Source of the DNA: Nitrospira lenta
GTDB taxonomy: Bacteria > Nitrospirota > Nitrospiria > Nitrospirales > Nitrospiraceae
DNA length: 64,000 nt
Direction of reading: 5' to 3'
Assembly (NCBI RefSeq): GCF_900403705.1
Contig: NZ_OUNR01000012.1
Coordinates: 620,001-684,000 of the forward strand
Shown here: piece after piece, positions 1-64,000 of the stretch
Layout: each line of letters starts with the position of its first letter
Position numbering within the stretch: the stretch's first letter is position 1
The notes under the pieces: model-generated
Told to the model about the DNA's origin: nothing
Databases searched by the model: none
The model's input: the letters and a program-made list of their open reading frames with translations, nothing else
Made by a program: the position numbers and the translations under genes

Positions 1-23
1 TCCTCCCGGTAAACGGGGTGAGC

Positions 24-119
24 TTAGCTCTTACGACGTAAGAATTTTTGGCGTCTGCGCAACTTCTTGTACTTGTGCTTGCGCATTTTTTTCCGCCGCT
101 TTTTTAACACGCTCGACAT
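24..119 (-). CDS. small basic ribosomal-type protein (bS22 / AURKAIP1-COX24 domain-like)
   Basis: A 31-residue protein that is almost entirely Lys and Arg. It begins MSSVLKKRRKKMRKHKYKK and ends LRRKS. This layout matches the very short bS22/COX24-type small-subunit ribosomal proteins, in which a VxKKRRKKMxKHKxKKLxRRxR core is typical, so a role bound to 16S rRNA is inferred. The start is supported by GGAG about 12 bases upstream on the minus strand. It is divergent from the lipoprotein-nadB pair. It is far below the usual gene-caller cut-off, so it may be missed in automatic annotation. The identity rests on composition and pattern, as the protein is too short for strong homology. Confidence 0.75.
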   Translation of the reverse strand: MSSVLKKRRKKMRKHKYKKLRRRQKFLRRKS

Positions 120-285
120 GCAATGAATCTCCAAAGACGCGGGAGTCTAGAGACTTTTAGGTCAAAAAGCAAGCCTGTCGATGACTGGCTGCGAATGCAT
201 AATTGTGATGCGGCTGTTCCCCGATTGGTTCGACGGCATCGCCGCGCCTTGACCGATCCCCAGGACGTTCCTATACTGCAAGCCT

Positions 286-813
286 ATGGATACGAATCTT
301 CCGGTATCTCCGTTTTATCTGCGCATGCTCCGTTGGTGCGGAGTGGCGGTATTACTGACTGCCGTGGCCTGTTCATCGAAGACGCTTCAGTATCCTGAGG
401 ATCATGAGCGTTTTATCCATATCGATCGGGCGGTGGAAGCGCTACGGGAGGCGTATCAGCATCGAGACCGTTCTGCGTTTCAGGACGTGATGCTGCCCGC
501 GGAGTCGTTAGAGCAAATCCAAGCTGAAGCCGCGCAGGACTTCGAATTATTTCAATCCATTCAGCTGGACTTCAAGACCGAGCGCATCATGATCGACGGG
601 GAGAATATTGACGTATATGTGCATTGGCAGGGGGTCTGGAAGAAAAATCCGGACGATGCCGGCATTCGTCAACGTGGACATGCCCGTCTACAGTGGATAG
701 GTAAACAGTCGATTCTTCTCCGTGGTGTACAGGGTGATTTGCCGTTCGGGATGAAAGTGCGCCAGGCGTTATCCGACCTCCCCGCAGCGCCGCAGAAATC
801 GCTTCCCCAATGA
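286..813 (+). CDS. putative lipoprotein of unknown function, upstream of nadB
   Basis: About 175 residues. An N-terminal hydrophobic stretch (LRWCGVAVLLTAVAC, ending in a Cys followed by SSK) looks like a lipoprotein signal with an atypical lipobox (AVAC). The rest is soluble and alternates acidic helices with strand-like stretches; a nuclear-transport-factor-2-like (NTF2/SnoaL) fold is possible (helical AVEALREAYQHRDRSAF followed by strands), but this is a guess. An internal ATG at 325 gives a more typical signal peptide and may be the true start; neither start has a clear ribosome site. The stop overlaps the nadB start by 4 bases (ATGA), so the two are probably co-translated. Confidence 0.7.
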   Translation: MDTNLPVSPFYLRMLRWCGVAVLLTAVACSSKTLQYPEDHERFIHIDRAVEALREAYQHRDRSAFQDVMLPAESLEQIQAEAAQDFELFQSIQLDFKTERIMIDGENIDVYVHWQGVWKKNPDDAGIRQRGHARLQWIGKQSILLRGVQGDLPFGMKVRQALSDLPAAPQKSLPQ

Positions 814-2498
814 AACCATCAGCTTCGCGGTCGCGAAAATCTTCTACTAGCCCTCAAGCTGACTTCCTCGTCATCGGGAGCGGTGTTGCCGGGTTGCGTG
901 CGGCACTGGAGTTGAGCCGTGAAGGCCGTGTCATCATGCTGACGAAGGGGCATCCACTGCAGAGCAATTCGATCTACGCGCAAGGGGGCGTGGCGGTGGC
1001 CCTCAGTGAAGAGGATGATGTCGCGATTCACCGGACCGATACGTTGAGGGCCGGCCACGGGCTGTGTCGTCCCGAGGCGGTTCGGGTGCTGGTGGAGGAA
1101 GGGCCGGCGCGGATTCAGGAGTTAATCCGGTGGGGCGCAAAATTCGACAAGACGGATGGGAAGTTTGCCTTTGCCCGAGAGGCGGCGCATAGCCGGAGCC
1201 GCATTTTGCGTGCGCGCGGAGATGCCACGGGCAACGAAATGGTGCGCGCGCTGATGGCGCAGGTCGCGCGGCAGAAGCGCATCCAACGGCTCGACTATCA
1301 TTTCACGGTTGATCTGGTAGTTGAAGAGGGACGTTGTTGCGGGGCTGTTGTGCTTGATGAGGCATCGTCGAAGCAGTTCATCATCCCCGCAAAAGCCGTT
1401 GTATTATCGACAGGCGGCGCCGGGCAGATTTACGCCCGGACGACGAACCCTCCCAACGCCACCGGTGACGGCATGGCGATGGCGTTTCGGGCGGGAGCCA
1501 TGCTGCAGGATATGGAGTTCGTCCAGTTTCATCCGACCTCGCTCTATCTCCCTTCCAGTCCGCCGTTTCTCCTGTCCGAAGCAATGCGCGGCGAAGGCGG
1601 GCAGTTGCGCAACAACAAGGGCGAACTGTTTATGCAGCGATACCATCCGCTCGGGGCCCTTGCCCCGCGGGATATCGTCTCGCGGGCAATCTGGGCTGAG
1701 ATGGCGGCGACGCGTGCCCGGCATGTGTACCTTGATGTCACACATCTGGGGGCCGAGTTCATCAAGCGCAGATTCCCAACAATCTATGCCACCTGTCTGC
1801 GGTCCGATATTGATATCACGGAAGAGTGGATTCCTGTCTCGCCTAGCGCCCACTACATGATGGGCGGGGTGTGGACCGACATAAACGGGGCTACTACACT
1901 GCCAGGGCTATTCGCGGCCGGCGAAGTGGCTTGTAGTGGTGTGCACGGAGCCAATCGTCTGGCGAGCAATTCGTTATTGGAAGGACTGGTCTTTGGTATG
2001 CGGGCGGGTGTCACTGCGATCGCGTTTGCTCAGGGACACGCGTTTCCTGAGCTGTCTTCCCGCGCAGAGCCCCCTCAGCCCACAGGAGAGGCGACGCTCG
2101 AAGATGTGGAGAAGCTCAGGAGTTCGCTCCGCCGGACGATGTGGGGACAGGTCGGGGTGATCCGGTCGCGGGAGTCGCTCATACGCGCTACGGCTCAATT
2201 ATCCCGCTGGGCCCAGCTTGTTGCCAGGTTCTCTACAACGAGAGCTGAGCTGGAAGTGAAGAACATGGTGCAGGTCGCGCATTGTGTCGCGGAAGCCGCA
2301 TTGTGGCGGGAAAACAGCGTCGGGGCGCATTTTCGCTCAGATTGCCCCGAGGCGAAACGGCCAGGCTGGAAGCAGCACAGTCAGTTGCGGATCGCCAGCG
2401 ATACTACTGAGCCGAGGTCGGCAAAGAAGCGGGGAGTGGTTGTGGCGCTGCAGATTCGGCAGCCGCGAGCACGCGCCCGGTCATCGCGCCGTCCTTAA
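810..2498 (+). CDS. nadB: L-aspartate oxidase
   Basis: A cytosolic FAD enzyme that oxidises L-aspartate to iminoaspartate, the first step of de novo NAD synthesis. The FAD-binding GSGVAGLRAAL motif is at about residues 23-33, followed by the family motifs SNSIYAQGGVAVAL, FAREAAHSRSRILRARGDATG, FVQFHPTSLY, APRDIVSRAIW and SAHYMMGGVWTD. The late LFAAGEVACSGVHGANRLASNSLLEGLVFG block is typical of this family. The 562 residues are slightly longer than usual. The last 30 or so are Arg-rich, low in family character, and lie antisense to the end of the transglycosylase gene. Start ATG overlaps the lipoprotein stop. nadA and nadC are not in the window. Confidence 0.96.
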   Translation: MKPSASRSRKSSTSPQADFLVIGSGVAGLRAALELSREGRVIMLTKGHPLQSNSIYAQGGVAVALSEEDDVAIHRTDTLRAGHGLCRPEAVRVLVEEGPARIQELIRWGAKFDKTDGKFAFAREAAHSRSRILRARGDATGNEMVRALMAQVARQKRIQRLDYHFTVDLVVEEGRCCGAVVLDEASSKQFIIPAKAVVLSTGGAGQIYARTTNPPNATGDGMAMAFRAGAMLQDMEFVQFHPTSLYLPSSPPFLLSEAMRGEGGQLRNNKGELFMQRYHPLGALAPRDIVSRAIWAEMAATRARHVYLDVTHLGAEFIKRRFPTIYATCLRSDIDITEEWIPVSPSAHYMMGGVWTDINGATTLPGLFAAGEVACSGVHGANRLASNSLLEGLVFGMRAGVTAIAFAQGHAFPELSSRAEPPQPTGEATLEDVEKLRSSLRRTMWGQVGVIRSRESLIRATAQLSRWAQLVARFSTTRAELEVKNMVQVAHCVAEAALWRENSVGAHFRSDCPEAKRPGWKQHSQLRIASDTTEPRSAKKRGVVVALQIRQPRARARSSRRP

Positions 2499-3111
2499 TC
2501 AGAAACGTTCGGTAATAACGAATGACTTTCCTGACGTATTGGCGGGTTTCGTCGATCGGCGGAAGTCCGCGGTAGCGATCCACGGTATGTTCCCCGGCAT
2601 TGTAGGCTGCAAGGGCCAACGGAAGATTTCCCCGGAAACGATCCAGCAACTGACGCAGATATTTCGTCCCTCCCCCGATATTATCTTCAGGATCGTAGAG
2701 GTCCCGCACTTCGAGGCGAATGGCGGTTTGTGGCATCAGCTGCATCAGGCCGATGGCGCCGGCGCGTGACACGGCCATCGGGTCGAAGCCAGATTCCGCT
2801 TTAATGACCGCCCGGATGAGGGCGGGGTGTAGTTGGTGCCGCCGGGAGTACCGGCTGATCATCGGTTCGAGCTCCCGTTCCGACAGAACGGGATGGAGTC
2901 TGTTTGGCTGTGTGGCAATTCGCCGGTAGCGCAGGTCCGTCGGCACATTGGTCAGTGAGATGGTCCCGTTGGCATCGATGTATTGGTAGATCTCTGCCTG
3001 TGCGGCAGGGAGTCCTTGAAGAAGCCAGTGCGCTCCCACGAGGGCTGTTCCGAGAAGTAGTCGAGAGGTTTTCAATTGACCGTTCCTTCGCGCGCTTGTT
3101 GTGTTTGGCAT
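2404..3111 (-). CDS. lytic transglycosylase with N-terminal DUF4124 domain
   Basis: A secreted peptidoglycan-cleaving enzyme of the SLT family (235 residues from the ATG at 3111; a TTG two codons earlier is possible). A signal peptide of about 40 residues ends at AAQA. A short DUF4124 stretch (IYQYIDANGTISLTN) follows, then the SLT domain: ALIRAVIKAESGFDP with the catalytic Glu near residue 106, AIGLMQLMPQTA, NIGGGTKYL and LALAAYNAGE. It is convergent with nadB and the two coding regions overlap by 95 bases at their ends. Its substrate is the septal or side-wall murein; no partner gene is adjacent. Confidence 0.92.
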   Translation of the reverse strand: MPNTTSARRNGQLKTSRLLLGTALVGAHWLLQGLPAAQAEIYQYIDANGTISLTNVPTDLRYRRIATQPNRLHPVLSERELEPMISRYSRRHQLHPALIRAVIKAESGFDPMAVSRAGAIGLMQLMPQTAIRLEVRDLYDPEDNIGGGTKYLRQLLDRFRGNLPLALAAYNAGEHTVDRYRGLPPIDETRQYVRKVIRYYRTFLIKDGAMTGRVLAAAESAAPQPLPASLPTSAQ

Positions 3112-3218
3112 GGTCAAACGATAGCAGCCTGCACCTGGGTGTCAAGGATTTGCACGTCTTATGCCCTCTCTTGTCGTGAGGGTATTGCAATGAAAGCAAT
3201 GGTTTGACTGGAAAGCGG

Positions 3219-4100
3219 TTAGCCGAGAGGTTCCAGGAATCGACTTCGATTGTCGATAAAATGGCGGTGTAATTGGCGGGTGAGTGGGCCTGGGGTGCTG
3301 TGTCCTATAGATTGACCGTTGACTGAAACGACCGGCATAACCTCCATGCTGGTATTAGTCAGGAAGCATTCGTCGGCATGCAGCAGCTCTTCCGGAGTGA
3401 ATCGTCCTTCGTGCACGGGGATCTTCAGCTCTCCCGCCATCTGCAACAGGATCGTTCGCGTAATGCCGTCTAAGAGGCCGCATTCTACGGAAGGTGTGTA
3501 CAGCCGGCCTTGTGAGATGAAAAATACATTGCTCACGGTACCTTCCGTGAGGTGCCCTTCCCAATTCAACAGGAGCGCATCGAAGACCCGCGCGGCAATC
3601 GCTTCCCGTTTCGCCAGAATATTATTCAGGAAATTGGTGGCCTTGATTTGCGGGGAGAGCGCACTCGGCAGGTTGCGCCTTGTCTGCGCAATGACGAGTG
3701 ACACGCCGCGCTGGTACAACTCGGCAGCGGGCGGATGGAGCGGTTTGGCCATGATGACGACAGTGGGTGTCTGGCAGAGGGCCGGGTCAAGGCCGATCTC
3801 TCCTACTCCGCGGGAAACGGTAATTCGGAGATAGGCGTCGGTCTGATCATTCCCCAGCTGATTGCGATCCATCGCTTCGTGCAAGAGGCGCGGCCACTCG
3901 CTCGGCGGGATGGGGACAGTCAGTCCGATGGCGTCGGCGGAGCGGTGTAGGCGTGATAGATGATGATCGCGCATGAAGATCCGCGCTCCGTATGAGCGGA
4001 TCGTTTCATAGACCCCGTCTCCGTAGAGAAAGCCATGATCGAAGACGGATATTTTCGCGTCCTGTTCCGTGACGAATCGATCGTTGAGAAAAATCCACAT
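3219..4100 (-). CDS. pabC: class IV aminotransferase, probable aminodeoxychorismate lyase
   Basis: A PLP fold-type IV enzyme of 293 residues. FDHGFLYGDGVYETIR near the N-terminus, the PLP Lys in SPQIKATNFLNNILAK (about K153), EGTVSNVFF and GLLDGITR are class IV hallmarks shared by branched-chain and D-amino-acid transaminases and by PabC. The gene starts 8 bases after pabB ends on the same strand, which favours the PabC role: converting 4-amino-4-deoxychorismate to p-aminobenzoate and pyruvate for folate synthesis. Sequence alone cannot exclude a branched-chain or D-alanine transaminase. 293 residues is the usual length. Confidence 0.8.
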   Translation of the reverse strand: MWIFLNDRFVTEQDAKISVFDHGFLYGDGVYETIRSYGARIFMRDHHLSRLHRSADAIGLTVPIPPSEWPRLLHEAMDRNQLGNDQTDAYLRITVSRGVGEIGLDPALCQTPTVVIMAKPLHPPAAELYQRGVSLVIAQTRRNLPSALSPQIKATNFLNNILAKREAIAARVFDALLLNWEGHLTEGTVSNVFFISQGRLYTPSVECGLLDGITRTILLQMAGELKIPVHEGRFTPEELLHADECFLTNTSMEVMPVVSVNGQSIGHSTPGPLTRQLHRHFIDNRSRFLEPLG

Positions 4101-4108
4101 GCTGGATG

Positions 4109-5623
4109 TTACGACAACGCGCTCAGGAATGCCTGTGCCTTATGCATCGTCTCCTCGTATTCCTTGGCCGGATCAGAGTCCGCCACAATGCCGGCACCGA
4201 CCTGGAGGGAGCCCTGTCCTTCGTGAAGCACCAGCGTGCGGATGATGATGTTGAAGTCGAGGTCTCCGCTCCAGCTTAGGTAGCCCATCGATCCGGTATA
4301 GGGGCCTCGCCGTACAGGTTCCAATTCGTCGATGATTTCCATGCAGCGAATCTTGGGTACGCCCGTGATGGTGCCACCGGGGAAGACGGCTTGCAATAAA
4401 TCGAATCCGGTCACCTCGGTCCGCAGTTGTCCAGAGATGTGCGACACCAGATGGCTGACGTGGGAATATTGCTCAATCGACATGAGTTCATCGACGAGGA
4501 CGGAGCCGAACTCACACACGCGGCCGAGGTCGTTTCGCTCGAGGTCGACGAGCATCAGGTGTTCGGCGCGTTCTTTTTCATTGCTCAGCAGTTCTTCCCG
4601 CAACCTGTGGTCGTCGGAAGCGTCCCGGCCTCGGCGCCGGGTTCCGGCGATCGGGCGGGTATCGGCCGATCGGCCTTCCAGCCGAACTAAGCGTTCCGGC
4701 GATGTACTGATGAAGCTGGTGTTCCCCATGCGCAACAGGCCGGAGAACGGTGAGGGGTTCATGCGGCGCAGGCGCGCATAGGCTTGGAGTTCCGTCGCGA
4801 GTCCCGCCTGGTGAGTGAAGCTGTCGCTCGTAACTGAAAAGCGATGTGAGAGGTTGGCTTGATACAGATCTCCGGCGGCGATGTATTCCTGGCAGCGTCG
4901 GACGCGGTCCATATAGGAGTCTTGGGTTTGTTGCGGTCGAAAGCTGACTGGGGCGAATGAATGGGCTGACGGCGCTTGGGGGTGGGGCGAAGACAATTGC
5001 GCCTCTAACGCCGCGAGTCTGTCGCAACCCTCCCGATAGAGCTTCTCTCGAGGCTCCCCGAGGAATCGTTTGAGCGGGGGGCAGAACATCAAGTGCCATT
5101 CGTCGGATGAGTGATCGAATGCGACCACCAGATCGTAAAAGGCGAACTCCAAGTCCGGGAAATGAAGATCGTCGTCGGCGTCGTTCGGCAATGATTCGAA
5201 TTGACGCACCAGGTCATAGCTCAGATACCCCACGGCCCCTCCGAAAAACGGCGGAGTTCCAGGAGGGCGAGCAATGGTGGATTGTTGCATCAGGCGCGCG
5301 AGTGTTGAAAACGGCGCTTGTCCGGTTTGGGTTTGTCCATCGGCTGACCGGAGAGTCCAGTTGTGATGCTTGCCCGAAAAGGTCTGGTAGGGATCGGTCG
5401 CGAAGAATGAGTAGCGCCCAGTGGTTGCTGGTCCTTTGCCGCTTTCAAAGAGAAATGAGGGGTGCCGGTCTGACGCCACGCGGGCATACCGTTCGAATGG
5501 GCTGAGCGGCCAGCCTCGTTGGCTCACGCACAGGGGTTGCGGAGCCCCGTGAAGAAAGGCTGTGGCGGATGGTCGTGTCGTTGACATGAATTCAGAAAAT
5601 CCGACCGATTTCAGTTGGGCCAT
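4109..5623 (-). CDS. pabB: aminodeoxychorismate synthase component I
   Basis: A chorismate-binding enzyme of 504 residues that aminates chorismate in the folate pathway. The C-terminal half carries the family blocks: RPIAGTRRRG, LSNEKERAEHLMLVDLERND, FPGGTITGVPKIRCMEII and RRGPYTGSMGYLSWSGDLDFNIIIRT. The PIAGT form is found in both TrpE and many PabB proteins, so anthranilate synthase is the main alternative. The downstream aminotransferase IV gene and the absence of trp genes favour PabB. The glutamine amidotransferase subunit (PabA/TrpG) is not in the window. The ATG at 5623 gives a normal-length N-terminal domain. Confidence 0.88.
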   Translation of the reverse strand: MAQLKSVGFSEFMSTTRPSATAFLHGAPQPLCVSQRGWPLSPFERYARVASDRHPSFLFESGKGPATTGRYSFFATDPYQTFSGKHHNWTLRSADGQTQTGQAPFSTLARLMQQSTIARPPGTPPFFGGAVGYLSYDLVRQFESLPNDADDDLHFPDLEFAFYDLVVAFDHSSDEWHLMFCPPLKRFLGEPREKLYREGCDRLAALEAQLSSPHPQAPSAHSFAPVSFRPQQTQDSYMDRVRRCQEYIAAGDLYQANLSHRFSVTSDSFTHQAGLATELQAYARLRRMNPSPFSGLLRMGNTSFISTSPERLVRLEGRSADTRPIAGTRRRGRDASDDHRLREELLSNEKERAEHLMLVDLERNDLGRVCEFGSVLVDELMSIEQYSHVSHLVSHISGQLRTEVTGFDLLQAVFPGGTITGVPKIRCMEIIDELEPVRRGPYTGSMGYLSWSGDLDFNIIIRTLVLHEGQGSLQVGAGIVADSDPAKEYEETMHKAQAFLSALS

Positions 5624-5666
5624 ACTATACCGTAGCGCTTTCGAGAGAGACAGGGCCCCTAACGGC

Positions 5667-5696
5667 TTGACATTTCAATGAGGATTCTGCTTGAAT
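5667..5696 (+). promoter_or_regulatory. putative sigma70-type promoter of the atp operon
   Basis: A consensus TTGACA at 5667-5672 and TTGAAT at 5691-5696, separated by 18 bases, lie about 70 bases before the atpI start and between the divergent pabB and the atp genes. A small inverted repeat (TTGCG/CGCAA, 5695-5709) follows. It is called from pattern only. Confidence 0.5.
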
Positions 5697-5764
5697 TGCG
5701 CGCTCGCAATCGGTTGAGCGCCTCATTCAGATTCTTGTCTGAGCATTGACCGGTGAGTAACAGA

Positions 5765-6010
5765 ATGCCCCCTTCTCAAGATCCGTTTTATGCGGGGCTC
5801 GGCCAGGCGGTTCGAATTGGAACCGACCTGCTAGCCTCGTTGATTGTCGGGGGTGGTGTAGGCTGGGTGTTAGATACCTACCTCCTTGATTCCACTCCCT
5901 GGGGAATGGTGGTGGGGCTAGTGCTTGGAGTAATCGCCGGAATACGAAACGCATATCGGGCGGCTATGCAGTGGCCGGGCTCGCCACCTGATACAGAAAG
6001 CAAGGAATAG
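5765..6010 (+). CDS. atpI: ATP synthase accessory protein AtpI/AtpZ
   Basis: A small membrane protein of 81 residues with two hydrophobic hairpin segments (about residues 16-35 and 45-65) and the family pattern of Gly-rich helices (LIVGGGVGWVLD; GMVVGLVLGVIAGIRNAYR). AtpI/AtpZ proteins help assemble the c-ring and affect Mg2+ or Ca2+ uptake. ATG 5765 has GGTGAG 7 bases upstream and is preferred over the GTG at 5753. It is first in the F0 operon, 2 bases before atpB. Confidence 0.85.
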   Translation: MPPSQDPFYAGLGQAVRIGTDLLASLIVGGGVGWVLDTYLLDSTPWGMVVGLVLGVIAGIRNAYRAAMQWPGSPPDTESKE

Positions 6011-6012
6011 CT

Positions 6013-6762
6013 GTGGAAGAAAGTCCGCTCCATTCGTTTGAACTGCATAACTACATCCCGCTCTCCCTTGGTGGAATCGATATTTCCATTAACAAAGCGG
6101 TCATCATCATGTGGGTGGTGGTGGCGTTGGTCGCATTCTTAATGCTCAAAGCAGGATCGGCTCGCCAACTTGTGCCGGGAAAATTACAGAGTCTGGCTGA
6201 AATGTTGGTTGATTTCATTCGTGGCATCATCCTCGATACGATGGGGAAAGAGGGGATGCAGTTTTTCCCGCTTGTCGCGACGCTATTTCTCTTTATTCTT
6301 TTTTGCAATCTGATCGGGCTCATTCCCGGTTCGTATACAGTCACAAGCCAGATTATCGTAACAGCCGTGTTTGCCTGCGTTGTGTATGGGCTCAGTCTTG
6401 TCATGGGATTCCTCTTGCATGGGGGCAAGTTTTTGGGGATTCTCGTGCCGCCGGGAACTCCAGGATGGCTCTTGCCGCTGATGATTCCTATCGAATTGAT
6501 CAGCCAATTAGCTCGGCCGATTTCATTGGCGGTTCGATTGTTTGCCAACATGACAGCCGGGCACGTCATTCTCGGGGTGCTCTTCGGTTTGTCGATCAGC
6601 GGCGGGCTGCTTATCGGTTGGTTGCCGTTTGCCTTTACGATTGCAATGAACGGGTTGGAAGTCGGCATTGCGTTTATTCAAGCCTATATTTTTACCGTGT
6701 TGACGTGCGTCTATTTGGGTGACGCATTCCATCTGCACGGCCATGATGACCACGCGCATTGA
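6013..6762 (+). CDS. atpB: F0F1 ATP synthase subunit a
   Basis: The proton-channel subunit of F0, 249 residues, with five to six membrane segments. The essential Arg is seen in ARPISLAVRLFANMTAGH (R175), with FCNLIGLIPGSYTVTS earlier and the late block GLEVGIAFIQAYIFTVLTCVYL. A His-rich tail (HLHGHDDHAH) ends the protein. GTG start with AAGGAAT about 7 bases before it. It forms the proton path with subunit c, encoded just downstream. Confidence 0.97.
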   Translation: MEESPLHSFELHNYIPLSLGGIDISINKAVIIMWVVVALVAFLMLKAGSARQLVPGKLQSLAEMLVDFIRGIILDTMGKEGMQFFPLVATLFLFILFCNLIGLIPGSYTVTSQIIVTAVFACVVYGLSLVMGFLLHGGKFLGILVPPGTPGWLLPLMIPIELISQLARPISLAVRLFANMTAGHVILGVLFGLSISGGLLIGWLPFAFTIAMNGLEVGIAFIQAYIFTVLTCVYLGDAFHLHGHDDHAH

Positions 6763-6798
6763 TCGCGTGTCAGCCAGACAAGGGAGGAGTTGGACACA

Positions 6799-7029
6799 AT
6801 GGATTCAGCAGCAGCAGCATTATTGGGTATGGGATTGGCGGCGGCGGGGTTTGCCGGTGCCGGTATCGGAATCGGGTACATCTTCGGCAAGATGATTGAA
6901 GCCGTGGCTCGCCAGCCTGAAGCGGAAGCCCGCGTCGGCAAGTACATGTGGATCGGGTTTGCGCTCGTGGAAGCCATCGCACTGTACGGGCTTGTCATTG
7001 CGTTCATCATCATGGGTCTTCGCAAATAA
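6799..7029 (+). CDS. atpE: F0F1 ATP synthase subunit c
   Basis: The ring subunit, 76 residues: two transmembrane helices joined by the polar RQP loop (about residues 38-40). The ion-binding Glu is E58 in GFALVEAIALYG. The Gln and Ser/Thr ligands of Na+-binding rings are not seen, which fits a proton ring. ATG 6799 is chosen because GGAGG at 6783-6787 is 11 bases upstream; a TTG at 6790 would lie only 2 bases from it. Confidence 0.95.
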   Translation: MDSAAAALLGMGLAAAGFAGAGIGIGYIFGKMIEAVARQPEAEARVGKYMWIGFALVEAIALYGLVIAFIIMGLRK

Positions 7030-7109
7030 CCGTGTTGAGCCATGGGTGCTCAGTGCGGAGTCCTGCGCTCAGTACTCGGGATTCAGCCACAGTCGTGTAG
7101 GTTAAAACT

Positions 7110-7613
7110 ATGCCGCAGTTTGAATCGGGGTTTTTCTCGTCGTTGATTTTCTGGGAGATTTTGTCCTTCGGAATTCTGTTCTTCGTGCTCTATAAGTTTG
7201 CCTTTCCAGGCATCCTGGCCGCCCTCGAAGAGCGGGAGAAGAAGATCAAGGACAGCCTCGACCAGGCTGAACGTCACCGTGCAGAGTCTGAGCGGGCCTT
7301 GAAGACCTATGAGGCAAAGCTCAGTACAGCGGCGAAGGAAGCCGAAGCCATTCTGGCCGCAGCTCAAGAGCGGGCGCAGCGGTTGCTTGATGAGAACGAG
7401 CAGCGGATGAGCACGGAAGCGGAGCGCATCAAGGGCGATGCTACACGGGAAATCGACCATGAGCGCCGGAAGGCCATCCAGGACATTCGCAATCAGACTA
7501 CGGAGCTGGCGTTGGCGGTGGCGGAAAAGGTGGTGCAGCGCAGTCTTACAGATGCGGATCACCGGAAATTTGCCGACGAAGCGCTCAGCGCCCTGTCGAA
7601 GTCACACTCCTAA
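7110..7613 (+). CDS. atpF: F0F1 ATP synthase subunit b
   Basis: The peripheral stalk subunit, 167 residues: one N-terminal membrane helix (about residues 10-31) followed by a long charged coiled coil rich in Ala, Glu and Arg, with the usual LAALEEREKKIKDSLDQAE start. It ends the F0 operon. The next gene is convergent, so subunits delta, alpha, gamma, beta and epsilon must lie elsewhere in the genome. A second b or b' gene is not present here. Confidence 0.95.
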   Translation: MPQFESGFFSSLIFWEILSFGILFFVLYKFAFPGILAALEEREKKIKDSLDQAERHRAESERALKTYEAKLSTAAKEAEAILAAAQERAQRLLDENEQRMSTEAERIKGDATREIDHERRKAIQDIRNQTTELALAVAEKVVQRSLTDADHRKFADEALSALSKSHS

Positions 7614-7629
7614 TCAATCGTTCATTGCT

Positions 7630-8457
7630 CTACTTGGCCGGGCGCGGTGGGTCTATGCTCACCCCGCCAGGCCGATACCCATCTAAGTCAATCGTCACAA
7701 ACCGAAAGCCGAGTTCCTTCACGTGACGGCTGATCCTCGTCCCTCGTTCACCTTCGATTATTCGAGCCAGTTCATCCTGGCTGACTTCGATTCTGGCGAT
7801 CTCACCGTGATCGCGCACGCGGCAGTGCCGGAATCCTTCTGCCAGTAATACTTCTTCGGCTTGTTCCACCCGGCTGAGTTTTTCCCTCGTAATTGTGATG
7901 CCTCTGGGAATGCGCGAAGACAGGCAGGCGGCCGCTGGTTTGTCCCAGTTCGACAGGCCGAGATCTTTTGCGAGCGATCGGATTTCAGCTTTTGAGAGAT
8001 TGGCTTCGACCAGCGGGCTGCGGACTCCCCATTCACGGGCGGCTCTGAGGCCGGGACGATCATCGCTTAGGTCGTCGAGATTGGTTCCATCCACGATGAC
8101 GGCAGCCGCGCGTGCTTTTCTTAACTTGCCCAGCAAGTGATAGAGATCGGTTTTGCAGTGGAAACAGCGGTTGGCATCGTTTTCGGTGAAGGCGGAGATC
8201 AGCAGCTGATCGGTCTGGACCAGTTCATGGCGCACCCCGATTTCTTTTGCGACGCGGGTGGCTGAATCCAATTCGACGGCAGGGAAGGTCGGTGAAATTG
8301 CCGTCACCCCCACGGCGCGGTCCAGCAATTGGTCATGGGCAACTTTCAAGACCACCGTGCTGTCGATGCCGCCTGAATAAGCAACCAGGACAGAATCCAT
8401 GGCCGCGAAGATCTCGCGTAAATGAAGGAGCTTGTGTTCGAGTGAAAGAGGCTGCAT
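7630..8457 (-). CDS. larE: ATP-dependent sacrificial sulfur transferase LarE-like
   Basis: A PP-loop ATP pyrophosphatase of 275 residues. The AYSGGIDST motif (residues 26-34) binds ATP. AACLSSRIPRG carries the sulfur-donor Cys (C178) of LarE, and CFHCK supplies C98 and C101. LarE turns pyridinium dicarboxylate mononucleotide into its thiolated form during synthesis of the nickel-pincer cofactor of lactate racemase. Proteins with all three Cys can bind a [4Fe-4S] cluster and use it instead of sacrificing a Cys. larB, larC and larA are not adjacent, so the cofactor role is inferred from family only. It is convergent with atpF, 16 bases away. Confidence 0.85.
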   Translation of the reverse strand: MQPLSLEHKLLHLREIFAAMDSVLVAYSGGIDSTVVLKVAHDQLLDRAVGVTAISPTFPAVELDSATRVAKEIGVRHELVQTDQLLISAFTENDANRCFHCKTDLYHLLGKLRKARAAAVIVDGTNLDDLSDDRPGLRAAREWGVRSPLVEANLSKAEIRSLAKDLGLSNWDKPAAACLSSRIPRGITITREKLSRVEQAEEVLLAEGFRHCRVRDHGEIARIEVSQDELARIIEGERGTRISRHVKELGFRFVTIDLDGYRPGGVSIDPPRPAK

Positions 8458-8481
8458 AGCGGCCCGGTGTCGTGAGATCTC

Positions 8482-9819
8482 TTACTGGCGGACCTTGGCT
8501 TTAGCCACGTTACCTACGACGACAAGCGCATAGTGCTGCGGGTCGAGGTACTGCCTAGCGACGCGCTGCACGTCGTCTTTCGTGACGCGTTCAATCCATT
8601 TCGGATACTGGCTGAAATACTCGAATCCCAATCCATAATACTCGACCTGGGCCAGCACCTGAGCCAGTTTGGCGGTCGAATCGAGGCGGAGCGGGAAGCT
8701 GCCTACCAGAAACGATTTCGCTTCCGACAATTCCTGGTCGCTGACCGGGCTGTCGCGGATTCCTTTGATCTCCGTCAGCACGCCGGTGATCGCTTGATTG
8801 GTGGCTTCGGTCCTGGTTTGAAGATTCACCCAAAACGAGCCGGGCTGCATGCGTGCGTCATAGTGGCTCATGATGCCATAGGCGAGTCCCTGCTTGTCGC
8901 GAATCGAGTCCATGAGCCGCGACGAAAACCCTCCGGCGCCGAGAATGTGGTTCATGACGGTGATGGCATAGTAGTCCGGATTATTCCGGCTGATTCCCCC
9001 GTGGCCGAGGACGATCGTGGACTGGGTCAGGTCTTTCTCGATGAGCTGGACGGACTTTTTATCGACCACAGCGGGCTTCTTTGTGGTGCGGTTCTGCGGC
9101 GTGCCTTTCTTCCAGCTTCCGAAATGGGTCTGTACGAGGGCCGTCGCTTGTTCAACGGACAGATCTCCGACGATGGTCAGGATGACCTGATTGGGGAGAT
9201 ATTCCTTTGCGTAGAAGCTTTGTACGTCCGCCAACGTTATCTTGCCGACCGTCTCTTCGGTGCCTTGTGCCGGCCACCGATAGGGATGGTTGTGGAAAAC
9301 CAGTTGGTTGAAGGCTTTCATGGCCACGTGGCCGGGATCGTCGCTGTCGCTGGCGATTTCACCTTGGATCTGTGAGCGCACTCGTTCGAATTCATGCTTG
9401 GAGAAGGCGGGATGCATCAACACATCGGCGAGGAGGGTAAAGCCCAGATCGACGTCCTTTTTCAGGATACGCGCGGAGGCGGTCGTAAAGTCTTCTCCCG
9501 CTTTCGCTTCCAAGGACCCGCCGACAAAATCGATTTGCTCGGCCAATTGCTTCGCCGACCGGCTGGTGGTTCCTTCATCCAAGAGGCTCGCAACAAGATT
9601 GGCGACGCCGGCCTTGTCGGGTGGGTCGTAGGCCGACCCGGCTTTAACCAAGGCATGAATTTCCACGATCGGGAGAAAGTGCTGCTCCAGGACCAGCACG
9701 GTCATTCCGTTGGGCGTGGTGAATTTGATCGGAGTGATATCGGCTGCCTGTACGGGCGTAGTGAGAGAAACGACGGCCGTAATGAAAAGCAGTGCGCCGG
9801 TGCTACGCCATCGGTTCAT
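8482..9819 (-). CDS. M16 family peptidase-like protein, non-catalytic partner
   Basis: A secreted M16 (insulinase/pitrilysin) protein of about 445 residues. ATG 9819 gives a clean signal peptide (LLFITAVVSLTTPVQA) and has AGGA 11 bases upstream; an ATG at 9858 with GGAAAG before it is also possible. The M16 fold is clear (NGMTVLVLEQHFLPIVEIHALVKAG, YGIMSHYD, LGAGGFSSRLM), but the HxxEH zinc site is replaced by NLVAS in GVANLVASLLDEGT, so it should not bind catalytic zinc. It lies directly downstream of an intact M16 gene. Such pairs usually form a heterodimer in the periplasm. Confidence 0.88.
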   Translation of the reverse strand: MNRWRSTGALLFITAVVSLTTPVQAADITPIKFTTPNGMTVLVLEQHFLPIVEIHALVKAGSAYDPPDKAGVANLVASLLDEGTTSRSAKQLAEQIDFVGGSLEAKAGEDFTTASARILKKDVDLGFTLLADVLMHPAFSKHEFERVRSQIQGEIASDSDDPGHVAMKAFNQLVFHNHPYRWPAQGTEETVGKITLADVQSFYAKEYLPNQVILTIVGDLSVEQATALVQTHFGSWKKGTPQNRTTKKPAVVDKKSVQLIEKDLTQSTIVLGHGGISRNNPDYYAITVMNHILGAGGFSSRLMDSIRDKQGLAYGIMSHYDARMQPGSFWVNLQTRTEATNQAITGVLTEIKGIRDSPVSDQELSEAKSFLVGSFPLRLDSTAKLAQVLAQVEYYGLGFEYFSQYPKWIERVTKDDVQRVARQYLDPQHYALVVVGNVAKAKVRQ

Positions 9820-9851
9820 TCGAGTGAATCGTCCTGCTGCTGTGGTAATGA

Positions 9852-9986
9852 CCATCATAGTCAGATCTTTCCGGCATGAGCGGCGGACGAATTGGGACAT
9901 CATGATCAGATCTTCCCGGCATGGGCGGCGGACGAATTGGGGCATCGTGGTTAGGGCTTCCCGGCATGAGCGGCGGTTGGTTGGGG
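9852..9986 (-). repeat. 45-bp tandem repeat across the M16 gene junction
   Basis: Units with an exact 45-base period start at 9871, 9916 and 9961 with CCGGCATG; the last copy is partial and the 3' part of an earlier copy is visible at 9852-9870. Read on the minus strand each unit holds the end of the upstream M16 gene, its stop, a GGAAGATCTGA ribosome-site-like stretch and an ATG. The translation-start junction has therefore been copied two to three times. Confidence 0.9.
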
Positions 9987-11348
9987 CTCCGGCGCTTTGG
10001 GCGGTTGAGGAATCAGAATGCCGACGGTCCGATTATCCGAGGTCAGATAGTGTTTCGCCACTCGCTGAATGTCTTTGGTTGTCACCGCGCGAATGCGCTC
10101 CAGAAATTGATCGACTCGCCGCCAGCCTGCCCCGATCGACTCCGATTGCCCCAACAACATGGCATGGCGGAAGTTCGAATCCTGTTCGAATACGTGCGCA
10201 GCTTCCACCTGGTTTTTTGCCCGCTGCAATTCCAGTTCAGTCGGCGGCTCATTTTGGAGCCGGGTGATTTCGCGATACAGGGCGTCTTCGACGGCGTCCA
10301 CTTTGGCCCCCGGATTCACCAGCGCATAGAAGTAGAACAGGCTGGGGTCGGTCTGCATCAGGCTGTATTCAGCCCCGACGGCCAGCGAATTCTTTTGATC
10401 GTAGACGAGGCTCTGATAGAGGCGTGAGCTTTTTCCATGCGAGAGGATCGACTCTAGAATATCGAGGGCGTACGAATCGTCGCTGGAATAATTCGGCACG
10501 CGGAATCCCAGCATGACAAAGGGGACTTGCGCTTCACGTTTCAAGAGAAAGCGCCGTTCACCGCGCTGCTCCGGCTCGACCGCCAGCGTGGCCTTTGGAC
10601 TCGGACCCTTGGGGATCGGTTCGAAAAGATGTTTGATGGTCGGGAGCAAGGAGTCGGCCTTGATATCGCCCACCACGATCAACGTCGCGTTGTTCGGCGA
10701 GTAGTAGGTGTCGTAGTGGCGCTGCAAATCGTCCAGCGACATGGCATCTAGGTCGGCAAACCACCCGATCACGGGCCAGTGGTAGGGGTGGCTGAGGTAG
10801 GTCTGAGCGAAGAGCGTCTCCACGAGCGCTCCTTGGGGATCATCCTCTGTGCGCAGCCGGCGTTCTTCTTTGACGACTTCCCGCTCGGTTTGGAATTCGC
10901 TGTTGTCGAGAATCAGCCCCTGCATGCGGTCGGCTTCCATTTCCAAGGCGAGCTCGACGCGATCGGCTGCGAGGTTCTCAAAATAGGCGGTAAAGTCCTG
11001 GCTGGTAAAGGCGTTGTCGACGCCGCCGTTCTTCCGGATGATCCGGGAGAAGGAGCCTTTCGGATACTTGGCCGTGCCTTTGAACATCATGTGTTCAAGC
11101 ATATGAGACAGCCCGGCCCGGCCCATGACTTCATTCCGCGAACCCACCTTGTACCAGACCTGCACGGTCGCGACAGGGGCCTTGGGGACTTCTACGAGCA
11201 GGACCTTCATCCCGTTGGACAAGAGGTATTCGTGTGGCTCAGCGGCGAAGCTCGTTCCTGCCCACAGGCAGAGAGCGAGTACGGTGAAGAGGACTGAGCG
11301 ATGACGGTGGTGTTGTGACTTCATAGTTGGGTGAGTCGCACGAGGCAT
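9951..11348 (-). CDS. M16 family zinc metallopeptidase
   Basis: A secreted peptidase of 465 residues. The zinc motif HxxEH is present in GLSHMLEHMMFKGT (H82, E85, H86), and the distal ligand is expected in LALEMEADRM. A signal peptide ends near TSFAAEP. The first ATG lies 1 base after the rlmN stop, suggesting translational coupling; ATG 11324 would also leave a good signal. It pairs with the downstream M16 protein that lacks the zinc motif. The substrate is unknown; periplasmic peptide or misfolded-protein turnover is plausible. Confidence 0.92.
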   Translation of the reverse strand: MPRATHPTMKSQHHRHRSVLFTVLALCLWAGTSFAAEPHEYLLSNGMKVLLVEVPKAPVATVQVWYKVGSRNEVMGRAGLSHMLEHMMFKGTAKYPKGSFSRIIRKNGGVDNAFTSQDFTAYFENLAADRVELALEMEADRMQGLILDNSEFQTEREVVKEERRLRTEDDPQGALVETLFAQTYLSHPYHWPVIGWFADLDAMSLDDLQRHYDTYYSPNNATLIVVGDIKADSLLPTIKHLFEPIPKGPSPKATLAVEPEQRGERRFLLKREAQVPFVMLGFRVPNYSSDDSYALDILESILSHGKSSRLYQSLVYDQKNSLAVGAEYSLMQTDPSLFYFYALVNPGAKVDAVEDALYREITRLQNEPPTELELQRAKNQVEAAHVFEQDSNFRHAMLLGQSESIGAGWRRVDQFLERIRAVTTKDIQRVAKHYLTSDNRTVGILIPQPPKAPEPQPTAAHAGKP

Positions 11349-11349
11349 G

Positions 11350-12456
11350 CTAACAACGGGATTCGATTTGTGTCAAGGCAACGGACGCCTGGTTGGCCGG
11401 AACATTGCCCAATTGACCGCAGGCGCCCAGTACGTCGCGCCCCCGGCTTTTACGAATGAATGCGTCGATGCCGGCGCGGGTCAATATCGCCTGGAACGTG
11501 AACACGCGATCATCAGTGGGCCGCCGGAAGGCATTTCCTGGAAACTCATTGAACGGGATCAAGTTCACTTTGCCCCGGATTCCCGCGAGCAGTTTCACGA
11601 GGCGACGGGCATCGTCATCGCTGTCGTTCACCCCGGCCAGTACGACATATTCAAACGTCAGCCGCCGCATGGGCGGGAGCGGATACCGGCGGCAAGCGGC
11701 CATGAGCGTTTTGAGCGAAGCGATCTGACTGGCCGCGGGCATCAAACGTTGCCGTTGTTCCTCTGTCGTGCCGTTCAAGGAAATCGCCAGATTTACCCCG
11801 AGCGCCGCGACGTCTTTCAAACGGGTCGCTAGTCCCGCAGTTGAGACCGTAATGCGGCGCGGCGACCAGCCCAGTCCCCACGATTTATTTGTCAGGCAGC
11901 GGATTGCAGCGGACAGCGCCTCACTATTCGCCAGCGGCTCGCCCATGCCCATGAAGACTAGATTGGTCAGGCGCTCCTCGCCGGTCAGATGATCCTGAGC
12001 GGTCAGGACCTGATCGACAATTTCATGCGCCTTGAGGTTGCGCTTGAGTCCCATCGTGCCGGTCAGGCAGAAGCCGCAGTCCAGCATACAGCCGACTTGT
12101 GTCGAGACGCAGAGCGTCAGCCGGTCTTCATCGGGAATCAGGACGGTTTCAATGCGCAGACCATCGTCCAAGGTCAGGAGCAATTTGCGCGTGCCATCGG
12201 ATGATTGGAGTATCGTGCAGTCTTGGGTGCGTTGAATTGTTGCGACGGTTGCCAGTTTCTCGCGATCGCTCTGTGAAAGATCCGTCATCTGCGCGATGGC
12301 GCGCGCCCGGCGTTGATAGAGCCACCGCAATATCTGTCCGGTCCGGTAACCAGGCCAGCCGAATCCACGAACAAGGGTGGCCATCTGGGTCTCGGTCAGA
12401 CTCAGTAAGTTTGTTCGCGGGCGCGAAGGTTCAGGCATGGACAGATCTGTGTTCAT
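11350..12456 (-). CDS. rlmN: dual-specificity 23S rRNA/tRNA A37 C2-methyltransferase
   Basis: A cytosolic radical-SAM enzyme that methylates C2 of A2503 in 23S rRNA and A37 of some tRNAs. The cluster motif is CMLDCGFC (C123, C127, C130 from the ATG at 12456), preceded by CVSTQVG and followed by NLVFMGMGEPL and ISLNGTTEEQR. The resolving Cys is in RDVLGACGQLGN near the C-terminus. The length with this start is about 368 residues, which is normal; a longer form starting at 12525 would add a non-conserved leader. It heads the unit rlmN-M16-M16 and is divergent from slt. Confidence 0.95.
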   Translation of the reverse strand: MNTDLSMPEPSRPRTNLLSLTETQMATLVRGFGWPGYRTGQILRWLYQRRARAIAQMTDLSQSDREKLATVATIQRTQDCTILQSSDGTRKLLLTLDDGLRIETVLIPDEDRLTLCVSTQVGCMLDCGFCLTGTMGLKRNLKAHEIVDQVLTAQDHLTGEERLTNLVFMGMGEPLANSEALSAAIRCLTNKSWGLGWSPRRITVSTAGLATRLKDVAALGVNLAISLNGTTEEQRQRLMPAASQIASLKTLMAACRRYPLPPMRRLTFEYVVLAGVNDSDDDARRLVKLLAGIRGKVNLIPFNEFPGNAFRRPTDDRVFTFQAILTRAGIDAFIRKSRGRDVLGACGQLGNVPANQASVALTQIESRC

Positions 12457-12575
12457 TGATGAGGGCAGGGTATCACAGGGTGAGGACAATCGGCAGCATC
12501 CGTTCTGCCCTAAGCCTGGAATCAAGCCCGACCCCTCCTACCCCTGCGGTCTGTAATGTGTTACTACATTTGACT

Positions 12576-14840
12576 ATGAAGACGACATCCCGTTCGGTGC
12601 TCATTTCCGCTGTGATTCTTGTGCTGTTAGGGCCGTCTCCTGATCGGGCGGCGGCCTCGCAGGTGAGCAATGGCGAGGTGTCGGCTGCCGGATCCTGCGA
12701 ATCTGCCGAAGAGTGTTTTCTTGCCGCCGCCCAACCCAAGGAGCGCTTGGGCAATCAACTGACCAAAGATCAAGTCGCGGCGCTCAAGTTAGAGCGCTTG
12801 CGATTATTGGCGGAGCGATTTCCCGGTTCGGTCTGGGCCAAGCGCGCGGGAGTGTTATCTGGGGTATTGTTGATTGAACGGAATCCCGCGGCGGCCATGC
12901 CGTTTTTGCGGGCGGGGCAACGCGATCTCCCGATGCTCGATGATTACCTGCGTCTCTGGATGGGTGAGGCGACGTTGCATCTGGGCGATGCAAAGGAGGC
13001 AGCCGGACTATTTGAAAGTGTGGTCCAGACGGTGTCGGACTCCAATCTGAGCAGCCTCGTGGCGCTCCGCGCCGGAGAAGCCTGGTATCAAGCCGCAAGT
13101 TGTCCGGAGGCGCTGGGCTGGCTGACGAAGGCGGTGGCGAATACCGAAAAAGACAAAGATCCTCTTGTGCCGAAAGCGTGGTTGCGCATGGCAGCTTGTT
13201 ATCTTCGGGCCGGTCAAATTGCCGAGGGGCGAACGGCGCTCAAGCAACTGTGGGTCCGGTTTGCCTCTGCCCCGGAAGCGAAAGAAGCGGAGGCGCTGCT
13301 CCTTACAAATCTTGGCGGGGAGCCGTGGGCGGCATCATCGGAGGATCATTTCAATCGGGCGCAGTCGTTTCTCGGTCAGGCGTTGCATGCGGAGGCGATC
13401 GAGGAGCTGAAAAAGTTTTTGGCGATGGATCCGGGTTCGCCGCATCGCGGGAGCGCGAAGCTCAAGCTCGGCGTTGCGCAGGTGCGGCTGAAGCAATACG
13501 ATCAGGCCCGCGAGACGTTTCGGGCGTTGACGGCCGAGCATGTTGCGGAATCCGATGAAGCCACGGTCTGGCTGGCGCGAGTCTACCTGCGGCAGGCAAT
13601 GGGGGCGAAGCTGCTGGAGTTGAGCCGGTCGTTGGATAAGCTGTCGCTGTCGGCGGAACAGAAGGGGCAGATCAACATCTTTGCCGGGATCTGGCTGGAA
13701 GATCAAAAGCAGTTTAATGAAGCGATCGCCAAATATCGGTTAGTGACGAGGGCCGGAGAGCCGGCCACTCAGCGGGCCGAGGCGTCCTGGCGCGTGGGAT
13801 GGGCTCTCTACCGCATGGCGCGGTACAAAGAGGCCATCGAAGTTTGGCAACATATCATCGATCAGCGCGACAGTGATTATGAACCGCAGGCGCTCTATTG
13901 GATTGCCCGTTCCCTGACGCAGACCCAGAATGGCCGGGCGCGCGATGTCTATGCGCAACTGTGCCGGCAGTACCCCTTTACGTACTATTGCCAACTGGCC
14001 AGGGAACAGGCGCCTGATGCGGTGCTTGAAATTGGAGGCCAGGCCGCACTCTCGACGGTGGCGGAGTCGCCGACTGCCGAAGTGGTCGCGCCTTCGTTGA
14101 TGAAATTTGCAGAGGTCGAACAGCAGCCGGCCTATCGACGGGCCTTGGAGCTGAAGATGTTGGGGCTTGAATCCGATGCGGCGCGTGAATTGGCGGCTCT
14201 TACCGAGCAGTATACCCGTGACCCGGATGTCTTGATGACGCTGTCGATGCGGCTGAATGAGGTGGGGGCCTATAACCACGCGCTGCGTTTAGCCCGTGCC
14301 CGGTTTCGCGAAAAGTTGGAACGCACCGGTGGAACGGTGGCGCCGGGTCTCTGGAGTGTGGCCTATCCCACCGGGTTGATCCCGACGATCAAGACGCAGG
14401 GATTGAACGGCGTGAATCCCTATTTGGTCGCGGCTATTATTCGAGAAGAGAGTCAATACGATGTACGGGCGGTCTCGCGGGTCGGCGCAATCGGCTTGAT
14501 GCAGGTCATGCCGGCCACGGCGAATCAGGTCGCGCAGCGGCATCATTTCCCCGCGGTCACTCGGGAAGATCTCTTTGATCAGGAGACCAATGTGCGGATC
14601 GGGGCTCGGTATGTCGAACAATTATTGGCTCAGTTCTCCGGGAGCGTGGTCCATACGATTGCCGCCTACAACGCAGGGCCGATTGTCGTCGGTACTTGGG
14701 CGGACCAGCATCGCGGGCGTAGTCAGGATGAATTTGTCGAGCTGATTCCGTTTCAGGAGACGCGGCAGTATGTGAAGCGGGTTTTGCGGAGCTTCAAAGA
14801 GTATCTTCGATTGGCTGGAAGTGCTGAGCCGGTTTCTTGA
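12576..14840 (+). CDS. slt: soluble lytic murein transglycosylase, Slt70-like with TPR repeats
   Basis: A periplasmic transglycosylase of 754 residues. A signal peptide (about residues 1-27) is followed by a long all-helical region with many TPR-like pairs, which in Slt70 forms the ring-shaped U domain. The C-terminal SLT domain has LVAAIIREESQYD with the catalytic Glu near 625, AIGLMQVMPATA, NVRIGARYV and TIAAYNAGP. ATG 12576 is chosen because it opens the signal peptide; reading further upstream would run antisense through rlmN. It is divergent from rlmN across about 120 bases. Confidence 0.93.
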   Translation: MKTTSRSVLISAVILVLLGPSPDRAAASQVSNGEVSAAGSCESAEECFLAAAQPKERLGNQLTKDQVAALKLERLRLLAERFPGSVWAKRAGVLSGVLLIERNPAAAMPFLRAGQRDLPMLDDYLRLWMGEATLHLGDAKEAAGLFESVVQTVSDSNLSSLVALRAGEAWYQAASCPEALGWLTKAVANTEKDKDPLVPKAWLRMAACYLRAGQIAEGRTALKQLWVRFASAPEAKEAEALLLTNLGGEPWAASSEDHFNRAQSFLGQALHAEAIEELKKFLAMDPGSPHRGSAKLKLGVAQVRLKQYDQARETFRALTAEHVAESDEATVWLARVYLRQAMGAKLLELSRSLDKLSLSAEQKGQINIFAGIWLEDQKQFNEAIAKYRLVTRAGEPATQRAEASWRVGWALYRMARYKEAIEVWQHIIDQRDSDYEPQALYWIARSLTQTQNGRARDVYAQLCRQYPFTYYCQLAREQAPDAVLEIGGQAALSTVAESPTAEVVAPSLMKFAEVEQQPAYRRALELKMLGLESDAARELAALTEQYTRDPDVLMTLSMRLNEVGAYNHALRLARARFREKLERTGGTVAPGLWSVAYPTGLIPTIKTQGLNGVNPYLVAAIIREESQYDVRAVSRVGAIGLMQVMPATANQVAQRHHFPAVTREDLFDQETNVRIGARYVEQLLAQFSGSVVHTIAAYNAGPIVVGTWADQHRGRSQDEFVELIPFQETRQYVKRVLRSFKEYLRLAGSAEPVS

Positions 14841-14902
14841 CAAGATGTAGTGAAGTTTTTATAGTGCCCCACAATCTATTGGGTTTATTGGGAGATTTGA
14901 GC

Positions 14903-15157
14903 ATGGCGTTGGATCGTCTTGATGCACTGGAAGGCCGGATTCGTGAGCTGGTGAAACTTGTTCAAGAATTCAAGAAAAAGAATGCGTTGTTAGAGGATGA
15001 GCTGAAGGCGACGCGCCAGCGCCTCTCCTCACAAGATGACATGAATCGGCAGTGGGAACAGGAGCGGGTGGACATTAAGGCGCGTATTGAACGAGTGATG
15101 GGTGAGATAGATCTGTTGGAATGTTTTGACGATTCCAAGGAGGTGGCTCTTGACTAA
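14903..15157 (+). CDS. ZapB-like coiled-coil cell division protein
   Basis: 84 residues that are nearly all coiled coil (MALDRLDALEGRIREL, then VKLVQEFKKKNALLEDELK), as in ZapB or the FtsB/YgfE-neighbour family. ATG 14903 has GGGAG 8 bases upstream. The stop overlaps the zapA start by 8 bases, so the two are likely translated together. ZapB-type proteins join ZapA at the Z-ring; that role is inferred from the fold and the neighbour. Confidence 0.8.
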   Translation: MALDRLDALEGRIRELVKLVQEFKKKNALLEDELKATRQRLSSQDDMNRQWEQERVDIKARIERVMGEIDLLECFDDSKEVALD

Positions 15158-15446
15158 GACCATTGATGTGGAAATTTATGGCCAGCGGTATTCCATTCGC
15201 GGTGAGGCAGATGATGCCTATATTCGACGGCTTGCGAGTTTCGTGGATGAGCATATGCGGACATTGGCCGAGGGGATGAAGACCGCAACGCCCTCCAAGC
15301 TGGCGGTCCTAACGGCGATCAATCTGGCCCATCAATTCTTCGAGTCGGAAAAGAAGCGGAGCCAAGGCGAGGCCGATGTCGATCGCCGGATGGAAACACT
15401 GATGGAATCCATCGAGGAGCAGATGCCCATCTCGTTCTTCAGGTGA
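15150..15446 (+). CDS. zapA: cell division protein ZapA
   Basis: 98 residues. TIDVEIYGQRYSIRGEAD is the typical ZapA N-terminal strand pair, followed by YIRRLASFVDEHMR and a long helix with LAVLTAINLAHQFFE. It binds and bundles FtsZ filaments at mid-cell. The TTG at 15150 has AAGGAGG seven bases before it, which is better than any upstream start. Confidence 0.92.
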   Translation: MTKTIDVEIYGQRYSIRGEADDAYIRRLASFVDEHMRTLAEGMKTATPSKLAVLTAINLAHQFFESEKKRSQGEADVDRRMETLMESIEEQMPISFFR

Positions 15447-15999
15447 GTTTCACCTTGCTTTCGGAAAAGGCCTTTGTTATCGTGGGTCTAGTGTCTTTGC
15501 GTTATGCGTGTGTCGAGTGCTAAGGAATCGGTCTTCAGGAACGTCATCCAGAACAGAATGTGTGATCGAGATAGTCGAATGATCAACGCACAAGAGAACA
15601 GCGGTGTATCTGTGTATGCAGTCCTAGTTCGGTGGATACTCACAGTGTGGGTGATCCCCGTTCGGCGGTTCGTGTGGACGATCGTAGATCGGTGTGTGGA
15701 CATGGCCGTAAATGTGTCGCACGCTGTCGGTCGTGAATTGCACGTGCAGCCTGTGCTTGCAGCGATCCCTCGTCGGCAGAGCATCAGAATATGGGTTCGA
15801 GTGTCTCGGCCGGATGGGGATGAATACAGATACACAGGTAGTAGATTGTCTGGTTCCCGTGTGCGGTCGCGTTTGGGATGACAGTGTTCCCGGTTTAAGC
15901 CTTCCTTGTGTTCTCTCCACCCTCGCATAGCGCTGCATTGCTAACAGATTGCAGAGAATAGGCGATCTGGCCTGTTTTCTCCATGAAGGGGGTGCCTCC
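15447..15999. other. about 550 bases without a supported gene, between zapA and rny
   Basis: No reading frame here looks protein-like; a 125-codon plus-strand frame (15504-15881) has no ribosome site and no family pattern. The stretch is rich in GTGTG words and local palindromes, including a GGAT...ATCC hairpin near 15634-15657, CGATC/GATCG near 15680 and CTGCA/TGCAG near 15932-15953. In many bacteria the 6S RNA gene follows zapA. I could not fold a convincing 6S structure by eye, so an ncRNA is only a possibility. Confidence 0.4.
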
Positions 16000-17568
16000 A
16001 TTTCTACCTCACTTGTTGCGTACATACTCTGTGGACTCATCGGGGCTTTGATCGGCGCCGGACTGCTTGAAGTGGTTCGTCGTCAACTTGCCGCCGCGAA
16101 ACGAACGGAAGCAGAAGATCAGGCGAAGCACATTACTCAAAACGCGCAGCGCGAAGCCGAAACACTCATCAAGGAAGCCAAGCTCGAGTCGAAGGATCTG
16201 ATCTTTCAAGCCAAGACGGATTTGGAAAAAGAACAGAAGGTCCGGCTGGCTGAGCTGGCGGTGACGGATAAACGGCTCGTTCAACGGGAAGAGAATTTGG
16301 ATCGGAAGCTCGGAACGATCGAGAAGCGCGAAGCGGACGCGCAGAAAAGAGATCAGGAGTTTGCGCGGCGTGAAGAAGGACTGGTCCAAAAAGAGGCGGC
16401 CTGCGCCAAGGTTGAGCGCGAGCATCGCGAGGCGCTCGAGCGGGTGGCCGGAATGACGGGCGATGAGGCCAAGAAGCAATTGATGGTTGAAATGGAAAGT
16501 CAGGCCCGTCTCGATGCGGCCGGGTTTGCCAAGCGGACATTGGAAGAGGCGCGTGAAAACTCCGAACGAGAAGCGCGCGAAATTATTACCAGCTCGATTC
16601 AGCGCGTCGTGCGCGACTACGTGGCGGAGTCCACGATCTCCGTGGTTCAGATTCCCAATGACGCGATGAAAGGCCGGATCATCGGACGGGAAGGGCGAAA
16701 CATTCGGGCGATCGAGGCGGCGACGGGCATCGATTTGATCATCGATGAAACGCCGGAAGCGGTAATCATCTCAGGGTTCGATCCGTTGCGGCGCGAAATC
16801 GCCAAGGTGTCGCTTGAACGGCTGATGCACGATGGACGGATTCACCCGACTCGGATTGAAGAAATCGTCGAAAAGGTGAAGGTTGATATCGATAAGTTGA
16901 TGTACGAGGAAGCCGAAAAGATTATTTTCGAGTTGGGCCTTTCCGATTTCCACCCGGAACTGATCAAAGTGTTAGGCCGGTTGAAATACCGGACAAGCTA
17001 CGGTCAGAACAATCTCTATCATGCCCGTGAGGCCGCCTATATTTGCGGAATCATGGCGTCGGAGCTGGGGCTCGACGTCAAGTTGGCGCGGCGCGGGGCG
17101 TTGCTCCATGACATCGGCAAAGCGGTCAGCCACGAAGAGGAAGGCCCCCATGCGATGCTCGGCGCTGAGATCGCCAAGAAGTACGGTGAGTCTGCGAAGA
17201 TCGTCAATGCGATTGCGGGACACCATGAACAGGTGGAGCCGATCTGCCCAGAGAGCGTGTTAGTCGCGGCTGCCGAAGCATTGTCTGCTGCGCGGCCTGG
17301 CGCACGACGCGAAGCGTTGGAGTCGTATGTGAAACGGTTGGAGAAGCTGGAGGCGCTTGCCACGGCGTATAAAGGCGTCCAAAAAGCGTACGCGATTCAA
17401 GCGGGACGCGAGATTCGCGTGATTGTGCGGCAGGAGGATATTACCGACACGGAGTCGTTCCAACTGTCACGGGACTTAGCGAAGAAGATTGAGCAGGAGC
17501 TGACCTATCCAGGACAGATTCGGGTGACCGTAATTCGCGAAAGCCGATATGTGGAGTATGCGAAGTGA
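16000..17568 (+). CDS. rny: ribonuclease Y
   Basis: A membrane-anchored endoribonuclease that starts mRNA decay. It has an N-terminal membrane helix (LVAYILCGLIGALIGAGLL), a long coiled coil of about 150 residues, a KH domain (MKGRIIGREGRNIRAIEAATG) and an HD domain (ALLHDIGKAVSHEEEGPHA). No ATG, GTG or TTG with a good ribosome site precedes the membrane helix. AAGGGGG at 15986-15992 lies 7 bases before an ATT at 16000, which is the best-placed start and gives the usual short N-terminus. A TTG at 15949 without a ribosome site is the alternative. It overlaps ymdB by 4 bases. Confidence 0.93.
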   Translation: MSTSLVAYILCGLIGALIGAGLLEVVRRQLAAAKRTEAEDQAKHITQNAQREAETLIKEAKLESKDLIFQAKTDLEKEQKVRLAELAVTDKRLVQREENLDRKLGTIEKREADAQKRDQEFARREEGLVQKEAACAKVEREHREALERVAGMTGDEAKKQLMVEMESQARLDAAGFAKRTLEEARENSEREAREIITSSIQRVVRDYVAESTISVVQIPNDAMKGRIIGREGRNIRAIEAATGIDLIIDETPEAVIISGFDPLRREIAKVSLERLMHDGRIHPTRIEEIVEKVKVDIDKLMYEEAEKIIFELGLSDFHPELIKVLGRLKYRTSYGQNNLYHAREAAYICGIMASELGLDVKLARRGALLHDIGKAVSHEEEGPHAMLGAEIAKKYGESAKIVNAIAGHHEQVEPICPESVLVAAAEALSAARPGARREALESYVKRLEKLEALATAYKGVQKAYAIQAGREIRVIVRQEDITDTESFQLSRDLAKKIEQELTYPGQIRVTVIRESRYVEYAK

Positions 17569-18344
17569 AAATTCTGTATATCGGCGACATCATGGGAGAG
17601 CCGGGGCGCCGGGCCGTGGGGCGGATGGTGCCGCGCGTGGTTTCTCAGCGGCAGGTGGATGTCGTCATCGGGAACGGGGAGAATGTGGCCGGGGGATTCG
17701 GGATTACGCCGGAATTGGCGGAAGAACTCTTCGAGATGGGTTTGTCCGTCATCACGACCGGGAATCATGCCTGGGACAAGAAGGAAATTCTCGACTATTT
17801 CCCGCGTGAGCCGCGCTTGTTGCGTCCTGCGAATTATCCGGCCGGGGTGCCTGGCAATGGCAGTTACGTCGTCGAAACACCCGGCGGGGAAAAGCTGGCC
17901 GTGCTTCAGTTGATGGGTCGGGCGTATATGCCGACGCTCGACTGTCCGTTCCAAGTGGCCAAGCGAGAAGTGGCGAAGTTGAAGCGGGAAGCGGCGGCGG
18001 TACTCGTCGATATGCATGCCGAGGCGACGTCGGAAAAGATGGCGATGGGACATTACCTCGACGGTGATGTCGTCGCGGTGGTGGGGACGCACACGCATGT
18101 GCAAACGGCCGACGAGCAGATTTTGCCGAAAGGTACGGCCTATCTGACGGATATTGGTATGACCGGTCCGCTGCATGGTGTGATCGGCGTCAAAAAAGAA
18201 CTCGCGATTGAAAAGTTTCTCACCGGGATGCCGAAACGATTTGAAGTGGCTTCCGGGCCCACGGTCTTTTGCGCAGTGCTGATTGAGGTCGATGCACAAC
18301 TCGGCAAGGCGATTACAATCGAACGGATCCGGGTCATCGACTAA
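17565..18344 (+). CDS. ymdB: YmdB family metallophosphoesterase
   Basis: 259 residues of the TIGR00282 family. Metal ligands are seen in YIGDIMGEPGR (D8), GNGENVAGGFG (E39, N40), TTGNHAWD (N67, H68), VDMHAEATSEK and GTHTHVQTAD. Family members act on 2',3'-cyclic nucleotides, affect RNase Y activity in Bacillus, and commonly sit next to rny, as here. The GTG start overlaps the rny stop (GTGA). Confidence 0.93.
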   Translation: MKILYIGDIMGEPGRRAVGRMVPRVVSQRQVDVVIGNGENVAGGFGITPELAEELFEMGLSVITTGNHAWDKKEILDYFPREPRLLRPANYPAGVPGNGSYVVETPGGEKLAVLQLMGRAYMPTLDCPFQVAKREVAKLKREAAAVLVDMHAEATSEKMAMGHYLDGDVVAVVGTHTHVQTADEQILPKGTAYLTDIGMTGPLHGVIGVKKELAIEKFLTGMPKRFEVASGPTVFCAVLIEVDAQLGKAITIERIRVID

Positions 18345-19740
18345 GGGAGATCTCACCACGGGCTTCCGACCACCTACGGCGTTCTCCGCTCCAGGCTCTT
18401 CGGTCAGGCAGGTTCATACTGTCTCGGAATTGACCGCTCTCGTACGGTCCACGCTTGAATCCAGTTTCACCGAGGTGTGGCTGGAAGGCGAAGTGTCGAA
18501 TCTTCGTGCCCCGGCCTCTGGTCACCTCTACTGCACGCTCAAAGACGAGTCGAGTCAAATTCGCGCCGTTCTCTTTAGGACGACCGCGACGCGGCTGCGA
18601 TTCGCGCTTGAGGACGGACTTCAGGTCGTTGCCCGTGGACGAGTGACGGTGTATGAGCCGCGCGGGGAATACCAGATCATTGTGGACTATGTCGAGCCTA
18701 AGGGACGCGGGGCTCTGCAACTGGCCTTTGAGCAACTGAGAACCCGGCTTGCGGAAGAGGGGTTGTTTGACGAGGAGCGCAAGCGGTCGCTTCCTGAACT
18801 GCCACGGACCGTTGGTCTAGTGACGTCGCTGAGCGGCGCCGTGATTCGCGATATGTTGACGGTGCTGCATCGCCGTTGTCCTACGCTGCATATCATTATT
18901 GTTCCCGTCCAGGTGCAAGGTGAGGGTTCGGCCGAACAGATTGCGGCAGCCATCCGGATGCTCAGCGAATCTGGCTTGGTGGAGGTGATGATTGTCGGGC
19001 GTGGGGGTGGTTCACTTGAGGATCTCTGGAGTTTCAATGAAGAGGTTGTGGTGCGGGCGATTGCCGCGTCGCGAGTTCCGGTCGTCTCCGCCGTCGGACA
19101 TGAAACGGATGTTACGCTAGCAGACTTTGCTGCGGATCTTCGTGCGCCGACACCATCGGCTGCCGCGGAAGCAGTGGCGCCGGTCTTGGCTCAAATTGTG
19201 AGCAGGCTGGCGGAACTATCGGCTCGGCTTCAGCATGTGGTTGGCCGGCGGATGGAGGAAGAGCGTCAGCGGTTGCGATTGGCGACACATCAAATTGCTG
19301 CGGTGCGTGTTCGAGTGCAGGAAGAGATTCAACGGGTGGATGCGACGGTCTATGAGATGTCGGCGGCTGTTCGTCTGGTGTTGCAGGTCGGGCAGGACAG
19401 GATGATTCGTGCCAATCAGGGATTGATGGCGAGGAGCCCGCATGCTCGCGTGCGTCATGGACTGGCTGTTGTTCCACAATTGGCGGCACGGCTCTATCAG
19501 GGCACTCGTGGGATCGTAGAGACTCGCACGCAACGGGTCCAATCGTGTGCCTCGCGCTTACACGCACTGAGTCCGTTAGCGACATTAGGGCGGGGCTATA
19601 GCGTCCTCCAGCACGCGCGTACGGCTGAGGTGATTCGGGGCGTGGATGATGTGCATGTTGGGGAGGAGCTGCAGGCGAAGTTGATCGATGGACGATTGCT
19701 GTGCATCGTGAAAGCAGGGATACCGGATTCTCTGATGTAA
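18292..19740 (+). CDS. xseA: exodeoxyribonuclease VII large subunit
   Basis: The large subunit of the single-strand DNA exonuclease. It has an OB-fold start (HTVSELTALVRSTLESSFTEVWLEGEVSN and LYCTLKDESSQIRAVLFR), then the nuclease domain with VGLVTSLSGAVIRD, GRGGGSLEDLWSFNEE and VSAVGHETDVTLADFAAD, then coiled coil. The start is uncertain. Between the ymdB stop and the conserved domain there is no ATG, GTG or TTG in frame, so the ATG at 18292, which overlaps ymdB by 53 bases and follows GAGG closely, is used. xseB follows. Confidence 0.92.
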   Translation: MHNSARRLQSNGSGSSTKGDLTTGFRPPTAFSAPGSSVRQVHTVSELTALVRSTLESSFTEVWLEGEVSNLRAPASGHLYCTLKDESSQIRAVLFRTTATRLRFALEDGLQVVARGRVTVYEPRGEYQIIVDYVEPKGRGALQLAFEQLRTRLAEEGLFDEERKRSLPELPRTVGLVTSLSGAVIRDMLTVLHRRCPTLHIIIVPVQVQGEGSAEQIAAAIRMLSESGLVEVMIVGRGGGSLEDLWSFNEEVVVRAIAASRVPVVSAVGHETDVTLADFAADLRAPTPSAAAEAVAPVLAQIVSRLAELSARLQHVVGRRMEEERQRLRLATHQIAAVRVRVQEEIQRVDATVYEMSAAVRLVLQVGQDRMIRANQGLMARSPHARVRHGLAVVPQLAARLYQGTRGIVETRTQRVQSCASRLHALSPLATLGRGYSVLQHARTAEVIRGVDDVHVGEELQAKLIDGRLLCIVKAGIPDSLM

Positions 19741-19794
19741 AATCGGCGGCGGAGCCGCTATACTTTATCAATCCAGGATCATGAGGAGTCGATT

Positions 19795-20049
19795 GTGGCG
19801 GCAGTGAAGTTTGAACAAGCGATGGCTCGGTTGGAAGCGATTGTGGGGCAATTGGAACATGGCGATCTTTCGCTGGATGAATCGCTCAAGATCTTTGAAG
19901 AAGGAATCCGCCTCTCAAAAAACTGTCTGAAAGTGTTGGAAGAAGCTGAACGGAAAGTGGAAGTGCTGGTTCAGGATACAAACGGCAAAAAACAGTTACG
20001 GGCATTTTCCCTCGACGAGGATGCTGATGAGGCGTCTCTTGAGCCATAG
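19795..20049 (+). CDS. xseB: exodeoxyribonuclease VII small subunit
   Basis: 84 residues with the XseB helices: KFEQAMARLEAIVGQLEHG, LSLDESLKIFEEGIRL and KNCLKVLEEAERKVEVL. It binds the XseA coiled coil in multiple copies. GTG start with GAGGAG about 7 bases upstream. It follows xseA after 54 bases. Confidence 0.95.
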   Translation: MAAVKFEQAMARLEAIVGQLEHGDLSLDESLKIFEEGIRLSKNCLKVLEEAERKVEVLVQDTNGKKQLRAFSLDEDADEASLEP

Positions 20050-20102
20050 TCGTTCCGCATCTATTCGGATGGTCCTCACATAGTCCGCTTACGTATTCAA
20101 CC

Positions 20103-20900
20103 ATGGTGAATCAAGTACGTCCGGTGAAAGATCGGCTCGACCGAGTGCTGGTCGCGCGGGGCCTTGCTCAAAGCCGGGATGTGGCTGTTCGGATGATCCT
20201 TGCCGGAGAAGTTCGGCTCGATGGCGCTCTGTCTGATAAGCCAGCGAAGTTGGTTCCGCTTGATTCAGCGATTGACGTCGTTTCTCACGGGACTCGGTTT
20301 GTGAGCCGGGGAGGGGAGAAGCTTATTGGCGCACTTGAGGCTGGTGCCATTGATCCGCAGGGAGCCGTCTGCCTTGATGTGGGCTGTTCTACGGGCGGAT
20401 TCACCGACTGTTTGCTGCAGCGCGGTGCAGCGAGGGTGTATGCCGTGGATGTTGGGTATGGCCAATTTGATTGGCGTCTTCGCCAGGATCCCCGGGTCAC
20501 TTTGCATGAGCGGACGAACATTCGTTATGTGGATCGAACGCTCATCCCTGAGCCGGTCGCTCTCGTGGTAATCGATGTGTCGTTTATTTCCCTCACGATG
20601 GTGCTGCCTCCCATCATGCAGTTCCTTCAGTCTGGTGCCGTCGTAATCGCGTTGGTAAAACCGCAATTCGAAGTGGGGAAGGGGCAGGTTGGCCGAGGTG
20701 GAATCGTTCGCGATGAAGCCCAGCGGCAGGCCGTACTGCAGCGTATTCTGGTCTGTGCCGATGGGCTTGGGCTCACTCAGAAGGCGACTCTTGATTCTCC
20801 GATCCGCGGGAAGAAGGGGAACCTCGAGTTTCTTAGTATTTTCGAGTTAAATGAAAATGTTTATGCTAAGAAAGAGTCAGGTTTAAGGGGTAGCGTGTGA
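20103..20900 (+). CDS. tlyA: TlyA family rRNA 2'-O-methyltransferase / hemolysin-like protein
   Basis: 265 residues: an N-terminal S4 RNA-binding domain (DRLDRVLVARGLAQSRDVA, VRLDG) joined to an FtsJ-like Rossmann methyltransferase (CLDVGCSTGGFTDCLLQRGA, VYAVDVGYGQFDWRLR, VVIDVSFISL, ALVKPQFE). In mycobacteria TlyA methylates C1409 of 16S and C1920 of 23S rRNA; many bacteria have the short form that acts on 23S only. Start ATG at 20103 follows xseB after 53 bases, probably in the same transcript. Confidence 0.92.
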   Translation: MVNQVRPVKDRLDRVLVARGLAQSRDVAVRMILAGEVRLDGALSDKPAKLVPLDSAIDVVSHGTRFVSRGGEKLIGALEAGAIDPQGAVCLDVGCSTGGFTDCLLQRGAARVYAVDVGYGQFDWRLRQDPRVTLHERTNIRYVDRTLIPEPVALVVIDVSFISLTMVLPPIMQFLQSGAVVIALVKPQFEVGKGQVGRGGIVRDEAQRQAVLQRILVCADGLGLTQKATLDSPIRGKKGNLEFLSIFELNENVYAKKESGLRGSV

Positions 20901-20916
20901 AGAGTTGGAGGACTGC

Positions 20917-21840
20917 ATGAAGGTCTTAGTGACAGGTGGTGCTGGATTCATTGGTTCGCACGTGGTCGATCGTCTGGTAGAGGAAGGTCACGATGTTGTC
21001 GTCGTGGATAATCTTTCTACGGGAAAGCGAAAGAATGTGAATCGTGCTGCGAATCTCTACAAATTAGACATCCAGAGCTCACGGTTGGAACGGGTCTTTC
21101 GAAATGAGCGGCCTAATATCGTCATTCATTTGGCGGCCCAGGTGAGTGTGAGAAACTCCGTTGCGGACCCTGTCTTTGATGCGCAAGTCAATATCCTCGG
21201 TACGATGAATGTGGTGCATCAGGCCGTTCAGCATGGAGCGAGGAAGGTGGTGTTTTCCTCTTCAGGCGGGGCCATTTATGGCGAGCAAGACATGTTTCCC
21301 GCTCCGGAGAGCCATCCAACGAATCCGCTCTCGCCGTATGGAATCAGCAAATTGTGCGGAGAGCATTACCTGTCTTACTTTCAGCGTACCAGCGGTATCC
21401 AAGCAGTCAGCCTGCGGTACGCCAATGTGTACGGGCCAAGGCAGGATCCGGAAGGTGAGGCGGGAGTTGTGGCCATCTTTATTCAAAAAATGTTGAACAA
21501 TGAGCAGCCTATCATCAATGGAAATGGGCGTCAGACGAGAGATTTTGTGTTTGTGGATGACGTCGCGGAGGCAAATCTTGCCGCAATGGGGCAGGAGACT
21601 CAGGGGGTTTATAACGTCGGGACGGGCGTTGAGACATCCATCAATGAGTTGTTCAGGCTGCTGGCAAGTTTGACCGGGGCTACCTCAAAAGAAGTGCATG
21701 GACCCGCGAAGAAAGGGGAGCAGCTAAGGAGTCTTGTCGATCCTGCTAAAATTCGACAAGCGCTTGGTTGGGAGATGAGGGTCGATCTGCCCGATGGCCT
21801 GAAGCGGACCGTAGCGTTTTTTAGAGAAAAGATGAGCTAG
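20917..21840 (+). CDS. NAD-dependent epimerase/dehydratase, UDP-glucose 4-epimerase type
   Basis: An extended short-chain dehydrogenase of 307 residues that acts on nucleotide sugars. NAD motif VTGGAGFIGSHV (residues 5-16), VVDNLSTGKRKN, the Ser in VVFSSSGGAIYG and the catalytic YGISK (Y141, K145). LRYANVYGPRQDP is typical of GalE/WbpP-like enzymes. ATG 20917 has GGAG 7 bases upstream. The sugar substrate cannot be named from sequence; UDP-glucose or UDP-N-acetylglucosamine are likely. It is the last gene of the rny run, ending at a hairpin. Confidence 0.88.
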   Translation: MKVLVTGGAGFIGSHVVDRLVEEGHDVVVVDNLSTGKRKNVNRAANLYKLDIQSSRLERVFRNERPNIVIHLAAQVSVRNSVADPVFDAQVNILGTMNVVHQAVQHGARKVVFSSSGGAIYGEQDMFPAPESHPTNPLSPYGISKLCGEHYLSYFQRTSGIQAVSLRYANVYGPRQDPEGEAGVVAIFIQKMLNNEQPIINGNGRQTRDFVFVDDVAEANLAAMGQETQGVYNVGTGVETSINELFRLLASLTGATSKEVHGPAKKGEQLRSLVDPAKIRQALGWEMRVDLPDGLKRTVAFFREKMS

Positions 21841-21869
21841 CGGGAAGCGCCAAATAATCCGCTTCCCGC
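21840..21869. terminator. putative bidirectional terminator hairpin
   Basis: A perfect 10-base stem (GCGGGAAGCG at 21840-21849 and CGCTTCCCGC at 21860-21869) with a 10-base loop lies at the epimerase stop, facing the convergent rhodanese gene. There is no T run on either side, so termination strength is uncertain. Confidence 0.55.
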
Positions 21870-21924
21870 AGGGAAATATCTGCGTTGCACAATGGGAAAT
21901 TCGGCAACTTGCCAGGGGTGTCTT

Positions 21925-22245
21925 CTAGTAACGCGGAACTGTGTTATCTACCTGAATCGACCAGGCATCTATCCCGCCTACTAGATTTTTTACGTTAGCA
22001 AATCCTTGCTGAACCAAGAAGCCTGTTGCGTCGGCGCTTCGCATGCCGTGATGGCAATAGGCAATGATCTCCGTATTCTTATCCAGCTTTGTCAGAGCCT
22101 GAGGCAGTGTGCCCAATGGAATGAGTACTGACCCCTCCAGTTTTGCCAAGGCATGCTCCCACGGCTCTCTTACATCCAGGAGTACGAGTTTATCGCCCTT
22201 ATCAAGTCTTGTCTTCAGTTCCTTCACCCCAATGGAATAACTCAT
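21925..22245 (-). CDS. rhodanese-like domain protein
   Basis: A single-domain sulfurtransferase-like protein of 106 residues. LVLLDVREPWEHALAKLEGSV and the active loop AYCHHGMRSADA with C64 are typical of GlpE/PspE-like rhodaneses, followed by VKNLVGGIDAW. It may carry persulfide sulfur. ATG 22245 has GGAGG 5-6 bases upstream. No signal peptide, so cytosolic. Confidence 0.9.
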   Translation of the reverse strand: MSYSIGVKELKTRLDKGDKLVLLDVREPWEHALAKLEGSVLIPLGTLPQALTKLDKNTEIIAYCHHGMRSADATGFLVQQGFANVKNLVGGIDAWSIQVDNTVPRY

Positions 22246-22646
22246 CAAAATCCTCCTCATGAACGATGGGTTGCATCATAAGGGACTCAAGAAATGACTG
22301 TCAAATTCAGGAGCGACCGAGTTCAATCAATCAAAAGAGACTATGAATTATTGGATTAGCCAGGTTGTCGGTCTTTGAAAGGTGACAAACTTTTGACATC
22401 ACCGTCAAGAATCTGGACAGCGTGCTTCAGGTACTACACATCTACCAATATATAGTGCGGAAACGAGCAGCCTGATAGATTGTAATGCATTGATTTTACT
22501 GGAAACGTGAATATTGTAGCGATGTTTATAAGGGTATGGAAGTTGCGTTCTTTAGAATCAGGCTATATCAATCAACCACCCTAACGGTTCAAGTTTGAAT
22601 AGTTGATAGTTTTATATGACCCAGGTAGCCTTTCTTGAGGCTAAGT
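22246..22646. other. AT-rich intergenic stretch between rhodanese and cutA
   Basis: About 400 bases, clearly richer in A+T than the flanks, with no convincing gene. Short dyads are seen near 22380-22410 (GGTGA/TCACC and TTGAC/GTCAA, overlapping). The latter contains a TTGACA-like hexamer. A regulatory role is possible but unsupported. Confidence 0.4.
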
Positions 22647-22982
22647 ATGTCGATTGCTAAAAATAAGATAATCATTATTTTTGTGACGGTTCATGACCAG
22701 AAGGAAGGACGTCGGATATCGAAAGAAATTTTGACTTCTCGCTTGGCTGCTTGTGTGAATATCATTCCTGGGATTCAGTCAATGTATCAGTGGAAGGGTA
22801 AGATCGTTCAGGAGAAAGAGGCTATGCTGGTACTGAAGACCACAAGATCTCGGTACCGGAAACTTGAGCAGAAGATAAAACAGCTACATTCCTATGAAGT
22901 GCCGGAAGTAATTGCCATTCCGCTTATTTGTGGATCACCACAATATATAGAGTGGGTGGCGAAAGAAGTATTGGATAAGTAG
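22647..22982 (+). CDS. cutA: divalent cation tolerance protein CutA
   Basis: 111 residues of the CutA1 trimeric PII-like fold. Family blocks: IIIIFVTVHDQKEGRRISKEIL, ASRLAACVNIIPGIQSMYQW-like stretch, KEAMLVLKTTRSRYRKLEQ and YEVPEVIAIPL. Linked to copper and divalent-metal tolerance in E. coli; the exact role is unclear. ATG 22647 has GAGG 6 bases upstream. It is Lys- and Ile-rich with AT-rich codons, unlike its neighbours. Confidence 0.92.
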   Translation: MSIAKNKIIIIFVTVHDQKEGRRISKEILTSRLAACVNIIPGIQSMYQWKGKIVQEKEAMLVLKTTRSRYRKLEQKIKQLHSYEVPEVIAIPLICGSPQYIEWVAKEVLDK

Positions 22983-23030
22983 TGGCATGGGGGACGTGAA
23001 CGAGCTCTAATTTCATTACTATCAAAAGGG

Positions 23031-23059
23031 TTGACCCTTCATAGAGAGATGGGTAGACT
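23031..23059 (+). promoter_or_regulatory. putative sigma70-type promoter of the M23 peptidase gene
   Basis: TTGACC at 23031-23036 and TAGACT at 23054-23059 with a 17-base spacer, 53 bases before the ATG at 23112. The -35 lies inside a small palindrome (AAGGGT...ACCCTT). Pattern-based call. Confidence 0.45.
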
Positions 23060-23111
23060 ACAAAGCTATCTGGCTAAGTGAGGGTCTCCCAAGATTGAGG
23101 GAGTGAATATC

Positions 23112-24146
23112 ATGGGGCAAACGCAAAACCAGGAAAGTAGTGACGCCTATACGGTTGTAATTTTCCGTGGTTCTACGGCAAAGCCTCTCCGCTTTAGTTT
23201 CCCGAGAGAATTTGTTCGTAAGCTATTGATAGTTGGATGTATTGTTGTCGTTGCCGATCTTCTTGTCGTTTCTCATTATGTCATTAGGACCGGGGAAGTG
23301 TGGGAGCTTTCTGCATTCCGTTCGGAGGCTATGAGCGCCCGAGAACAGACCGCAGCTTTCACTTCTGCGGTTGATGACTTAAAAAAGAGAATCGGGGCAA
23401 TGAAAGAGGTAAATCAACGACTTCGGGTCATGTTAGGGATTGAAGTTCAGAAGTCTGGTGACACGGCTAACGGGCGAGGTGGAGAAGAGACTCCTCTGCC
23501 TGAGGGAAGTCTGATTTCTAGTTCGATTAATGAGAATGGAGCAGGTGAGGCGGCATCATTATCCAGCACTAACGGAGTGGTTTCTGTTATTGGAGTTGGT
23601 GCAACTGCAACCCGCGTTGTAGATGAAAAAGATACCGAAGCTGCGGTTGCCTCCGTTAAAGAGGGACTTGAGTGGCTGTCCAAGGAAGCGACTAGCCAGG
23701 AGCAGATTCTTGGCGAATTGTCTCAAGCTGCCGAGCAACGGTCATCACGATGGGCTGCCACACCATCAATTTGGCCAGTAAAGGGCTGGGTGACTTCAGG
23801 TTTTGGTCCTCGTATTTCTCCTTTCACGGAGAAGCCGGCGTGGCATGATGGGCTGGATATCGGAGCTGCGGCCAATGCCCCAGTGCAGGCCCCAGCGCAA
23901 GGCAGAGTCACATCAGTCGGTTTTGATCCGAAGCTCGGTAATTTAGTGCGGCTTGACCATGGATTTGGAATTGAAACGGTTTATGGTCACTTAGCGAAGT
24001 CCCTCGTAAAGGAGGGGCAACGGGTGAAGCGTGGCGATGTGGTAGGGTTAGTAGGAAGCACCGGTTTGGCAACTGGCCCCCATCTTCACTACATGGTTAA
24101 GGTTAACGGACAAGCGCTTGACCCTAATAAGTATATTCTTGAATAG
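23112..24146 (+). CDS. M23 family peptidase, membrane-anchored murein endopeptidase-like
   Basis: 344 residues with one N-terminal membrane helix (about 38-58), a coiled coil (about 70-110), a Ser/Gly-rich linker and a C-terminal M23 (LytM) domain. Zinc ligands are visible in WHDGLDIG and GPHLHYMV, and the GFGPRISPFT motif is typical. It faces the periplasm and either cuts peptide cross-links or, like EnvC/NlpD, activates amidases. ATG 23112 is placed 8 bases after GAGGGAG; the GTG at 23103 overlaps that site. A terminator follows. Confidence 0.92.
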   Translation: MGQTQNQESSDAYTVVIFRGSTAKPLRFSFPREFVRKLLIVGCIVVVADLLVVSHYVIRTGEVWELSAFRSEAMSAREQTAAFTSAVDDLKKRIGAMKEVNQRLRVMLGIEVQKSGDTANGRGGEETPLPEGSLISSSINENGAGEAASLSSTNGVVSVIGVGATATRVVDEKDTEAAVASVKEGLEWLSKEATSQEQILGELSQAAEQRSSRWAATPSIWPVKGWVTSGFGPRISPFTEKPAWHDGLDIGAAANAPVQAPAQGRVTSVGFDPKLGNLVRLDHGFGIETVYGHLAKSLVKEGQRVKRGDVVGLVGSTGLATGPHLHYMVKVNGQALDPNKYILE

Positions 24147-24177
24147 GTCTTTTCCGACTCTATAGGGTGTCTTTTAT

Positions 24178-24213
24178 GACGGGCTCGAGGGAAACTTCGA
24201 GCCCGTCTTTTTT
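24178..24213 (+). terminator. rho-independent terminator after the M23 gene
   Basis: A perfect 11-base stem (GACGGGCTCGA at 24178-24188 and TCGAGCCCGTC at 24197-24207), an 8-base loop and six T directly after. It ends the M23 transcript and separates it from fhs. Confidence 0.93.
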
Positions 24214-24303
24214 CCTGCTTCTTCTTCTCGTCCCTTCGTAGAGGCGTGGTGTACGTGACGGGGTACATCCTTCATTCGCATTGTATTTTCTTAGAGGGGT
24301 ATT

Positions 24304-25986
24304 GTGACTGATCTCCAAATCTCCCGATCCGTCCGACCTAGACCCATTCTTGATATTGCCGAACAGCTTGGCCTTCAGGCCGACGAAGTCTCAACCTTCG
24401 GCATAAACAAAGCGAAAATATCATTGCGGGTATTGAATCGTCTCAAGGCTCGCCCATTAGGACGGTATGTGCTGGTGACCGCGATTAATCCGACTCCTCT
24501 TGGCGAAGGAAAGACGACGACATCGATTGGGCTGGCGATGGGACTTTCCCGGTTAGGCAAACGCGCGGCTGTGACGCTCAGGCAGCCATCTCTCGGTCCG
24601 GTATTTGGGATTAAGGGTGGCGGTACCGGAGGCGGGCGTGCTCAGGTGCTTCCCATGGAGGAGATCAATCTACATTTTACCGGTGATGCCCACGCGGTTG
24701 CTGCGAGCCACAACCTTCTTTCCGCTTTCTTGGATAATCATCTGTTTCATGGCAACGAATGCGCCTTTGATATAGAGCGAATTGCCTGGCCCAGAACGAT
24801 GGGCGTCAGCGACCGCGCACTCCGCCAGGTTATGGTAGGAGAAAAAGCGCAGCAGCATGGCAGCCAATTTGTGATCACCGAAGCTTCCGAAATCATGGCC
24901 ATTCTTGCCTTGGCATCAAGCCAGGTAGACCTTCGTCAACGGCTTGGCCGGACCATGGTGGGGTTGAAACAGTCCGGCGCTGTGGGAACCGCCGAAGAGC
25001 TGGGCTGCGCGGGGGCAATGGCGGTCTTATTGAAGGATGCGTTGCTGCCCAACCTGGTGCAGACGTTAGAGGGAACGCCGGCTTTTGTGCATGCCGGGCC
25101 GTTCGGCAATATTGCCCACGGCAATTGTTCCATCCTATCCGATGCCGTGGCACTGAGATGCGCGGATTATGTCGTTACCGAGGCTGGATTCGGGAGTGAC
25201 CTGGGTGCCGAGAAGTTTTTCAATATTAAGTGCCGCGTATCAGGATTCAAGCCGGCGGCCGCCGTTGTCGTCGCGACCCTACGAGCTCTGAAGTTGCATG
25301 GCAGTGGAGGAGTTGCCAAGGTCGGGGCGCCACTGCCCTCAGGATTGACCGGTCCCAACATGCCTGCCCTGGAGAAGGGCTTTGCGAACCTTGAACAACA
25401 TATTGCCAACGCGCGGATCCACGGCATTCCGGTTGTCGTCGCGGTCAATGCGTTCAAGGATGATGTACCTGCAGAATTGGAGTGGGTCAGGAACCGGTCC
25501 CGAGAGGTTGGTGCGATCGATGCGGCCGTCTCGACTCATTGGGCCGATGGGGGGCGAGGCGCAGAACTGCTGGCCGACGCCGTGGTTCGTGCCGTGGAGC
25601 AGCCCGCGAACTTTACGCATCTCTACGATGTGAATTGGCCGATCAGGAAGAAGATTGAAACAATTGCCACGAAGATGTATGGGGCAGCCGGAGTCAGTTT
25701 TGAGGCGACGGCGGATCGTCAGATTGACGCGGCCGAGTCTCTAGGATTTGGGAGGATGCCTGTTTGCATGGCGAAGACGCCGTTGTCTTTGTCGCATGAT
25801 CCGGCGCTTAAGGGGAGACCCACTGGATTTACGGTTCCGATCAAGGAATTGCGCATTCTCGCTGGGGCTGGATTTGTGACGGCAGTTTGTTCAGGGATTC
25901 AGCTGATGCCCGGCTTGCCAAAGAAGCCAGCCGGCGAACGGGTTGACCTGGATCCGGTGAGCGGAGAAATTGTCGGACTTTCGTAG
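24304..25986 (+). CDS. fhs: formate--tetrahydrofolate ligase
   Basis: 560 residues, normal length. It makes 10-formyl-tetrahydrofolate from formate, THF and ATP in one-carbon metabolism. P-loop NPTPLGEGKTTTS at 62-74, then SLGPVFGIKGGGTGGGRAQV, EINLHFTGD and TEAGFGSDLGAEKF, all typical. GTG start with GAGGGG about 5 bases upstream. It is convergent with hflC, whose end is 6 bases away. In autotrophs or formate users this enzyme links formate to the folate pool. Confidence 0.97.
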   Translation: MTDLQISRSVRPRPILDIAEQLGLQADEVSTFGINKAKISLRVLNRLKARPLGRYVLVTAINPTPLGEGKTTTSIGLAMGLSRLGKRAAVTLRQPSLGPVFGIKGGGTGGGRAQVLPMEEINLHFTGDAHAVAASHNLLSAFLDNHLFHGNECAFDIERIAWPRTMGVSDRALRQVMVGEKAQQHGSQFVITEASEIMAILALASSQVDLRQRLGRTMVGLKQSGAVGTAEELGCAGAMAVLLKDALLPNLVQTLEGTPAFVHAGPFGNIAHGNCSILSDAVALRCADYVVTEAGFGSDLGAEKFFNIKCRVSGFKPAAAVVVATLRALKLHGSGGVAKVGAPLPSGLTGPNMPALEKGFANLEQHIANARIHGIPVVVAVNAFKDDVPAELEWVRNRSREVGAIDAAVSTHWADGGRGAELLADAVVRAVEQPANFTHLYDVNWPIRKKIETIATKMYGAAGVSFEATADRQIDAAESLGFGRMPVCMAKTPLSLSHDPALKGRPTGFTVPIKELRILAGAGFVTAVCSGIQLMPGLPKKPAGERVDLDPVSGEIVGLS

Positions 25987-25992
25987 CGGACG

Positions 25993-26853
25993 CTAGCGCT
26001 GTTTCAGATAGCGGAAGAACTCTGAATCCGGGCTCAGCACCATGGTCGACTTGTCTTTGAACGCTCTCTTATACGCTTCCATCGAACGAGTGAATTCAAA
26101 GAACTTCGGATCTTGCCGGTAGGCATCGGCGTAGACCTTGAAAGCCTTTGCGTCTCCGGCTCCCCGTAACTCTTCAGATTCCTTATAGGCCTGAGCCAGA
26201 ATGATCTCCCGGTCTTTCTCCGCTTCAGATCGAATTTTTTGCGCTTCCTCTGCGCCTTCCGCACGATACTGCTTCGCCTGCCGTTCCCGCTCAGCTTGCA
26301 TGCGGGCAAACACTGCCTTCTCGTTTTGTTCAGGAAGGTCGGCGCGCTTGATGCGCACATCCTGAATTTCGATTCCATAGACGGAGGCCTTCTCATTCGA
26401 TCGTTGCGTCACGATCTTCATGAGGTCGTGGCGTCCGGTGGCGACGATCTCTAGGAGGTCGTGGCGTCCGAGTTCGACACGCAGTTCTGAATAGATAATA
26501 TCGTGCAACCGCTGGAGCGCCCCGCGCTGGCTTTGAAAGTTTTGATAAACCTTCAGCGGATCGGTAATGCGCCACTTCGCGAAATTGTCGAGGAGCAGCG
26601 TTTTCTTATCCTGCGTGATGACATCCTGGGCGTCCGAGTCGTAGTCCAGCAGACGTTTGTCGAAATACGTGACTTCTTGAATGAATGGCACTTTGACGTA
26701 GAGCCCGGGCTCGGTGAGATTGCGTTTCGGTTTTCCGAGTTCGACCACAATGGCATTCTGGGTGATATCGACGATGAAGAGCGGTGAGGCCCCTAGCACA
26801 AACAGGCCTCCGACAACGACGAGCAGCGCGATCATCAGGCCTTGCTTCGTCAT
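25993..26853 (-). CDS. hflC: HflC, SPFH-domain regulator of FtsH
   Basis: 286 residues: one N-terminal membrane helix (about 6-25), then a stomatin/prohibitin (SPFH) domain with NAIVVELGKPKRNLTEPGLYVKVPF and a coiled-coil region (RQAKQYRAEGAEEAQKIRSEA). With HflK it forms a large cage around the FtsH protease in the inner membrane. The ATG overlaps the hflK stop by 4 bases. Confidence 0.95.
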   Translation of the reverse strand: MTKQGLMIALLVVVGGLFVLGASPLFIVDITQNAIVVELGKPKRNLTEPGLYVKVPFIQEVTYFDKRLLDYDSDAQDVITQDKKTLLLDNFAKWRITDPLKVYQNFQSQRGALQRLHDIIYSELRVELGRHDLLEIVATGRHDLMKIVTQRSNEKASVYGIEIQDVRIKRADLPEQNEKAVFARMQAERERQAKQYRAEGAEEAQKIRSEAEKDREIILAQAYKESEELRGAGDAKAFKVYADAYRQDPKFFEFTRSMEAYKRAFKDKSTMVLSPDSEFFRYLKQR

Positions 26854-27884
26854 GGCTTTTGCTCCTCGGCGGAGGCGCCAGAGCGCGATTTGAGCCGGTC
26901 GAGCGGGAGATACGGGAGCACGCGCTCTCCGCCTTTTCCGTCGATGATCACTTTGTCGATATTGGGCAAAATCTCTTCCATGGTTTCAATATACAGGCGC
27001 TTACTGATGATGTCTTTGGCCTGATTGTATTCCTTGAGCGTGGCGACGAACCGGTTGGCTTCTCCCTGTGCGCGATTCAACCGCGCTTGGGCATAGCCCT
27101 TCGCTTGGTTCACGACTTGTGCCGCTTCGCCTTTGGCTTTGGGGAGGATGTCGTTGCGATAGCTTTGAGATTGGTTGATCAGCTTCTCGCGATCTTCCTT
27201 GGCATTGGTCACGTCTTTGAAAGCGGCCGCAACGGCTTCCGGCGGATCCACATCTTGGAGCTGAATCGCCGCGATCTGCACGCCGCTTTGATATTGGTCG
27301 AGAATGGATTGCAGCAACACCATGGTGTCCTGTTGGATTTGCGCTTTCCCGGTGGTGAGCGCTTCGTCGATTTTGCTCTTGCCGACGATTTCTCGCATGG
27401 ACGCTTCTGCGGCTTTGCCGATAGTGTCGTGAATATCGGCGACATTGAAGAGATAGTTCGCAGACTCTTTAATCTTATATTGCACGATGAACTCGATGGC
27501 CAGAATGTTCATGTCGCCGGTGAGCATCAGCGCTTCCTGCGCGAGCATCTGCTGGCGCCCCTGCCGGTCCGTACGGAATCCCACTTCAATGCGGTGAAGC
27601 TTTTCAACTTTCGGCTGCAAGACCGATTCGACCAGAGGGATTTTGACATGCGGGCCCGGGCCCACCGTTCGAACGGGGATGCCGAACCGTTTAACGACGC
27701 CTTCTTCATCCGGGGCGACAATAAACGCGCTCTGCCAGGCCACAAAGACCAGCACGCCTACGAGCAGCAGGCTTTTCATGCCGCCGGACGGGACAAGCCC
27801 TTGCAACTGCGACTGCGCCTGTTTCAGCGCATCGTCGAGCTTGTCGTTCTTTTTATTCCAGGGATCGTTGGGGTTCCAGACCAT
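26850..27884 (-). CDS. hflK: HflK, SPFH-domain regulator of FtsH
   Basis: 344 residues: a charged N-terminus starting MVWNPNDPWNKKND, a membrane helix (about 39-57), an SPFH domain (VVKRFGIPVRTVGPGPHVKIP) and a coiled coil. It is the first gene of hflK-hflC and the partner of HflC. ATG at 27884. About 150 bases upstream separate it from arsS; no strong promoter was picked out. Confidence 0.95.
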   Translation of the reverse strand: MVWNPNDPWNKKNDKLDDALKQAQSQLQGLVPSGGMKSLLLVGVLVFVAWQSAFIVAPDEEGVVKRFGIPVRTVGPGPHVKIPLVESVLQPKVEKLHRIEVGFRTDRQGRQQMLAQEALMLTGDMNILAIEFIVQYKIKESANYLFNVADIHDTIGKAAEASMREIVGKSKIDEALTTGKAQIQQDTMVLLQSILDQYQSGVQIAAIQLQDVDPPEAVAAAFKDVTNAKEDREKLINQSQSYRNDILPKAKGEAAQVVNQAKGYAQARLNRAQGEANRFVATLKEYNQAKDIISKRLYIETMEEILPNIDKVIIDGKGGERVLPYLPLDRLKSRSGASAEEQKP

Positions 27885-28041
27885 AGATGTATTGGGGATA
27901 GTGGATGAATGTGATCTGGCGTCACCCTAGCAGAGTGGATCCTGCGACGCAACCGCCCGCCTTAGGCCGTGTCGGCTTGTCGCGCGCGAAGTCTCGTGTG
28001 AGATCTATGGGGAGCAGAGAGCCCAGCAAGGACTAGTGAGA

Positions 28042-29079
28042 TTACGATGCCACGGCTCCGCCGCATGAGGAGCCAGACCCGGCCGTGCAGCCATAGCAAT
28101 GGTTGCGGGTGACGATCCGCCGCTGATTGAGGAGCGCCGGATCAAAGTCACGAATGTGGCCCGGCGCTCCATGATCCACCGGCAGTTCCAGCATCTGATT
28201 GAAATCGCAGTCGTAGAGCGTGCCGTCCCAACTGACGGACAGCGTATAGCGGCACATCACACCGGCCGCCGCCGCTGGATTGAAGGCATTGGCCAATCGC
28301 TCCATGTAGCCGGCATAGTTGCCACTCTCCACCAGAAACTCCAGAAACCGGCTCACCGGCATATTGGTAATCGTGTAGAGGTGATTGAATTCCACGCCGT
28401 GCCTGGTACGGAGTTCCTTTCTGAATTGGGCTTCGATCGCGTCCTGCTTCGGTGGGAGAAAAGCGCCCACCGGATTATGCACGAGATTGAGCAGCAGTCC
28501 GCTTCCCTCTCGTCCATAGCCGAGCCCGTTCAAGAGCCGCAGTCCTTCAATGGATTTGTCAAAGATCCCTTCGCCGCGTTGCGCATCGGTCTGACTGGCA
28601 CGGTAGTAGGGTAGCGAGGCGACGACCTCCACGCGGTGAGCGGCGAGAAACTCCGCGAGGTCGGACTGTGACGGGATCTGCAAGATCGATAAGTTGCAAC
28701 GATCCATGACATGACGCCCCAGCGCGTGGGCCTGCTCCACCAGCCACCGGAAATTCGGGTTCAGTTCCGGCGCCCCGCCGGTGATATCGACCGTGGGAAT
28801 GTCGGTCTGAGCCAGCGCGGCTATGCACAGCTCCGCCGTTTCCCGTGACATGCTTTCCGTGCGGTCCGGTCCGGCATCCACGTGACAATGCCGGCAGGTT
28901 TGATTGCACAGCTTGCCGACGTTGATTTGGAAGACCGTGATTCCGGAAGCGTGGAGCGAAGACAGCCCGGTCTGTGTGAGACGGGTTGCAAAGGGAGTGA
29001 TGGTCGTCTCGTCGAGAATGCGCAGCTGTTCCGTCGAAGAGGCGAGGGGATTGTGGCGGCCTAGGAGGGTGAGCGCCAT
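28042..29079 (-). CDS. arsS: arsenosugar biosynthesis radical SAM protein ArsS
   Basis: 345 residues. The SAM cluster motif is CNQTCRHC (C58, C62, C65) inside INVGKLCNQTCRHCHVDAGP. The C-terminal part has MCRYTLSVSWDGTLYDCDFNQ and CYGCTAGSGSSCGGA, where some homologues carry selenocysteine. ArsS works on dimethylarsenite from ArsM, adding a 5'-deoxyadenosyl group on the way to arsenosugars. It lies 7 bases after arsM on the same strand, which supports this role. Confidence 0.92.
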   Translation of the reverse strand: MALTLLGRHNPLASSTEQLRILDETTITPFATRLTQTGLSSLHASGITVFQINVGKLCNQTCRHCHVDAGPDRTESMSRETAELCIAALAQTDIPTVDITGGAPELNPNFRWLVEQAHALGRHVMDRCNLSILQIPSQSDLAEFLAAHRVEVVASLPYYRASQTDAQRGEGIFDKSIEGLRLLNGLGYGREGSGLLLNLVHNPVGAFLPPKQDAIEAQFRKELRTRHGVEFNHLYTITNMPVSRFLEFLVESGNYAGYMERLANAFNPAAAAGVMCRYTLSVSWDGTLYDCDFNQMLELPVDHGAPGHIRDFDPALLNQRRIVTRNHCYGCTAGSGSSCGGAVAS

Positions 29080-29086
29080 CGGATTT

Positions 29087-30274
29087 TTAGCAGCACCCGC
29101 CCGTCGGCGCGCAATTCACGGCGTCCCCGCCCACGGGCTGGCTGGCGCGATTGAGAATGGCAAAGTGCGGCGCATAGCCATCCGTTTCAAGGACCGTGAG
29201 CGTCTTCGAACAGATTTCAAGGGGCTCGCCGCGGCGGAACACATGGTGATCATCATCGTGCGCTTCCAGGAACGGGCCGGCTAAGAGCGCGTAGTCGCCT
29301 TTCCAGGTACAGGGAACCTGTTCAGGAAACACGGCGGTCCATCGCGGATCCTCGCGGTTGAGCCACTGGGGAGTCTCGGAGAACATAAACAGCGACGCGA
29401 AGGGCGGCCGACTCAGCAATGCCGCCAGTTCCGGCGTCAGCGGCTGTGGAATGCCGCGCATGTACGTGGTGCCTCGTTCATCGAGCACGCGGCTGAAGGG
29501 GCCACGGAGGGTGGCATATCGTGCCGAGTGCACCGCTGTTTCAGCGGGAAGTTTGTAGCCGGTCAATGTGACCGAGAAAAAATGAATGCCATCGATCCGT
29601 TGCCAGGGGGATGACGTGACCAGATGTAGGCCGACAAACCCGGCCTCGGTCATCCCGGCCATGTACTCAGTCAACGTCAGAGCGCCGGATAAACAGTCGC
29701 CCCATTTCTCCGCATCATGCACCAGGTATTGCGGCACGGGTTGATCGGCGACGATGTCGGAAATGGTGAAACGTCCGCCCGGCTTAGAGACGCGGAACAT
29801 CTCGCGAAAGACCTTCCGCTTGTCGGGAGCCAGATTGATCACGCAGTTGGAAATAATCAGGTCGATAGTGTCGTCAGCGACGGGCATGGCGTCGGCCATC
29901 CCTTTGCGGAACTCGACATTAGATGCGGGATAGCCGAGATTGGCAGCGACGACTGCAGCATTCTTTCGCGCAATGTCGAGCATCGTATCGGTCATGTCGA
30001 TGCCGATCACCTGTCCAGTGGGGCCGACGAGACGCGAGGCCTCGAAACAGTCGATCCCGCCGCCTGACCCGATGTCCAGGACCGTCTCTCCGGCACTAAC
30101 GGTATTCAGTCCGGCCGGAGTGCCGCACCCATACGAAATCTTAAGGACCTCTTCCGGGATAAACGATTTGAGGTTCGCCATGTCATAGCTGGTCGGGCAG
30201 CACATCTGCTCACCAGTGCTGGCGGCCTTGGCGTAACGGTCACTGACTTTTTTCTCAATTTCATCTATCGGCAT
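29087..30274 (-). CDS. arsM: arsenite S-adenosylmethionine methyltransferase ArsM
   Basis: 395 residues. A Rossmann methyltransferase core (TVLDIGSGGGIDCFEASR, VIGIDMTDTML) with As(III)-binding Cys including C50 in SYGCGTPAG, C144 in IISNCVINL and C194 in KWGDCLSGALT; the 50-residue gap between the last two matches known ArsM enzymes. The C-terminal extension of about 120 residues is the ArsM-linked domain, and the protein ends in a Cys-rich GGCC. It methylates arsenite stepwise to volatile or soluble methylarsenicals. It is first of arsM-arsS; no ArsR gene is adjacent. Confidence 0.95.
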   Translation of the reverse strand: MPIDEIEKKVSDRYAKAASTGEQMCCPTSYDMANLKSFIPEEVLKISYGCGTPAGLNTVSAGETVLDIGSGGGIDCFEASRLVGPTGQVIGIDMTDTMLDIARKNAAVVAANLGYPASNVEFRKGMADAMPVADDTIDLIISNCVINLAPDKRKVFREMFRVSKPGGRFTISDIVADQPVPQYLVHDAEKWGDCLSGALTLTEYMAGMTEAGFVGLHLVTSSPWQRIDGIHFFSVTLTGYKLPAETAVHSARYATLRGPFSRVLDERGTTYMRGIPQPLTPELAALLSRPPFASLFMFSETPQWLNREDPRWTAVFPEQVPCTWKGDYALLAGPFLEAHDDDHHVFRRGEPLEICSKTLTVLETDGYAPHFAILNRASQPVGGDAVNCAPTGGCC

Positions 30275-30321
30275 GGCGTCCTCGTGGTCGAAATTGCTCT
30301 AAGAAAGAATGGGTGTATGTA

Positions 30322-30360
30322 CCAACCCTTCCCGATCTACGTCAACCGGGAGCTGGTTGG
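30322..30360. other. inverted repeat between arsM and the cassette region
   Basis: CCAACC (30322-30327) and TTCCCG pair with CGGGAG and GGTTGG (30355-30360) to give an interrupted stem around a roughly 12-base loop. It lies upstream of arsM (minus) in a stretch of about 310 bases without a gene. It may be a regulatory dyad or a terminator remnant. Confidence 0.4.
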
Positions 30361-30564
30361 ATGCGACGGCCGGTGTCCGTAGCCTGCAGGATGATACAAG
30401 GATCGGTGTCATGCCGATCCCCAGACGAACCTGTGACAAATGGTTTCGCCGTTCCAACTCATTGAAACAGCAGCGGTCAAGGCGTATGGTTCGCAAACAG
30501 TGCCTGCGAGTTATGCAGGCAGATATTGGCGCATCCGGCTCTTATGCGGATCGGCCTAAATATT

Positions 30565-30571
30565 GTTAGGT
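30565..30571 (+). other. GTTRRRY core, possible cassette boundary
   Basis: GTTAGGT matches the integron recombination core GTTRRRY and lies 16 bases before the GTG of the next gene, where a cassette boundary would be expected. A matching folded attC arm upstream was not found, so chance is possible. Confidence 0.3.
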
Positions 30572-30586
30572 CTCACGGGAGGGCAC

Positions 30587-31084
30587 GTGGAAGGCGCTGC
30601 TTGGGGATTGATTGGAACAGTCGTAGGCGTACTTGCCAGCATTGGTACGACTTGGATGACGAACCTACATGCTGAGTCACTCCAGCGGCACCGCGCTCAA
30701 GAAGAACGCGATCAGAGAGCGTCGGCCTTCCAGCAACAGACGCTACTTGATTTACAGGAAGCCATTCACGACTGTCTGCGCTTGATCACAAAAGGTCATG
30801 AGGAAGACCGACGATCCGCGAGCAAGAGCGGTGCGTGGGGAGCGACCTTGCTTGACGCAGACCTGGATGAGAGCATCCGTCTCGCCAATAGGCGAGTCGG
30901 AATACTTATTGAGCGAGTTGCGGACGACAACTTGAGATTAAAGATAAAGGAATTAATGTTTAGGGCGAATCAGATTCTGAATTCCGACTCGGAACTTGAG
31001 GCCGGAAAAATGCTGGTACAGACGTACGTTACTGCAGAGGAAACTCTGCAGAGCGTCGGTACAACCCTGCGCAGGCATTACTAG
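30587..31084 (+). CDS. hypothetical membrane-anchored helical protein (possible cassette gene)
   Basis: 165 residues, function not recognised. One N-terminal membrane helix (AAWGLIGTVVGVLASIGTTW, about residues 4-23) is followed by a charged, fully helical body (QRHRAQEERDQRASAFQQQT, then helices to the end) that looks like a coiled-coil or four-helix stalk in the cytosol. GTG 30587 has GGAGG 4 bases upstream; a longer TTG-started form is less likely. The stop is 2 bases before the attC-like element. The compact arrangement (core, gene, folded site) is that of an integron cassette. Confidence 0.75.
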   Translation: MEGAAWGLIGTVVGVLASIGTTWMTNLHAESLQRHRAQEERDQRASAFQQQTLLDLQEAIHDCLRLITKGHEEDRRSASKSGAWGATLLDADLDESIRLANRRVGILIERVADDNLRLKIKELMFRANQILNSDSELEAGKMLVQTYVTAEETLQSVGTTLRRHY

Positions 31085-31086
31085 GG

Positions 31087-31158
31087 GGCCTGTGAGACCT
31101 AGCCAGCCGTTGGAGCGGACGCTTCCGCGCTCTGGCGTCTCTCACGGTACGTTAGGCC
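31087..31158 (+). other. attC-like recombination site
   Basis: A 72-base imperfect stem-loop. Pairs: GGCCT/AGGCC (31087-31091, 31154-31158), GTGAGA/TCTCAC (31092-31097, 31140-31145), GCCAG/CTGGC (31102-31106, 31132-31136) and GAGCG/CGCTC (31113-31117, 31128-31132), with unpaired bases on both arms. The right end is GTTAGGC (31151-31157), a perfect GTTRRRY core. The left box is GCCTGTG rather than RYYYAAC, so the site is either degenerate or not a true attC. Confidence 0.5.
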
Positions 31159-31183
31159 GCGCAAGGAAATCGCTTCTCAGACC

Positions 31184-32227
31184 ATGGATCTCTTTACTCC
31201 AGTTATTCCATCTCTGAAGCAGCATCCGATCTTTCAGATGCTGCTCCAGGAAACGTTTGCACCGGAACGTCGTGAACTTAGCTCTTGGGCTGACGGTTTT
31301 CGCGACCGTGATGGCAAGTTTGTTCAGGAGTTTCAAAGCACCTTTGAGTCTGGATTATGGGAGCTTTACCTGCACGCCTCCACGAAGGTCTGGGGTTTTC
31401 AGCTTGACCAGGGATCCGCCTCTCCGGACTTCGTTGTCACCGCTCCGGCTCCGCTATGCATTGAAGCCACCATCGCAGCACCAGCAAGCGGTGGTAAACC
31501 GGCCTTTGGATACGACTCATCCGACATCCCGGACGACTTCAGCCAATTCAACGCCGAAGCCTCCATTCGCATATGCAATAGCTTTACGTCGAAGGTAAGG
31601 CGCTATCGCGATTACTACGCCACTCTTCCGCACGTAACGAATCGTCCCTTCATAGTGGCCATCGCCGCGTTCGACCGACCGCTGGCGCACTTCGCTGCTG
31701 GCCGGTCGATCATAGCTGCCATGTACGGCCTGTATCACGACGAGGCCGCTACTCCGCCAGACGCAGATTGTGTGGTGAGCTACAACGTCTCCGCTGCAAC
31801 TAAGTCCGAGACAGTTGATGTGCCGCTGGGACTGTTCTGTGAGCCAACCTATCCTGAGGTCTCCGCCGTGATCTACAGCTCGTTGGCTACCTGGGGTAAG
31901 GTACGCGCGCTCGCTGATAACCCAGCTGCCAAGACCATCTACCAGACTTTCCATCCCAAAGAGGGCGACCTTCGCCCCGAGGTTCGAAGCACTCCCAAGA
32001 AGAATTACAACGAGCACTTGCTCGATGGCCTGTTTGTGCTCCACAACCCATTTGCTCACTTCCCAATTCCTGAGGGAGTCCTCTCCCATCCTCGACTGGC
32101 TGAGATTCGTGTCGCGCTAGATGGTGAGTTAGTCACGAAGGCGCCAGACGACTTTCTACTACTGCGCATACTGTGGTCTGTTCACGAGCGAGAGAACAAA
32201 AAGGGGACAGGCAGAATAAATCAGTAG
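31184..32227 (+). CDS. hypothetical protein, possible PD-(D/E)xK-like nuclease fold (cassette gene)
   Basis: 347 residues without a signal or membrane helix. A central block (SGLWELYLHASTKVWGF, then SPDFVVTAPAPLCIEATIAAP) has a helix, a PDF strand and an IEA strand spaced as in PD-(D/E)xK nucleases, but the final Lys is replaced by Thr/Ala, as in ExA variants. Similar proteins are known to me as cassette-borne proteins with misleading names such as glycosaminoglycan attachment protein. ATG 31184 lies 26 bases after the attC-like site; AAGGAAA is about 14 bases upstream. Function is unknown. Confidence 0.75.
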   Translation: MDLFTPVIPSLKQHPIFQMLLQETFAPERRELSSWADGFRDRDGKFVQEFQSTFESGLWELYLHASTKVWGFQLDQGSASPDFVVTAPAPLCIEATIAAPASGGKPAFGYDSSDIPDDFSQFNAEASIRICNSFTSKVRRYRDYYATLPHVTNRPFIVAIAAFDRPLAHFAAGRSIIAAMYGLYHDEAATPPDADCVVSYNVSAATKSETVDVPLGLFCEPTYPEVSAVIYSSLATWGKVRALADNPAAKTIYQTFHPKEGDLRPEVRSTPKKNYNEHLLDGLFVLHNPFAHFPIPEGVLSHPRLAEIRVALDGELVTKAPDDFLLLRILWSVHERENKKGTGRINQ

Positions 32228-32284
32228 ACGCACGGGTGAAGCACAGAGCGCTGCCTTACAGGCAAAGATGTCCGCCGCAGCAGC

Positions 32285-32307
32285 GGGGACTGCGCGGACG
32301 CAGCCCC
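32285..32307. terminator. G+C-rich hairpin, possible terminator
   Basis: GGGG(A)CTGCG pairs with CGCAGCCCC around a CGGA tetraloop. It lies between the cassette gene and the convergent P460 gene. No T run follows, so function is uncertain. Confidence 0.4.
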
Positions 32308-32330
32308 CGCCCCTCGCATGAGAGCCTGTG

Positions 32331-32927
32331 CTACATCCGACTCCGTGTTTGGAAATATTCGTCGTAGCGGTGGATGAAATCTTTTTGTGCCACCGGGGTG
32401 TGGCAGGCGCGGCACTTGGTGAAATCTTCCATCAGCGGTTTGTTCGTCGCATCGTAGGCCGCATATGCCCAGTCGCCGTTTTTCAGATTCTCCGGCAGCT
32501 TATCGCCCCAACCCTGTTCCTTCCCCATCACGAACACCTTCGCCAGATCGCCCTTCGCCGGTTTCCCATCCATGCCGGTCATGAGCTTGTCGCCATCCAT
32601 CTTGGCTTTGTAAATCTCCATCACCATGACCGTGCCGTTCGGAAAGTTCTGTCCTGCCGATGCTCTTGCGCCGGTCGGGTTGATGTAGATGTCGCGAACC
32701 TGCTTCGCTTCGCCTTTCGGAATGTCCGTCAGGAACTTTGGCCAAGATTTGTAGTCGGCAGGGAGTGGAAGGCTGCCGTCCGGGCCTGCCGAGGTTGGCA
32801 TGGCAGACGCCATACCGGAGGGTTTGTCTGCGGCCGCTTTACCGCCCGCTGGTTCTATGGTGTTGCAGCCGCTCAGCGTCAGCAGCAATCCGCCGATGAC
32901 GAGATAGGATGCGATGGGTTGTCTCAT
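32331..32927 (-). CDS. cytochrome P460 family lipoprotein
   Basis: 198 residues. A lipoprotein signal ends in LTLSGC (Cys21). A Pro/Ala/Gly-rich linker precedes the P460 domain, with YKSWPKF, INPTG, FPNGTVMVMEIYKAK, GDWAYAAYD and the heme-binding CRACH (C172, C175, H176). P460 cytochromes bind a c-type heme cross-linked to the protein, in some ammonia oxidisers turning hydroxylamine to N2O; others bind NO. ATG 32927 has AGGAGG 8 bases upstream. It is monocistronic here. The substrate cannot be named. Confidence 0.9.
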   Translation of the reverse strand: MRQPIASYLVIGGLLLTLSGCNTIEPAGGKAAADKPSGMASAMPTSAGPDGSLPLPADYKSWPKFLTDIPKGEAKQVRDIYINPTGARASAGQNFPNGTVMVMEIYKAKMDGDKLMTGMDGKPAKGDLAKVFVMGKEQGWGDKLPENLKNGDWAYAAYDATNKPLMEDFTKCRACHTPVAQKDFIHRYDEYFQTRSRM

Positions 32928-33192
32928 GGCTGGGTTCCTCCTGGGTTGGAATAGTATGGGGCGTCGCCGAATCGTTCCTCTGTTGTCTTGTCCTACGAGG
33001 AAAGAAAAAGTGCGGATGTGTTGAGGGAAAACTTTTTCGAGAACGATGTCGGACGCGGATAAATCAGTGCATCTCAGTGTCGCGAGGCATCCAAATGCAG
33101 AGGGGATTCGTAAGAGGCAAGGGTCCGCCCCGTCTTCTTCAGACGGGTGTCGTTGCGCGCGAATTTCCCAAACAGCCGCGCTTCCGCGCTCG

Positions 33193-33741
33193 TTATTCTT
33201 TCGATTCTTGTTCCGGATCGATCTCGATCAGGCGATGCCGCCCATTGCCGAGCGGCTCGATCTTGAAGAGGCGCCGGCCGAGGTGAATGGTGCCCGTGAC
33301 AGCCGCGCCGTTGAGTACGATCAAAAACTCGCCGGAGTCCTGCGGTTTCAGCTGCCCGCGAACGAAGCTCGTATCATTGTTGCGCGCAAGCGTAGAGAGC
33401 ACATCCAGCTCATACCGGTCCGTATCGAAGAGCTCGACGGCAATCGGCGGAAGCGGTCTGGCTGCGGCGTCTTTCAAGGTGCTCACCAGGCGCTCATCGA
33501 AGGCGATGTCTCGCTCGCGGAGAATCGACGGTTTCTTCGGGGGCGGGGGCTGTTCGGATGGACTGACTGCGGGGACGGTACTCCATAGAAGGGGTGCGGG
33601 CGATGGCTCCGCTCCGAACGATGTCGCGCCAAGTGAGAGGAGCGCACAGGCCGTCAGTAGCCGTACCGAGCGAATCAGGCGCTGCTGGATCACGCGTGAA
33701 GTGGAGAGGGGTGAGCTGAGGCTGGTCAACATGAAGATCAT
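33193..33741 (-). CDS. secreted protein resembling an orphan metallopeptidase propeptide
   Basis: 182 residues. An N-terminal signal peptide (VRLLTACALLSLGATSFGA) and a Pro-rich linker precede a domain ending in NDTSFVRGQLKPQDSGEF, LIVLNGAAVTGTIHLGRRLF and IEPLGNGRHRLIEID. This is the pattern of the inhibitory propeptide of reprolysin-like (peptidyl-Asp type) zinc proteases, but no protease domain follows; the gene ends right after it. It may be a truncated protease gene or a stand-alone inhibitor. It lies 40 bases after the TfoX-like gene on the same strand. The start could be 33741 or the ATG at 33732. Confidence 0.7.
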   Translation of the reverse strand: MIFMLTSLSSPLSTSRVIQQRLIRSVRLLTACALLSLGATSFGAEPSPAPLLWSTVPAVSPSEQPPPPKKPSILRERDIAFDERLVSTLKDAAARPLPPIAVELFDTDRYELDVLSTLARNNDTSFVRGQLKPQDSGEFLIVLNGAAVTGTIHLGRRLFKIEPLGNGRHRLIEIDPEQESKE

Positions 33742-33781
33742 TATAAATCTGAATCAAGCCGGCGGCTATGGGCTCGCTCGG

Positions 33782-34177
33782 TCAGTGAAGCGCGGGGCGG
33801 GTTGTGCGAGCAGGGGTGGAATGGCGGGTCTTGGAAGCAGCGCGCCGCCGTGCCGGTTGGGGATGCTGAGCGGTGCTGGCGGTCTCAGCCCACTGCGTCA
33901 ACCGAGCGGCATCCTCAAAAATATCGGCAGGGACTTCGTAGTAGGTTTTGAGCGTCATTGTGGAGGTCACGCGAAAGGGTTTCGATCCCATGGCCTGGTA
34001 GGCGGCGACGGTCTCCGGCGTGACTTTGAAATACAGCCGGCCCTTGTAAATGATCCCGAAGAAGATAGCTCGATGCCGCAGCCCGTAGCCGCCGAACATG
34101 GCTCGACAGGTCAGGCCCCGAAGGTCAGCCAACTGGTCCAGCACAAAATCCTTGAAGCCATCGTGCCTGGAGGCCAT
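33782..34177 (-). CDS. TfoX N-terminal domain protein
   Basis: 131 residues. The first 95 are a TfoX-N domain (FKDFVLDQLADLRGLTCRAMF, then FGGYGLRHRAIFFGIIYKGRLYFKV and TLKTYYEVPADIFEDA). The tail is an Arg/Ala/Pro-rich basic extension (RRRAASKTRHSTPARTTR) that might bind nucleic acid. Stand-alone TfoX-N proteins have unknown roles; full-length TfoX/Sxy controls competence. It lies 6 bases after the methyltransferase gene. Confidence 0.85.
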   Translation of the reverse strand: MASRHDGFKDFVLDQLADLRGLTCRAMFGGYGLRHRAIFFGIIYKGRLYFKVTPETVAAYQAMGSKPFRVTSTMTLKTYYEVPADIFEDAARLTQWAETASTAQHPQPARRRAASKTRHSTPARTTRPALH

Positions 34178-34183
34178 CGGGGT

Positions 34184-35041
34184 TCAGAGGGGTTTGCGCG
34201 CTGCGACGATTCGCACGGCTATCGGGAAGACGATCCGGCCGCCGCGCGTGGACTGTGACGCGGCCTGGGTAATGCGCTGTTTCACATCTTGCTGCTGTGA
34301 CTCGGTCAGCTTGGCCATGAGATTCTGGACCGGCGCGGCGATCTCCATCAGGCTGGTGTAGTACTCGTCGGCGGACGCATACGACCATTCCGCCAGGAAC
34401 TCCTGGTCCGTCACATCGACGAGTCCAGCTTGCTGGAATAGGCCTGCGAGCTCGCCCGATTTGGCCAATCGAAAGATGCCCGGTGCGGTTGGATCCGGTG
34501 GTGGCAGGTCGATGACTTGTTTGATGGCGGCCATCGAGAGCCCAATCGAGGGGTTCTTCTCCGGCGCTGACCAGACGGCCGCCGCCACCCAGCTTCCGGG
34601 TTTGAGCACTCGCGCAATCTCCGATGCGGCCTTCGGAATCTCTGGGAGGAACATCAGGCAAAAGCGGCTGGTGACGGCGTCGAACGAGGCCGGCTCAAAC
34701 GGAAGACTCGTCACATCGCCGGTTTTGAACGAGACATTGGTCAGGCCGAGGCGTGTGGCCTTGCGAGTCGCAGCGGCCAGCATATGCTCGGCGAGGTCCA
34801 TGCCGACGACGCTACCGGTTGATCCGACGGTTTGCGCGCCCAGCAGAGCGGGGTAGCCGGTGCCGGAGCCGAGATCGAGAACGTGCATGCCTTCGTGAAG
34901 GCGGGCGTCGGCCACGAGCCGATGGTTCAGAAACGCCATCTGTTGATCGAAGAGACGATCCCATTTCTCCCAGCCGCCGGCGACGCGGTTCCAATCCTGA
35001 CGTTGACCTTCGATCATCTTGGCGTTATCGGGAGTCGGCAT
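34184..35041 (-). CDS. class I SAM-dependent methyltransferase (UbiE/Methyltransf_11 type)
   Basis: 285 residues. SAM motifs: HVLDLGSGTGYPALL, VVGMDLAEHMLAAATRKA, FKTGDVTSLPFEPASFDAV and RVLKPGSWVAAAVW. It is a soluble small-molecule methyltransferase of unknown substrate. It lies in a minus-strand row behind the MoaD-like gene (16 bases) and before the TfoX-like gene. Confidence 0.88.
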   Translation of the reverse strand: MPTPDNAKMIEGQRQDWNRVAGGWEKWDRLFDQQMAFLNHRLVADARLHEGMHVLDLGSGTGYPALLGAQTVGSTGSVVGMDLAEHMLAAATRKATRLGLTNVSFKTGDVTSLPFEPASFDAVTSRFCLMFLPEIPKAASEIARVLKPGSWVAAAVWSAPEKNPSIGLSMAAIKQVIDLPPPDPTAPGIFRLAKSGELAGLFQQAGLVDVTDQEFLAEWSYASADEYYTSLMEIAAPVQNLMAKLTESQQQDVKQRITQAASQSTRGGRIVFPIAVRIVAARKPL

Positions 35042-35057
35042 GGTGTCTCCTCTCAGG

Positions 35058-35318
35058 TTATCCGCCGCTGAGGGCGCAGACGATAGAGACAGTATCGCCG
35101 TTGCAGAGCGGCGCTGACAAGTCCTGGAGCTGCACGTCGTTTACGAAGATTCTGATGTGGGGCCTGATGGCGTCCTGCTCGGTGACGATACGAAACCGGA
35201 TGCCTGGAAAGCGATGATTCAGGGCTGCCAGTGCCTCCGCAAGCGTGGAGCCTTCTCCCTGCACCTCGCTCTGTTGTGCCGTGTAGGACCGCAAGGCGCT
35301 GGGAATATGGACTGTCAT
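35058..35318 (-). CDS. MoaD/ThiS-like ubiquitin-fold protein
   Basis: 86 residues. The beta-grasp pattern is VHIPSALRSYTA, GSTLAEALAALNHRFPGI, HIRIFVNDVQLQDL and DTVSIVCALSGG, ending in a di-Gly as in sulfur carriers MoaD and ThiS. ATG 35318 overlaps the end of the BNR-repeat gene by 4 bases. No moaE, thiG or E1-like gene is adjacent, so the role is not molybdopterin or thiamine synthesis by context. A partner function with the BNR protein is likely. Confidence 0.88.
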   Translation of the reverse strand: MTVHIPSALRSYTAQQSEVQGEGSTLAEALAALNHRFPGIRFRIVTEQDAIRPHIRIFVNDVQLQDLSAPLCNGDTVSIVCALSGG

Positions 35319-36472
35319 CGTCCGAATGTGGCCGCTTCCACGGAATAAATCTCCGGCAGATGCCGGGCGATGCAGGTCCAGGTGGTTCCTGCATTCCGAC
35401 TCGCCCAGATCTCGCCCTGCGTTGTGCCGACATACAGTCCGACGGCTTCGTACTGATCGTTCGTCATGGCCTGGCGTTTGACCGTCCACCAGGCATTCGA
35501 GCGCGGAAACCCTTTGTCCTGTCTGGTCCAGCTTTTCCCGCCGTTGCGGGTCACATAGGCGGCCGGTTTGCCGCCGAGGCTTACGCGCGGCCACACCGTT
35601 CCCCCATCCATCGGGAAGACCCAAGCGATGTCGGCGTTGTGCGGATGGACGACCATCGGAAACCCGACGTCGCCGACTTTCTTCGGCATGTTCTTCCCGA
35701 TCCGCACCCACTCATTGGAGGGCCGGTCGATGCGATAGATGCCGCAGTGATTTTGTTGGTAGAGCCGGTCCGGATTGCTTGGGCACTGCCGCATGCAATG
35801 GGGATCGTGATAGGTCACGACGGAGGCCTCAAAGCCATCGACCGTTTCCATGCCCTTGATGAGCGGCACAAAGGTCTTCCCGCCGTCTGTCGATTCGTGC
35901 ACACCGCCGCCGGACATGCCGAAGTAGAGATGCTGGGGATCGCGCGGGTCCACGATGATGGAGTGCAGCTTTGGCCCGTCCGGCGTGCCGTCCTGGACCG
36001 AGCCCATCCATTCGATGTACTGCGGGTCGTCGTTGATGGAGGAGAACGGTTTCCAGGTCGCGCCGCCGTCTTCCGAGCGGAAGAGGCCTTGTGGAGATGT
36101 TCCCGCGTACCAGACGTTCGGTTCGTTCGCATGGCAGGGTGTGAGCCAGAAGACATGGCCGACGGAGCGGCCTGTCCCGCCCTCGTCGGCTTTCTGAAAG
36201 GCCGGCGGCTTTGCGGCTTCTTTCCAGGTCCTGCCGCGGTCGGTCGACCGGAAAATCGTCGGGCCGAGATGGCCTGTGCTGGCCGCCATGAGTACGGTGC
36301 GCCGGTCACGCGGATCGGCGACGACGTGGTGGATGATGTGGCCGAGGAAGGCCGGCGCCGAGAGCTTCCAGGCCCGTCGGCTCGCATCGCTCTTGAGCGT
36401 GAACGCGCCTTTCCTGGTGCCGATCAGCAGGGTAACGGCACCGCTACTCACAGGGGATGGCGAGGATGTCAT
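35315..36472 (-). CDS. BNR/YVTN-repeat beta-propeller protein
   Basis: 385 residues. Several sialidase-type Asp-box repeats are visible (IFRSTDRGRTWKEA, LFRSEDGGATWKPF, VHESTDGGKTF, YVTRNGGKSWTRQ, IWASRNAGTTWTC), which build a beta-propeller. It has no signal peptide. ATG 36472 has GGAGG 6 bases upstream; a longer start would run into the lipoprotein gene. It overlaps the MoaD-like gene. Such proteins are often named exo-alpha-sialidase, but the catalytic residues of sialidases are not evident. Confidence 0.85.
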   Translation of the reverse strand: MTSSPSPVSSGAVTLLIGTRKGAFTLKSDASRRAWKLSAPAFLGHIIHHVVADPRDRRTVLMAASTGHLGPTIFRSTDRGRTWKEAAKPPAFQKADEGGTGRSVGHVFWLTPCHANEPNVWYAGTSPQGLFRSEDGGATWKPFSSINDDPQYIEWMGSVQDGTPDGPKLHSIIVDPRDPQHLYFGMSGGGVHESTDGGKTFVPLIKGMETVDGFEASVVTYHDPHCMRQCPSNPDRLYQQNHCGIYRIDRPSNEWVRIGKNMPKKVGDVGFPMVVHPHNADIAWVFPMDGGTVWPRVSLGGKPAAYVTRNGGKSWTRQDKGFPRSNAWWTVKRQAMTNDQYEAVGLYVGTTQGEIWASRNAGTTWTCIARHLPEIYSVEAATFGR

Positions 36473-36492
36473 TTCCGGCCTCCGTCCAACGA

Positions 36493-36927
36493 TTATTTCA
36501 ATGTCTGCAGCGTCTCCCGCAGCTCTTTCAATTCCGTTATGGAAAGATCCAGGTGCTGGTCGCGCTGCGGCTGGTCGTCTTTGAATTTCCACAACCGCCA
36601 GAAAATGGCGGTCAATTCCTTCTTGTGCGTCACCGCCAGATCGTAGGCGGGCGTCTTGGCTTGTTCCTTCGTCACGTCGCAAAATGAATCCAGCAGGGCA
36701 TGCAGCTGGTTATGGTAGTCGTCGAGCGCATTGTCCTTTCCTTTGCCGCCCTTGGCTTTCGCCGCGGTCGCTTCCATCATGTTCGTGAGGTTGATCATGG
36801 TGTCGACCCCGCTGGCGCCTTTCGCCTGCGCCGCATAGTCCCCGGCGCGGGGGTAGAAGAAATAACTACAGCCGCTGAGCGTCGTCAGCATCAGGGCCAC
36901 ACTCACTATTCCAATCATGCGTTGCAT
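36493..36927 (-). CDS. small lipoprotein of unknown function
   Basis: 144 residues. Lipobox LSGC (Cys20) after a hydrophobic signal; the rest is helical and charged (VDTMINLTNMMEATAAKAKG, then LDLSITELKELRETLQTLK), with one further Cys in SFCDVTKEQ. Not recognised as a named family. It lies 20 bases before the BNR gene and 73 bases after the DUF1579 gene. Confidence 0.8.
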   Translation of the reverse strand: MQRMIGIVSVALMLTTLSGCSYFFYPRAGDYAAQAKGASGVDTMINLTNMMEATAAKAKGGKGKDNALDDYHNQLHALLDSFCDVTKEQAKTPAYDLAVTHKKELTAIFWRLWKFKDDQPQRDQHLDLSITELKELRETLQTLK

Positions 36928-36966
36928 CTGAGGCCTCCCTTAGGTGATGGGGTTGAAGGCGTAGTC

Positions 36967-37000
36967 AACCACGCTGCCCACGCGAGGTCAACGTGGTTGG
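36967..37000. terminator. inverted repeat after the DUF1579 gene
   Basis: CAACCACG (36967-36974) and CGTGGTTG (36993-37000) form an 8-base stem directly at the end of the DUF1579 gene. No T run. It may attenuate rather than end the transcript. Confidence 0.4.
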
Positions 37001-37603
37001 TTATGGTTTCCGCGTATACACGATCTCCAGAAACTTCATCTCCTTGCTGCCGTGGCCGTGCGTTCCGTACATCTCGAACGTCTGATTGTTGCTGTCGATA
37101 ATCTTCCACACGGCCCGATGTGACATCTTGCCGCCGCCCGGCTCAGGGTGTGAGCCTTTCAGCGTGATGGTCTTGCCATCTGCATTGGCCGTTCCCTCCA
37201 TGATGAAGATTCCGGTTCCCATTGTATCGATCCAGGCCGTGACGTACTTCTTGGTCACATTGTCGTAGCCATCGATCCCGATGCCGGAGAAGGGCTGCCC
37301 CATCATCTGGGCGTGGTATTCCTGATACAAAAAGCGCCCGTCGAGCAGCATCTTCATCTCCGCCGTGCCGGTCGATTCTGTCGGTGGCTTGCCCGGCTCC
37401 ATCCATTCCTTGGTTGCGGTCGTCCAGCTGCCGGCGAGGCCGGCAAACAGTTTATGGGGTTCACCGGGCTGGGCCAGCTTCTGCCAGAGTTCCATCATGG
37501 CCTGCTGGTCCATCGGTTTCTCGTGTTTCTTTTCCTTCGCTATGACCGGAGTTGCAATCAACACGAGCGCTAGGCAGGTGAGGGGAATGAACGGTGCGCG
37601 CAT
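37001..37603 (-). CDS. secreted DUF1579 family protein
   Basis: 200 residues with a signal peptide (CLALVLIATPVIA) and the DUF1579 pattern: LAGSWTTATKEWMEPGKPP, LDGRFLYQEYHAQMMGQPFSG, GIDGYDNVTKKYVTAWIDT and AVWKIIDSNNQTFEMYG. Function unknown; the fold is lipocalin-like. It is preceded at 37789-37814 by a promoter-like element identical in layout to that before the YCII gene, so it may belong to the ECF42 regulon. Confidence 0.9.
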   Translation of the reverse strand: MRAPFIPLTCLALVLIATPVIAKEKKHEKPMDQQAMMELWQKLAQPGEPHKLFAGLAGSWTTATKEWMEPGKPPTESTGTAEMKMLLDGRFLYQEYHAQMMGQPFSGIGIDGYDNVTKKYVTAWIDTMGTGIFIMEGTANADGKTITLKGSHPEPGGGKMSHRAVWKIIDSNNQTFEMYGTHGHGSKEMKFLEIVYTRKP

Positions 37604-37618
37604 AGTGGCCTCCTTGGG

Positions 37619-37693
37619 TTAGTGCTTGGCCGATGGTTTCAGCTTGGGCAAGCCGGTGTCAAACATGGTGTCGATCATACTCATAAATCGCAT
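37619..37693 (-). CDS. 24-residue leader ORF (uncertain)
   Basis: A short frame with ATG 37693 encoding MRFMSMIDTMFDTGLPKLKP plus SAKH. AAGAGAAG lies 4 or so bases upstream. It sits between the ECF42-like promoter and the DUF1579 start, 15 bases from that start. The first residues resemble the beginning of YCII proteins (MRFM), so it could be a remnant. It is too short to prove. Confidence 0.35.
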   Translation of the reverse strand: MRFMSMIDTMFDTGLPKLKPSAKH

Positions 37694-37788
37694 GAGACTT
37701 CTCTTTACAGGCTGTGCCGCGCGTGCGTCCTGTGTCCGGCAATCGACGACAAATGAGATGGCGTCAGTGGACTTGAATTATACTATTC

Positions 37789-37814
37789 GTCGTCTTCGGC
37801 GTCTGAAATCGACA
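37789..37814 (-). promoter_or_regulatory. ECF42-type promoter-like element upstream of the DUF1579 row
   Basis: On the minus strand TGTCGA (37809-37814), 16 bases, CGAC (37789-37792). The bases after the -35 are TTTCAG, as in the copy before the YCII gene. Both hexamer and spacing match the reported ECF42 promoter consensus (TGTCGA and CG[A/T]C). It is about 185 bases from the DUF1579 start. Confidence 0.6.
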
Positions 37815-37827
37815 AGCGGCGCTCCGG

Positions 37828-39078
37828 TTAATCGAGCTCGGCCAGCCGTTTCTCAAGAAACCGCCGCTCCGGCTCCTGTTTTGTCAGCGCGAGGGCCCGT
37901 TCGTAGGAGATGCGGGCGTCTGCTGCCTGCCCCAGCCGCCGGCAAAAGTCGGCTCTGGTGGCATGGATCAGATGATAGTCTGCCAGCTCACCCCTTGTGA
38001 GGATGGCGTCCACCAGTGCGAGGCCTGCGGCGGGCCCGTCCCGCATCGCCACGGCCACGGCTCGGTTGAGTTCGACGACAGGGGAGGGCGCCGCGCGCAT
38101 CAACAGGTCATAGAGGGCGGCGATCTGCGCCCAATCGGTCATCGCGGCGCTCGGTGATTCCGCATGGATGGCGGCGATTGCCGCTTGTACGGTGTAGGGG
38201 CCGAACCGTCGTGACGCGAGGGCTCGTTCAACAAGCGAGAGGCCTTCCGTAATCAGTTCCCGGTCCCAGCGTTCACGATCCTGTTGATCCAGGAGAATGA
38301 TCTCGCCCGTGGCCGACGTCCGTGCCAGGCGTCGCGACTCGTGCAGCAGCATCAACGCCAGCAAGCCCATGACCTCCGGATCCGGCAACAGCTCCAGCAG
38401 CAGGCGCCCCAAACGGATCGCCTCGCCCGAGAGATCGGCTCGCGTGAGCGAGGCGCCGGCGGATGCGGAGTACCCTTCGTTGAAGACCAGATAGATGACA
38501 TGCAGGACCGAATCCAGCCGGTCCGGAAGTTCGGTTGGCGGCGGCACTTCATACGGAATGCGGGCGTCGCGAATTTTTGTCTTGGCGCGGACGATGCGTT
38601 GGGCCAGTGTGGTGGGGGACGACAGAAATTCGCGGGCGACTTCTTCGGTCGTGAGACCGCAGACCTCTCGCAATGTCAACGCTAGTTGTGCCTCGGGTTT
38701 GAGTGCCGGATGACAGCAGGTAAAGATCAAGCGCAGGCGGTCGTCTTCAATACGGTCTTCGTCTCGCTCAGGCGCCTCATCAGTCGCGGTTTCCATGTCT
38801 TTGGCGAGCTCGTGGAGCGATGCATCATAACGGGCGCGCCGTCGTAAGCCGTCGATTGCCTTGAACCGCCCGGTGGAAACGAGCCAGGCGCGCGGGTTGG
38901 CGGGGATGCCGTCACGCGCCCATTGTTCCATCGCGGCGGCGAAAGCTTCGTGCAGCGCTTCTTCGGCCAGGTCGAAATCCTTGAGTAGGCGGATAAGCGT
39001 CGCGAGGACTCGGCGCGACTCAGCGCGGTAGACTTCATCGGCTTTTGCCCGGGCCTGGATGGTTGGATCATCGCTCAT
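37828..39078 (-). CDS. ECF sigma factor, ECF42 (DGPF-associated) type
   Basis: 416 residues, much longer than ordinary ECF factors. The N-terminal half has sigma regions 2 ([61 protein letters not shown]) and 4 ([37 protein letters not shown]). The C-terminal half is a TPR-like extension (DUF6596 type). This layout plus the adjacent YCII/DGPF gene 10 bases upstream is the mark of the ECF42 group. No anti-sigma factor is adjacent, as is usual for the group; activity may be set by the C-terminal domain. Confidence 0.9.
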
Positions 39079-39088
39079 CGCTGGTCCC

Positions 39089-39445
39089 TCAGGCGCAGCC
39101 GCCTTCCTTCATCGGCCGCACTTCGACACTGCCGTACCGGGCGGCCGGGAAATGCGAGGCGATGCGGATCGCATCGTTCAGATCCGGCACATCGAGCATG
39201 AGAAATCCGCCCAGCTGTTCCTTCGTTTCGGCAAACGGCCCGTCGGTCGTCGAGGCCTTCCCTTCGCGGACTCGGACGGTCGTGGCGGTCTCCACCGGAT
39301 GGAGCGGGGAGGCAGCCAGCAGCTGGCCGACCTTCTGCAACCGGTCGCAGTAGGCCATGGATTCGTCCGAGAGCGCAATTCGCTCGGGGCTCGGCAGGGC
39401 ATGGAGGATTTGTTCTTCGATATAGATCAGACAAAGGTATTTCAT
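39089..39445 (-). CDS. YCII/DGPF domain protein
   Basis: 118 residues from the ATG at 39445 (GGGAGC 6 bases upstream). The DGPF signature is seen in [18 protein letters not shown], with [11 protein letters not shown] at the start and [19 protein letters not shown] later. YCII proteins fold as ferredoxin-like dimers of unknown function; they are the conserved partner and target of ECF42 sigma factors. It is first in the YCII-ECF unit and carries the promoter-like element upstream. Confidence 0.9.
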
Positions 39446-39507
39446 GGTGTGCTCCCAGGGGTGATGGGTGGTGTGCCACATGACCGGATATCAGTCTCTG
39501 CCGGATA

Positions 39508-39533
39508 GTCGTCCTGGGGCGCTGAAATCGACA
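39508..39533 (-). promoter_or_regulatory. ECF42-type promoter-like element upstream of the YCII-sigma pair
   Basis: On the minus strand TGTCGA (39528-39533), then 16 bases beginning TTTCAG, then CGAC (39508-39511), about 63 bases before the YCII start. It has the same layout as the element at 37789-37814. This implies autoregulation by the ECF42 factor. Confidence 0.65.
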
Positions 39534-39788
39534 AGGGTCTGTTTGATGCCGGTCCAATATAAAAGGGGAGAGGGTTTCACCGCCAGTCTGAAGATGTCTG
39601 GAGAAGAAACCCATTGAAGTATCGAGGGAATCCCGTTTCGGTATCGAGCCGGATAAGCGTAGGGTAGAACAAGATGTCGGTGTCCGGTGCGTAGAGTACG
39701 TAGAATTCTGCACAAACACACAAATTCATTCACGAACTGAGAACAGTTGTGTAGAGTCGGCACAGTGAATCGAACGAAAGGACGTCTG

Positions 39789-40172
39789 ATGAAGGCTGCC
39801 ACAATAATGCCGACGGAGTTGTTTCTCGATATTCGCGAACATACCCGGATGCGCGTGCCGGTTCCCTTCTCTTGCGCGCTGGCGGAGAAGGCGCGGCCGC
39901 GCTGGTTTGCGAAAAAGCGGGCCGGCCTCGGCGTGGTGTACGATGTGTCGCTCAAAGGCGCCCGGGTTACCAGTGAAGCCTCGATACATCCGGGTGATCA
40001 GGTCACGGTATTGTTGCGGTTGCCGGAACAAGTGGCTCCGTTGGCGGTTGAGCGGGCGACCGTTCGATGGGCCAAGGACCAGACCTTCGGACTTGAGTTC
40101 ATGCATCTGACGTCCACCGCGGCGACACGGCTGAAGCGCTTTCTCTCCATGCAAGCCCACCTGGTGGCGTGA
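39789..40172 (+). CDS. PilZ domain protein
   Basis: 127 residues. REHTRMRVPVPF (residues 16-27) and DVSLKGARV (52-60) match the RxxxR and DxSxxG motifs that bind cyclic di-GMP. FGLEFMHLTSTAATRLKRFL closes the domain. ATG 39789 has AAGGACG about 6 bases upstream. It is a stand-alone cytosolic receptor; target unknown. Confidence 0.88.
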   Translation: MKAATIMPTELFLDIREHTRMRVPVPFSCALAEKARPRWFAKKRAGLGVVYDVSLKGARVTSEASIHPGDQVTVLLRLPEQVAPLAVERATVRWAKDQTFGLEFMHLTSTAATRLKRFLSMQAHLVA

Positions 40173-40323
40173 GCCCTCCCGGCATTCGATGGTCCGCTGA
40201 AGAGGCTCCGCTTTTGCCGGCCCAAAGACGGGGATACGGGCGCGTGATTTAGTTGACTCTTTCTCCTTCCATCAGTAGCCTGCGCCCGGGTCCTGCGTTC
40301 CGGCAGATTGCGAAAGGCATGCG

Positions 40324-41932
40324 ATGGACGGTCTGCATCATCTCGAGATAGTCATCTTATTACTGGCGGTGGTTCTGTTGCTGACCACCCTCGCAGAGAA
40401 GCTCGTCATTCCCTACCCCATTCTGTTAGTCATCGGCGGTTTGATCCTCGGACTGATTCCGGGGATTCCCACGGTCACGCTCAGCCCTGATCTAGTCTTT
40501 CTCGTGTTCCTTCCGCCCATCCTGTCGGCGGCCGCCTACTTTACGTCCTGGCGGGAGTTTAAACAGAATCTTCGTCCGATTTCATGGCTGGCGGTTGGGC
40601 TGGTTGTGGTCACGACGGCGGTGGTCGCGATCGTGACGCGCGCGGTGCTGCCGGGCCTTGGATGGGCCGAAGCCATTGCGTTGGGCGCCATTGTCTCTCC
40701 GCCGGATGCGGTCTCGGCCACCGCCATCGGGAAACGGTTGCGCATTCCCCCGCCGCGTGGTGACGATTCTGGAAGGCGAAAGCTTGGTGAACGATGCGAC
40801 CGCGCTGGTGTTGTATCGCGCGGCCGTCGGGGCCGCGATCGGCGGGAGTTTCGTGCTGGGCGACGCGCTGCTGCACTTTGTGTTCGCCGCTGTCGGGGGG
40901 GTGGCGATTGGGATCGCTGTTGGACTGGCCTCGCGCTGGGCGGTTCGCGGGGCAACCGACAGTTTCACGGAGGTCGCCATTACGCTGGTTACGCCCTATG
41001 TGGCGTGGGTGTTGGGCGAAGTGACGCATGTTTCGTCGGTGCTGGCCTGTGTGGCCGTCGGATTGTATGTGCGGCAGCATTTTAGCTCGGCGGTTGCCCC
41101 GGCGACGCGGCTGCAGGCGCAGGCGGTCTGGGATCTGCTGATCTTTGTGCTGAACGGGTTTATTTTCATTTTGATCGGGCTCCAGCTTGGCGCCTTGCGT
41201 ACGGCTATCCCGGCCGGTGGGTTCGGCACGGTCTTGATGGCCGGCGCGACGGTCAGCCTGGCGGTGATTGTCGTGCGTCTCTTCTGGGTGCCGGTGGCGG
41301 CGGCGCTGCCCCGGCTGTTGAGCGCAAAGTTGCGGGCCCGCGATCCGATGCCTCCCTGGCCGAATATTTTCGTCACGGCCTGGACCGGCATGCGCGGAAT
41401 CGTCACGCTGGCGGCGGCGTTGGCGCTGCCGGTGACGACGGCATCCGGCGCCCCGTTTCCGTTTCGCGCGGAGATCATCTTGATCAGTTTTTCCGTGATC
41501 CTTGTGACGCTGGTTCTCCAGGGCCTTTCGCTGACGCCGATCATCCGCTGGTTGCATCTGAAGGAAGATAGCAGTCTCGAACAGGAAGAAAGACTCGCGC
41601 GTGGGGAGGCGGCTTCGGCGGCGTTGAGGCGATTGGACGGATTGGCCGGGGAGAGTGGCGTCCTGGTGGAGCCTGTCGAGCGCCTGCGGGCCCATTACAA
41701 TATGCAACTCAAGCGGTTTGCCGGATCCAGCCCTGTCGACAAGGAGTATTCGCTTGAGATGGGGGAGCAGTTTCGGCAGCTGCGGCATGACACGTTGACC
41801 GCCGAACGGCTTCGGCTGATTCAATTGCGAAACGCGGGTACGATCAGCGATGAGGTCTTGCACCGGCTCGAACGGGAACTCGATGTCGAAGCGCTGCGCA
41901 CCGGTATCGGTGAGCGCCGTGTGAAGCGATGA
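40324..41932 (+). pseudogene. CPA1-type Na+/H+ antiporter with a +1 frameshift
   Basis: Two overlapping frames together make one CPA1 antiporter of about 536 residues. The first (from ATG 40324, AAAGG 6-7 bases upstream) encodes the N-terminal membrane helices to SPPDAVSATAIGKRLRIP. The second, one frame over, carries on with RRVVTILEGESLVNDATALV and the remaining helices plus a cytosolic tail. The shift lies in a run of five C at 40747-40751; four C would restore the frame. It could be a real mutation or a sequencing error. All typical membrane blocks are otherwise intact, which favours recent damage or an error. Confidence 0.85.
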
Positions 41933-42412
41933 ACGGATAACCGGCCGTTCAATGTGACCGCTGCCGCCCGCCTTTTCCTCACCTGCTTTTTTGAGCCAGT
42001 TCCTCACACGTCGTCTGCCTTGATCGGAATCGGCACACTCCCGAGCAGACGGATCGACCACCCCGCATCACGGGATGGTATGCGCTGGGCTAACGCCGGT
42101 ATCGAGCTTCGTGTTTGTTCAATGGGGACGGGGCGCGAGCCAGAATCGGAACCAGTTGCATGTGGCCTGGTTCACTTTTGTCGAGTGTGGGATAGAGCAT
42201 TGGCCAAGATTGAATACAGTTCTCCGTCCGACACTGCTGGCGGGGAGAGGGATTCTGTTGTTTGGCGTGTAAAATACGCTAAGGGTTTCCTTGAATGGCG
42301 CACGGTGCAGGTATTGCATGATCTAGGGCCGCAAATCTGAGTTCCGGGGGTTGATGGGCGCACTTCGGAATCTGAGACTCACTCACCATTTCTAAAGGAA
42401 GGGGGCGTCCGT
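41933..42412. other. 480 bases without a supported gene
   Basis: No frame here has both a ribosome site and family-like sequence. TGAACGG/CCGTTCA (41930-41951) at the antiporter stop forms a 7-base stem that may act as a weak terminator. The last 20 bases hold the A/G-rich ribosome site of the peroxidase. Confidence 0.5.
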
Positions 42413-44023
42413 ATGGTGCATCGTCGAAAACTACTTCTGTCAGTTGGCTTGGTAGGGCTGTTGAGCGGTGCGTTCGTGTTGACGGCGGCCCTCGCTGATG
42501 ACCGGGATCGAGACCGAGACCGGGATCGAGATCGGGACAGAGACCGGGACCGGGAAATGTCCTTTACTCGGATGTTTCCTGATTTGCCGCCGTTCGCTCC
42601 TCAAACCGATGGGGTGCGCGATCAGGCCAAGAAGCTGGGTGAAAAGGGCGGGTTGATTGATGCCCTGGATCTTCTCAGCGACCCGGTGTTGTCGATTACC
42701 AATCCTGCGGTGTTTAGTCCGAACAATCCGGACAATCCCAACATGACGGCAGGCATGACGTTTCTGGGCCAGTTTTTGGATCACGACATTACGTTCGATC
42801 CGAATTCCCCGCTGCTCGAAAAGGCGAATCCCAGGAAGACGACGAATTTTCGGACGCCGCGGTTCGATCTGGACAGTGTATACGGCGGCGGGCCGGAACG
42901 GTCCCCGGAGTTGTATGACCGCAGTTCCGGGGATATTAAACTGCGGGTCGAAGTCATTCCAGGCGCTGAACAGTTTTCACGCAATGGCGCCGTTCGATTC
43001 GATCTTCCGCGCGACCCGGGCACGTTGACCGCGTTGCTGGGGGATCGTCGCAACGACGAGAACGTGGTGATCTCTCAGCTCCATGTGGCGATGCTTCGTT
43101 TTCACAATGCCGTCACGGACCGGCTCCGGGCCGATCCGGCGAACGCCGGCGATTCCGCCGAGCAGATTTTCAGAGAGGCTCGACGCCAGGTCCGCTGGCA
43201 CTATCAATGGATTATCCTGCACGAATTTCTCCCGTTGACGATTGGGCAAGAGCGTGTGGATGACATTGTGCAGCGGGGGACTCGCTTCTATCGGTTTGAT
43301 AGAGAGAATCCGTTGATGCCGATCGAGTTTTCGGTGGGCGCCTATCGCTTCGGCCACTCGCAGATCCGGCCCAGCTATCGGCTCAACTTCGGCCGTCCCG
43401 ATATGGGGCATAATCCGTTCATCGTGTTTCTGTTCGATGACGCCCAGGACCCGAACGATCCGGACCCGCTCGACCTGCGCGGCGGAAAACGCGCGCCTCG
43501 CCGGTTTGTCGATTGGCAGACGTTCTTCAATTTCGGCGATGGCAATTTCCGGCCCAACAAACTGATCGACGCCAAACTCTCCAGCGTCGTGATGTTGCTG
43601 CCGGGCTCACGTGGGCCCGCGCCGGCTCTGCCGTCCGATGGGGTGACGTCGCTGGCCTCGCGCAATCTGATGCGTCACGTCAATTTCGGCATCCCCTCCG
43701 GTCAAGCGATTGCCCGGAGGATGGGCCTTCCGGCGATGACGCCCGCGCAGTTATCCGCGCTGGCTCCGTTTGACATGGAACGGAGTACTCCGCTCTGGTT
43801 GTATATTCTGAAGGAGGCGGAACTGATGGAAAGCGGGTTGCGGCTGGGACCGGTCGGCGGCCGCATCGTCGGGGAAGTATTTATCGGATTGCTGAAGGCC
43901 GATGATACGTCCTATCTGTCGGCAAGGCCTCGCTGGACACCGGTGTTGCCGTCCGCTACGCCCGGAGATTTCCGTATGACGGATCTCCTGACGTTCGCCG
44001 GGATGGTGCCTCCCTTGAACTGA
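42413..44023 (+). CDS. secreted animal-type heme peroxidase (peroxinectin-like)
   Basis: 536 residues. A signal peptide (about 1-28) is followed by an Arg-Asp repeat and then a heme peroxidase domain: GQFLDHDITFD holds the distal Gln120 and His124 and the heme-linking Asp123 or Asp125. ISQLHVAMLRFHNAVTDRL-like and WHYQWIILHEFLP hold the helix with the proximal His. The family oxidises halides or phenols with H2O2. It is probably periplasmic or exported. ATG 42413 follows a GGGGG-rich ribosome site. It is bounded downstream by a strong hairpin. Confidence 0.9.
   Translation: MVHRRKLLLSVGLVGLLSGAFVLTAALADDRDRDRDRDRDRDRDRDREMSFTRMFPDLPPFAPQTDGVRDQAKKLGEKGGLIDALDLLSDPVLSITNPAVFSPNNPDNPNMTAGMTFLGQFLDHDITFDPNSPLLEKANPRKTTNFRTPRFDLDSVYGGGPERSPELYDRSSGDIKLRVEVIPGAEQFSRNGAVRFDLPRDPGTLTALLGDRRNDENVVISQLHVAMLRFHNAVTDRLRADPANAGDSAEQIFREARRQVRWHYQWIILHEFLPLTIGQERVDDIVQRGTRFYRFDRENPLMPIEFSVGAYRFGHSQIRPSYRLNFGRPDMGHNPFIVFLFDDAQDPNDPDPLDLRGGKRAPRRFVDWQTFFNFGDGNFRPNKLIDAKLSSVVMLLPGSRGPAPALPSDGVTSLASRNLMRHVNFGIPSGQAIARRMGLPAMTPAQLSALAPFDMERSTPLWLYILKEAELMESGLRLGPVGGRIVGEVFIGLLKADDTSYLSARPRWTPVLPSATPGDFRMTDLLTFAGMVPPLN
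42497..42556 (+). repeat. Arg-Asp dipeptide coding repeat
   Basis: About nine alternating Asp-Arg pairs (residues 29-47 of the peroxidase) encoded by imperfect GACCGG/GATCGA hexamers just after the signal peptide. The mix of codons shows the repeat is not freshly expanded. It forms a highly charged flexible linker. Confidence 0.9.
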
Positions 44024-44043
44024 CCGCGACACGTGACCGTTCC

Positions 44044-44082
44044 GGGAGCCTGGCTCGGCGCATCGCGACGAGCCAGGCTCCC
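44044..44082 (+). terminator. strong hairpin after the peroxidase gene
   Basis: A perfect 14-base stem (44044-44057 and 44069-44082, GGGAGCCTGGCTCG and its complement) with an 11-base loop, 20 bases after the stop. A C/T-rich stretch (CTCCTTTCC) follows but no pure T run. It can serve both the peroxidase and the convergent hydrolase gene. Confidence 0.7.
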
Positions 44083-44181
44083 AACTCCTTTCCGCTTCAT
44101 CCCCTCTCTCAAACATCGATTCGCGGCCGCGGCATGGCGGCTGAACGGATTGCGCGGCGGTAATTTCTGTGGCGTGACCGC

Positions 44182-44976
44182 TTACAGTTCGAGACGCTGA
44201 TAGGAAGGGGCAGCCAAGTCCTGCCCGAGCAGATCCCATTCGATCAGGAAAATTGTTGAGCGCGCTGCACTCATGGAAAGTCGGCGTTCGCCGTCTTTCG
44301 CCACGACACTCTCGGCTTTCGTGAAATCAAGGGTGAGATCCGGACCGGTCCGGTTACACACGAGCAAGGGCAGTCCGGTGTCGCGCGTGCATCGCTCCCA
44401 TTCGCCGTTGGGGCCGTGAAGCCCGGGCGCCCAGGCGGCGGCGGACACCAGCATGCGCGCGCCTTGCCGCCGCAGGCTGCCGGCGATGCCCGGAGAGTAC
44501 GCGTCGGCGCAAATCAGCAACCCCACGCGGTCGAGCGGCGGCGCCGCGAAGACGAGGGCTTCAGTGCCGGGCGTCGACCAGGCTTCCGATCCCACGCGCA
44601 GCGCGTTGATCTTCCGATGGGCGCCGGTGAGCGCACCGTCGGGCGCGATCACAAAGAGAGAGTTATGCAGCAGTTTCGTGCGGACATCCTGTTCCGGCAG
44701 AGAAAGGAACAGGGTGACGCGCAGCTTCGCCGCAAGGCGGCCCATCTGTATCATCCACTCATCCGGCTGAGGCGCAATCCAGTCGGTGCCGATTCGGCCG
44801 GTAAAGGCATACCCGCAGACCGCGAGTTCCGGCGTGAGAATCCAGTTGGCGCCCGCCTGTGCCGCCTGCATGACCGCGGTTTCGATCAGCCGTCGATTGC
44901 CGGCGAGATCGCCGGGAACCGGTGCCAGATGCAGGAAGGCGATGCGAAGGGACGGCGTGGCCATGGTCCGCATCAT
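44182..44976 (-). CDS. carbon-nitrogen hydrolase (nitrilase superfamily)
   Basis: 264 residues. The catalytic triad is visible: E50 in ILTPELAVCGY, K122 in GAHRKINAL and C156 in GLLICADAYSPG. The substrate is unknown; amidase or omega-amidase activity is typical. ATG 44976 or the ATG at 44961 may be the start. It is divergent from prfC with 88 bases between. Confidence 0.88.
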   Translation of the reverse strand: MMRTMATPSLRIAFLHLAPVPGDLAGNRRLIETAVMQAAQAGANWILTPELAVCGYAFTGRIGTDWIAPQPDEWMIQMGRLAAKLRVTLFLSLPEQDVRTKLLHNSLFVIAPDGALTGAHRKINALRVGSEAWSTPGTEALVFAAPPLDRVGLLICADAYSPGIAGSLRRQGARMLVSAAAWAPGLHGPNGEWERCTRDTGLPLLVCNRTGPDLTLDFTKAESVVAKDGERRLSMSAARSTIFLIEWDLLGQDLAAPSYQRLEL

Positions 44977-45064
44977 ACAGGGGCGGCGTGATCGGTGCGA
45001 GTGACGATTCCTGCGTCACCCGCTGTTGGCCGCCGGGGGCGGTGTGGTATGCTGCGCACCCATT

Positions 45065-46669
45065 ATGGCTATCGATCAGACACGTCAGGGAGAATTGGCT
45101 GCGGCAACGGCGCGCCGCCGGACCTTTGCGATCATCAGTCATCCGGACGCGGGCAAGACCACGCTTACGGAAAAGTTGTTGCTCTATTCCGGGCTCATTC
45201 GGACGGCCGGCATGGTCCGTGGCCGCAAGGGCGGCAAGACGGCCGCCTCCGATTGGATGGGCATGGAGCAGGAACGCGGCATTTCCATTACCGCCTCGGC
45301 CATGCAGTTTCCGTATAAGGATGCGATCATCAACCTGCTCGATACGCCGGGCCACCAGGACTTTTCCGAAGATACCTATCGGACGTTGACGGCGGCCGAC
45401 AGCGCGATCATGGTGATCGATGCGGCCAAAGGCGTGGAGACGCAGACGCGCAAGTTGTTCGAGGTGTGCCGCTTGCGGCGGATTCCGGTGCTGACCCTGA
45501 TCAATAAGATGGACTTGCCGGGACGTCCACCGCTTGACCTCATGACAGAGGTTGAGCAGGCCCTCAATATTCACGCGAGCCCGATCAATTGGCCGATCGG
45601 ATCCGGGAGCGATTTCGCCGGCATCGTGACGCGGGCCGACCATCGCGTTCAGCTGTTCAGCAAGACCGCCCATGGCGGCGCGACAAAGGTCGATGTGGCG
45701 AACATGGTGTTGGCCGACCTCGAACGCAGCGGCCGTGTTCCTCCGGACGTGATGGAACCGGTGCAGCATGACCTGGAGTTGCTCGACATCGCTGGCAATC
45801 CGTTTTCGCGCGACCAGTTTCTGAACGGCGATGTCACGCCGGTGTTCTTTGCGTCGGCGCTCACGAACTTCGGTATCGAGAGCTTCCTTGACGCCTTTGT
45901 GACGCTCGCTCCGTGCCCCAGCGCCCGGCTGGCCGACCGTGAGGATGGAAGCGAATACCCCATCGATCCGGTCGAGACGCCGTTCAGCGCCTACGTGTTC
46001 AAGCTGCAAGCCAACATGAACCCGAAGCACCGGGACAGCACGGCCTTCTTGCGGGTCTGTTCGGGGCGATTCGAACGGGACATGATGGTGACCCATCATC
46101 GACTGAATCGAGAGGTGCGTCTCTCGCGGCCGCACAGTCTGGTGGCGCAGGAGCGGAGCACGGTGGAAGAGGCCTATCCCGGCGATATCATCGGCATCAT
46201 CAATCCCGGGCTCTTCGCCATCGGCGATACGATTTCCGTGGTCGGCGGATTCAACTTTAAACCGCTGCCGCAGTTCCAACCGGAAATTTTTGCGCGCCTC
46301 CGTCCGACCGATGTCGGCAAGCGAAAAGCCTTTGACAAGGGGATGGAGCAGATGGCGCAGGAAGGCACGGTCCAGATCATGCGCAGCCTCAACGACCTGG
46401 ACTCCTTGGTCGCGGCCGTGGGCCGGCTGCAGTTCGATGTGCTGCAATATCGTCTTCGCCACGAATATCGCGTGGAAACGGTGCTCGATGCCCTCCCGTT
46501 CTCATGCAGCGCCTGGTTGGGCGGAGATCCCGCGACCTTCAAAGCGCCGTCGGCATCCATGGTGGTAAAAGATCAACGCGGTCGGGTCGTGGTGCTCTTC
46601 GGCGATCAGGTCATGAAGACCATCGCCCGGGATCGCAACCCTGACCATACGCTTCGCGATATGGGGTAG
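45065..46669 (+). CDS. prfC: peptide chain release factor 3
   Basis: A GTPase of 534 residues that removes RF1/RF2 from the ribosome. G1 ISHPDAGKTTLTEKLL, G2 region EQERGISITASAMQF, G3 DTPGHQDFSEDTYR and G4 NKMD are all present, and the C-terminal part has the RF3 domains (VGRLQFDVLQYRL). ATG 45065 is the usual start (MAIDQTRQG); no clear ribosome site. Confidence 0.96.
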   Translation: MAIDQTRQGELAAATARRRTFAIISHPDAGKTTLTEKLLLYSGLIRTAGMVRGRKGGKTAASDWMGMEQERGISITASAMQFPYKDAIINLLDTPGHQDFSEDTYRTLTAADSAIMVIDAAKGVETQTRKLFEVCRLRRIPVLTLINKMDLPGRPPLDLMTEVEQALNIHASPINWPIGSGSDFAGIVTRADHRVQLFSKTAHGGATKVDVANMVLADLERSGRVPPDVMEPVQHDLELLDIAGNPFSRDQFLNGDVTPVFFASALTNFGIESFLDAFVTLAPCPSARLADREDGSEYPIDPVETPFSAYVFKLQANMNPKHRDSTAFLRVCSGRFERDMMVTHHRLNREVRLSRPHSLVAQERSTVEEAYPGDIIGIINPGLFAIGDTISVVGGFNFKPLPQFQPEIFARLRPTDVGKRKAFDKGMEQMAQEGTVQIMRSLNDLDSLVAAVGRLQFDVLQYRLRHEYRVETVLDALPFSCSAWLGGDPATFKAPSASMVVKDQRGRVVVLFGDQVMKTIARDRNPDHTLRDMG

Positions 46670-46757
46670 CGCGGCGGAGGTATTGGCCGTGCCCGGTCGA
46701 GAGCCAGGGACGGTTTCCCTCTTCTCCCGTGCTGTCTCGTGACGGTAGGTCGACTCT

Positions 46758-47099
46758 ATGGCGTGGCCGGTCCCCATCGCACGAGAACTTGCCGGGGCCG
46801 CAGCTGCCTGGCAATCCGGCAACGACGGCAAAGCCAGAGTGTGCGCGCGGCGGGCAGTCGCATTAGCCGACGAAGCGTGGCTGGCGCAGCAGACGTCTTC
46901 GCCCTGGTTCGGCGATGCCATGGCTCACCTGCGCAGAATCCAACAAGACGTGTCGTTTCCATCAGCGGTCCGGCAGGCGGCCGAACGATTGACGACGACT
47001 GTGACCAAGAAACAGACGGCTCCCTTTACGGCGGATCCTATCGGTGATGCGAACACCATCATCGCATTTTTGATAGGGGGCAGCGACGGGCGCCCGTGA
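46758..47099 (+). CDS. hypothetical helical protein
   Basis: 113 residues, cytosolic and all-helical. A HEPN-like opening (AAAAWQSGNDGKARVCARRAV) is suggestive but not enough to name it. It ends with DPIGDANTIIAFLIGG. It heads a run of small genes (46758-47638) upstream of a methyltransferase. TAGGT is the only weak ribosome-site match. Family not recognised. Confidence 0.65.
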   Translation: MAWPVPIARELAGAAAAWQSGNDGKARVCARRAVALADEAWLAQQTSSPWFGDAMAHLRRIQQDVSFPSAVRQAAERLTTTVTKKQTAPFTADPIGDANTIIAFLIGGSDGRP

Positions 47100-47126
47100 T
47101 TCTGCGGGAAGGCAGTGAGGCGATCG

Positions 47127-47285
47127 ATGGAAGCGGATGATGCTGAAGTGTTGCGGGAGGCCTGGGCGAAAGCCGGGGGATTGCCCTGCCCGCATGATAG
47201 TCGGGAGAAAGAATTTTATCTCGGGTCCGATACGAGCGCTGAAATTTGTGTGCGGTGTGGAAAATCATTCTGGAGGGGCAACTAG
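47127..47285 (+). CDS. 52-residue putative zinc-ribbon protein
   Basis: A short gene: helix EADDAEVLREAWAKAGGL, then Cys21 and His23 in PCPHDSREKEFYL, then EICVRCGKSFWRGN with C41 and C44. The Cys-x-His ... CxxC spacing suggests one zinc site. ATG 47127 has GAGG 6 bases upstream. It ends 2 bases before the next gene. The clear ribosome site and position make it a likely real gene. Confidence 0.7.
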   Translation: MEADDAEVLREAWAKAGGLPCPHDSREKEFYLGSDTSAEICVRCGKSFWRGN

Positions 47286-47287
47286 CT

Positions 47288-47638
47288 ATGGGGCGAATCT
47301 CCAGATGGCTGGCCGGCCTGGTAATAGCAGGGGTGCTCGCGCCGCTGCCCCTTTGGGCCAATCCGGCGCAGGATCGGCTTGCGGCGATGTCCGAAGTGGA
47401 GCGGAGCGAGGCCCTGGCGGTGTTTGTCGAAAGTGGGGGGCATCACTGCCGGACCGTCGCGCGCACATTTTTCCAAGGAGAAGATATCAAAGGAAATGTC
47501 TTCTGGAATGTGGCCTGTGTCGGCGGCGAATCTTACGTGGTTGTGATCAAGAACGATGTGCCTGGTTCGACGCGGGTGATGTCGTGCCGCCGCTTGCGGG
47601 CGGTGGCCGGCGCGGACTGTTTCAAAAAGCTGGGGTAG
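47288..47638 (+). CDS. secreted small Cys-containing protein
   Basis: 116 residues. A signal peptide (RWLAGLVIAGVLAPLPLWA) is followed by a domain with four Cys (HHCRTVARTF, VFWNVACVGG, RVMSCRRLRA, GADCFKKLG), which may form two disulfides in the periplasm. The strand-rich middle (ESYVVVIKNDVPGSTRVMSC) looks like a small beta domain. Family not recognised. GGAGGGG lies about 11-13 bases upstream of ATG 47288. Confidence 0.75.
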   Translation: MGRISRWLAGLVIAGVLAPLPLWANPAQDRLAAMSEVERSEALAVFVESGGHHCRTVARTFFQGEDIKGNVFWNVACVGGESYVVVIKNDVPGSTRVMSCRRLRAVAGADCFKKLG

Positions 47639-47660
47639 TACAGCGCGCGGATAATCAGCT

Positions 47661-48461
47661 ATGAGTCAACCTGACTACGTCTTTACGTCGGCCGACGATC
47701 AATTGGAGCTCAGGCGGTTGCAGGCGATCGAGCGGGAGTGCGATCCGGCCAGTTGCCGCCGCTTGCATGCCACCGGTCTCACGACCGGATGGCGTTGTCT
47801 GGAAGTGGGGCCGGGCGCCGGGTCATTGATGCGGTGGATGGGTGAGAGAGTCGGGCCTTCGGGGCAGGTTGTCGCGCTCGATCTCTCGACCAAATTTCTG
47901 ACGGCGCACCCCCCGGCGCATGTCGAGATTCAGCAGGGGGACATTCGAACGGCTTCGCTGCCGCAGGGCTCATTCGATCTCATTCACGCGCGCTACGTGC
48001 TCATCCATCTGCCGGATTACGAGATTGCCCTGTCCCGGATGTTGGCCGCGCTGAAGCCAGGCGGATGGATCGTCCTGGAAGAACCGGACTTCTCTGCCTC
48101 GCGGGGCATCGCTGGAACGGCTGTGCAACTTGCGGCGATGCAGCACATCAATCAGGCGATTCATCGCATGTATGAAAGCCGCGGCATGGACTCCGCGTTG
48201 GGACTCAGACTGTTGCCGTTGTTGCAAGCGCGAGAGCTTCTGGACATGTCCATGGAGAACGATGCACCGGTGTTTGCCGGTGGATCCGGGCTGGCCGCGA
48301 TCATGGCGATGTCCGCTGAACAGTTGCAGGACAAGTATCTGGCGACCGGAATCGTCAGTGAAATGGATGTGCAGAACTATCGGCAAATGGCCGAAGATTC
48401 TCAGAGCCGGGCCGTTTACTATGCGACGGTGGCGGTGGCCGGGCGTAAGCAGGTTGAGTGA
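47661..48461 (+). CDS. class I SAM-dependent methyltransferase
   Basis: 266 residues. CLEVGPGAGSLMRWMGERVG, VVALDLSTKFL, QQGDIRTASLPQGSFDLIHA and ALKPGGWIVLEEPDFS are the SAM and motif II/III blocks. Small-molecule substrate unknown. The stop overlaps the start region of the next hydrolase gene. Confidence 0.88.
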   Translation: MSQPDYVFTSADDQLELRRLQAIERECDPASCRRLHATGLTTGWRCLEVGPGAGSLMRWMGERVGPSGQVVALDLSTKFLTAHPPAHVEIQQGDIRTASLPQGSFDLIHARYVLIHLPDYEIALSRMLAALKPGGWIVLEEPDFSASRGIAGTAVQLAAMQHINQAIHRMYESRGMDSALGLRLLPLLQARELLDMSMENDAPVFAGGSGLAAIMAMSAEQLQDKYLATGIVSEMDVQNYRQMAEDSQSRAVYYATVAVAGRKQVE

Positions 48462-48994
48462 TGATGGAAACTCCTGTGCTAGTCCTGCCGGGGTTCGGCA
48501 ATTCTGCTCCCGGTCATTGGCAGACGTTGTGGGAAGCGCGCCATCCGGCTTGGCGGCGGGTAGATCTTGGCCAATGGAATGCGCCGGTTTGCCGGAATTG
48601 GATGCGGACGTTGGACGAGGCGGTACAGCGCTGCAGTGCTCCTCCTATTTTGGTCGCTCACAGCCTGGCCTGTTTGCTCGTGGCTCATTGGGCTGGGCCG
48701 TCTCGCGTGCCGATCGCGGGTGCCTTCCTCGTTGCGGTTCCCGAACCGGCTAGTCCCAGTTTTCCCGCCACCGCTCAAGGTTTCAGTCCGGTGCCGATGC
48801 GCCGATTGCCGTTTCCCAGCATGGTGATCGCCAGTCGCAACGATTCGTTTGGTTCTTTCGAGCATGCGCAACGATGTGCGACTGCTTGGGATAGCCGGTT
48901 CGTCGATGTCGGCGACGTCGGCCATATCAATATCGACAGCGGGATCGGCGAGTGGCCTGAAGGCTATGCGCGGTTTGAGGAGTTCATCGGATAA
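48461..48994 (+). CDS. RBBP9/YdeN-type serine hydrolase
   Basis: About 177 residues, the usual size. VLPGFGNSAPGHWQTLWE, the nucleophile in VAHSLACLLVAHW, the Asp in VIASRNDSFGSFEHA and the His in DVGHINIDSGIGEWP give the full triad. Cytosolic. The substrate is unknown. Start ATG at 48461 or 48464 (or GTG 48458) overlaps the methyltransferase stop, so the two are likely in one transcript. Confidence 0.88.
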   Translation: MMETPVLVLPGFGNSAPGHWQTLWEARHPAWRRVDLGQWNAPVCRNWMRTLDEAVQRCSAPPILVAHSLACLLVAHWAGPSRVPIAGAFLVAVPEPASPSFPATAQGFSPVPMRRLPFPSMVIASRNDSFGSFEHAQRCATAWDSRFVDVGDVGHINIDSGIGEWPEGYARFEEFIG

Positions 48995-48996
48995 AG

Positions 48997-49470
48997 ATGT
49001 CGATCCAGATTACGCAGGCTCAACCGGAAGATGCGGCCGTCGTTGCCACATTGGTGGGGGAACTGCTCCGTGAGATTATGGCGGCGGTCAGCGACAAGGT
49101 GTTCAACTTTCATCAGGCCGACACGGAAGCGCGCGCGGCTGCCTGGTTGCGAGACGGTTGCTACTCGGTACTGCTGGCCCGTGCTGGCGATGTGCCGATC
49201 GGATTTCTCGCCCTATATCAAAGGTACGCGCTCTATACCGAAGGGATCTATGGGACAATCCCTGAATTCTATGTTTGTCCGGCCCATCGTTCGAAGGGAG
49301 TGGGCACGGCGTTGTTGGAACAGGCCAGGCGACTGGGACAGTCGCGCGGCTGGCGGCGGCTGGAAGTCACGACTCCACCCTTGCCGCAGTTCGACCGGAC
49401 GCTGGTGTTCTATCAGCGCGAGGGGTTCAGCATCTCCGGAGGCCGGAAGTTGAAGCTGGAGCTGTCGTGA
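48997..49470 (+). CDS. GNAT family N-acetyltransferase
   Basis: 157 residues. The acetyl-CoA pyrophosphate loop is in FYVCPAHRSKGVGTALLEQA, with GFLALYQRYALYTEGIYGTI before it and a C-terminal FYQREGFSISG block. The acceptor is unknown. It starts 2 bases after the hydrolase stop in the same run. Confidence 0.88.
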   Translation: MSIQITQAQPEDAAVVATLVGELLREIMAAVSDKVFNFHQADTEARAAAWLRDGCYSVLLARAGDVPIGFLALYQRYALYTEGIYGTIPEFYVCPAHRSKGVGTALLEQARRLGQSRGWRRLEVTTPPLPQFDRTLVFYQREGFSISGGRKLKLELS

Positions 49471-49549
49471 AGCCGGTGGTGGATTACGGTCGCGGGTGTG
49501 AGTACAGGGCGAGGCTGGTGACTGAACTTCGAGGAGAGGGAGCGTCGAG

Positions 49550-50107
49550 ATGAAAGACACGATCCGCTGCAGCTGGGCCGGCGAGAAGCCGCACATGGTT
49601 CGCTATCACGATCAGGAATGGGGCAAGCCGGTGCATCGTGACCGGAAGCATTTTGAGATGCTGTTGCTTGAAGGAGCCCAGGCAGGGCTGACGTGGGAGA
49701 CGGTGTTGCGGAAGCGCACGGGTTATCGCAAGGCCTTCGCGGGGTTCGATCCGAAGAAGGTGGCGCGTTTCACGGTGAGCATGAAAGCGGCGCTGATGAA
49801 GAATCCCGACATCATCCGCAACCGGCTCAAGATCGATTCGGCCGTCACCAATGCGCAGGCGTTTCTGGCGGTGCAGGACGAGTTCGGCTCGTTCGATGCC
49901 TATGTTTGGTCATTCGTCGGAGGAGAGCCGATCGTCAATCAGTGGACCAGGATGAAGGATGTTCCTGCCACGAATGTGGTCAGCGATACCTTGTCGAAAG
50001 ATCTGAAAAAACGCGGCTTCCGGTTCGTTGGCAGCACGATCATCTATGCCTATATGCAGGCGATCGGGATGGTGAATGATCACCTTGAGGCCTGCTCTTT
50101 TCGGTGA
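49550..50107 (+). CDS. tag: DNA-3-methyladenine glycosylase I
   Basis: 185 residues. It removes 3-methyladenine from alkylated DNA. IRCSWAGEKPHMVRYHDQEWG, MLLLEGAQAGLTWETVLRKR, RNRLKIDSAVTNAQAF and FVGSTIIYAYMQAIGMVNDH are typical. The zinc ligands are expected from the N-terminal Cys and the late His and Cys (NDHLEACSF). It is the last gene of a run that starts with the methyltransferase. Confidence 0.95.
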   Translation: MKDTIRCSWAGEKPHMVRYHDQEWGKPVHRDRKHFEMLLLEGAQAGLTWETVLRKRTGYRKAFAGFDPKKVARFTVSMKAALMKNPDIIRNRLKIDSAVTNAQAFLAVQDEFGSFDAYVWSFVGGEPIVNQWTRMKDVPATNVVSDTLSKDLKKRGFRFVGSTIIYAYMQAIGMVNDHLEACSFR

Positions 50108-50464
50108 TCGACAAGCTCGCCCAGAGCTTCCTTCACGAAAAGCCTGCGAGCTGCTCGCCTATGGTCTGTAGCCTATAGGGCTGCGCATATTACCGGTAGT
50201 GTTTCATTCATGCCACAGGCGGCAGCACACCTATCTACTTTAGTTCACAGTGTATTCCCTAGAATGTTTCCTGCTCTAGTCGTCAACCACGTCGTCAAAA
50301 TGTCGGGAGACAACGCAATCGTGCTATTCCGCCGCGCAGGGCTGAACGGTACCGATCTTGCTGAGCCACGCCTGGAAATGGCTTCCTGAAACCGGTCACA
50401 GAGTCATGGCGTCGGCGACGCATGACCGCGAGTAGGGAAAGAGTACTGTCACAAGGAGGTAGGC
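50108..50464. other. 357 bases without a supported gene, upstream of the porin
   Basis: No protein-like frame. The last 15 bases hold AAGGAGGT, the ribosome site of the porin. Promoter hexamers are not obvious. Confidence 0.5.
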
Positions 50465-51673
50465 ATGTCCGTGTGGAAGGCAATGTTGGGGTGTTGTGCT
50501 CTGGCGGGCTGTGTCAGTGGCGTGGGCGCATCGGCGTGGGCGGACGAGGCGCCTGCCACAGCCACGAGCCAGCCGGCGATCCAGCGGCTCTTTCCCGAGA
50601 GCTGGCCGATCTCCATCCGCGGTTGGGTGGACGGCGGGTATACGTTCAACGGATCGAGCCCGACGTCGCATTTCAATGGTCCGTACAATGCCGTGGATCG
50701 CGACCGGCCCCAATTGAATCAGTTGTACCTGATTGTGGAGAAGACGTTGCGGGGAACGAGCGGAATCGATATCGGCGGTCGAGTGGATGCGATGTACGGA
50801 TATGATTACTTTTTGACGCAGAGCAATGGGTTTGAGCGGGATCAATCCGGCAGACCGAAGTGGAATCACGAGCAACATGGCCTGGCCTTGCCGCAGATGT
50901 ATGCCGAAGCCGGCAATCAGACCTTCTCGGTGAAGGGCGGACATTTCTATACGATTATCGGATACGAGGGGGTGCCGGCGCCGTCGAATTTCTTCTATTC
51001 GAAGTCCTATTCCTATCAGTTTGGCGGGCCCTTCACGCATTGGGGCGGCTTGGCGACCTGGAATATTTCTCCGCAATGGATGGTGCAGGGCGGTATTGTC
51101 AATGGATGGGATTCGCTCGATGGCCAGAGCAGCAAGCCCGCCTATGTGATGAAGGCGAAATATACGTCGAACGAGAAATTTGTGACGGCGTCGTTCGCGG
51201 TGATTACGGGCGAAGAGCCGTCGGCGATCCCGACGCGGTATGAGCAGCGGACGCGCTACAGCGCAATCGTCGCGTTGAACCCAACGAAGGATCTTGAATA
51301 TGTGTTCCACCACTTCTATGCCTATCAGGAAGACGGCAAGCTGGGTGGAGGGATTGCGCGCTGGTACGGGATCGATCAATATCTGTACTATCGGCTCCAT
51401 GAGCAGGTGAAAGCGGGATTGCGATTTGAATGGTTCCGGGATGAGGCAGGTACCCGCGTGGGCGGCTCTCCGGACCGGGGGAACCCGAATCTGGCTCCGT
51501 TTGCCGGGAGTTTCTACTCACTGACGGCCGGGGTGAATTATTATCCGCATCCGAATCTGACCATTCGCCCAGAAGTGCGGTATGACTGGCTGGTAGGCAG
51601 CCGCAGTCCCTTTAACGACGGCAATAACTCCAACCAGGTGCTGGCGGCCATCAACGCCTACGTGCAGTTCTAG
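50465..51673 (+). CDS. outer-membrane beta-barrel porin (OmpL/BBP2-like)
   Basis: 402 residues. A signal peptide ends near SAWADEA. The mature part is Gly-, aromatic- and Asn-rich with alternating strands (RGWVDGGYTFNGSS, GIDIGGRVDAMYGYDYFLTQ, YHHFYAYQEDGKLGGG-like) and ends in Phe (YVQF), as expected for an outer-membrane barrel. It resembles putative beta-barrel porin-2 (DUF1597). AAGGAGG precedes the ATG at an ideal distance. Ends at a strong hairpin. Confidence 0.88.
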   Translation: MSVWKAMLGCCALAGCVSGVGASAWADEAPATATSQPAIQRLFPESWPISIRGWVDGGYTFNGSSPTSHFNGPYNAVDRDRPQLNQLYLIVEKTLRGTSGIDIGGRVDAMYGYDYFLTQSNGFERDQSGRPKWNHEQHGLALPQMYAEAGNQTFSVKGGHFYTIIGYEGVPAPSNFFYSKSYSYQFGGPFTHWGGLATWNISPQWMVQGGIVNGWDSLDGQSSKPAYVMKAKYTSNEKFVTASFAVITGEEPSAIPTRYEQRTRYSAIVALNPTKDLEYVFHHFYAYQEDGKLGGGIARWYGIDQYLYYRLHEQVKAGLRFEWFRDEAGTRVGGSPDRGNPNLAPFAGSFYSLTAGVNYYPHPNLTIRPEVRYDWLVGSRSPFNDGNNSNQVLAAINAYVQF

Positions 51674-51687
51674 CGATCAGAGCGACG

Positions 51688-51724
51688 GTCGGCCCGCTCG
51701 CGGAATAGCCGCGGGCGAGCCGAC
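51688..51724 (+). terminator. hairpin terminator after the porin gene
   Basis: GTCGGC and CGCTCGCGG on the left arm pair with CCGCGGGCGAG and GCCGAC on the right around AATAG. The stem is long and G+C-rich; no T run follows. Confidence 0.65.
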
Positions 51725-51775
51725 AGGCCGTGGTGGCTGAGGGGATCGTAGTTGTTGCGAGCAGGTGAGTCACCT

Positions 51776-52210
51776 ATGGCGGAAACTGCGCGTTCTCTAA
51801 AGCTGCCTCGCCCTCAAGACCAACTGGCCGGCTGTGCCTGGCTGCCACGGTTCGCCGAGAAAGCCAGACGGTTTCTCGATCAGCAGTTGCCGTTTATCTA
51901 TCGAGCGGCGTTCGGCAGTCGGCTTGGTATCGATGGCGCGTTTCTCCGGCACTTCAGTCTCACCATCGATCAGTTTCTTGCCGCAGTCCGTCGATCCGTG
52001 GACGATGCTGCGCTGGCCAAGTGGTTTCTGGCGCATCCGACTGTCACTTCCGAACGCATCGCCGAATGGAACCGTCGTGCCGCGCTGTTGGGGACCAAGG
52101 GGCATCCCGGCTATCTCACGCGGCATCTGCTCAAATGGGTCTTCTATCCCAAGTCGGTGGTGACGCCCGTCAACAGCCTCTTCGAAGCCATTGAACAAGA
52201 CGAACGCTAA
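51776..52210 (+). CDS. DUF5069 family protein
   Basis: 144 residues. LPRFAEKARRFLDQQLPFIY, then GAFLRHFSLTIDQFLAAVRR, AKWFLAHP and ERIAEWNRRAALLGTKGHPG match DUF5069, a small helical family of unknown function. ATG 51776; AGGTGAG about 12 bases upstream. Confidence 0.85.
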   Translation: MAETARSLKLPRPQDQLAGCAWLPRFAEKARRFLDQQLPFIYRAAFGSRLGIDGAFLRHFSLTIDQFLAAVRRSVDDAALAKWFLAHPTVTSERIAEWNRRAALLGTKGHPGYLTRHLLKWVFYPKSVVTPVNSLFEAIEQDER

Positions 52211-52296
52211 GCGGAATGCGCTCCGGGCGTTTCGGGTGAAGTCGTCTTATCTCGGCTGGTTTGATTTGCGGCCCGTCTGACCTCGCCGTAGCTCCG

Positions 52297-53412
52297 CTAC
52301 TCTTCCGTATGCACGCCGTCGAATCCATCGAGTGCGATGCCGAGCGAGGCCAGCAGCTCCTTTGTCTCGGGACTGCTGTCGGAGCGTGCGTGTTTCAGCA
52401 CCGAACGGTGGAGTGTGCGGAGCGGGGTCAGCACGCGCCGGTCGGTAGTCTTGCCCAGGGCGCGTACCATGATGATCTGAGTCTGAAGTGGTTCGTTCGG
52501 GAGTGCGGCGATGAAGGTGGGTACGATGTTGCTGTTGGGATGTAATGGGGCAAGGCGACCCAATCCGATGGCGGCGGCGCGATGTTGGTCGGGCGTGCCC
52601 GTGTTGAAGAGCGCGAGCAGGGCGTGGATGCCGTCTTCATGGCCGATGGTTCCCAGTGCGATGGCCGCGGATTGCACCACCGCGGGATCGGGGTCGTGCA
52701 ACGCCTTCGTCAGCCGGGGAATGGCTTCTACTGCGAGCATTTGACCCAGGAGTCCGATCACGGACTGCCGTTGTGCCCCCGTCGCGCCGGGCTCATTCAG
52801 CGCCGTGATCAGCCGGGCAGACTGTCCCCAGTCGGCTGCGAGCAAATAGGGGAAGGGATCGGTCTGTAACTGCTGCGCGAGTGCCGTGATCGCGTACGCT
52901 CCTGCGTCGGTTTGCCCCGCTTGGCGCGCCGCTTCTTGCGGATTGTTGAACGGCGTACGGACTTCGTGACGCCAGTCGGCCCAGCGGGTGCCGAAGCGAT
53001 AGGTCAACTGGCAGGCCGGTCCTTTCCAGAGCCGTACGGCGGCGTCGATCATGTCGGCGTCGCCACCGGAGCGGCCTGTTCCTTCCCACGTTTTCAACTC
53101 CTCACACTTTACTTTGACCGTAACCTCGTGCGGCTGATCGCTCTCGGTGACGATGCGGTACCCCAACCGTTCGAACCGTAGTGAGACCGCCTTTGTAATA
53201 ATGGCGGCATCGAGCGGGCCGCGGCTGCTCAGGGCCAGGGTCTCCAGGTGGATTTGCTCGGTCCGATGCAGAAGGTCTTTTTCTTCGGCGGTCAGCAATT
53301 CTTTGCGCGCGTGGGTCATGTCCGGAACGCCTGCGGCGAGGATCGATCCGAGAAAGAGAAGCATACAGGTCACGTGAAGGCGGCTGGCGGCGATGCACCC
53401 GAGTCTCATCAT
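52297..53412 (-). CDS. secreted HEAT-repeat protein
   Basis: About 371 residues. A signal peptide (VTCMLLFLGSILAAGVPDM) precedes a domain with an E-rich N-terminus and then HEAT-like repeats from about residue 200 (LTKALHDPDPAVVQSAAIAL, GIHALLALFNTGTPDQHRAA, IVPTFIAALPNEPLQTQI). Repeats of this kind bind other proteins. ATG 53412 with AAGGAG about 11 bases upstream. A perfect 21-base palindrome lies 100 bases upstream. Confidence 0.82.
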   Translation of the reverse strand: MMRLGCIAASRLHVTCMLLFLGSILAAGVPDMTHARKELLTAEEKDLLHRTEQIHLETLALSSRGPLDAAIITKAVSLRFERLGYRIVTESDQPHEVTVKVKCEELKTWEGTGRSGGDADMIDAAVRLWKGPACQLTYRFGTRWADWRHEVRTPFNNPQEAARQAGQTDAGAYAITALAQQLQTDPFPYLLAADWGQSARLITALNEPGATGAQRQSVIGLLGQMLAVEAIPRLTKALHDPDPAVVQSAAIALGTIGHEDGIHALLALFNTGTPDQHRAAAIGLGRLAPLHPNSNIVPTFIAALPNEPLQTQIIMVRALGKTTDRRVLTPLRTLHRSVLKHARSDSSPETKELLASLGIALDGFDGVHTEE

Positions 53413-53510
53413 AATCCGTGCGCTCCTTGTGGTGCGAATGGAGGGAGGAGGTGAATATATGTGGCGAGATTGTCTCATAGGCCAGGTGAGCGGGGAAAGG
53501 CTTCCATCTG

Positions 53511-53531
53511 GTTCATCATGACATGATGAAC
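53511..53531. promoter_or_regulatory. perfect 21-base palindrome, possible operator
   Basis: GTTCATCATG (53511-53520), one central A, and CATGATGAAC (53522-53531). Both arms are fully complementary. It lies between the minus-strand HEAT gene and the plus-strand PilZ-like gene, in 391 bases without another gene; a dimeric regulator could bind. No other copy was noticed in the window. Confidence 0.55.
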
Positions 53532-53803
53532 TAGTACTGTTCTCAGGGGAGGCGATCGTATGGCTGTAGGGAAATGACTACAGCCGCGTTATCTCTACAG
53601 TCTGAAGGGGATACGTAATTTTCCTGTGGTTCACTGTCCTGCTTTCCCTTCGTGTGTGAGCTGGATCATAGGGCTGGGATCGTCTAGAGGAACGAGAAAA
53701 TCAAGGAAGTGTTGGCGAATGTTCGGAGAGTGCGTTGTCGGTACGGCCCTTGCTCTATCCGTCATAGATATATTCCTCGGATGTAAGGAGCAAAGATCTG
53801 AAT

Positions 53804-54178
53804 ATGCAACATCGGGCCGTTTCAAGAAGTTGGGTTAATGAGCAAGAAGCCTCAGTCTCGTCGATCAATCGGCGGGAGGAGGCCCGGGTTGAAGATTGCC
53901 ACTCCTGCTCATATGAAATCATCGAATCCGGTGATCCTCAGGTCGCCGCAGTGCAGGAAGGCCAGATGTTTACGCTCAATCGGAGCGCACACGGGAGATT
54001 GCTGCTGATGGATCAAGCTCCGCGGCTCAATCAACGGATTGAGGTCCATAGCGCAACGCTCGGCTGGCGGCGCTCTACGATGGTCTATGATGTGCGGTGG
54101 ACGCGATCCATTCAAATTGGGCCGCAAGGCGATCTATTTTTGGTCGGGTGCCGGTTGACCGCAAGAGGGCCCCTGTAG
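53804..54178 (+). CDS. PilZ-like domain protein
   Basis: 124 residues. NRREEARVEDCHSCSYEIIE near residues 22-41 gives the Arg-rich PilZ-like opening, followed by FTLNRSAHGRLLLMDQAPRL (an NxSxxG turn) and DVRWTRSIQIGPQGDLFLVG. The cyclic-di-GMP motifs are degenerate, so binding is not certain. Start ATG 53804; AAGGAGC is about 14 bases upstream. Confidence 0.7.
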   Translation: MQHRAVSRSWVNEQEASVSSINRREEARVEDCHSCSYEIIESGDPQVAAVQEGQMFTLNRSAHGRLLLMDQAPRLNQRIEVHSATLGWRRSTMVYDVRWTRSIQIGPQGDLFLVGCRLTARGPL

Positions 54179-54217
54179 CTCGGATCTTCAGCTCTTCCTC
54201 GGTGCTATTCTCCCCCA

Positions 54218-55699
54218 ATGCCGTCGATAACGATTGATTGCCGCGGGCGATCATTTTATCCTGCGCGCATGTTGGCCGGATTCGTCGCGCTCTATCTGCT
54301 CTGTTCCGTCGGGATCGGTCTCTACGCGGCGACGCGCGTGCAGAATACGAAAGACTTTGCGGTGGCCGGACGGAGCTTACCGTTGCCGGTGGTGACCGCC
54401 ACCGTGTTTGCCACGTGGTTCGGCGCCGAGGCGGTGCTCGGCATTTCCGCGACCTTTGTGAAAGAAGGGCTTCGGGGCGTCGTGGCCGATCCCTTCGGAT
54501 CCAGCCTCTGTCTCATTCTCGCCGGATTGTTCTTCGCGCCGCGATTCTACCGCATGAATCTTCTGACAGTCGGAGATTTCTACCGCCTGCGCTATAACCG
54601 CACGGTCGAAGTCTGGTGCACACTTGCGGTCGTGGCCTCGTATTTCGGCTGGGTGGCGGCGCAGTTCAAGGTGTTGGGCCTCGTATTGAACGTAGTGACG
54701 GCCGGGGGGATCAGCCAGTCGCTGGGCATGATCGCCGGCGCGTTGGTCGTCCTCGCCTACACGACCTTCGGCGGCATGTTCTCCGTGGCCATTCTGGATT
54801 TTGTGCAAATCACGGTCATCATGGGAGGGTTACTGTATATCGGCTCGATCGTCAGCGGCCTGGCGGGGGGCGTTGAGACCGTGATTGCGCATGCGGCCGG
54901 CGCCGGAAAACTGGATTTCTTTCCGCCTGCCAGCCTCAACGCCTGGATTCCGTTTCTTGGCGCGTGGGTGACGATGATGTTCGGGTCGATTCCGCAACAG
55001 GATGTCTTTCAGCGGATTACCTCGGCGAAGGACGAGGCTACGGCGGTGCGCGGGTCGCTGCTGGGTGGGCTGTTGTATTTTGGGTTCTGCTTCATCCCGA
55101 TGTTTCTCGCCTATGCGGCCACTCTGATCGATCCGGCGCGTTTCCTAGCGCTGCTGGACACCGATTCGCAATTGGTCTTGCCGACGCTGATTCTGGAGCA
55201 TACGCCGCTCGTCGCGCAGATCGTCTTTTTCGGTGCGGTCTTGTCGGCGGTGATGAGCTGCTCCAGCGCGACGCTGCTGGCGCCGTCCGTCGCCCTCAGT
55301 GAAAACGTCTTCAAGCCGATGATCGCTCGCGTGAACGATGCGGAGCTGCTGCGGATGATGCGGGTCGTCTTGGTCGGTTTTGCCTCGGTGGTACTGGCGA
55401 TTGCCCTCTGGTCGGACGCCAGCATCTACACGCTCGTGGTGAATACCTACAAGGTCACGCTCGTGGTCGCCTTCATTCCGTTGCTGGCCGGACTGTACTG
55501 GCCGCGCGCGACGACGCAAGGGGCGCTGGCCGCGATCGCCGCCGGATTGATCTCTTGGCTTGCGCTTGAACTCATCGGCCCGGCCGATGCTGTGTGGCCG
55601 CCGCAGCTGGTGGGGCTGCTGGCGGCCGCTGCGGGGATGGTTGCGGGGTCGTGGGTGACCGGTCGGGATCCCGTGCGAGCTGGACGCGAGCCGCTATAG
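54218..55699 (+). CDS. sodium:solute symporter (SSS family)
   Basis: 493 residues with about 12-13 membrane segments. FAVAGRSLPLPVVTATVFAT, FGAEAVLGISATFVKEGL, FYRLRYNRTVEVWCTL and MMFGSIPQQDVFQRITSAKD are SSS/PutP blocks. A Na+-coupled uptake system; the solute is not predictable. ATG 54269 would remove 17 unusual residues and may be the true start. It overlaps the convergent MscS gene by 6 bases. Confidence 0.9.
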   Translation: MPSITIDCRGRSFYPARMLAGFVALYLLCSVGIGLYAATRVQNTKDFAVAGRSLPLPVVTATVFATWFGAEAVLGISATFVKEGLRGVVADPFGSSLCLILAGLFFAPRFYRMNLLTVGDFYRLRYNRTVEVWCTLAVVASYFGWVAAQFKVLGLVLNVVTAGGISQSLGMIAGALVVLAYTTFGGMFSVAILDFVQITVIMGGLLYIGSIVSGLAGGVETVIAHAAGAGKLDFFPPASLNAWIPFLGAWVTMMFGSIPQQDVFQRITSAKDEATAVRGSLLGGLLYFGFCFIPMFLAYAATLIDPARFLALLDTDSQLVLPTLILEHTPLVAQIVFFGAVLSAVMSCSSATLLAPSVALSENVFKPMIARVNDAELLRMMRVVLVGFASVVLAIALWSDASIYTLVVNTYKVTLVVAFIPLLAGLYWPRATTQGALAAIAAGLISWLALELIGPADAVWPPQLVGLLAAAAGMVAGSWVTGRDPVRAGREPL

Positions 55700-56506
55700 C
55701 GCGCGGACCGCTTGCCGTGCTTCGGGGATGGGGTACCCCGCTTCCGTGCACACGGCTTGAATGGTCCGGTTGGTCTCGAAATAGACTTGCCAGTAATGGC
55801 TGTTGTGGCAGAAGGGGCGGACGACCAGCAATGTGCCGTAGGCGTTGAATTCCAGGATCTCCACGAGTGGCGCGGGAGCATCGACGACGTTGGGAATCCG
55901 GGAGACGGCTTGTTTGAGTTTTGCCATGGCGTCCTTCGTATCGACGCCGTGCGCCAGCTGGGCCCGGAGGTCCACGCCGCGGAACGCATTGCTCGAATAG
56001 TTCACGATGTTATCGGCGAAAATCTTGTTGTTCCCTACGACGACGCGGAGATTGTCGCCAGTATGAAGCGTGGTGGCAAAGACTCCGATCTCCTTCACTT
56101 CCCCGGTCGCTCCGCCTGCACTGATCATGTCCCCGACGCGGAACGGGCGTAGCACGATTAAGAAGACGCCCGCGGCAAAGTTCGCGAGCAGTCCCGACCA
56201 GGCCATGCCGATCGCGACGCCGGCTGCGGCGATGATGGCGGCAAACGAGGTGGTCGCCACGCCCAAGGTGCCCAGTACCGCTACCAATAAGAGAATCTTC
56301 AGCAAGACGCCGGTAGTAGTATCGAGATAGCCGATCAGCGTGTGATCCATGCCGCGCGCCGCAAGGGTGCGGCCCAGCGCGGCGCGAAGCAGGCGGATTG
56401 TCCAGCTTCCGATAATCCAGATGGCCAGCGCTCCGAGCACCGTCCATCCGAAGGGCAGCACATGTGTGGTGACGAACGACTGAATATGCGAGAGGTTCAT
56501 GTCCAT
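55694..56506 (-). CDS. mscS: small-conductance mechanosensitive channel MscS
   Basis: 270 residues. Three membrane helices; the pore helix TM3 is AAIIAAAGVAIGMAWSGLLANFAAGVFL, followed by the MscS beta domain (RPFRVGDMISAGGATGEVKE, VVVGNNKIFADNIVNYS). It releases solutes on osmotic downshock. ATG 56506 has AAGGAGAT about 5 bases upstream. Confidence 0.93.
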   Translation of the reverse strand: MDMNLSHIQSFVTTHVLPFGWTVLGALAIWIIGSWTIRLLRAALGRTLAARGMDHTLIGYLDTTTGVLLKILLLVAVLGTLGVATTSFAAIIAAAGVAIGMAWSGLLANFAAGVFLIVLRPFRVGDMISAGGATGEVKEIGVFATTLHTGDNLRVVVGNNKIFADNIVNYSSNAFRGVDLRAQLAHGVDTKDAMAKLKQAVSRIPNVVDAPAPLVEILEFNAYGTLLVVRPFCHNSHYWQVYFETNRTIQAVCTEAGYPIPEARQAVRAL

Positions 56507-56656
56507 CGGGATCTCCTTGACCGCCAGTGAGCGTACTCGAGCCTGTCTGTTCCGGCAGCTTTCCTTAGCAGTAATTGCGGATTGGCGCAAGCTGGGTATG
56601 CGGAGGAATGCCGGATGGGGTCTCGTGGAGAAACCGCCGGGCCGCTGACTTCGGCG

Positions 56657-58480
56657 CTACCCGTTGGCGCGCTTTTCCTCCAGCGTCGTCCAGCGGGCAT
56701 AGAGTTGTTCGACGTTGGTCTGGGCCTCTGCCAACGCGGTATACCGGGCTTGCAATGCCGTGGCGTCGGAGGTGACGGCAGGATCTTCCGTTGCGGCTTG
56801 GCAGGCGGCGACAGCGGCTTCCGCCTTGACGATCAAGCCTTCGATCTTGTCCCATTCCTTTTGTTCCGAATGGGAGAGCCCTTTACGAGCCTGTTTCGGT
56901 TTGGGGCCGTTGTTACTCGCGGCGCGGGTGGGCACAGGGCCGGAAAAGCCGGAGCGTCCTCGTTCCTGAGCCGCTTCCCATTGGGCAAAGTCGGCGAACC
57001 ACTCGGCGTTGCCTGTTCCATCCAGCGCCAGCATCATCGTAGAGACTCGATCGAGCAGCCAGCGGTCATGCGTCACGAGGATCAGCGCGCCGGGAAACTC
57101 CAGAAGATTTTCTTCCAACACGTCGAGGGTCGGGATATCCAAATCGTTTGTTGGTTCATCCAGCATGAGCACATCGGCCGGTTGCAACATGAGCCGCGCG
57201 ATCAAGAGCCGGGCCTGTTCGCCGCCGGAGAGCCGGGACACGGGCAGATCGAGCTGTTCAGCCCGGAAGAGAAAGCGCTTTGCCCAGGACACCAGATGGA
57301 TCGAGCGATCCTGATAGATCACGGAATCGCCGCCCGCGGGCGCGAGGGATCGGCGGAGGGATACCTGTTGGTCCAGCGACTCCCGATGCTGCTCGAAGGT
57401 GACGATGCGAAGCTTGTCAGCGCGGGTGACGGTGCCGGTATCGGGTTTCAACGTGCCGGCCAGCAGTTTCATCAGCGTGGATTTTCCGCTGCCGTTCGGG
57501 CCGAGCAGGCCCAGCCGTTGGCCGGGACCCAGAATGAGCTCGAGATCCTTGACGATCTGCTGGGACCCCAGTGTCTTGCCCAACTGCTGGGCGACGATCA
57601 ACTGTTTGGATTTGCGCCCGGAGGCCGTGAAGTCGATTCCGGCCGGGGCCAGCTCGCGGCGGCCGTCGCGGTCCGCCAGGTCGCTGATCAGGACGCCGGC
57701 GGCGTCGATGCGGGCTTTGGCTTTGGTGGTGCGCGCTTTTGGGCCGCGGCGAAGCCACTCGACTTCGCGGCGGACTTTATTGGCGAGGGTCGCGTGTTCG
57801 TTCGCCTGGGCTTCGAGGTTGGCCTCGCGCGCTTCCAGAAAATCGCTGTAGCGGCCAGTGGCTTCGAACCGGCCCTGCGGATAAATCCGATTGAGTTCGA
57901 TCATCCGCTCCGCTACCGCTTCGAGGAAGCGCCGGTCGTGGCTGATGATGAGGTAGGCGCGGGTTTCGGATTTCAAGAGCTGTTCGAGCCAGAGAATGCC
58001 CTCGACGTCTAAATGGTTCGTCGGCTCGTCCATCATCAACACATCCGGCTCCATCAGGAGGGAGCGGGCGATCGCGAGACGCTTTTTCCATCCTCCTGAG
58101 AGCGTCCGCACGGGATGCTCGGAGTCGGGGAATTCCCCCAGGCTCAAGGCACGGGCGATGCGGCCGCTTTCTTCGTGCGGATCCAGTCCTTCCTCGCGCA
58201 GGGTCTGCGCCAACACGTCTTCCACCGTCAGGTCCGGCGGGAAGGTGGATTCCTGCGGCACGTAACTCAGGCGGACATGGCGGCGCAGAGAGCGGGTGCC
58301 GTCGTCAGGGTCTTCAATGCCGGCAAGAATTTTCAACAGCGTGGATTTGCCGGACCCGTTCGGGCCGATGAGTCCGACGCGATCCCCTTCGGCCAGACCG
58401 ATGGATAGGTCTGAAAAGAGCGGCTTCACGCCATAGCTCTTGCTGATGGACTCACAACTCAGGAGCATAATTGGTGGCAT
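56657..58480 (-). CDS. uup: ABC-F family ATPase, Uup-like
   Basis: 607 residues from ATG 58480. Two ATPase domains, each with GPNGSGKST (Walker A) and LSGG signature (LSGGWKKR, LSGGEQARLL), Walker B in MMDEPTNHLD and MLDEPTNDLD, and a linker between. A C-terminal coiled coil (about 530-607) is typical of Uup. No membrane part: a cytosolic translation or DNA-linked factor. It is minus strand between mscS and the response regulator. Confidence 0.92.
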   Translation of the reverse strand: MPPIMLLSCESISKSYGVKPLFSDLSIGLAEGDRVGLIGPNGSGKSTLLKILAGIEDPDDGTRSLRRHVRLSYVPQESTFPPDLTVEDVLAQTLREEGLDPHEESGRIARALSLGEFPDSEHPVRTLSGGWKKRLAIARSLLMEPDVLMMDEPTNHLDVEGILWLEQLLKSETRAYLIISHDRRFLEAVAERMIELNRIYPQGRFEATGRYSDFLEAREANLEAQANEHATLANKVRREVEWLRRGPKARTTKAKARIDAAGVLISDLADRDGRRELAPAGIDFTASGRKSKQLIVAQQLGKTLGSQQIVKDLELILGPGQRLGLLGPNGSGKSTLMKLLAGTLKPDTGTVTRADKLRIVTFEQHRESLDQQVSLRRSLAPAGGDSVIYQDRSIHLVSWAKRFLFRAEQLDLPVSRLSGGEQARLLIARLMLQPADVLMLDEPTNDLDIPTLDVLEENLLEFPGALILVTHDRWLLDRVSTMMLALDGTGNAEWFADFAQWEAAQERGRSGFSGPVPTRAASNNGPKPKQARKGLSHSEQKEWDKIEGLIVKAEAAVAACQAATEDPAVTSDATALQARYTALAEAQTNVEQLYARWTTLEEKRANG

Positions 58481-58628
58481 AGATCGTCGATCTGTATCCG
58501 GATTGGCCAAGATGTCAGGTGTCGTCGTCGGGAGAGGATTCTACCTGGCAGACACGTTCGTTGCCCCACAGTGTAGCAAGGGACGGGCATGGCTTACTAG
58601 GTGTAGCGTGGCGCGGGCGAAGATAAAG

Positions 58629-58991
58629 TTAGTGCGCCAGGGTATAGTTCACGAGGCGGCGAATTTGATCGGCCCCAAAGGGTTTCTCCAGAATATGTCG
58701 AGCTCCAAAGAGCTTGGCCACGCTCAGAAAGTTCTGCTCACCTGAGGCCCCGGTCATGGCGATGACGCGGGCGTCGAGAAATTCCCGGGTGAGTTCCAGA
58801 ATGACCTCCATCCCATCCTGTTCCGGCATCAGGATATCCGTGATGACCAGGTCGGTTGGCTGCGCCCGATAGAGGGCCAGCCCTTCGCGTCCGTTGGCCG
58901 CTTCATGGACCCGGTGGCCATCGGCCTCCAGCATCTCCCGCAGCAGGAGTCGTAGTGCCTCATCATCGTCGATGACTAGAATAGATGCCAC
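58629..58991 (-). CDS. single-domain response regulator (receiver only)
   Basis: 120 residues from GTG 58991 (GAGGAG about 6 bases upstream). SILVIDDDEALRLLLREML has the acidic pocket, VITDILMPEQDG holds the phosphorylated Asp, VIAMTGA the switch Thr and ILEKPFG the conserved Lys. No output domain: CheY/Spo0F-like. The partner kinase is not in the window. Confidence 0.9.
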   Translation of the reverse strand: MASILVIDDDEALRLLLREMLEADGHRVHEAANGREGLALYRAQPTDLVITDILMPEQDGMEVILELTREFLDARVIAMTGASGEQNFLSVAKLFGARHILEKPFGADQIRRLVNYTLAH

Positions 58992-59034
58992 GGCCGCTCC
59001 TCTATCTTCTTTCTCGATGATGTGCAGTCGGCGT

Positions 59035-59292
59035 TCAGGCCGCCTGGGCCACGATCGATTCGATCCCCAGGTGAACCTCGTCGTCGTGATAATCGGCCTC
59101 ATCTCCGACTGCGACGAGTACCGGGACTAGCCGCGGGGCCGGCCTGGCGCGACGATTTTGCTCCATGACGGGGTCATGGACATGGCCGCAATTCATACAG
59201 CGCAGGGCACTCACCCACGTATGACCGGACGTGCCGTCGAAATCCATCAAATTGTCCTTCACCATCAGTCCGCAGCAACGTGAACAGCTCAT
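59035..59292 (-). CDS. small zinc-ribbon protein
   Basis: 85 residues. CSRCCGLMVKDNLMDF and ALRCMNCGHVHDPVMEQNRR give two CxxC pairs for one zinc. The rest is acidic. ATG 59292 has AAGGAG 7 bases upstream. Function unknown; small proteins of this type are common in this bacterial group. Confidence 0.78.
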   Translation of the reverse strand: MSCSRCCGLMVKDNLMDFDGTSGHTWVSALRCMNCGHVHDPVMEQNRRARPAPRLVPVLVAVGDEADYHDDEVHLGIESIVAQAA

Positions 59293-59546
59293 GGTCGGTC
59301 TCCTTGGGTTGGGGGTCATTGCACGCATGTCTTATGTAAGAGGATACCGGGATTGCCGGAAAGCGTAAGACCAGGAAGGGTTACCTCGGAAGGGGGGGGC
59401 TGGGGCGGCAGGCATTTGGGCGCGACCCGCCAGCATGGCTCAAGGCGACATCCGTATCCACCGATAGAAGTACGGACGAGGTTTGGTCGATAGGCCGTGG
59501 GACTGGTGTGCGCAGGTGCTCTTCGATAACCTGAAATTAAGATGGA

Positions 59547-61085
59547 ATGATGGGCAGCGTGTGGTGGAAGCAGGCGGTTCTCGTCATGAGCGCGGTGATG
59601 GCCAACGGGTGTCTGGTCCAGCCGTATGTGTTGACGAAGGATGATGTGCGGGCACGTGTGACCAGCGACATGAAAGCGTTGATGGCCATCGAAGAGCCGG
59701 TGGCGGGGCCGATCGATCTCTATGGGGCGACCGCCCGGGCGCTCAAGTACAACCTCGATGCCAGAGTGAAAACCATGCAGGCGCAGCTGGCGCATCAGCA
59801 ATTGAACGTCGCGCACTACACCTTGTTGCCGCAGGTCTCGGCCAATGCCGGGTTCGACGGGCGCAATAACTATAGCGGCGGCGGTGCCCGTTCACTCATC
59901 GACGGCCGTCCGGTCCTTGAGCCGTTTACCTCGTCCGACAAAAACGTCACCTCCGGCAATCTGGCGTTGAGCTGGGATGTGCTGGATTTCGGGTTGTCGT
60001 TCGTCCGGGCGCAACAGGCGGCGGACAACGTGATGATCGCGGAAGAGGAAAAGCGGCGGATTGCCGTACGGCTGGTGCAGGATGTTCGGAGCGCCTATTG
60101 GCGGGCGGTCAGCGCGGAACGCGTGCTCCATCGGGTGGAGTTTCTCAACGAATCGGTGGGAAAAGCGCTGGAGAGTTCCCAGCAGATCGTCGACAAGAAG
60201 TTGCAGGCGCCGTTGACGCCGCTGAACTACCGCCGCGACCTGCTCAATATTCAGCGTGAGGTGCAGCGGCTGTATCGTGACCTCAGCACGGCGCGGACGC
60301 AGCTGGCATCGATGATGGGGCTGCCGCCGGGGACAATCTATGAACTTGCTGTGCCGGCCAGGACCGGGAACGTTCCGCTCGTGAATCTGGATACGGAAAG
60401 CATGGAGAAGCAGGCCTTGATGTTCCGGGCCGAGCTGCGGTCGATCGACTATCAGAAGCGGATCAGTGCCAAGGAAGCCCGTGCGGTATTTTTGGAATTG
60501 TTCCCCAGTCTCAAATTGAGCGTCGGCGGCTATTACAGCAGCAACAGCTTCTTTCTCTATCAGAACTGGCTGGGGTACGCCTCTCAGGCCAGTTGGAATC
60601 TGCTGTCTGCGTTTCGCACGCCGGCGAAATTGAAAGCCGTGGAGGCTCATCGGGAGGTGTTGGAGTCGCAAAGCCTCGCGCTCACCATGGCGATCCTGAC
60701 GGAAGTGCATGTTGGGGCCGTGCAATTCGTCCATGCGAAACAGGAATTTCAGAACGCACGGCAATATCACGAGACTCAATCCGCGATTGCCGAGCACACC
60801 AGAAGTCTCTGGCTCACCCATAGCACGAACGACCTTACGCTGATAAAGGAGCGGGTGAACGATGTCTTGGCCGAGGTCCGGCTGGACAGCGCGCAATCGG
60901 GCGTCGAGACCGCCTATGCGACCTTGATGGCGTCGTTGGGGGAGGACGCGGTTCCGGCAGGTCTCGGCGGACAGAGCGTGGCTGAGTTGGCCGAGGCATT
61001 GAAGAAACTCTGGGAGCCGACGGGACCGCGGACGGCCAGCGTCGAAAAGAAATCGGAGATCTATGCAACCTCTGTGGCGCGCTAG
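59547..61085 (+). CDS. TolC-like outer-membrane efflux lipoprotein
   Basis: 512 residues. A lipoprotein signal ends in MANGC. Two TolC repeats follow (IDLYGATARALKYNLDARVK, LPQVSANAGFDGRNNYSGGG, then ALMFRAELRSIDYQKRISAK and LFPSLKLSVGGYYSSNSF), with long coiled-coil helices. It forms the outer-membrane channel for the export operon. It overlaps the next adaptor gene by 23 bases. Starts ATG 59547 or 59550. Confidence 0.92.
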   Translation: MMGSVWWKQAVLVMSAVMANGCLVQPYVLTKDDVRARVTSDMKALMAIEEPVAGPIDLYGATARALKYNLDARVKTMQAQLAHQQLNVAHYTLLPQVSANAGFDGRNNYSGGGARSLIDGRPVLEPFTSSDKNVTSGNLALSWDVLDFGLSFVRAQQAADNVMIAEEEKRRIAVRLVQDVRSAYWRAVSAERVLHRVEFLNESVGKALESSQQIVDKKLQAPLTPLNYRRDLLNIQREVQRLYRDLSTARTQLASMMGLPPGTIYELAVPARTGNVPLVNLDTESMEKQALMFRAELRSIDYQKRISAKEARAVFLELFPSLKLSVGGYYSSNSFFLYQNWLGYASQASWNLLSAFRTPAKLKAVEAHREVLESQSLALTMAILTEVHVGAVQFVHAKQEFQNARQYHETQSAIAEHTRSLWLTHSTNDLTLIKERVNDVLAEVRLDSAQSGVETAYATLMASLGEDAVPAGLGGQSVAELAEALKKLWEPTGPRTASVEKKSEIYATSVAR

Positions 61086-61848
61086 CGGCACTGTCATCGC
61101 GGCGTTGGTCTTGTCGGTGGCCATCGTGCCGCAGGCCGGCTGGCCCAAAGGCGAGCGGCCTGCCGCGGTGGTGCGATCGGGGAACGGCGTGATGCGCGGC
61201 ATTGTCAGAGCCGCCACACAAGCTATGCTCTATACCCAAATCCAAGGACGGGTTAGCGCACTCCCGCGCAAGGAAGGTGAGCGAATCGAGAAGGGGGAAA
61301 CGCTGGTCCAGATCGATTGCAATAAGTACCGGGCCGAGCTGGCCGCGGCGGTTGCCGAGTCTCAGGTCAAAGACAAAACGTTCACCAATAATACGGAGCT
61401 TGCAAAGCTGAACGCCGTGAGCACGCTCGAACTGGAAATTTCCGAAGCCGAAACCAAAAAGGCTCAGGCCGCCATCCGTATTGCCGAATTAAGCGTCGGA
61501 AACTGCCGCATTGCCGCGCCCTTTTCCGGCCGTATTACCGGCGTCATGGTGAATGAGCATGAGAACGTGTTTCCGAACGACAAGTTGCTCAGCCTGCTGG
61601 ACGATACGAGCCTGGAAATCGAACTGGTGCTGCCGTCGTCGTCGCTGGCCTGGCTCAAACGAAAGGCCCGCTTCACCTTCGCGATCGATGAGACGCGCAA
61701 GGAGTATCCGGCGAAAGTGAAAGAGATCGGTGCCAACATCGATCCGGCAAGCCAGACGGTCAAGGTCATCGGAGCTTTTGAAAAGTTGCCGCCCGAAGTC
61801 CTGGCCGGTATGAGCGGCTCCGCGCAATTCCCAACCATGCAGCCGTAG
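61063..61848 (+). CDS. HlyD/RND-type periplasmic adaptor
   Basis: 261 residues, short for the family. A signal or anchor helix (TVIAALVLSVAIVPQAG) is followed by a lipoyl-like half (YTQIQGRVSALPRKEGERIE), a coiled coil and the second half (CRIAAPFSGRITGVMVNEHE). It links an inner-membrane partner to the TolC-like channel. ATG 61063 lies inside the end of the TolC-like gene, so the two are coupled. Confidence 0.9.
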   Translation: MQPLWRASGTVIAALVLSVAIVPQAGWPKGERPAAVVRSGNGVMRGIVRAATQAMLYTQIQGRVSALPRKEGERIEKGETLVQIDCNKYRAELAAAVAESQVKDKTFTNNTELAKLNAVSTLELEISEAETKKAQAAIRIAELSVGNCRIAAPFSGRITGVMVNEHENVFPNDKLLSLLDDTSLEIELVLPSSSLAWLKRKARFTFAIDETRKEYPAKVKEIGANIDPASQTVKVIGAFEKLPPEVLAGMSGSAQFPTMQP

Positions 61849-61852
61849 CCCG

Positions 61853-63214
61853 ATGGCCACCACAACTGCACCAACCGCACAACAGATTCCCGCGCTCATC
61901 CACCTGGCGGCGCTGGCGCATCTGGAAGGGCAAGTCCGTGCCGCCAAGACGCTCCCGGAGCTGCAATTTCTCGCCGTCAACGAAACCCGCCGCTTGGTGC
62001 CTTATCAGCAAGCCTTCCTGCTGACCTGGGGGAATGGCACGGCGGCTTGTCAGGTCGCCACGGCTGCCAGCGTGGCGGTCGTCGAGCGGGAGGCGCCGTT
62101 GATCCGGTGGTTGGAACAGGTGGCGCAGGCGCTTCGGCAGGAGCATCCGGGCGGCGAACCGATGGCACTGACCGAAGAGGCCTGTCCGGCATCCTGCCGC
62201 GAGGGGTGGCGGGAGTATGTGCAGGGCTATGTCTTCTGGTGTCCGCTGAAACATCCCGATGAAACCGTGCTGGGCGTCTGGTGGTTCGAACGGGAGTTTC
62301 CCTGGCAGGAGAACGATGTCGCCATCGTCCATCGCTTGGCCTGCAGCTATGCCTATGCGTGGAAAGCGCTGACGAAGAAATCCGGCGGATGGTTTGCCAC
62401 GATGAAGAAACCGTCCGCCTGGCTTGTCGGCCTGGCGGTGATCGGGGCGCTGTGCGTGCCGGTGCGGGTCTCGACCATGGCGCCGGTGAAAGTCATGGCC
62501 AAGGATCCCGTGATTGTGAGCGCGCCGATGGATGGGGTCATTGCCGACGTGCTGGTGCCGCCGAATACGATGGTGCTTCAGGACCGGATCCTGTTCCGCT
62601 ATGAAGACACGAATATCCGCAATCAGTTTCAGGTTGCCGACAAACAACTGGCGGTGGCCCGCGCGGAACATGCCCAGGCGGTGCAGGGGGGATTCGCCGA
62701 CCCCCAGCGCAAAGCCGATGCGCCCTTGAAAGAGGCGGAGGCCTCGCTGAAAGAAACCGAGCGCGATTATGCGCAAGAGATGCTGGAGCAGATCGACGTC
62801 CGTGCGCCGCAAACGGGCTTGCTGCTGTACACCAACAAAGCCGATTGGGTCGGGAAGCCGGTTTCAGTCGGCGAACGGGTGATGGAAATCGCTGACCCTC
62901 AGCGGCTGGAATTGCGCATCGACCTGCCCGTCAGCGACGCGTTGATGCTGAAAGACGGGGCCGAGGTGGTGGCGTTCTTTGATGCGTTGCCGTTGGAGTC
63001 CTTCCCGGCGACTGTGAGCCGGGCGAGCTATCATGCCGAGGTGTTGCCGGGCGATGTGCTGGCCTATCGGGTGCTGGCGGAGTTGCGTGGCGCCGACTCG
63101 CGGCTCCGCATCGGCTGGCAGGGCTCGGCTAAAGTCTACGGCGAGCGTGGCCCGCTCGCCTTCCTGCTGTTCCGTCGTCCGTTGACGGCGTTGCGGCAAC
63201 TGTTGGGAGTCTGA
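61853..63214 (+). CDS. HlyD-type adaptor with GAF-like N-terminal half
   Basis: 453 residues. Residues 1-180 look GAF-like (LPELQFLAVNETRRLVPYQQ, REGWREYVQGYVFWCPLKHP, VLGVWWFERE, WQENDVAIVHRLACSYAYAW). A membrane helix (about 190-208) follows, then a lipoyl pair (VIVSAPMDGVIADVLVPPNT and IDVRAPQTGLLLYT) and a beta-barrel. The cytosolic GAF half may sense a small molecule. It starts 4 bases after the first adaptor. This fusion is unusual. Confidence 0.85.
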   Translation: MATTTAPTAQQIPALIHLAALAHLEGQVRAAKTLPELQFLAVNETRRLVPYQQAFLLTWGNGTAACQVATAASVAVVEREAPLIRWLEQVAQALRQEHPGGEPMALTEEACPASCREGWREYVQGYVFWCPLKHPDETVLGVWWFEREFPWQENDVAIVHRLACSYAYAWKALTKKSGGWFATMKKPSAWLVGLAVIGALCVPVRVSTMAPVKVMAKDPVIVSAPMDGVIADVLVPPNTMVLQDRILFRYEDTNIRNQFQVADKQLAVARAEHAQAVQGGFADPQRKADAPLKEAEASLKETERDYAQEMLEQIDVRAPQTGLLLYTNKADWVGKPVSVGERVMEIADPQRLELRIDLPVSDALMLKDGAEVVAFFDALPLESFPATVSRASYHAEVLPGDVLAYRVLAELRGADSRLRIGWQGSAKVYGERGPLAFLLFRRPLTALRQLLGV

Positions 63215-63217
63215 CCC

Positions 63218-64000
63218 ATGCCGAGCCTGCCGCCCGCGCCAGCCTCGAAAGAGCGGGCGCTCCCCGTCCTCAGGACGAACGTCGAGTTCCTCCGTGGCGC
63301 GCCGACTCCCGAGGGGGTGCCGACCTGGACGATCGTTGATCCGGTCCGCAACAAGTATTTCCAGATCGAATGGCCGGTCTATCAACTGTTGCAGCGGTGG
63401 TCGTGCGGCACCATGGAACAGCTGGTGGAGACCATGCGGGAGGAAACGACCGCCCGGATCACGCGGGAGGATGTCGAGGATCTCATCAAGTTTCTCTACG
63501 CCAACAATTTGACCGAAGAGTCGGCGAGTGGGCAGACGAAAGACTTCGTCGACCAGGCGAACGCGCGCAAGCAGGCCTGGTGGCAATGGCTGTTGCATCA
63601 TTATTTATTCATCAAAATTCCGCTCGTCCATCCCCACGGCTTTCTTCAGGCCACGCTGCCGCTGGTGGCGCCGTTCTATACCGCGGCGGCGGCCTGGGTG
63701 TTCGGGACAATCGGAGCGGTCGGACTCGTGCTCGTCAGCCGGCAGTGGGACGCGTTTCTCTCGACCTTCCTTCACTTTTTCAACTGGCGCGGCGCAGTGC
63801 TGTACGGTGTCGTGCTGTGTCTCGTCAAAGTCGTCCACGAATTGGGGCATGCCTATACCGCGACGCGGTTCGGTTGCCGCGTGCCGACGATCGGCGTGGC
63901 GCTCATGGTCATGATGCCGGTGCTCTATTCCGACGTCAGCGACTCCTACCGGCTGCATGCCAAGCGGAAACGGTTGGGGATCGCCGCCGCCGGCGTGATC
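63218..64000 (+). CDS. M50-type membrane metalloprotease with PqqD-like N-terminus (cut by window end)
   Basis: At least 261 residues, open at the window edge. Residues about 20-100 (TWTIVDPVRNKYFQIEWPVY, TMEQLVETMREETTARITRE, DVEDLIKFLYANNLTEES) look like a PqqD/RRE winged helix. Membrane helices follow, with the zinc motif in VKVVHELGHAYTATRFGCRV (HELGH 207-211) and a MMPVLYSDVSDSYRL block. It sits 3 bases after the second adaptor, in one operon with TolC and HlyD proteins. Such HlyD/M50 sets are suspected peptide exporters. Confidence 0.85.
   Translation, partial: MPSLPPAPASKERALPVLRTNVEFLRGAPTPEGVPTWTIVDPVRNKYFQIEWPVYQLLQRWSCGTMEQLVETMREETTARITREDVEDLIKFLYANNLTEESASGQTKDFVDQANARKQAWWQWLLHHYLFIKIPLVHPHGFLQATLPLVAPFYTAAAAWVFGTIGAVGLVLVSRQWDAFLSTFLHFFNWRGAVLYGVVLCLVKVVHELGHAYTATRFGCRVPTIGVALMVMMPVLYSDVSDSYRLHAKRKRLGIAAAGVI

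Follow-up and report, generated by a model that had tools for sequence, protein, structure and literature searches.

The window analysed here (the whole 64-kb stretch, G000:C12:620001-684000) carries, between a methyltransferase gene and a cytochrome P460 gene, an attI-like element followed by a first gene cassette (cassette 1), its attC site and a second cassette (cassette 2) with gene 2. A homologue of the left flanking methyltransferase was present in 71 of the 79 genus genomes. Scanning of the 64-kb window with Rfam gave no family at the gathering score, and no tRNA that could have been the insertion target was present in it. The features of the locus (window coordinates) were:

29087-30274, minus strand: left flanking methyltransferase gene, a conserved neighbour (Pfam Methyltransf_31, 5e-33)
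30367-30393, plus strand: relic of the intI 3' end, at the expected place (identical to the 3' end of the G058:C62 intI at 21 of 27 bases)
30394-30570, plus strand: attI site by homology, ending at the cleavage point (1.5e-45 with nhmmer against the attI profile)
30462-30490, plus strand: promoter-like hexamers TTGAAA-17-TATGGT (candidate Pc, from the sequence pattern), reading into the cassettes
30554-30571, plus strand: inverted boxes GCCTAAA / GTTAGGT, seen in the sequence; homology with relatives ends here
30566-31151, plus strand: cassette 1, with complementary ends that form a 14-bp stem in the circle
30587-31084, plus strand: gene 1 (in cassette 1), 165 aa from a GTG after GGGAGGG; the longest ORF starts at 30563
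31090-31157, plus strand: attC of cassette 1, with R'' ACCTAGC (31097-31103) and R' GTTAGGC (31151-31157)
31152-32283, plus strand: cassette 2; right end uncertain (32199 to 32283), as flank homology starts at 32199-32283 depending on the relative
31184-32227, plus strand: gene 2, PD-T7-5-type anti-phage protein and predicted PD-(D/E)XK nuclease (PADLOC)
32246-32259, plus strand: possible degenerate R'' of cassette 2 (10 of 14 bases, the best in 2 kb, at chance level)
32331-32927, minus strand: right flanking cytochrome P460 gene, a conserved neighbour (Pfam Cytochrome_P460, 1.8e-26)

A preliminary description of this DNA had proposed a pair of integron-like cassettes without an integrase, with a second core just upstream of gene 1. 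This core was found as GTTAGGT at 30565-30571, directly adjoining, and proved to be the right box of a 177-nt repeat that the description had overlooked; the cleavage point (G|TT) lies between 30565 and 30566. By homology with the element behind the intI of G068:C9, the repeat is an attI: it lies immediately 3' of that intact intI and directly 3' of the truncated intI of G058:C62, in the same direction in both cases. In this layout, intI reads towards attI. In the remaining IntI lineages of this genus, a different site of their own lies within ~200 bases past the stop codon (nine loci inspected; the site was not located in L049 and L053).

Matches to attI were obtained in 62 of the 79 genus genomes (up to 11 copies in one genome) and, at family level, in 112 of 175 genomes belonging to 7 of 22 genera. 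Comparison of the locus with its own genome by BLAST gave four copies in G000 (one in the window, one on contig C17 and two on C18), each with different genes downstream; the two C18 copies retain mostly the last ~60 bases and have no intI scrap. For the detailed analysis of attI, an nhmmer profile built from 40 copies (the window copy among them) was run on 83 long loci, taken mostly from the upper part of the genus list together with loci of interest. The 97 hits reaching profile position 165 or beyond were kept, hits ending earlier were dropped and one duplicate was removed, which gave a non-random sample of 96 copies from 73 loci and 41 genomes. Conservation in these copies peaked at CATTGAAA, at GCGTATTGT and in the final 30 bases, and dropped right after G|TT. 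The promoter-like pattern TTGA-N18..20-TAT occupied one position in 70 of the 96 copies, compared with 3 of 269 control segments.

Two observations were made on the surroundings of the repeat. The sequence CGACCCAAAGCAGAAGTACACGACCGACCGCTATCAGAGGGG precedes attI in L026, L028, L036, L037, L039, L044 and L082, and the sequence farther upstream differs for each copy. In L082 (G072:C17:1-8951), L130, L137 and L139, tandem arrays have the order attI, cassette, RF, attI, cassette, RF, such that behind each cassette come the right side of one attI and then the left side of the next. RF was considered as a separate mobile element and rejected, because it is the native right side of attI (cf. the empty site L104).

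Integron cassettes start with TT and the remainder of the right box, and terminate in the reverse complement of this start. Cassette 1 starts with GTTAGGTCTCACGG (30565), and the reverse complement CTGTGAGACCTAGC is found at 31090-31103, from six bases 3' of the gene 1 stop, with 12 of 14 Watson-Crick pairs plus 2 G-T pairs. As controls, 12 pairs were attained anywhere in 2800 nt by 18 of 3000 random GTT-starts and by 2 of 95 starts from other loci. Since a cassette start predicts its own end, the left box is ACCTAGC (31097-31103) and not GCCTGTG at 31087, as had been proposed. The right-end core was correctly placed: GTTAGGC occupies 31151-31157, 26 bases 5' of the gene start at 31184, and gene 1 stops at 31084. 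The bare GTTAGGC core was discarded as evidence (3 occurrences in the window versus 3.6 expected by chance). When folded as the excised circle, the attC had a dG of -19.5 (z -3.3); its 60-base linear form in the array was unremarkable (z -0.4). An attC with an almost identical inner sequence ends another cassette in another genome (L128). Cassette 1 thus combines what defines a gene cassette: an ORF with an attC, G|TT bounds and complementary ends. Over the whole attI sample, the first nine cassette bases had a perfect reverse complement 0.2-3 kb downstream at 17 of 96 sites; with cassette starts swapped between sites, a perfect nine-base end was obtained in 1 of 285 cases.

Cassette 2 starts with GTTAGGCCGC at 31151. 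No clean attC was found for it in the 2 kb examined, and this attC is either missing or degenerate. The sequence AAAAGGGGACAGGCAGAATAA (32199-32220) overlaps the last ten codons of gene 2 and is also present in the right flank of G039 and G022; a motif of this type, with a poorer match, occurs in the right flank of G013.

Neither cassette gene is conserved at this place throughout the relatives: gene 1 had no homologue in the 174 other family genomes, and homologues of gene 2 were found in 3 of the 174 (28-33% identity). Gene 1 gave no match with PADLOC or NCBIfam, and with Pfam a weak LUC7 match below the cut-off. Among the known PD-T7-5 and PD-T7-1 anti-phage proteins, gene 2 matched the PADLOC family PD-T7-5 along its full length (4.9e-100; residues 1-334 on positions 1-342 of the 346-position model), and its best tblastn match among plasmid records was an E. 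coli record (54.7%). The PD-T7-5 family is listed as a PD-(D/E)XK nuclease in the available text of PMC10952713. Residues E60, P81-D82, E94 and K137 were invariant across 15 aligned homologues. The predicted structure (pLDDT 77.8) had a best Z of 6.3, with several restriction enzymes at Z 3-4.5; comparison with the PDB gave no Foldseek match at E<=0.001 and weak VIA-align rows. Judged from its sequence, gene 2 is likely an anti-phage gene of the PD-T7-5 type.

A functional intI is absent beside the attI of the window, where only a 27-bp scrap was found. An equally high score was reached by 0.0008 of shuffles when the position of the scrap was fixed, and the match did not exceed shuffles once the position constraint was removed. 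No IntI above the family cut-off was present in G000, which is 99.98% complete, and the proposal of cassettes without an integrase therefore stands. The best IntI-profile hits of this genome (88.5 bits) were split and skipped model positions 183-238, a pattern that we take to be that of Xer-type recombinases. The locus is more than a mere cluster of attC sites: attI and the intI scrap remain, which makes it an integron minus its integrase.

Loss of intI is widespread beside this repeat. An IntI above the cut-off was found in 8 of the 79 genus genomes, and a match at E<=1e-40 in 12; 8 of these 12 belong to the 62 attI-bearing genomes, and none of the other 54 attI-bearing genomes has a match at this threshold (lists compared by hand). 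Among the 96 attI sites, one had an intact intI within 1.55 kb upstream. Any tblastn piece of intI was detected upstream of 17 (the intact one included), and an intI 3'-end match (p<=0.01 by shuffling) beside 27, including two with intI itself.

The interval between the two flanking genes was compared in relatives. G067 and G050 keep both neighbours with ~195 bp between them and lack attI and the rest of the insertion. In G070, G039 and G038, attI is present at the locus (weaker in G039 and G038) and is followed by other genes, namely a type II methyltransferase in G038; G068 has attI with restriction-type genes. The same interval contains an IetS defence gene in G013 (L071:3918-6440, G013:C56) and a metal-efflux pair in G022 (L072:4820-9775, G022:C117), and no attI was detected in it in these two genomes. 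Because two relatives are empty and others have different genes, the integron platform itself arrived by insertion and the interval is a hotspot.

For comparison of left sides between species, 41 pairs of loci sharing at least 150 nt beyond attI were used. In 37 of the 41 pairs, homology ended no more than 10 nt from the cleavage point, the exceptions being L068/L070, L076/L113, L134/L142 and L136/L137 (the last with a common cassette). A stricter set was made of the 25 pairs whose common left side measured 500 nt or more, minus one pair sharing intI itself; in 22 of these 24 pairs, from ~12 loci, homology ended within 10 nt of the cleavage point, and in 2 it did not. Three comparisons count most. 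The first is an exact pair of an empty and a filled site: G015 and G005 have 1522 bp in common (92.4% identity) up to G|TT, after which G005 has a 726 bp cassette with complementary attC boxes (GCCGAAC/GTTCGGC) and then the right side (82.9% over 70 bp), and G015 continues directly with this native right side, as an empty orphan attI (L104:1449-1818, G015:C8). An IntI match at E<=1e-40 was absent from both genomes. The second is the C17 locus, where G000, G013, G067 and G069 agree from the methyltransferase stop through a short stub to attI and differ beyond it; G013 and G067 conserve the two flanks. In the third, G020 and G054 have the same internal deletion of intI (residues 3-32 joined to 418-435) and diverge from G|TT on, the first gene of G054 encoding a CAP12/Pycsar-type TIR protein. 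The relatives compared have in common the lack of an integrase but differ in their cassettes, which therefore moved later. This sequence pattern suggests that cassettes were exchanged after local integrase loss, presumably by IntI acting in trans, which we infer to be the simplest cause.

In L088 and L114, the first cassette is followed by a 914-bp segment of 97% identity that starts from GTTAGGGGGTCAGGTCTTACA and is transposase-like, and the left flank is merely 85% identical. The 97%-identical stretch farther to the right in G020/G054 had been considered as evidence on the right flank and was rejected, its sequence reading as transposase-like.

We consider it probable that the locus is an integrase-less integron that has kept its attI and a promoter-like sequence, and that such orphan attI sites are loaded and unloaded by IntI in trans. 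An IntI encoded at another place, either by a second integron of the cell or by a plasmid or phage that enters it, would recognise the orphan attI, insert single cassettes there and also remove them, and the attI promoter would express the first cassette immediately. Orphan attI sites would thus be scattered, ready-made docking sites, several with anti-phage genes, here the PD-T7-5-type nuclease. This reading is based on the attI behind an intact intI elsewhere, the intI scrap and the cassettes that begin exactly at G|TT here, and the relatives with a common integrase-less left side and differing cassettes. Against it, no IntI able to act in trans was found in G000, so that the supplier is unseen. 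In part, the cassette differences could reflect the excision of cassettes from longer arrays, preceding a very recent integrase loss elsewhere, or homologous recombination. The lack of a perfect nine-base cassette end at 79 of the 96 attI sites means that some downstream genes are maybe not cassettes, and some of the shared left sides may be repeats rather than orthologous. A wider proposal, which we hold tentatively and think somewhat doubtful, is that Nitrospira keep genome-wide orphan docking sites of attI plus promoter, which an integrase arriving occasionally from outside would load and unload. Single defence genes could then be exchanged at many separate loci and be expressed from the start, with neither a resident integrase nor a long silent array.

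Plain decay, in which full integrons captured their cassettes, lost intI by deletion and have seen no movement since, would explain the intI scraps, internal deletions included, and has precedents in Treponema (PMC3607928) and Xanthomonas (PMC12444791), for which the portions available report loss of intI with retention of cassettes. The finding of the same integrase-less junction in relatives, with different cassettes from the exact cleavage point, speaks against it, and the empty/filled pair G015/G005 strains it, which makes this account unlikely. We give a similarly low probability to a mobile repeat (attI plus promoter, as a gene-less cassette or a MITE-like element) that multiplies attI without intI. 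The copy number of up to 11 per genome and the tandem units of attI, cassette and right side would fit such an element, and functional cassettes ending in attI are described for class 1 and class 2 integrons in the available text of PMC12901181; however, the intI 3'-end matches beside 27 of 96 copies suggest whole integrons, neither terminal repeats nor one left end common to all copies could be established and the sequence upstream is mosaic.

Off-target insertion, in which a distant IntI would use G|TT sites occurring by chance in the genome (attG), as described in the accessible parts of PMC12901181 and PMC12444791, is very improbable: the left side consists of a conserved 177-nt repeat, found behind intI elsewhere and bearing a conserved promoter-like pattern, which refutes this origin for the left side of the window locus, where the insertion site is the attI repeat. 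That a hairpin and two cores came together by chance amid unrelated genes deserves almost no credence, since the chance frequency of the bare core and the unremarkable linear hairpin are outweighed by the complementary cassette ends, the repeat itself, the relatives with an empty locus and the pattern across the family, which refute it.

The locus resembles the CALIN of IntegronFinder in having cassettes without a neighbouring intI, and differs from it in retaining attI and a promoter-like sequence and in having one or few cassettes. The available text of PMC9024848 reports two CALINs for Candidatus Nitrospira inopinata and states that default CALIN calling requires two attC sites and that attI outside class 1 goes undetected, for which latter reason standard tools would overlook such sites. 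The present locus has one clear attC (cassette 1) and one doubtful attC (cassette 2). For CALINs, origins by intI loss or by insertion through an IntI located elsewhere were proposed (PMC8618304, in part available). In the chromosomal integrons of Treponema, intI is transcribed towards attI and in the cassette direction, as here, and one species retained its cassettes after intI loss (PMC3607928, same portion); Treponema has a single locus, whereas here the loci are many and scattered, with few cassettes each. Xanthomonas has CALINs at several loci, with repeated inactivation of intI and cassette clusters away from intI, and the available part of PMC12444791 does not mention an attI repeat at them. 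The delta-attI-type cassettes of class 1 and class 2 integrons place attI between array genes, like the tandem units above (PMC12901181, available text), but these copies sit within such integrons, whereas the present ones are dispersed over chromosomes and nearly all lack an adjoining intI. CALINs, intI loss, the idea of insertion by a distant IntI and attI-ending cassettes were thus already known; dispersed orphan attI sites seem new, as no description of orphan attI sites in Nitrospira, of dispersed attI without intI or of cassette exchange at them after intI loss was found in searches of open-access PMC.

The usual view of an integron is that of a single platform in each genome, with an integrase of its own. 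Should orphan attI sites be used in trans, loss of intI would not stop cassette exchange, and the single cassette of each site would hold the first, expressed position, which would get round the silent cassettes of long arrays. The question of how CALINs arise can also be put to the test, since attI shows the position and empty and filled loci can be compared in pairs.

The attI profile further offers a simple route for seeking defence genes in Nitrospira, by inspecting the sequence directly downstream of its matches. The first ORFs behind the attI sites (76, as 20 of the 96 sites gave no ORF by the rule used) were compared with upstream control ORFs. The 90 control ORFs fell to 81 once duplicates and ORFs already present in the first set had been taken out, and to 75 by hand (2 intI, 3 orthologues of the methyltransferase neighbour, and PycC); the dropped PycC is a PADLOC-matching cassette gene, and its removal lowers the control count. 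At E<=1e-10, 85 PADLOC families were matched among the 76 first ORFs versus 9 among the 75 controls, these being counts of heavily overlapping families (one GajA protein matches more than 30) and not of proteins. Many other ORFs were without a family. When 10 of the longer first ORFs were scanned singly, 5 gave no match, two were assigned to GajA and one each to Drt5, a type II methyltransferase and a type IV restriction enzyme. That integrons can carry defence genes is already known (review PMC12409362, of which part was available, describing two Science 2025 papers on defence cassettes), and the occurrence of such genes at these sites is expected rather than new. Within G000, the C17 attI copy is followed by a gene of no family, one of the two orphan copies on C18 by AbiGi, and the other by a PycTIR-type effector and a PycC cyclase, forming a Pycsar pair (1.8e-103 and 1.9e-96; L014:6964-8619, G000:C18).

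Follow-up and report, generated by a model that had tools for sequence, protein, structure and literature searches.

A four-gene operon of Nitrospira lenta with an RRE-bearing M50 protease: a candidate secretion system for giant LEPR-XLL/DUF4347 proteins

What does an export operon move out of the cell if it encodes a TolC-like channel, periplasmic adaptors and an intramembrane protease, and no ABC transporter? Four such genes lie at the end of the 64,000-nucleotide stretch of the Nitrospira lenta genome analysed here (the window; contig C12, positions 620001-684000). The first-pass annotation had read them as a machine that processes and exports a ribosomal peptide, with the protease in the place of the transporter and the GAF half as a possible sensor. 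We extended the reading past position 64,000 to the end of the contig. This completed the M50 protease gene, which encodes 712 aa and ends at C12:685356, 1,356 bases beyond the window, and it made the next large gene of the same strand visible. In window coordinates, the features of the operon are:

59547..61085, + strand: TolC-like outer-membrane channel of the OEP family, 512 aa (Pfam OEP, 4.4e-28)
61063..61848, + strand: short periplasmic adaptor of the HlyD/RND_mfp family, 261 aa (HlyD_3, 1.5e-19; TIGR01730, 9.9e-36)
61853..63214, + strand: protein of 453 aa with a GAF-like cytosolic half, one transmembrane helix and an HlyD adaptor half (HlyD_3, 1.4e-10)
61910..62392, + strand: GAF-like half of the 453-aa protein, borders approximate (from orthologues and the paralogous branch)
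63218..64000, + strand: RRE-M50-HlyD fusion, first 261 of 712 codons (Peptidase_M50; NF041824, 3e-51; Foldseek)
63284..63511, + strand: predicted RRE/PqqD-fold domain of the fusion, residues about 23-98, beta-beta-beta-alpha-alpha-alpha (AlphaFold model, pLDDT 84)
63836..63850, + strand: M50 zinc-binding motif HELGH, residues 207-211 (HExxH conservation)
beyond the window, + strand: third zinc ligand motif NPLMRFDG, residues 303-310 (D309 invariant)

The tight packing described from the window was confirmed by the open reading frames: the first two genes overlap by 23 bases, and gaps of 4 and 3 bases follow. A scan of GTDB genomes yielded 80 orthologous loci from Nitrospirota, several proteobacterial classes, Desulfobacterota-type genomes and Campylobacteraceae. 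The order TolC-HlyD-GAF/HlyD-M50 was kept in all 62 loci that have the four genes as separate open reading frames, which excludes a chance origin of the operon. A TolC-like orthologue adjoins the M50 gene in 63 of the 80 fetched loci, the short HlyD adaptor was found in 70 and the GAF/HlyD protein in 73-75. Upstream, on the - strand of the window (56657-58510), a gene encodes an ABC protein that has two ATPase domains but lacks an obvious membrane portion; it is ABC-F-like by appearance and offers no transporter partner for the adaptors.

The first gene had been called a TolC-like lipoprotein. Its OEP match established the TolC-like identity; that the protein is a lipoprotein is plausible, given a weak lipobox-like sequence (MANGC) near its N-terminus. 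The second gene encodes a short adaptor, as had been stated, by its HlyD_3 match. The third protein, with its transmembrane helix at about residues 191-209, had been described as a GAF-like/adaptor fusion. Here the adaptor half held, while the GAF half gave no Pfam match in the N. lenta protein itself; the domain was matched in 5 of 17 orthologues (best 6.8e-5) and strongly in the corresponding protein of a paralogous branch (1.6e-10). With the HlyD halves of the 261-aa, 453-aa and M50 proteins, three of the four proteins thus carry adaptor domains, and the fourth is the TolC channel.

The M50 protein, which shares 73% identity with its counterpart in Ca. Nitrospira defluvii, has three parts: an N-terminal domain with a predicted RRE/PqqD fold, an M50 membrane protease (core at residues about 130-440) and a C-terminal HlyD/MacA-type adaptor (residues about 443-690), which Foldseek matched to MacA and MexA adaptors. 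The C-terminal HlyD barrel is encoded past the end of the window, where the first-pass annotation could not see it. The protease core shows both the HExxH motif and the third ligand in NPxxxxDG that characterize site-2 proteases. HExxH is kept in 31 of 31 Nitrospirota homologues among the matches listed, and H207, E208, H211 and D309 are invariant in A1 and A3.

A PqqD-like character had been claimed for the N-terminal domain. PF05402 (PqqD) matched it weakly (E=0.18) and was found in 7 of 32 homologues (best 1.4e-4); a profile search against PDB sequences gave TbiB1 as the only match (E=1). Since the Pfam result alone was weak, we made a structure model. Foldseek analysis of the full-length model returned adaptors as all 50 best matches and was uninformative on the RRE part, and we therefore modelled the isolated domain. 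Its seven best PDB matches were all RREs: four chains came from TbiB1, a lasso-peptide RRE whose structure includes the leader peptide, and three from CteB, an RRE-containing sactipeptide enzyme. TbiB1 with its leader matched with a probability of 1.00 and TM scores of 0.55/0.67, at E-values that were modest throughout (0.017 at best). Thus, the model supports an RRE/PqqD fold for this domain.

The same combination of an RRE with an intramembrane M50 protease is found in MpaP of the daptide pathway, an RRE-dependent peptidase that removes the leader (PMC10036551). Among curated families the daptide protease came nearest: its model NF041824 aligned with residues 38-403 of the M50 protein at 174.7 bits, which is below the equivalog cutoff of 300 bits. 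Unlike MpaP, the M50 protein is fused to an HlyD adaptor and lies within an export operon with a giant protein, and no other daptide genes were seen beside it.

That giant protein is encoded by the gene that follows the M50 gene on the same strand, an open reading frame of at least 1,370 aa that is cut by the contig end. It carries an N-terminal SLEPRLMFDAAAAATAA motif, a DUF4347 domain (2.4e-56) and cadherin repeats, and its first 300 residues contain no hydrophobic segment. The LEPR-XLL model NF012209 scored 13.4 bits in the whole-protein scan and 18.1 bits in the genome scan (cutoff 17 bits). A TIGR04255-family gene on the - strand (L002:8380-9243, just past the window) sits between the M50 and the cargo gene; this family was matched in only one of the 80 other loci. 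Rfam gave no match on the stretch downstream of the window. In most relatives a few hundred bases separate the M50 gene from the start of a giant LEPR/DUF4347 gene, with the DUF4347 domain usually beginning 0.5-1.8 kb downstream on the same strand, and 64 of the 80 loci contain a giant acidic repeat open reading frame by a composition heuristic. Some exporter loci showed no detectable DUF4347, either because the cargo N-terminus lies beyond the fetched stretch or because the cargo is a different one.

The presumptive cargos of the orthologous loci (class A) share the N-terminal pattern SLLSLE[P/S/Q]R[L/I]MFD[A/G]AAxATA. The motif was present, without a strongly hydrophobic segment, in 71 distinct cargo N-termini, counted by a regular expression in which the LExR core is preset, so that only the conservation of the flanks is independent of this core. 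These flanks are conserved: 64 of 68 class A cargos have A at +11 or +12 together with T at +13. The median distance between the cargo start and the motif is 35 residues. A Sec signal peptide was not seen in the cargos of either branch, and the sequences suggest the LEPR-motif stretch as a candidate leader that would replace it.

The M50 protein and DUF4347 also occur together across genomes. Among 79 Nitrospirota genomes, DUF4347 was present in 32 of 33 with the M50 protein versus none of 46 without it (p=2.5e-21), and among 240 Alphaproteobacteria a strong DUF4347 match (over 150 bits, nine genomes) was present in 8 of 11 versus 1 of 229 (p=6e-12, or 1e-10 minus the seed genome), while NF012209 exceeded its cutoff in 19 of the 79 Nitrospirota genomes, all of them with an M50 protein of either branch (p=4e-8); all of these p-values were computed over related genomes, ignoring phylogeny. 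The repetition in two phyla is a better argument for the link than the p-values. Weaker DUF4347 proteins of Alphaproteobacteria also occur without the M50 protein.

N. lenta itself encodes a second RRE-M50-HlyD protein, in a paralogous locus on another contig:

C22:118000-137338: giant protein, DUF3467 protein, GAF-HlyD protein, RRE-M50-HlyD protein, SecA2, HlyD adaptor, TolC

The giant protein of this locus is cut by the contig end, and a LEPR N-terminus at C5:1613 may be its missing front. The M50 protein of this branch was found in eight Nitrospirota genomes, and a SecA2 paralogue in the same eight, directly beside the M50 gene. Three cargos of the branch start with LE[PG]R[VI]LLAADLTG, that is, with the LEPR-XLL motif; NF012209 matched one of them with 22.5 bits (cutoff 17), and PF07595 (Planc_extracel) aligned weakly at the LEPR place of one (E=0.41). 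Common to both branches is LExRx(L/M)(F/L)(D/A)A at the cargo start, and the cargo N-termini thus have the motif of the LEPR-XLL (NF012209) and DUF4347 (PF14252) proteins. In the SecA2 branch a gene for a small DUF3467 protein separates the cargo from the exporter (L007:15533-15961, L139, L140, L143), and such a gene also lies near three class A loci (L067, L070, L089); its product is possibly a cargo chaperone. In one relative (G010, L138:13628-18579), genes for an LssB/HlyB-like ABC exporter, an HlyD and a TolC-like protein were found about 20 kb from the SecA2-branch locus.

The SecA2 branch has been reported from Planctomycetes. The C22 locus fits the conserved SecA_DEAD/T1SS-related locus described, with no cargo given, by Kamneva, Poudel & Ward in 2015 (PMC4452313). 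Like the locus in the window, theirs combines an M50-HlyD fusion, a GAF-HlyD fusion and an HlyD adaptor with the lack of an ABC transporter; OEP/TolC is present in some of their loci and in ours. It differs by a secondary SecA_DEAD gene, whereas the window's locus has no SecA2 and a SecA match was obtained in none of the 80 orthologous loci. These authors proposed that the M50 protein is a pore and SecA2 its energy source, and called the broader biological role completely unknown; the words LEPR, PqqD and giant are absent from the main text.

We propose that the operon and the giant gene behind it probably serve to secrete giant repeat proteins of the LEPR-XLL/DUF4347 type, as a system dedicated to them. 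In place of a Sec signal peptide, these proteins would have a front-end leader, about 35 residues from the start. This leader would be bound by the cytosolic RRE domain and clipped in the membrane by the M50 core; since the daptide protease is a homologue of the protease half and MpaP removes a leader, docking and clipping are, by analogy, the most likely roles of the two parts. The HlyD parts of three proteins would form a periplasmic adaptor ring on the TolC channel, and the cargo would leave through this conduit. The class A locus encodes no energy source. Since the sister branch has retained a SecA2 of its own, the Sec channel offers the most economical way across the inner membrane; most likely, housekeeping SecA would serve the window's system and dedicated SecA2 the paralogous one. 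The more general proposal is a distinct pathway that exports giant proteins: an RRE like those of ribosomal-peptide enzymes reads their LEPR leader, an adaptor-fused intramembrane protease replaces the ABC transporter, and this scheme is common to both branches, the one that has a private SecA2 and the one that has none. We hold its chances to be about even.

The main rival to the Sec route is the idea suggested for the SecA2 branch by Kamneva et al. 2015 (PMC4452313). Here, the M50 protein itself would be the inner-membrane pore in place of an ABC transporter, and SecA2 or another ATPase would push the cargo without use of Sec. This fits a locus that has no ABC transporter, a multi-TM M50 core that continues directly into an adaptor, a SecA2 gene that always adjoins the M50 gene in its branch, and cargos without a Sec signal peptide. 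However, a pore of the class A branch would lack a dedicated motor, since SecA2 is absent there, and protein conduction is not known for the M50 site-2 protease fold. We consider an M50 pore unlikely, if still a serious alternative.

A second possibility concerns type I secretion. The operon resembles the systems for giant adhesins of the LapA and SiiE type in its TolC-HlyD conduit and giant acidic repeat cargo, but it differs in that there is no ABC transporter between or beside its four genes and in that the cargo is marked N-terminally, by the LEPR motif. The locus might instead be a processing or retention module, comparable to LapG/LapD acting on LapA, in which the M50 protease clips the cargo N-terminus to release or anchor it, the GAF domain senses a signal, and an ordinary type I system elsewhere exports the protein. 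A protease next to a GAF sensor-like domain is consistent with this, as are LssB-type ABC exporters in 36 of the 79 genomes, with a mild association with DUF4347 (p=0.001). Yet the operon has its own TolC and adaptors. Moreover, an LssB-type exporter was not found in 10 of 32 DUF4347 genomes, and models of the type I C-terminal target gave no match in six open reading frames taken as full-length orthologous cargos; an ordinary type I system is unlikely for these two reasons. N. lenta is among the ten genomes, with a best match of 328 bits from position 157, and such a system elsewhere in its genome was rejected as the cargo exporter. The retention module is thus rather improbable.

An export machine that has no ABC or RND partner and an RRE-bearing M50 protease in the place of the transporter, as the first-pass annotation had it, is supported. 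The peptide cargo of that reading has given way to the giant LEPR/DUF4347 protein. A RiPP-type system with an unseen small precursor would suit the predicted RRE/PqqD domain of the operon and the kinship between its protease half and the daptide protease. We read the region after the M50 gene for precursors, without a systematic screen of small open reading frames for leader motifs, and saw neither a precursor nor a radical SAM or other maturation gene next to the M50 gene of N. lenta; the neighbour is the giant protein. In most relatives the giant gene follows directly, so close that a precursor or maturation gene would hardly fit in between. With the near-perfect co-occurrence of M50 protein and DUF4347, the small-peptide reading becomes very improbable. 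Equally remote is an efflux pump for small molecules or metals that has its neighbours by coincidence: TolC and the RND-type adaptors match efflux models, but the locus has no RND, MFS or ABC pump and is associated with giant proteins in several phyla.

Complete copies of the system also occur on plasmids. A plasmid of Azospirillum argentinense Az39 has a DUF4347 gene (leader LEPRFMFDAAGAVTVAEV), an Ig-like gene and, as consecutive genes, those for TolC, two adaptors and the M50 protein. The Escherichia coli plasmid pABWA45_1, which is of IncF type and carries a complete copy, encodes a 4,457-aa Ig-like cargo (leader LESRQLFDGAALAETA) immediately upstream of the same set of four genes. The M50 gene was found in 24 of 5,426 complete E. 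coli genomes, and relatives also reside on Citrobacter plasmids. Since the intact system is thus present in cultured, genetically tractable bacteria, on Azospirillum plasmids and natural E. coli plasmids, the idea is testable at once.

Few bacterial gene products are larger than giant surface proteins. Already known is the parts list of the SecA2 sister branch; in the literature searched, we found no earlier description of the branch without SecA, of the link to the cargo, of the leader motif common to both branches or of the RRE assignment. Nor did this search, in which most subscription papers were outside reach, reveal a link of LEPR-XLL or DUF4347 to an exporter. LEPR-XLL/DUF4347 giant proteins, which had no assigned exporter in the literature found, are now linked to one machine, and a candidate leader and a candidate reader domain can be named for them. 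The finding is also relevant to the locus that its authors, in 2015, described as having a completely unknown role. If our proposal is true, giant proteins of several phyla would share LEPR-XLL/DUF4347 as a general signal for export.
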